A DNA stretch of 11,312 nt, from contig CAMSGF010000011.1 in assembly GCA_947058225.1 (NCBI GenBank), positions 1-11,312 of the forward strand. The letters run 5' to 3'. The notes under the pieces were generated by a model. It was given only the letters and a program-made list of their open reading frames with translations. It did no database searches and was not told where the DNA came from. The position numbers were made by a program, and so were the translations under genes. This DNA is from an uncultured Eubacteriaceae bacterium. GTDB lineage: Bacteria > Bacillota > Clostridia > Eubacteriales > Anaerofustaceae. Positions 1-11,312 of the stretch are shown here, one piece after another (the stretch's first letter is position 1; the number at the start of each line of letters is the position of its first letter).

Positions 1-112
1 TTTTAAAAAGGAGAGATTTTAAAAATTCATTTTTAAAATCTCTCCTTTTTAAAAGTTCAGGCGAATGGAATTCGCCTGTTAGTGAAGTGCTTCGCACTTC
101 ACCCGCCGCCCC
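1..112. repeat. Cloverleaf-type dispersed repeat, copy 1 (left arm cut by window edge)
   Basis: This is non-coding DNA made of three consecutive hairpins. Hairpin 1 is a perfect 25-bp stem (1-25 with 30-54) with loop TTCA. Hairpin 2 is a 9-bp stem CAGGCGAAT/ATTCGCCTG (58-66 with 70-78) with loop GGA. Hairpin 3 is a 9-bp stem GTGAAGTGC/GCACTTCAC (82-90 with 94-102) with loop TTC. The run CCGCCGCCCC follows at 103-112. It is the right half of an outer stem whose left half, GGGGCGGCGG, is visible only in copy 2 and should lie just before base 1. Positions 1-113 match 4240-4352 at 106 of 113 bases. The element starts 12 bases after the noc stop codon, so it may form the 3' end of that transcript. 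No coding function is seen. Its status as a mobile or RNA element is inference. Confidence 0.9.
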
Positions 113-124
113 GTCAAAACTCCC

Positions 125-898
125 CTACTCCCTCGGTATCGTTATAACCACCTCAATCTTATCCTCAAGCACGTTTTCTTTATAATCACACTCAAGTCCC
201 GTAGACATAATTTTATTATACGCCTGCTTTATCGTGTTTGTATAAATACGATAATTAAATGCAGTCTTTATATTCTTTTTCTTTTTAGTGTTCAAAACAA
301 CGCCCTGTTTTAATTTATCGATAAGAGCCTCACTTTGCCTTACCGTCATCTTTCTTTTTGCCATTTCTTTGGCCGCTTTAAGTCTAAGTTCATGGTCAGG
401 AAGTGATAATAAGCACCTTGCGTGTCTTTGAGTTAAATCTCCTTTTAAAAGCACATCCAAAACTTTATCGTCAAGTTTTAAAAGCCTAACCAAATTTGAA
501 ATGCTCGACTGAGTTTTTCCGACTATTTTGGAAAGCTCCTCCTGATTTAAGTCGTGCTGATCCATAATTCTTTTATAAGCTTTTGCCTGTTCTATAAAAT
601 TCAAATCTTCCCTTTGTATATTTTCTATTAAAGATATTAAATCATTTGCCCTGTCATTTATAGATACAATAACACATGGGACTTTTTCATATCCTGCTTT
701 TTGTGCGGCTTTATACCTTCTCTCCCCACTTACGATTTCATATTGATTAAACCCAACCTGTCTTATAGTGAGGGGTTGAATGATTCCACAGCTTTTTATT
801 GATAGAGCCAGTTCGTCTATCTTTTCTTCATTAAAATATTTTCTGGGCTGTTCTTCATTCGGACGGATACTTTTTATATCTACTTGCTTTACTTCCAT
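125..898 (-). CDS. noc: Noc-type ParB/Spo0J family nucleoid occlusion protein, short N-terminus
   Basis: This 257-residue DNA-binding protein belongs to the ParB CTP-switch family. The N-terminal ParB domain carries GERRYKA (58-64) and ENIQRE (92-97), the conserved CTP-binding motifs. A helix-turn-helix spans about 117-140. The C-terminal ~45 residues resemble the end of Bacillus Noc, including an NTIKQA segment and a final TIPRE. Residues Q130, K141 and R158 align with positions I recall as separating Noc from ParB (Q173, K184, R201); the fourth, K179, is Leu136 here. In B. subtilis, Noc binds chromosomal sites and the membrane to block division over DNA. This protein lacks the N-terminal amphipathic membrane helix of that homologue. 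The start is secure: AAGGAG (906-911) sits 7 bases upstream, and an in-frame stop lies five codons upstream. It follows mnmG after 4 bases and is probably co-transcribed with it. It could instead be called a generic ParB; Noc is favoured by residues and context. Confidence 0.85.
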   Translation of the reverse strand: MEVKQVDIKSIRPNEEQPRKYFNEEKIDELALSIKSCGIIQPLTIRQVGFNQYEIVSGERRYKAAQKAGYEKVPCVIVSINDRANDLISLIENIQREDLNFIEQAKAYKRIMDQHDLNQEELSKIVGKTQSSISNLVRLLKLDDKVLDVLLKGDLTQRHARCLLSLPDHELRLKAAKEMAKRKMTVRQSEALIDKLKQGVVLNTKKKKNIKTAFNYRIYTNTIKQAYNKIMSTGLECDYKENVLEDKIEVVITIPRE

Positions 899-902
899 TA
901 AA

Positions 903-2774
903 TTACTCCTTCATCTTCACTAATTCTATCAATAATACATTTATATCACTTGGAGAAACTCCGGATATTCTCGATGCCTGTCCAATGTTAGCAGGTCTTA
1001 TTTTATTTAGTTTCTGCCTTGCTTCCAAACGTAAATTCTTTATTAAATCGTAGTTTATATCGCTGGGGAGTTCCTTTTCTTCCATAGCTTTAAACTTTTT
1101 AACCGCCTGCTTTTGTTTTAATATATAATCTTCATATTTAATCTGTGTCTGCACCTGTTCGTATTCTCTTCTCTTCAAAACAGGTCTGTCTTTGTCAAAG
1201 CAGGCTGTATCGTTATAATCAATCTTCGGTCTTTTTAAAAGTTCATAGACGCTTATAGTCTTTTTTAAAGGAGTTGTATTCAATTCCTCAAGCATTTTGT
1301 TATTTTCTTTATTTGGCTTAATCTTTACCGATTTTAACCTTTCTTTTTCATCTTCAACTCTCTTTTCATAACTTTTTAAAGCAAGATACCTTTCCTCACT
1401 TATAAGCCCCTCTTCATAACCTATAGGGGTTAGCCTTAAATCAGCATTATCCTGCCTCAACATAAGTCTGTATTCCACACGGGATGTAAACATTCTGTAT
1501 GGCTCACTCGTTCCCTTTATCGTTATATCATCAATTAACACACCGATATAACTGTTAGTTCTGTTTAGTATGAGGGGAGCTTTCTTATTTACATAGTTAG
1601 CTGCGTTAATTCCAGCAACAATACCCTGCGCAGCAGCCTCTTCATATCCGCTCGTCCCGTTTATCTGCCCTGCGGTAAAAAGACCCCTGACAAGCTTTGT
1701 TTCAAGAGAATGTTTGATTTGAGTCGGCTCAATCGCATCGTATTCGATGGCGTATGCCACACGCATTATCTCCACATTTTCAAGCCCTTCTATTGTCCTT
1801 AAAAATGCAAGCTGAACATCTTCTGGGAGGGATGAACTCATCCCCTGCAAATACATCTCATTGGTCCCAAGTCCTTCAGGTTCGATAAAAAGCTGGTGCC
1901 TTTCCTTATCCGAAAATCTCACTATTTTATCTTCAATACTCGGACAGTATCTCGGCCCCGTTCCCTCAATATCACCGCTGAAAAGCGGACTTCTATGCAA
2001 ATTTGCCCTTATAACCTCGTGGGTTTTTTCATTGGTATACGCAAGATAACAAGGCTGCTCATCAAATTCCAACGTTTCATTTTCAAATGAAAACGGGGTT
2101 ACTTCCTTATCACCGTATTGAATTTCAACCTTTGAAAAATCAATACTTCTCTTATTTACTCTCGCAGGAGTTCCTGTCTTTAACCTCAACAGTTCAAACC
2201 CGAGTTCTTTTAAACTTTCACTTAATTTATTGGCAGGGAAAATTCCGTTTGGTCCGCCACTGTAACTTACATCTCCGATTATTATCTTCCCTTTTAAATA
2301 TGTACCCGAACATATTATAACGGCTTTTGCATCGTATACTGCGTGAGTATGAGTAACAACTCCTTTTATTTTTCCATCTTCAACCAATAATTTAACCGCT
2401 TCCTGCTGCTTTAAATCTAAATTATCAGTGTTTTCTATTACGTACTTCATAACCTGCTGATACTTCTTTTTATCAGCCTGTGCCCTTAAAGACTGGACCG
2501 CAACCCCTTTTGCAGTGTTTAAAGTTTTACTTTGAAGAAAGGTTTTATCTATGACTTTCCCCATCTCTCCGCCAAGTGCATCAATTTCCCTGACCAAATG
2601 ACCTTTACCAGTTCCCCCAATAGACGGATTACAGGGCATCATCGCAAGTGCATCCAAATTAAGGGTTAAAAGCAAAGTTTTACACCCTTTTCTCGCAGAC
2701 GCAAGCGCTGCTTCACAACCTGCGTGGCCTGCACCTATTACTATTACGTCATATTCTCCTGCATTAAATTCCAT
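903..2774 (-). CDS. mnmG: tRNA uridine-5-carboxymethylaminomethyl modification enzyme MnmG (GidA)
   Basis: This 623-residue FAD- and NADH-dependent enzyme works with MnmE to add a carboxymethylaminomethyl (or aminomethyl) group at C5 of the wobble uridine (U34) of certain tRNAs in the cytoplasm. The N-terminus shows the dinucleotide-binding motif [10 protein letters not shown] (14-23) and the family signature [13 protein letters not shown] (47-59). [14 protein letters not shown] segment typical of the FAD domain lies in the middle. The C-terminus ends in the helical [16 protein letters not shown] region that contacts MnmE and tRNA. Length is normal and there is no frameshift. It begins 3 bases after the mnmE stop, and a weak AGGTAAA lies inside the end of mnmE, consistent with translational coupling. 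No rsmG gene follows; noc starts 4 bases after the stop, although many Firmicutes have rsmG between them. Confidence 0.98.
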
Positions 2775-2777
2775 TTT

Positions 2778-4163
2778 CTATTTACCTACACAAAAATTCT
2801 TAAATATATCCTCTATTACCTGGTCGGACGTATTTTCTCCTGTTATTTCACCAAGAGATTCCAACGCATTGTTAATATCTATTGACACTAAATCAACTTC
2901 AAATCCCATATCAAGATTTCCCAACGCATTTTCTACACTCTCATATGCGTTATTTAAAAGATTTTTATGCCTTTCATTCGACACCAATACGTCATTTAAT
3001 TCATTATTTTCACTGTTTGAAATTATATTATAAATTTTTTTATAAATTTTTTCAATATTTTCTCCGTTTAATGCAGAAATTTTTATTACTTCAATGTCCT
3101 TAATTTCATTAAAAAACACTTCTGTTTCCTCATTTAATTTTAAATCTGTTTTATTTAAAACAGCTATTATTTTTTTATCTTTATCTATATTTTCAAAGAT
3201 TTCAATATCGTCTTTGTCAAGTTTTTGTGATGAGTCTACTACGAACAATATCACCTTCGCACTTTTCATAATAGATTTTGACTTTTCTATGCCTATCCTT
3301 TCAACTTTTGATGAAGTATCTCTTATTCCTGCCGTATCGGAAAGTTTTACCGGAATACCGCCTATGTTTATCATTTCATCCACAACATCTCTTGTCGTCC
3401 CGGCTTCGTCCGTAACGATTGCTTTTTCACTCCCTAAAAGCTGATTTAAAAGCTGTGATTTTCCAACGTTTGGTTTTCCGACTATGGCTATATTTACTCC
3501 GTCTTTTAAAATTTCGCCTTTATCAAATGTTGAAATAAGTTTTTTAAGTTTTTCCTTTATCGTAACTAAAATCTCTTTTATTTCCTCATCCGTTAAATCT
3601 TCAATATCATATTCGGGGTATTGAATAGTCACTTCCAGATGACTTAAAAGATTTATAATATCTTCCTTTATATCTCCTATTTTTTCAGACAATTTACCTT
3701 TAAGTGAATCAAGTGCAGTCTGTTTAAATTCCTTTGTCCTCGCAGTTATTATATCGCTTATTGCTTCTGCCTGAACTAAATCTATTTTGCCATTTAAGAA
3801 AGCCCTCTTTGTAAATTCGCCTCCTTCTGCAAGCCTACACCCGTTATTTATCACTACATTTAATATCTCTTTTGTAACGCCTATTCCACCATGGCAGTTT
3901 ATTTCAACTGTGTCTTCACCCGTATATGTATTTGGAGAAACCATTTTTGAAATCAAAACTTCATCAATTTCTTTGTTAGTCTTTGGGTCAATTATAAAGC
4001 CATGTGTTATTGAATTTTTACTTAAATCTAAAAAAGATTTATTCTTACTTCTAAATAATCTCTCCGCCACATTAAAAGCACCTTCTCCGCTTATTCTTAT
4101 TATCGAAACTCCTGACTGTCCGATGGAAGTTGCGATGGCTGCGATTGTATCTTTACTTATCAT
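2778..4163 (-). CDS. mnmE: tRNA modification GTPase MnmE (TrmE)
   Basis: This 461-residue, potassium-stimulated GTPase partners MnmG in wobble-uridine modification. The N-terminal tetrahydrofolate-binding domain opens with the typical DTIAAIAT. The G domain carries the P-loop GKPNVGKS (229-236), the TTRD switch (256-259), DTAG (276-279), NKTD (337-340) and SAL (363-365). The protein ends in FCVGK, containing the invariant C-terminal CxGK motif with Cys458, a residue important for the modification reaction. The residue after the P-loop serine is Gln rather than the usual Ser; this is a mild oddity. The start is supported by AAGAGG (4170-4175), 6 bases upstream. It is the first gene of a minus-strand mnmE-mnmG-noc operon, with a good sigma-A-like promoter at 4192-4219. 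The usual upstream neighbours (khpB, yidC) are absent, and proA lies upstream instead. Confidence 0.98.
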   Translation of the reverse strand: MISKDTIAAIATSIGQSGVSIIRISGEGAFNVAERLFRSKNKSFLDLSKNSITHGFIIDPKTNKEIDEVLISKMVSPNTYTGEDTVEINCHGGIGVTKEILNVVINNGCRLAEGGEFTKRAFLNGKIDLVQAEAISDIITARTKEFKQTALDSLKGKLSEKIGDIKEDIINLLSHLEVTIQYPEYDIEDLTDEEIKEILVTIKEKLKKLISTFDKGEILKDGVNIAIVGKPNVGKSQLLNQLLGSEKAIVTDEAGTTRDVVDEMINIGGIPVKLSDTAGIRDTSSKVERIGIEKSKSIMKSAKVILFVVDSSQKLDKDDIEIFENIDKDKKIIAVLNKTDLKLNEETEVFFNEIKDIEVIKISALNGENIEKIYKKIYNIISNSENNELNDVLVSNERHKNLLNNAYESVENALGNLDMGFEVDLVSIDINNALESLGEITGENTSDQVIEDIFKNFCVGK

Positions 4164-4191
4164 ATAATACCTCTTAATTTTTACTTTTTTT

Positions 4192-4219
4192 ATTATAGCA
4201 TAAAGTGCGTGGTTGTGAA
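4192..4219 (-). promoter_or_regulatory. Predicted sigma-A promoter of mnmE-mnmG-noc
   Basis: Read on the minus strand, the -35 box is TTCACA (4214-4219, 5 of 6 to consensus). A 16-base spacer follows, then -10 TATAAT (4192-4197), with TG one base upstream giving an extended -10. The start of transcription would fall near 4185, about 20 bases before the mnmE ATG, leaving room for the AAGAGG ribosome binding site. The -35 box lies only 9 bases from the outer stem of repeat copy 2. The prediction is by pattern only. Confidence 0.6.
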
Positions 4220-4228
4220 AGGGGTGGA

Positions 4229-4351
4229 GGGGCGGCGGCTTTTAAAGAGGAAAGATTTTAAAAATTCATTTTTAAAATATCTCCTTTTTAAAAGTTCAGG
4301 CGAATAAAATTCGCCTGTTAGTGAAGTGCGTTGCACTTCACCCGCCGCCCC
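4229..4351. repeat. Cloverleaf-type dispersed repeat, copy 2 (complete, 123 bp)
   Basis: This is the full version of the element seen at 1-112. An outer stem of ten G-C pairs joins GGGGCGGCGG (4229-4238) to CCGCCGCCCC (4342-4351). Inside are three hairpins with linkers of 0-3 bases. Hairpin 1 pairs 4239-4264 with 4269-4294 around loop TTCA, 26 positions with one G-T pair and two mismatches. Hairpin 2 pairs CAGGCGAAT (4297-4305) with 4309-4317 around loop AAA. Hairpin 3 pairs GTGAAGTGC (4321-4329) with 4333-4341 around loop GTT. The result is a four-way junction that could form in RNA, in single-stranded DNA or as a cruciform. No target-site duplication is obvious in the flanks. It lies between the proBA terminator and the mnmE promoter. 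It contains no convincing gene. The family is not one I recognise; comparison with BOX, REP or MITE elements is inference. Confidence 0.92.
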
Positions 4352-4454
4352 GCCCGTATTCTCTGCCAAACACAACACACATCTACAATAAAAACTTAAA
4401 AAGATTATTATATTATCATATAAAAACAATACTTTCATAAATAAATTATAAAAA
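4352..4454. other. AT-rich spacer without a gene
   Basis: This completes the 324-base gap between mnmE and proA, which also holds the mnmE promoter, repeat copy 2 and the proBA terminator. The 103 bases are mostly A and T, and I see no gene, RNA or strong hairpin in them. The minus strand contains TATAAT-like strings but no matching -35 box at proper spacing. An 81-codon minus-strand open frame (4193-4438) crosses this spacer and the repeat, and I do not consider it a gene. Confidence 0.6.
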
Positions 4455-4484
4455 TAAACCTCATCAATTTACTGATGAGGTTTA
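4455..4484 (-). terminator. Intrinsic terminator of proB-proA
   Basis: A perfect 12-bp stem pairs TAAACCTCATCA (4455-4466) with TGATGAGGTTTA (4473-4484) around a 6-base loop. On the minus strand it is followed by a T-rich tract (complement of 4441-4454, beginning TTTTT). It starts 3 bases after the proA stop codon, as expected for a rho-independent terminator. Confidence 0.88.
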
Positions 4485-4487
4485 AAA

Positions 4488-5741
4488 TTATTCTCTTATC
4501 TGACCATTGCCATTTATTATATATTTAACCGTAGTTAAATCATTTAATCCCATCGGACCTCTCACATGAAGCTTCGCAGTTGAAATTCCAATCTCACTTC
4601 CAAGTCCAAATTGTTCCCCGTCTGTAAATCTCGTTGAAACATTGACATAAACACAGGCACTGTCTACTTTAGATGTAAACTTCAATGAATGTTCGTAATT
4701 GTTTGTTACGATACATTCGGAGTGATGAGTTGAATATTTATTGATATGTTCTATAGCTTCATCAATATTATCAACTGTCTTAACTGCGATAATATAATCG
4801 TTATATTCTGTCATATAATCTTCTTCGCTTGCCTTTTTAACTTTTTCACTTCCCAAAACCTCAATAGTTTTTTCATCACCCCTAAATTCAACATTATGCT
4901 CCTTTAACCTGTCATAAACTTTGTGTAAAAAAACATCATCTACATTTTTATTGATTAAAAGTGTTTCAAGAGCATTGCATACGCTCGGTCTTTGAGTCTT
5001 GCCATTGTCCGTAAGTTCAACCGCCATATCAATATCAGCACTTTCGTCAATATATATATGACAGTTTCCCGCTCCTGTTTCAATGAAAGGAACCTTTGCT
5101 ATTTCTTTAACTGAGTTAATTAAATTTGCACTTCCTCTTGGAATCAATATGTCGATATAATCTACGAGTTCAGCCATTTCTTTTACATATTTTCTGTTCG
5201 TATCTTCAAGCAAAATAATGCTGTCCTTTGGAAGTCCGACTTTTGAGATAGCCTCTCTCATAATATCAGCTAGCTTCATATTAGTATTGATAGCTTCTTT
5301 CCCTCCCCGAAGTATACACGCATTTCCTGATTTTAAACAAAGTCCTGCAGCATCTATCGTAACGTTTGGTCTTGATTCAAATATTATCCCAACAACTCCA
5401 AGCGGCACTCTCTTTTTTATTATTTCCATACCGTTTGGTCTTACATTCCCACCTTCAATATACCCGACAGGGTCATCTAAAGCTATAACTTTTCTAATTG
5501 ACGTTGCAATACCTTCGATTCTCTCCTTTGTAAGAAGAAGTCTGTCCACCATAGATTCTTTTATATTATTTTCTTTTGCATTTTTAATATCTTTTTGATT
5601 CTCTTTTAAAATTTCTTCACTTCTTAAGACAATCTCTTTTGCTATTTCTTCAAGTGCATCGTTTTTAATTTTAGATGTGAGAGTAGATAATATGTAGCTT
5701 GCATTTTTCGCTCTCTTTCCAATTTCAACCATATTAAGCAT
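4488..5741 (-). CDS. proA: Gamma-glutamyl phosphate reductase (glutamate-5-semialdehyde dehydrogenase)
   Basis: This 417-residue cytoplasmic enzyme performs the second step of proline synthesis, NADPH-dependent reduction of gamma-glutamyl phosphate to glutamate-5-semialdehyde, which cyclises spontaneously before ProC acts. Family segments are visible in order: FESRPNVTIDAAGLCLKSGN (121-140), LRGGKEA (144-150), the ETGAGNCHIY region (221-230), and RPSVCNALETLL (251-262), where Cys255 is the catalytic thiol of this aldehyde-dehydrogenase-like family. The length is normal and the gene is intact. The start is the ATG at 5739-5741, with AAGGAGG (5749-5755) 7 bases upstream; a second Met at codon 4 would leave poor spacing. 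It follows proB after 29 bases in the same operon and ends at the terminator at 4455-4484. proC is not in the window. Confidence 0.98.
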   Translation of the reverse strand: MLNMVEIGKRAKNASYILSTLTSKIKNDALEEIAKEIVLRSEEILKENQKDIKNAKENNIKESMVDRLLLTKERIEGIATSIRKVIALDDPVGYIEGGNVRPNGMEIIKKRVPLGVVGIIFESRPNVTIDAAGLCLKSGNACILRGGKEAINTNMKLADIMREAISKVGLPKDSIILLEDTNRKYVKEMAELVDYIDILIPRGSANLINSVKEIAKVPFIETGAGNCHIYIDESADIDMAVELTDNGKTQRPSVCNALETLLINKNVDDVFLHKVYDRLKEHNVEFRGDEKTIEVLGSEKVKKASEEDYMTEYNDYIIAVKTVDNIDEAIEHINKYSTHHSECIVTNNYEHSLKFTSKVDSACVYVNVSTRFTDGEQFGLGSEIGISTAKLHVRGPMGLNDLTTVKYIINGNGQIRE

Positions 5742-5770
5742 AACAATTCCTCCTTTTTTTCCTTTAAAAT

Positions 5771-6562
5771 TTATTTACTTTGTCTTTTAAATAACGTTCC
5801 GACATTTTCTCCATCAAATACTTTATATAAGTCACTTGGAATATTTGATGACATCACTATCATATCTATACCTTCTTTTGTCGCAATTTCTCCCGCTTTT
5901 AGCTTTGTAATCATTCCGCCTGTTCCAAATTCATTGTTTGTGGAAGATGCAATAGATAAAATTTTATCATCGATTTTTTCCACAACATCGATTTTTTTTG
6001 CATTCGGGTTTTCTCTTGGATTTTCATTGTAAAGTCCGTCTATATCAGTTAGTATAATCAGTAAATCGGCATCAACTATTCCTGCAACATAAGCCGATAA
6101 TGTGTCATTATCTCCAAATTCAAGCTCCTCTGTTGAAACAGTATCATTTTCATTTACTATCGGTATCGTATTAAATTCCAATAGTTTATTAAACGTATTT
6201 TTGACATTGTTGACTTTTTTCTCATTTGTTAAAAAGCTGTAGGTGAGCAGTACCTGTGCAACATTGTGATTGTATTCTCCAAAAAGTTTATCGTATAAAT
6301 ACATCAATTCACATTGACCAATAGCTGCAATAGCCTGTTTTGAGGGAATATCAGAGGGTTTTTCCCTAAGGCCTAATTTGCCCGCTCCAACCCCAACTGC
6401 TCCTGAGGATACGATTATGATATCTTTCCCTGAATTTTTTAAATCGGCAATAACTTTAATCAATTCTTCAAAACGCTTTATATTTATATTACCGCTTTTG
6501 TGTGTAAGGGTCGAAGTTCCTATTTTTATTACAATTTTTTTTGCATTTTTTATATTTTCCAT
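5771..6562 (-). CDS. proB: Glutamate 5-kinase, short form without PUA domain
   Basis: This enzyme phosphorylates the gamma-carboxyl of L-glutamate with ATP to give gamma-glutamyl phosphate, the unstable intermediate taken up by ProA. The 263 residues make up one amino-acid-kinase domain: KIGTSTLT (13-20), SSGAVGVGAGKLG (52-64), NENDTVS (137-143), GDNDTLSA (150-157), LTDIDGLY (171-178) and GTGGMITKLKAGEIA (213-227). It stops about 100 residues short of E. coli ProB (367) because the C-terminal PUA domain is absent. This is a natural short form seen in other bacteria, not a truncation, as the kinase domain is complete. The start is supported by AGGTG (6568-6572), 5 bases upstream. It is first in the proB-proA operon and divergent from metK. 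Proline feedback inhibition is usual in the family but cannot be read from sequence here. Confidence 0.97.
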   Translation of the reverse strand: MENIKNAKKIVIKIGTSTLTHKSGNINIKRFEELIKVIADLKNSGKDIIIVSSGAVGVGAGKLGLREKPSDIPSKQAIAAIGQCELMYLYDKLFGEYNHNVAQVLLTYSFLTNEKKVNNVKNTFNKLLEFNTIPIVNENDTVSTEELEFGDNDTLSAYVAGIVDADLLIILTDIDGLYNENPRENPNAKKIDVVEKIDDKILSIASSTNNEFGTGGMITKLKAGEIATKEGIDMIVMSSNIPSDLYKVFDGENVGTLFKRQSK

Positions 6563-6578
6563 ATTAGCACCTAATTTA

Positions 6579-6600
6579 AGTATAATAATGTAATTATACT
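6579..6600. promoter_or_regulatory. Inverted repeat in the proB-metK divergent region, with overlapping -10-like boxes
   Basis: AGTATAAT (6579-6586) and ATTATACT (6593-6600) form a perfect 8-bp inverted repeat around AATGTA. Each arm holds TATAAT when read on its own strand. The minus-strand copy (6593-6598) is the best -10 candidate for proB, about 30 bases before its ATG, although its -35 region (near 6616-6621, TTTTAT) is weak. The symmetry also fits a regulator site, but no regulator can be assigned. In such AT-rich DNA it could be chance. Confidence 0.35.
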
Positions 6601-6630
6601 ATAAGTGTAACTAAAATAAAAGAAAAAGAA

Positions 6631-6659
6631 TTGAAAAATTGGTCTAATTGTGGTACATT
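6631..6659 (+). promoter_or_regulatory. Predicted sigma-A promoter of metK-lrp
   Basis: TTGAAA (6631-6636) is followed by a 17-base spacer and TACATT (6654-6659), with TG at 6651-6652 giving an extended -10. Transcription would start near 6666, leaving a leader of about 25 bases before the metK ATG, just enough for the AAGGAG site at 6678-6683. A TATAAT string at 6665-6670 lacks a matching -35 box. A leader this short rules out a SAM riboswitch on this transcript. Confidence 0.55.
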
Positions 6660-6690
6660 TTATTTATAATTTTTATTAAGGAGCCATAAA

Positions 6691-7863
6691 ATGAGCAGAC
6701 ATTTTTTTACATCGGAATCTGTTACTAAAGGTCATCCGGATAAAGTATGCGACCAAATCAGTGATAGTGTGCTAGATGCAATTTTAGAACAAGATGAAAA
6801 TGCGAGGGTTGCGTGCGAATGTGCGATAAATACGGGGTTAGTGTTGGTGCTTGGAGAAATTTCAACAAGTTGTTATGTGGATATAAATAAAATAGTAAGA
6901 AAGACGATAAAAGACATCGGGTATACAAAGGACGAATACGGACTTAACGGGGAAACCTGCGGGGTTATCTGTTCCATTGACGAACAGTCTAGCGATATAG
7001 CTATGGGGGTTGATAAGTCTTTAGAGGCGAAGGAAGAAAATAAAGATGATGGAGAAAACGGAGCGGGAGACCAGGGGTTAATGTTTGGTTATGCGTGTAA
7101 TGAAACGAAGGAATTGATGCCGCTTCCGATATCTTTGGCACATAAACTTGCGATTAAGTTAACTCAAGTGAGGGAAAACAATGTTCTTTCTTATTTAAGA
7201 CCCGATGGGAAAACACAGGTTACGGTTGAATATGACGGCGACAAACCGATAAGAGTTGATACTGTTGTGGTGTCCGCACAGCATTCTCCTGAAATTACGA
7301 ATGAACAAATAAGAAAAGATATAATTGAATATGTAATCAAACCTGTAATCTCGAGTGATTTACTCGATGAAAATACAAAGTATTACATCAATCCGACCGG
7401 TCGCTTTGTGATAGGTGGGGCACAGGCTGACAGCGGGCTTACGGGAAGAAAGATAATAGTCGATACATACGGAGGATATGCAAGGCATGGAGGAGGATGT
7501 TTTTCCGGGAAAGACCCTACAAAAGTAGACAGAAGCAGTGCATATATGGCAAGGTATATCGCAAAAAATTTAGTTGCAGCAGGGCTTTGCGATAAGATTG
7601 AAATTGAAATTGCATACGCAATAGGAGTTGCAAATCCTGTTTCGGTTATGGCTAATACCTTTAACACAGGGAAACTAAGTGATGAAAGAATTGAAGAAAT
7701 CATAAAAGAAAACTTTGATTTAAGGCCGAATAAAATAATAGAAAAACTTGATTTAAGGCGTCCTATCTATAAGAAAACTGCGGCGTACGGACATTTTGGA
7801 AGAGAAGAATTCTCCTGGGAAAAGACGGATAAAAAAGATAAACTCAGGGAATATTTAAGTTAG
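6691..7863 (+). CDS. metK: S-adenosylmethionine synthetase
   Basis: This 390-residue cytoplasmic enzyme joins methionine and ATP to make S-adenosylmethionine, releasing phosphate and pyrophosphate. The N-terminus has [20 protein letters not shown] (6-25), containing the ATP-binding His of the family. [12 protein letters not shown] (124-135) and [16 protein letters not shown] (267-282, the pyrophosphate-binding loop) are both present. The loop carries Cys270 where most bacterial enzymes I recall have Ala. The length is normal. The start is supported by AAGGAG (6678-6683), 7 bases upstream. It is co-directional with the Lrp-family gene 11 bases downstream, whose ribosome binding site overlaps the metK stop codon, so the two probably share a transcript. 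The upstream region carries no S-box. Confidence 0.98.
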
Positions 7864-7874
7864 GGGAATAAAAA

Positions 7875-8303
7875 ATGATAGATGAAATAGATGAAAAAAT
7901 CTTAGAAAGACTTAATTATGACGGCAGGATAAAGATGAAAGACCTTGCAAAAGATTTAAACTTATCAGCCCCTGCCGCTGCAGACAGGGTAAAAAGACTT
8001 GAAAAAAACGGCATAATCACATCTTATAAGGCTGTCATTGACAGGGAAAAAATAGGGCAGTCCATTGCAGTTTTTATAAATATAGATATGCCTGCAAGCA
8101 AATACGAGCAGTTTAAGGAGTTCGCTTCAAAGTCCTCTGAAATCAGCGAGTTTTACTACGTAACAGGGCAGTATTCACTGGTCGTAAAAGCCTTTGTAAA
8201 TTCAACGACACACCTTGCAAAGTTTTTGGAAAAAGCACAAAAGTTTGGAACGACAGAAACCTTTGTGGTTATGTATTCAAATATAAAAGACAGCCTGTTT
8301 TAA
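7875..8303 (+). CDS. Lrp/AsnC family transcriptional regulator
   Basis: This 142-residue regulator has the two-part Lrp/AsnC layout. An N-terminal winged helix-turn-helix (about 5-55, opening IDEIDEKILERL, with helices around MKDLAKDLNLSAPAAADRVKRL) precedes an alpha/beta ligand-sensing RAM domain (about 65-140) that normally binds amino acids and drives dimer or octamer assembly. The length is typical. AGGGGA (7862-7867) overlaps the metK stop and sits 7 bases before the ATG. The position directly after metK suggests a link to methionine or amino-acid metabolism, and the divergent proBA operon could be a target, but the ligand and targets cannot be read from sequence. The specific family member is not recognised, so no symbol is given. 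The stop codon lies inside the loop of the terminator that follows. Confidence 0.93.
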   Translation: MIDEIDEKILERLNYDGRIKMKDLAKDLNLSAPAAADRVKRLEKNGIITSYKAVIDREKIGQSIAVFINIDMPASKYEQFKEFASKSSEISEFYYVTGQYSLVVKAFVNSTTHLAKFLEKAQKFGTTETFVVMYSNIKDSLF

Positions 8304-8317
8304 GGGCTGTTTTTTTA
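8290..8317 (+). terminator. Intrinsic terminator of metK-lrp
   Basis: ACAGCC (8290-8295) pairs with GGCTGT (8305-8310) around a 9-base loop, followed by TTTTTT (8311-8316). A-T pairs can lengthen the stem at its base. The left arm lies inside the last codons of the lrp-family gene and the loop contains its TAA stop, so coding sequence and terminator are fused. Confidence 0.85.
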
Positions 8318-8359
8318 TTTTAAATATTTATTAATTTTTATTGTTTTAAATATTTATTA
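8318..8359. repeat. 16-bp direct repeat between convergent terminators
   Basis: TTTTAAATATTTATTA occurs at 8318-8333 and again at 8344-8359, a 26-base period. It lies in a 143-base AT-only-like gap between two convergent transcription units. It is probably a local duplication, since low complexity makes such matches easier by chance. No function can be assigned. Confidence 0.6.
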
Positions 8360-8419
8360 TATTTTAATCAATATATAAACATATTGTATTTAACCAAAAT
8401 TTTATTAATTGTATAAATA

Positions 8420-8445
8420 AAAAAGCACCGATTTCGGTGCTTTTT
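8420..8445 (-). terminator. Hairpin terminator of the bofC-sleB-ypeB operon, possibly bidirectional
   Basis: A perfect stem pairs AAAAAGCACCG (8420-8430) with CGGTGCTTTTT (8435-8445) around loop ATTT. It begins 1 base after the ypeB stop codon. Read on the minus strand it ends in a run of T, and the plus strand also shows T after the stem, so it may stop transcripts arriving from either side. Confidence 0.9.
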
Positions 8446-8446
8446 A

Positions 8447-9772
8447 TTACATCGTTAAGACGCTTTTATCAGCTTGTATTACTTTCAAAATATCTTCTTC
8501 TTCACCTGTTCTTGCATTTATATAAACCAAGAAAATATCTTTTCCCATTTTTCCCTTAAATTCATAACAAAGCTTTTCTTTATTTGTTTCGGTTGGTATA
8601 AGTGCCAATCTTTCCTTTGTTATTTTTAAATCCATATTAACTTTGTTTCTCGCCTGTTTTTTTGTTATACTTGGTTTTAGATTATTTCTTTTTTTGTGTG
8701 CCAAATAATAGTTGCTGCCTTCAAGCCCTGTGATTTTTCCATCGGCTAAACTGACCTTTATTTTTATTAAATCTGTATAACATGTTACGTTATTTTGCTT
8801 ATATGCATAATTTATCGTAACGATATTGTCGAATGTTTCATAGTAAGTGCTTTGCATATTTTTAATACCCAGATTATCATTTAAAAAATCTTTTCCGATT
8901 TTTATCGCTTTTCTTATAGATATTTTATCATTCTCATCAGCTACATAGTTAGAAGATATTGATATTAATTTTCCGCCTTTTTTGCTTATATCGGCTGTAT
9001 AGGTGTATTCATTGCTGTAATATTTAAACTTATATGATGGAATGTTTGAATTAGATTCGCTTTCAAATTTTAAACTTATATTTTTGTCTAACATTTTATT
9101 TAAAAGTTTCTTCGCTTCTTCTTTTGTTATATTCTTTTTATAGGTGTTATTTTTCCTCTCTCTCATAGAATCGGAAAACGGCCCGTCATATATAAGAGTC
9201 GGATATTCCTTTATCTGTTCTTTTGAGGTTTTAAAAGTGTTATCAATTCTTGTTGTATTTGTGTTTACATAGAAATCTCCTCTTGAATTTATCCAGTCAT
9301 ATCCGTCTTTTGAGTTTTCAATATAATCTTCCAAATCTCTTAAATTTGCGAGGAGGACATTTGAAGAAGCATATATATCTTTTATATTTTTCTTTTCCTT
9401 TTTGTTTAAATTTCTGTCATTTAAAATTAATGAATAATAGTATCCGCCTGTTTTATTTAAAAATTCGCTGACATTGTTTATAACTGTGTGACTTATAGGG
9501 ATTGAATTGATATTTTCAACAACTGCCTGCGTGGATGCGTATAGTTTTATAAGCTCCTTATTGATAAAGTGTTTATTGTTGCTTGCATTTACCTTTGCTA
9601 AATCTGTATTTATTTCATCAAAGCCCTCTACTGCCGAAGAGAAGTTTTTTTTGTATACATTTGATACAGAAGTTTTATAATTATTGCTTTTAGTATAACT
9701 GTTATACAAAAACAATCCGAAAATTATTACTATTATGGCGAGTAAAAATGCATATATACCGTTTTTTTTCAT
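8447..9772 (-). CDS. ypeB: Spore germination protein YpeB
   Basis: This 441-residue protein is needed in Bacillus for SleB to accumulate in the dormant spore; the two depend on each other for stability at the inner membrane/cortex. One N-terminal membrane segment (about 6-24, AFLLAIIVIIFGLFLY core) anchors a long soluble part. Residues about 30-190 are helical and charged. The C-terminal half (about 210-435) has repeated PepSY-like units, each with a KEEAKKLLNKML- or RKAIKIGKDFL-type helix followed by beta strands. The length is close to B. subtilis YpeB (about 450). The start has AGGAGG (9781-9786) 8 bases upstream, overlapping the sleB stop. It is the last gene of the operon, 12 bases after sleB. 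Recognition rests on sequence style plus the diagnostic sleB neighbour. Confidence 0.93.
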   Translation of the reverse strand: MKKNGIYAFLLAIIVIIFGLFLYNSYTKSNNYKTSVSNVYKKNFSSAVEGFDEINTDLAKVNASNNKHFINKELIKLYASTQAVVENINSIPISHTVINNVSEFLNKTGGYYYSLILNDRNLNKKEKKNIKDIYASSNVLLANLRDLEDYIENSKDGYDWINSRGDFYVNTNTTRIDNTFKTSKEQIKEYPTLIYDGPFSDSMRERKNNTYKKNITKEEAKKLLNKMLDKNISLKFESESNSNIPSYKFKYYSNEYTYTADISKKGGKLISISSNYVADENDKISIRKAIKIGKDFLNDNLGIKNMQSTYYETFDNIVTINYAYKQNNVTCYTDLIKIKVSLADGKITGLEGSNYYLAHKKRNNLKPSITKKQARNKVNMDLKITKERLALIPTETNKEKLCYEFKGKMGKDIFLVYINARTGEEEDILKVIQADKSVLTM

Positions 9773-9784
9773 ACTTACCCCCTC

Positions 9785-10462
9785 CTATTTGCAAAAGACG
9801 TGATTACCTATTGTAACTATTATAGGTCTTGTCCTTATCCATTTATTTGTTGCAGTCTTTGGATTGTAATAATAAATTGCATTTCCGGATGGGTCCCAAC
9901 CGTTTATCGCATCTTTTGCCGCATTTATACAAGACTGCGATGGAGTTAAGTTTACCTGTCCGTCACTTACTGCATCAAATGCTCCGTTTTGATAAACAAC
10001 TCCGCTTACGGTGTTTGGAAATGACGGCGATTTAACCCTGTTTAATATAACTGCACCTACTGCGACCATTCCCTCATACGGCTCTCCTCTGGCTTCTCCG
10101 TTGATGCATTTTGCAATTAAATTTACATCTGTTTTGCTTGTGGCATTTGAACTGCTCGCACTTGATGAGGTGTCTTTAAAAAGATTATATATCCCCATTT
10201 TTTCCAGCGTTCTTTTGCCCGCTTTTCCATCAACTGTGAGTCCATTTTTCTTTTGGAATAATTTTATGGCTGATTCTGTTTTTGACCCAAATTTTCCATC
10301 CACATTCCCTGAATAATATCCCCATCTCTTTAATTTTTCCTGTACGGGTTTTACGTGTTTTGCAGGAGAGCCATAGTAAACATAATTTGAAGCCGCATAT
10401 ACATTGCAAAGTGCAAATACCATTAAGCTAAAAAGTGTTAAAATTAAAACTTTCCTTTTCAT
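9785..10462 (-). CDS. sleB: Spore cortex-lytic enzyme SleB
   Basis: This cell-wall hydrolase (a lytic transglycosylase in studied Bacillus homologues) degrades cortex peptidoglycan containing muramic-delta-lactam during germination. A signal peptide (1 to about 24, KRKVLILTLFSLMVFALCNV then AA) directs export. A PG_binding_1 domain covers about 32-90 (VQEKLKRWGYYSGNVDGKFG), then a Ser-rich linker about 98-110, then the Hydrolase_2 catalytic domain 112-225. That domain includes NGEARGEPYEGMVAVGAVIL (121-140), where Glu123 is the likely catalytic acid, and YYYNPKTATNKWIRTRP near the end. At 225 residues it is shorter than B. subtilis SleB (about 305), mainly through a short linker. AAAGGAG (10468-10474) overlaps the stop of the upstream gene, 5 bases before the ATG. 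Placement before ypeB confirms the assignment. In Bacillus it is made in the forespore under sigma-G. Confidence 0.95.
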   Translation of the reverse strand: MKRKVLILTLFSLMVFALCNVYAASNYVYYGSPAKHVKPVQEKLKRWGYYSGNVDGKFGSKTESAIKLFQKKNGLTVDGKAGKRTLEKMGIYNLFKDTSSSASSSNATSKTDVNLIAKCINGEARGEPYEGMVAVGAVILNRVKSPSFPNTVSGVVYQNGAFDAVSDGQVNLTPSQSCINAAKDAINGWDPSGNAIYYYNPKTATNKWIRTRPIIVTIGNHVFCK

Positions 10463-10472
10463 ACAATCTCCT

Positions 10473-11060
10473 TTAATCTACATAATTTTCCAATTTTCTG
10501 TTTAGTTCTTCTTTGTCATTTATGATAATACCTTTTTTAATCTCTTTTATAGTCTGTGCATCCAATAAATCAAGGGGCGTTTTTGTTATTTTATATACCT
10601 TTTCCCTTCCTTCTTTATCGTAGGTAAAGACAGTTATATATTCACTGTCGATGTTATACATATAAGAAATCTTGTAATATCCGGGAGGATAAGAATCTAT
10701 ATTTTTATGCATAACTACCCTTGAACTCGAGAACTTATCTATCTGCCAGGTTGGGTATTCCTTTTGAAATTCATCCTGTGTCATTGATGTCTTGTCATTT
10801 GGTATTAAAACTTCATCGTGTGTCTTATAGTTTGCTTTTTTAAAGGTTTTATTGAATATTATAATTGTTTGAGAATCTGTCTTTATACTATTTGAAGAAG
10901 TGTTTGAATTTTTAGTAAGCTCAGCTTGATTTATTCTTTCATTATTTATGGAGGTTTCTATAATATTTCCGACAATAAGCCCCATAAATACCCCGAACAC
11001 AACTAAAACAGTTACCGTAAAAAACATATTATCAAGTAAAAAATCTTTTATTTTTTTCAT
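10473..11060 (-). CDS. BofC-like membrane-anchored sporulation protein
   Basis: This 195-residue protein has one N-terminal membrane segment (about 12-34, FFTVTVLVVFGVFMGLIVG), an Asn/Ser-rich stretch (about 38-64) and a C-terminal soluble domain. That domain resembles BofC of Bacillus: a FQKEYPTWQIDKFSSSRVVM segment, a HKNID element, a PGYYKISY strand, and a closing LDAQTIKEIKKGIIINDKEE helix and strand. B. subtilis BofC is a secreted forespore protein that holds back the SpoIVB protease in the sigma-K checkpoint. Whether this homologue does the same is unknown; its position upstream of sleB-ypeB (10-base gap, overlapping ribosome binding site) suggests a forespore or germination role. The start has GGAG (11068-11071) 7 bases upstream. 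The similarity is judged by eye, and an unrelated spore membrane protein remains possible. Confidence 0.65.
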   Translation of the reverse strand: MKKIKDFLLDNMFFTVTVLVVFGVFMGLIVGNIIETSINNERINQAELTKNSNTSSNSIKTDSQTIIIFNKTFKKANYKTHDEVLIPNDKTSMTQDEFQKEYPTWQIDKFSSSRVVMHKNIDSYPPGYYKISYMYNIDSEYITVFTYDKEGREKVYKITKTPLDLLDAQTIKEIKKGIIINDKEELNRKLENYVD

Positions 11061-11109
11061 ATCTTTTCTCCGATTTTAATATGTTTCTATTTTTTACAAA
11101 TTTTGTTTT

Positions 11110-11138
11110 TATATACAAAAAATTGAATTTTATTTCAA
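11110..11138 (-). promoter_or_regulatory. Possible promoter of the bofC-like/sleB/ypeB operon
   Basis: Read on the minus strand, TTGAAA (11133-11138), a 17-base spacer and TATATA (11110-11115) fit a sigma-A-type promoter about 50 bases before the first ATG. Bacillus sleB is under sigma-G. I looked for the sigma-G pattern and found CATATTA (11077-11083) with no partner -35 and too close to the ribosome binding site. The true promoter is therefore uncertain. Confidence 0.3.
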
Positions 11139-11176
11139 ACAACAAGGAATAATACGAAACTGCTTATATAAGAATT

Positions 11177-11312
11177 TTAAAACTTTATATGTAATATGGT
11201 GCTTTTTAAAATTATTACAAATACTAACAAATATCTAACACAATAATACAAAAAAACGATGAAAAGCGTTAAAGCAAGTACAATTATAGATTGTATTCCA
11301 AGTTCCGCATAA
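11177..11312 (-). CDS. Possible 3' end of a membrane protein gene, running off the window
   Basis: A minus-strand frame is open from the window edge to a TAA at 11177-11179, giving 44 residues. It begins YAELGIQSIIVLALTLFIVF and continues as a hydrophobic stretch ending ILHIKF. The first part reads like a transmembrane segment with normal codon use. The second half is AT-rich and could be coincidence. No terminator follows. The rest of the 11061-11312 stretch holds no recognisable gene. The start, if any, lies beyond the window. Low confidence. Confidence 0.25.
   Translation of the reverse strand, partial: YAELGIQSIIVLALTLFIVFLYYCVRYLLVFVIILKSTILHIKF

Follow-up and report, generated by a model that had tools for sequence, protein, structure and literature searches.

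The window analyzed here, i.e., the whole stretch of 11,312 nucleotides, comes from one contig (CAMSGF010000011.1) of the draft genome of an uncultured Eubacteriaceae bacterium (GCA_947058225.1). Pfam matches identify genes for a ParB-family protein, MnmG, MnmE, an aldehyde-dehydrogenase-family protein, an amino-acid kinase, an S-adenosylmethionine synthetase, an Lrp/AsnC-type regulator, YpeB and a cell-wall hydrolase. The ParB-family gene is probably noc-like, and the aldehyde-dehydrogenase-family and kinase genes are probably proA-like and proB-like, respectively. Beyond the proA-like gene and its terminator-like hairpin, and before mnmE, lies an element that can fold into a four-way junction and belongs to a repeat termed family I. 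The gene jag, sought as a marker of a rearranged mnmE operon, gave no match, which is uninformative. The features of the window are the following:

1–112, + strand: second copy of the element, with hairpins at 1–55, 58–78 and 82–102 and the right arm at 103–112
4169–4225, + strand: left skirt, G/T-rich, C-poor DNA reading into the element, a family trait
4226–4354, + strand: whole family I element, a four-way junction with a 13-bp outer stem
4226–4238, + strand: left outer arm, GGA plus GGGGCGGCGG, the conserved stem foot
4239–4294, + strand: hairpin A (tall), with 26-nt arms that mismatch at 3 positions here; varies and covaries more than any other part of the family
4297–4317, + strand: hairpin B, 9 bp with a 3-nt loop; replaced by another perfect hairpin in L129–L131
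4321–4341, + strand: hairpin C, 9 bp with a 3-nt loop
4342–4354, + strand: right outer arm, CCGCCGCCCC plus 3 nt
4355–4415, + strand: right skirt, C/A-rich, G-poor DNA reading out, a family trait
4455–4484, − strand: intrinsic-terminator-like hairpin of the proA-like gene (ORF 4488–5741), before the element

The sequence 4229–4351 is predicted to fold as RNA into a four-way junction of −67.9 kcal/mol (z −11.7), and as DNA into a matching four-way junction of −46 (z −11.5); in both cases none of 200 dinucleotide-shuffled sequences folded as low. The two folds contain the GC-only 10-bp outer stem enclosing three hairpins, with nearly all bases paired, that the initial annotation had described. 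Its count of 26, 9 and 9 hairpin pairs holds for the two 9-bp hairpins with their 3-nt loops, while 3 of the 26 positions of the tall hairpin are mismatched, leaving 23 pairs and an internal loop when it folds as RNA. The cloverleaf thus stands, but its extent of 123 bp does not, since complementarity of the flanks carries the unit 3 bp further on each side, to 4226–4354, with a 13-bp outer stem and a total of 129 bp. Both flanks are present for 36 copies; in 75% of these the first outside pair is complementary, versus 35% in shuffles (0 of 2000 shuffles equaled it), and the second and third, mostly G-C, are complementary in 86% and 89%. In the window copy the first outside pair is an A-G mismatch. 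Across the family the outer stem is composed of GGN plus GGGGCGGCGG, in which the N pair covaries, and no further pairing of the flanks was found beyond the 13 bp. The second copy reported at 1–112 is confirmed; it is 94% identical to 4229–4351 and lacks the full left outer arm because the contig start cuts inside that arm.

Copies of family I and their surroundings

As the initial annotation had proposed, a covariance model was built, here from 33 copies, and used for searching. It gave 54 matches in the 1,127,717 bases of the 1.13-Mb draft genome, some of them cut or weak, and 52 in a second search with differing filters; the density is about one match per 20 kb. BLAST of the own genome returned 58 rows, in which 40 places scored as copies and the remainder were mostly self-complementary hits of the tall hairpin. 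With a strict pattern, 39 distinct intact copies were obtained from the stretches of the own genome examined, and counts on these 39 leave out copies cut at contig ends. The model had no match in 60 relatives, 66 other genomes of the order, or 390 others sampled from the class (391 including the own genome); these sets overlap and were searched with stricter filters. Viral contigs, plasmids and phages gave no match, and a scan of the window with Rfam 15 gave none at gathering score. The claim of a dispersed family unlike the standard REP and BOX repeats is thereby borne out, with many copies and no Rfam match. The initial annotation had named two outcomes that would speak against it, a family of only two copies and a match to a described repeat or RNA family, and neither was encountered.

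About 25 contig ends of the draft lie within or just beside copies, with some end pairs belonging to one copy, and such elements may therefore be under-represented in fragmented drafts. Several contigs (L142–L156) run into unrelated sequence and end tens of bases past the start of a copy; they resemble chimaeras formed at the hairpins during assembly or amplification. No intact copy was found in 48 contigs, a biased sample chosen for lacking family I hits, and a few of the ends of these contigs carry pieces of the stem foot. Contamination was considered as a cause of the element-free contigs and set aside; the composition has no clear split, though these contigs lean to higher GC. A degenerate copy in contig C61 (L135:1501–1617) has an altered stem foot, its outer arms ending in TAG versus CGG in most copies, and suggests that copies decay.

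All 39 intact copies lie clear of called open reading frames longer than 249 nt. Short frames of 183–249 nt overlap 10 of them and were set aside as spurious, genes being called as the longest open reading frames, without a gene finder. For the 31 copies with a gene called on both sides, the neighbors are tandem in 20, convergent in 9 and divergent in 2, as against 19, 6 and 8 in 33 control gaps of at least 150 nt from nine sampled contigs; the larger control contigs were chosen mostly for lacking family I hits (C1 has one). The orientation of the element within tandem gene pairs is 10 versus 10, without bias. Gene ends facing a copy were counted where at least 25 nt separates gene and copy. 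A terminator-like hairpin precedes the copy in 13 of 35 such ends, compared with 1 of 26 control gaps, and the scan found no own terminator in the other 22; the right-side hairpins at L010, L025 and L034 belong to a second family (family II, below) and were not counted as terminators. With 13 of 35 facing ends meeting a terminator first, a good part of the copies therefore lies in DNA that is possibly untranscribed, as for tolerated insertion.

Variation of the hairpin arms

The arms of hairpin A, about 25 nt long, differ strongly between copies yet stay complementary, and hairpins B and C mostly have 9-bp arms and 3-nt loops. In three copies (L129–L131) the sequence of hairpin B is different and still forms a perfect hairpin. 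Compensated double changes occur in 20 of the 47 consensus pairs of 33 copies. The cells with a double change and pairing kept number 117, versus 33.5 in shuffled and at most 48 in slid controls, and the covariation score is 0.224 versus 0.074 shuffled and at most 0.083 slid.

Mismatches are rare and show little preference for wobble. Over all helices of the 39 copies, 16 G-T, 13 A-C and 35 other mismatches were counted in 2189 pairs. Taken alone, hairpin A is flawless in 21 of the 39 copies; 18 substitution mismatches occur among its 980 pairs, besides 6 gap cells, and the G-T type accounts for 4 of its mismatches and the A-C type for 7. Columns 21–24 of the family alignment contain 16 G-U and 34 unpaired cells, an excess read as misplaced gaps in arms of unequal length because the copy-by-copy comparison of arms is without it. 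In copies transcribed from one side, 6 wobble-type changes stand against 14 non-wobble transitions on the transcribed strand (sense G-T 1, A-C 3; antisense A-C 5, G-T 11), a count that leaves out copies read from both sides (G-T 4, A-C 3) and from neither (A-C 2).

The loops were defined by peeling off Watson-Crick pairs in hairpins B and C and by taking the center in hairpin A. Hairpin B loops occur in both orientations, with GAA in 12 copies and TTC in 3, and GTA in 2 and TAC in 1; plain reversals or complements of these four are absent. Likewise, the inner loop of hairpin A is present as TC and as GA, and CT and AG are absent. The loops CAA and TCC of hairpin B and TACA of hairpin A have no reverse-complement partner. 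Inversion does not extend to hairpin C, in which 15 copies carry GTT, ATC, TTC, ATG or GCT with no exact reverse complement among them.

A structured RNA was one option of the initial annotation, and selection at the RNA level could in principle act on a transcript or on an mRNA-stabilizing 3′ element of the REP/BIME type. The very stable fold, the strong covariation and the tandem or convergent neighbors of 29 of the 31 copies agree with it. A G-U intermediate is commonly assumed for compensatory change in RNA helices (PMC8794818), and in REPs frequent G-T pairing has been used to argue for action as RNA (PMC3733652). In family I, G-T is about as rare as A-C, the transcribed strand has fewer wobble-type changes than non-wobble transitions, the element has no preferred orientation relative to transcription, many facing genes end in a terminator-like hairpin before the copy is reached, and an Rfam match is absent in the window. 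An RNA-level function is accordingly improbable, and this option of the initial annotation loses ground.

The rarity of G-T mismatches at the level of A-C, together with loops found in both orientations, indicates instead that the arms are kept equal at the DNA level. Hairpins can be maintained by template switching (PMC8794818), and in yeast this process yields homogenized arms and inverted spacers (PMC8604942). Family I exhibits both features of template-switch palindromes, homogenization without wobble preference in the arms and inversion of the spacers in hairpins A and B, not C. Selection for folded DNA may add to the equality of the arms, and selection for a DNA cruciform could, too, yield arms without a G-T preference.

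We therefore favor, at a probability of about 0.6, a palindromic DNA repeat that is non-autonomous and specific to the lineage, with hairpins kept up by template switching during replication. Family I would have spread through the genome as a non-autonomous element recognized via its folded form. Single-stranded DNA, e.g., of the lagging strand or of an extruded cruciform, would fold into the four-way junction with the GC stem, and the replicating polymerase would copy one hairpin arm from the other. Copying arm from arm would keep complementarity, let the sequence drift and flip the loops. An enzyme presumably acts on the folded strand, and the stem foot GGGCGG shared with family II may be what that enzyme binds. 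If a junction-recognizing enzyme moves family I, this would be DNA mobilized by its shape. Family I appears to be an unusually clear natural case in which RNA-style covariation is accompanied by a DNA signature, namely inverted loops and the lack of a wobble preference. Judged by covariation only, it would be taken for a structured RNA, and it is therefore a useful control for RNA-discovery pipelines.

The initial suggestion of a non-autonomous element in folded DNA is, in this form, the best-supported reading. Mobility itself we infer; the following searches turned up neither an empty site nor a target duplication nor a transposase. Flanking direct repeats of at least 5 nt occur in 0 of 36 copies within the offsets tested, and their mean length is 1.03 versus 1.17 for non-cognate flanks. 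The search for empty sites, another proposal of the initial annotation, was done by synteny with 70 proteins adjacent to copies; 17 have any hit in the stretches of relatives examined, and no neighboring pair was found together. Four Pfam families, those of the Y1 transposase (PF01797), the TnpB-type zinc ribbon (PF07282), IS110 (PF01548) and reverse transcriptase (PF00078), have no match in the 84.5% complete draft, and an autonomous relative is absent from it as far as these four families go. The ends of IS200/IS605 elements and integron attC sites would serve as the model for an enzyme acting on folded single strands whose sequence is poorly conserved, and extrahelical bases are typical of attC. 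Family I differs from IS200/IS605 in the absence of a Y1 or TnpB-type match in this draft.

Composition of the flanking skirts

Both flanks are biased in composition over about 80 nt. Read outward, C makes up 53% or 47% of the first ten bases (the last three stem pairs among them) and 16–32% thereafter, and G makes up 1–9%. The window provides examples of such outward C-rich, G-poor tracts at 4195–4225 and 4355–4395. The score for a switch in GC skew has a mean of 18.0 over 38 copies, with values from 1 to 40; when 32 element-free gaps are each scored at their best position, the mean is 9.7 and the maximum 18. The bias is independent of gene orientation, and in tandem pairs the side facing away from transcription shows it no less strongly. 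No shared motif, Chi-like or other, exceeds shuffles or the composition itself. Simple insertion leaves these symmetric C-rich skirts unaccounted for. Were the skirts a mutational by-product of breaks or stalled forks, their symmetry would be explained, though not why the inward strand gains G.

The skirts could alternatively belong to a bidirectional transcription-end element, in which the hairpin protects RNA 3′ ends and the outward C-rich, G-poor tracts load Rho on both sides. Such a role agrees with the composition of both flanks, with the scarcity of divergent pairs (2 of 31 versus 8 of 33 control gaps), with the facing gene ends that have no terminator of their own and with an encoded Rho RNA-binding domain. 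The Rho-like gene lies in contig C19 of the own genome (L171:518–2220) and has two matches to this domain; its reading frame is interrupted in the draft, by either a draft error or a real change. Rho loading fits the composition of the skirts but not their strength on the side away from transcription, and the excess of terminator-like hairpins already standing before copies and the interrupted rho frame likewise weigh against this role. Intrinsic termination does not apply, as the T-run after the stem is absent across the family and the right flank is C/A-rich. A transcription-end function is thus unlikely.

A chromosomal landmark or recombination site is another possibility. A protein would bind or cut the extruded junction, and the G/T-rich strands with their 3′ ends pointing inward would serve repair. 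In either flank, the strand whose 3′ end meets the element is indeed G/T-rich and C-poor, families I and II have the stem foot and the architecture in common and not the hairpin sequence, and a match about every 20 kb would suit a landmark. Nevertheless, the skirts have no motif enriched beyond composition, intact copies are missing from the 48 sampled contigs (a biased sample, with stem-foot pieces at a few ends), and the decayed copy of L135 is tolerated. A landmark or recombination site is likewise unlikely.

Known repeats and related cloverleaves

In comparison with known repeats, the lineage-specific DNA repeat favored above has much in common with REPs and BIMEs, which are dispersed, palindromic, mostly intergenic, located at tandem and convergent genes and often lineage-specific, and some of which are thought to be moved in trans (PMC3733652). 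However, REPs are described as 20–40 bp long with an unpaired GTAG or CGTC tag (PMC3733652), whereas family I is a four-way junction of 129 bp. Its ends are G-C pairs without such a tag, its flanks contain no motif and its G-T pairs are rare. PF01797, the family of the RAYT (Y1) transposase of REPs, is without a match, as noted, in the 84.5% complete draft. Bacterial MITEs such as RUP, NEMIS, ERIC and bcr1 (PMC3733652) are similar in size class and are non-coding and multicopy with inverted terminal arms; family I has the corresponding 13-bp stem and 39 copies, none of them in a reading frame longer than 249 nt. It differs from MITEs in having no target-site duplication, no autonomous relative among the four Pfam families searched in the draft, and three internal hairpins whose arms vary with pairing kept. 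Since its behavior is REP- and MITE-like while the REP tag and the MITE duplication are both absent, family I is filed as neither.

The stem-loop families of Cozzuto et al. 2008, which include Clop-1 of C. perfringens and Clot-1 of C. tetani, resemble family I in being repeated with a common secondary structure, and two thirds of them are structured and intergenic (PMC2267715). The main text of that paper uses none of the terms "cloverleaf", "branched" and "three stem"; family I is set apart from these families by description, and overlap is possible. Yeast mitochondrial GC clusters are likewise short, GC-rich mobile palindromes under structural constraint that can merge into larger folds, and the mechanism of their movement is given as unresolved (PMC4478555). 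They differ in being 42 nt long, or 86 nt when merged, in being flanked by AG or ACT repeats and in being organellar (PMC4478555). Among open-licence papers, no description of a bacterial element of this form was found, and a search for double-hairpin elements gave unrelated work.

A second family was identified in the own-genome stretches examined. Family II has five copies (L010:1070–1195, L025:983–1118, L034:1253–1370, L133:196–334 and L145:121–247), and the contig ends of L201 and L203 may carry further pieces. Its stem foot is GGGCGG in all five, followed by T and GC or TA, and is common to family I. It likewise contains three hairpins, here with the tall one in the center, and their sequences differ from those of family I. 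Double changes occur in 23 of 58 pairs with a covariation score of 0.421 versus 0.146 shuffled, and the skirts are less even, with one side often weak.

The regions around mnmE in other genomes (80 neighborhoods, 569,301 nt) were scanned for structure, with 5 hits. Two of these form a tandem pair of GC-stem cloverleaves in Eubacteriaceae bacterium RGIG6509 (L048:2636–2803, −132.6 kcal/mol), immediately upstream of mnmE; each GC stem closes three hairpins, and the first cloverleaf has 9-bp arms and 3-nt loops. To the left of the pair the DNA is C-rich and to the right it is G-rich, the opposite of family I. The other three hits were set aside as weak, long folds. In a scan of one stretch each from 20 relatives, all 9 hits were read as chance or coding folds. 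One stretch (L229) is without G or C and is probably masked.

The like architecture with unrelated sequence suggests a wider class, though not necessarily one of common descent. Families I and II and the double cloverleaf of the relative might form one mobile or structural class defined by architecture, in which a host enzyme would recognize the junction and the stem foot and generate the skirts, and template switching would free the hairpins to drift. We regard this as a tentative and on balance doubtful extension. A scan for hairpin clusters in 120 loci (1,131,410 nt) found one cluster of three hairpins, which is the first of the RGIG6509 pair, and five of two hairpins, three of them in one genome of the same family (L251). 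In that genome, L251:4320–4770 is a cluster of short perfect hairpins with 3-nt loops, six of which form three similar pairs.
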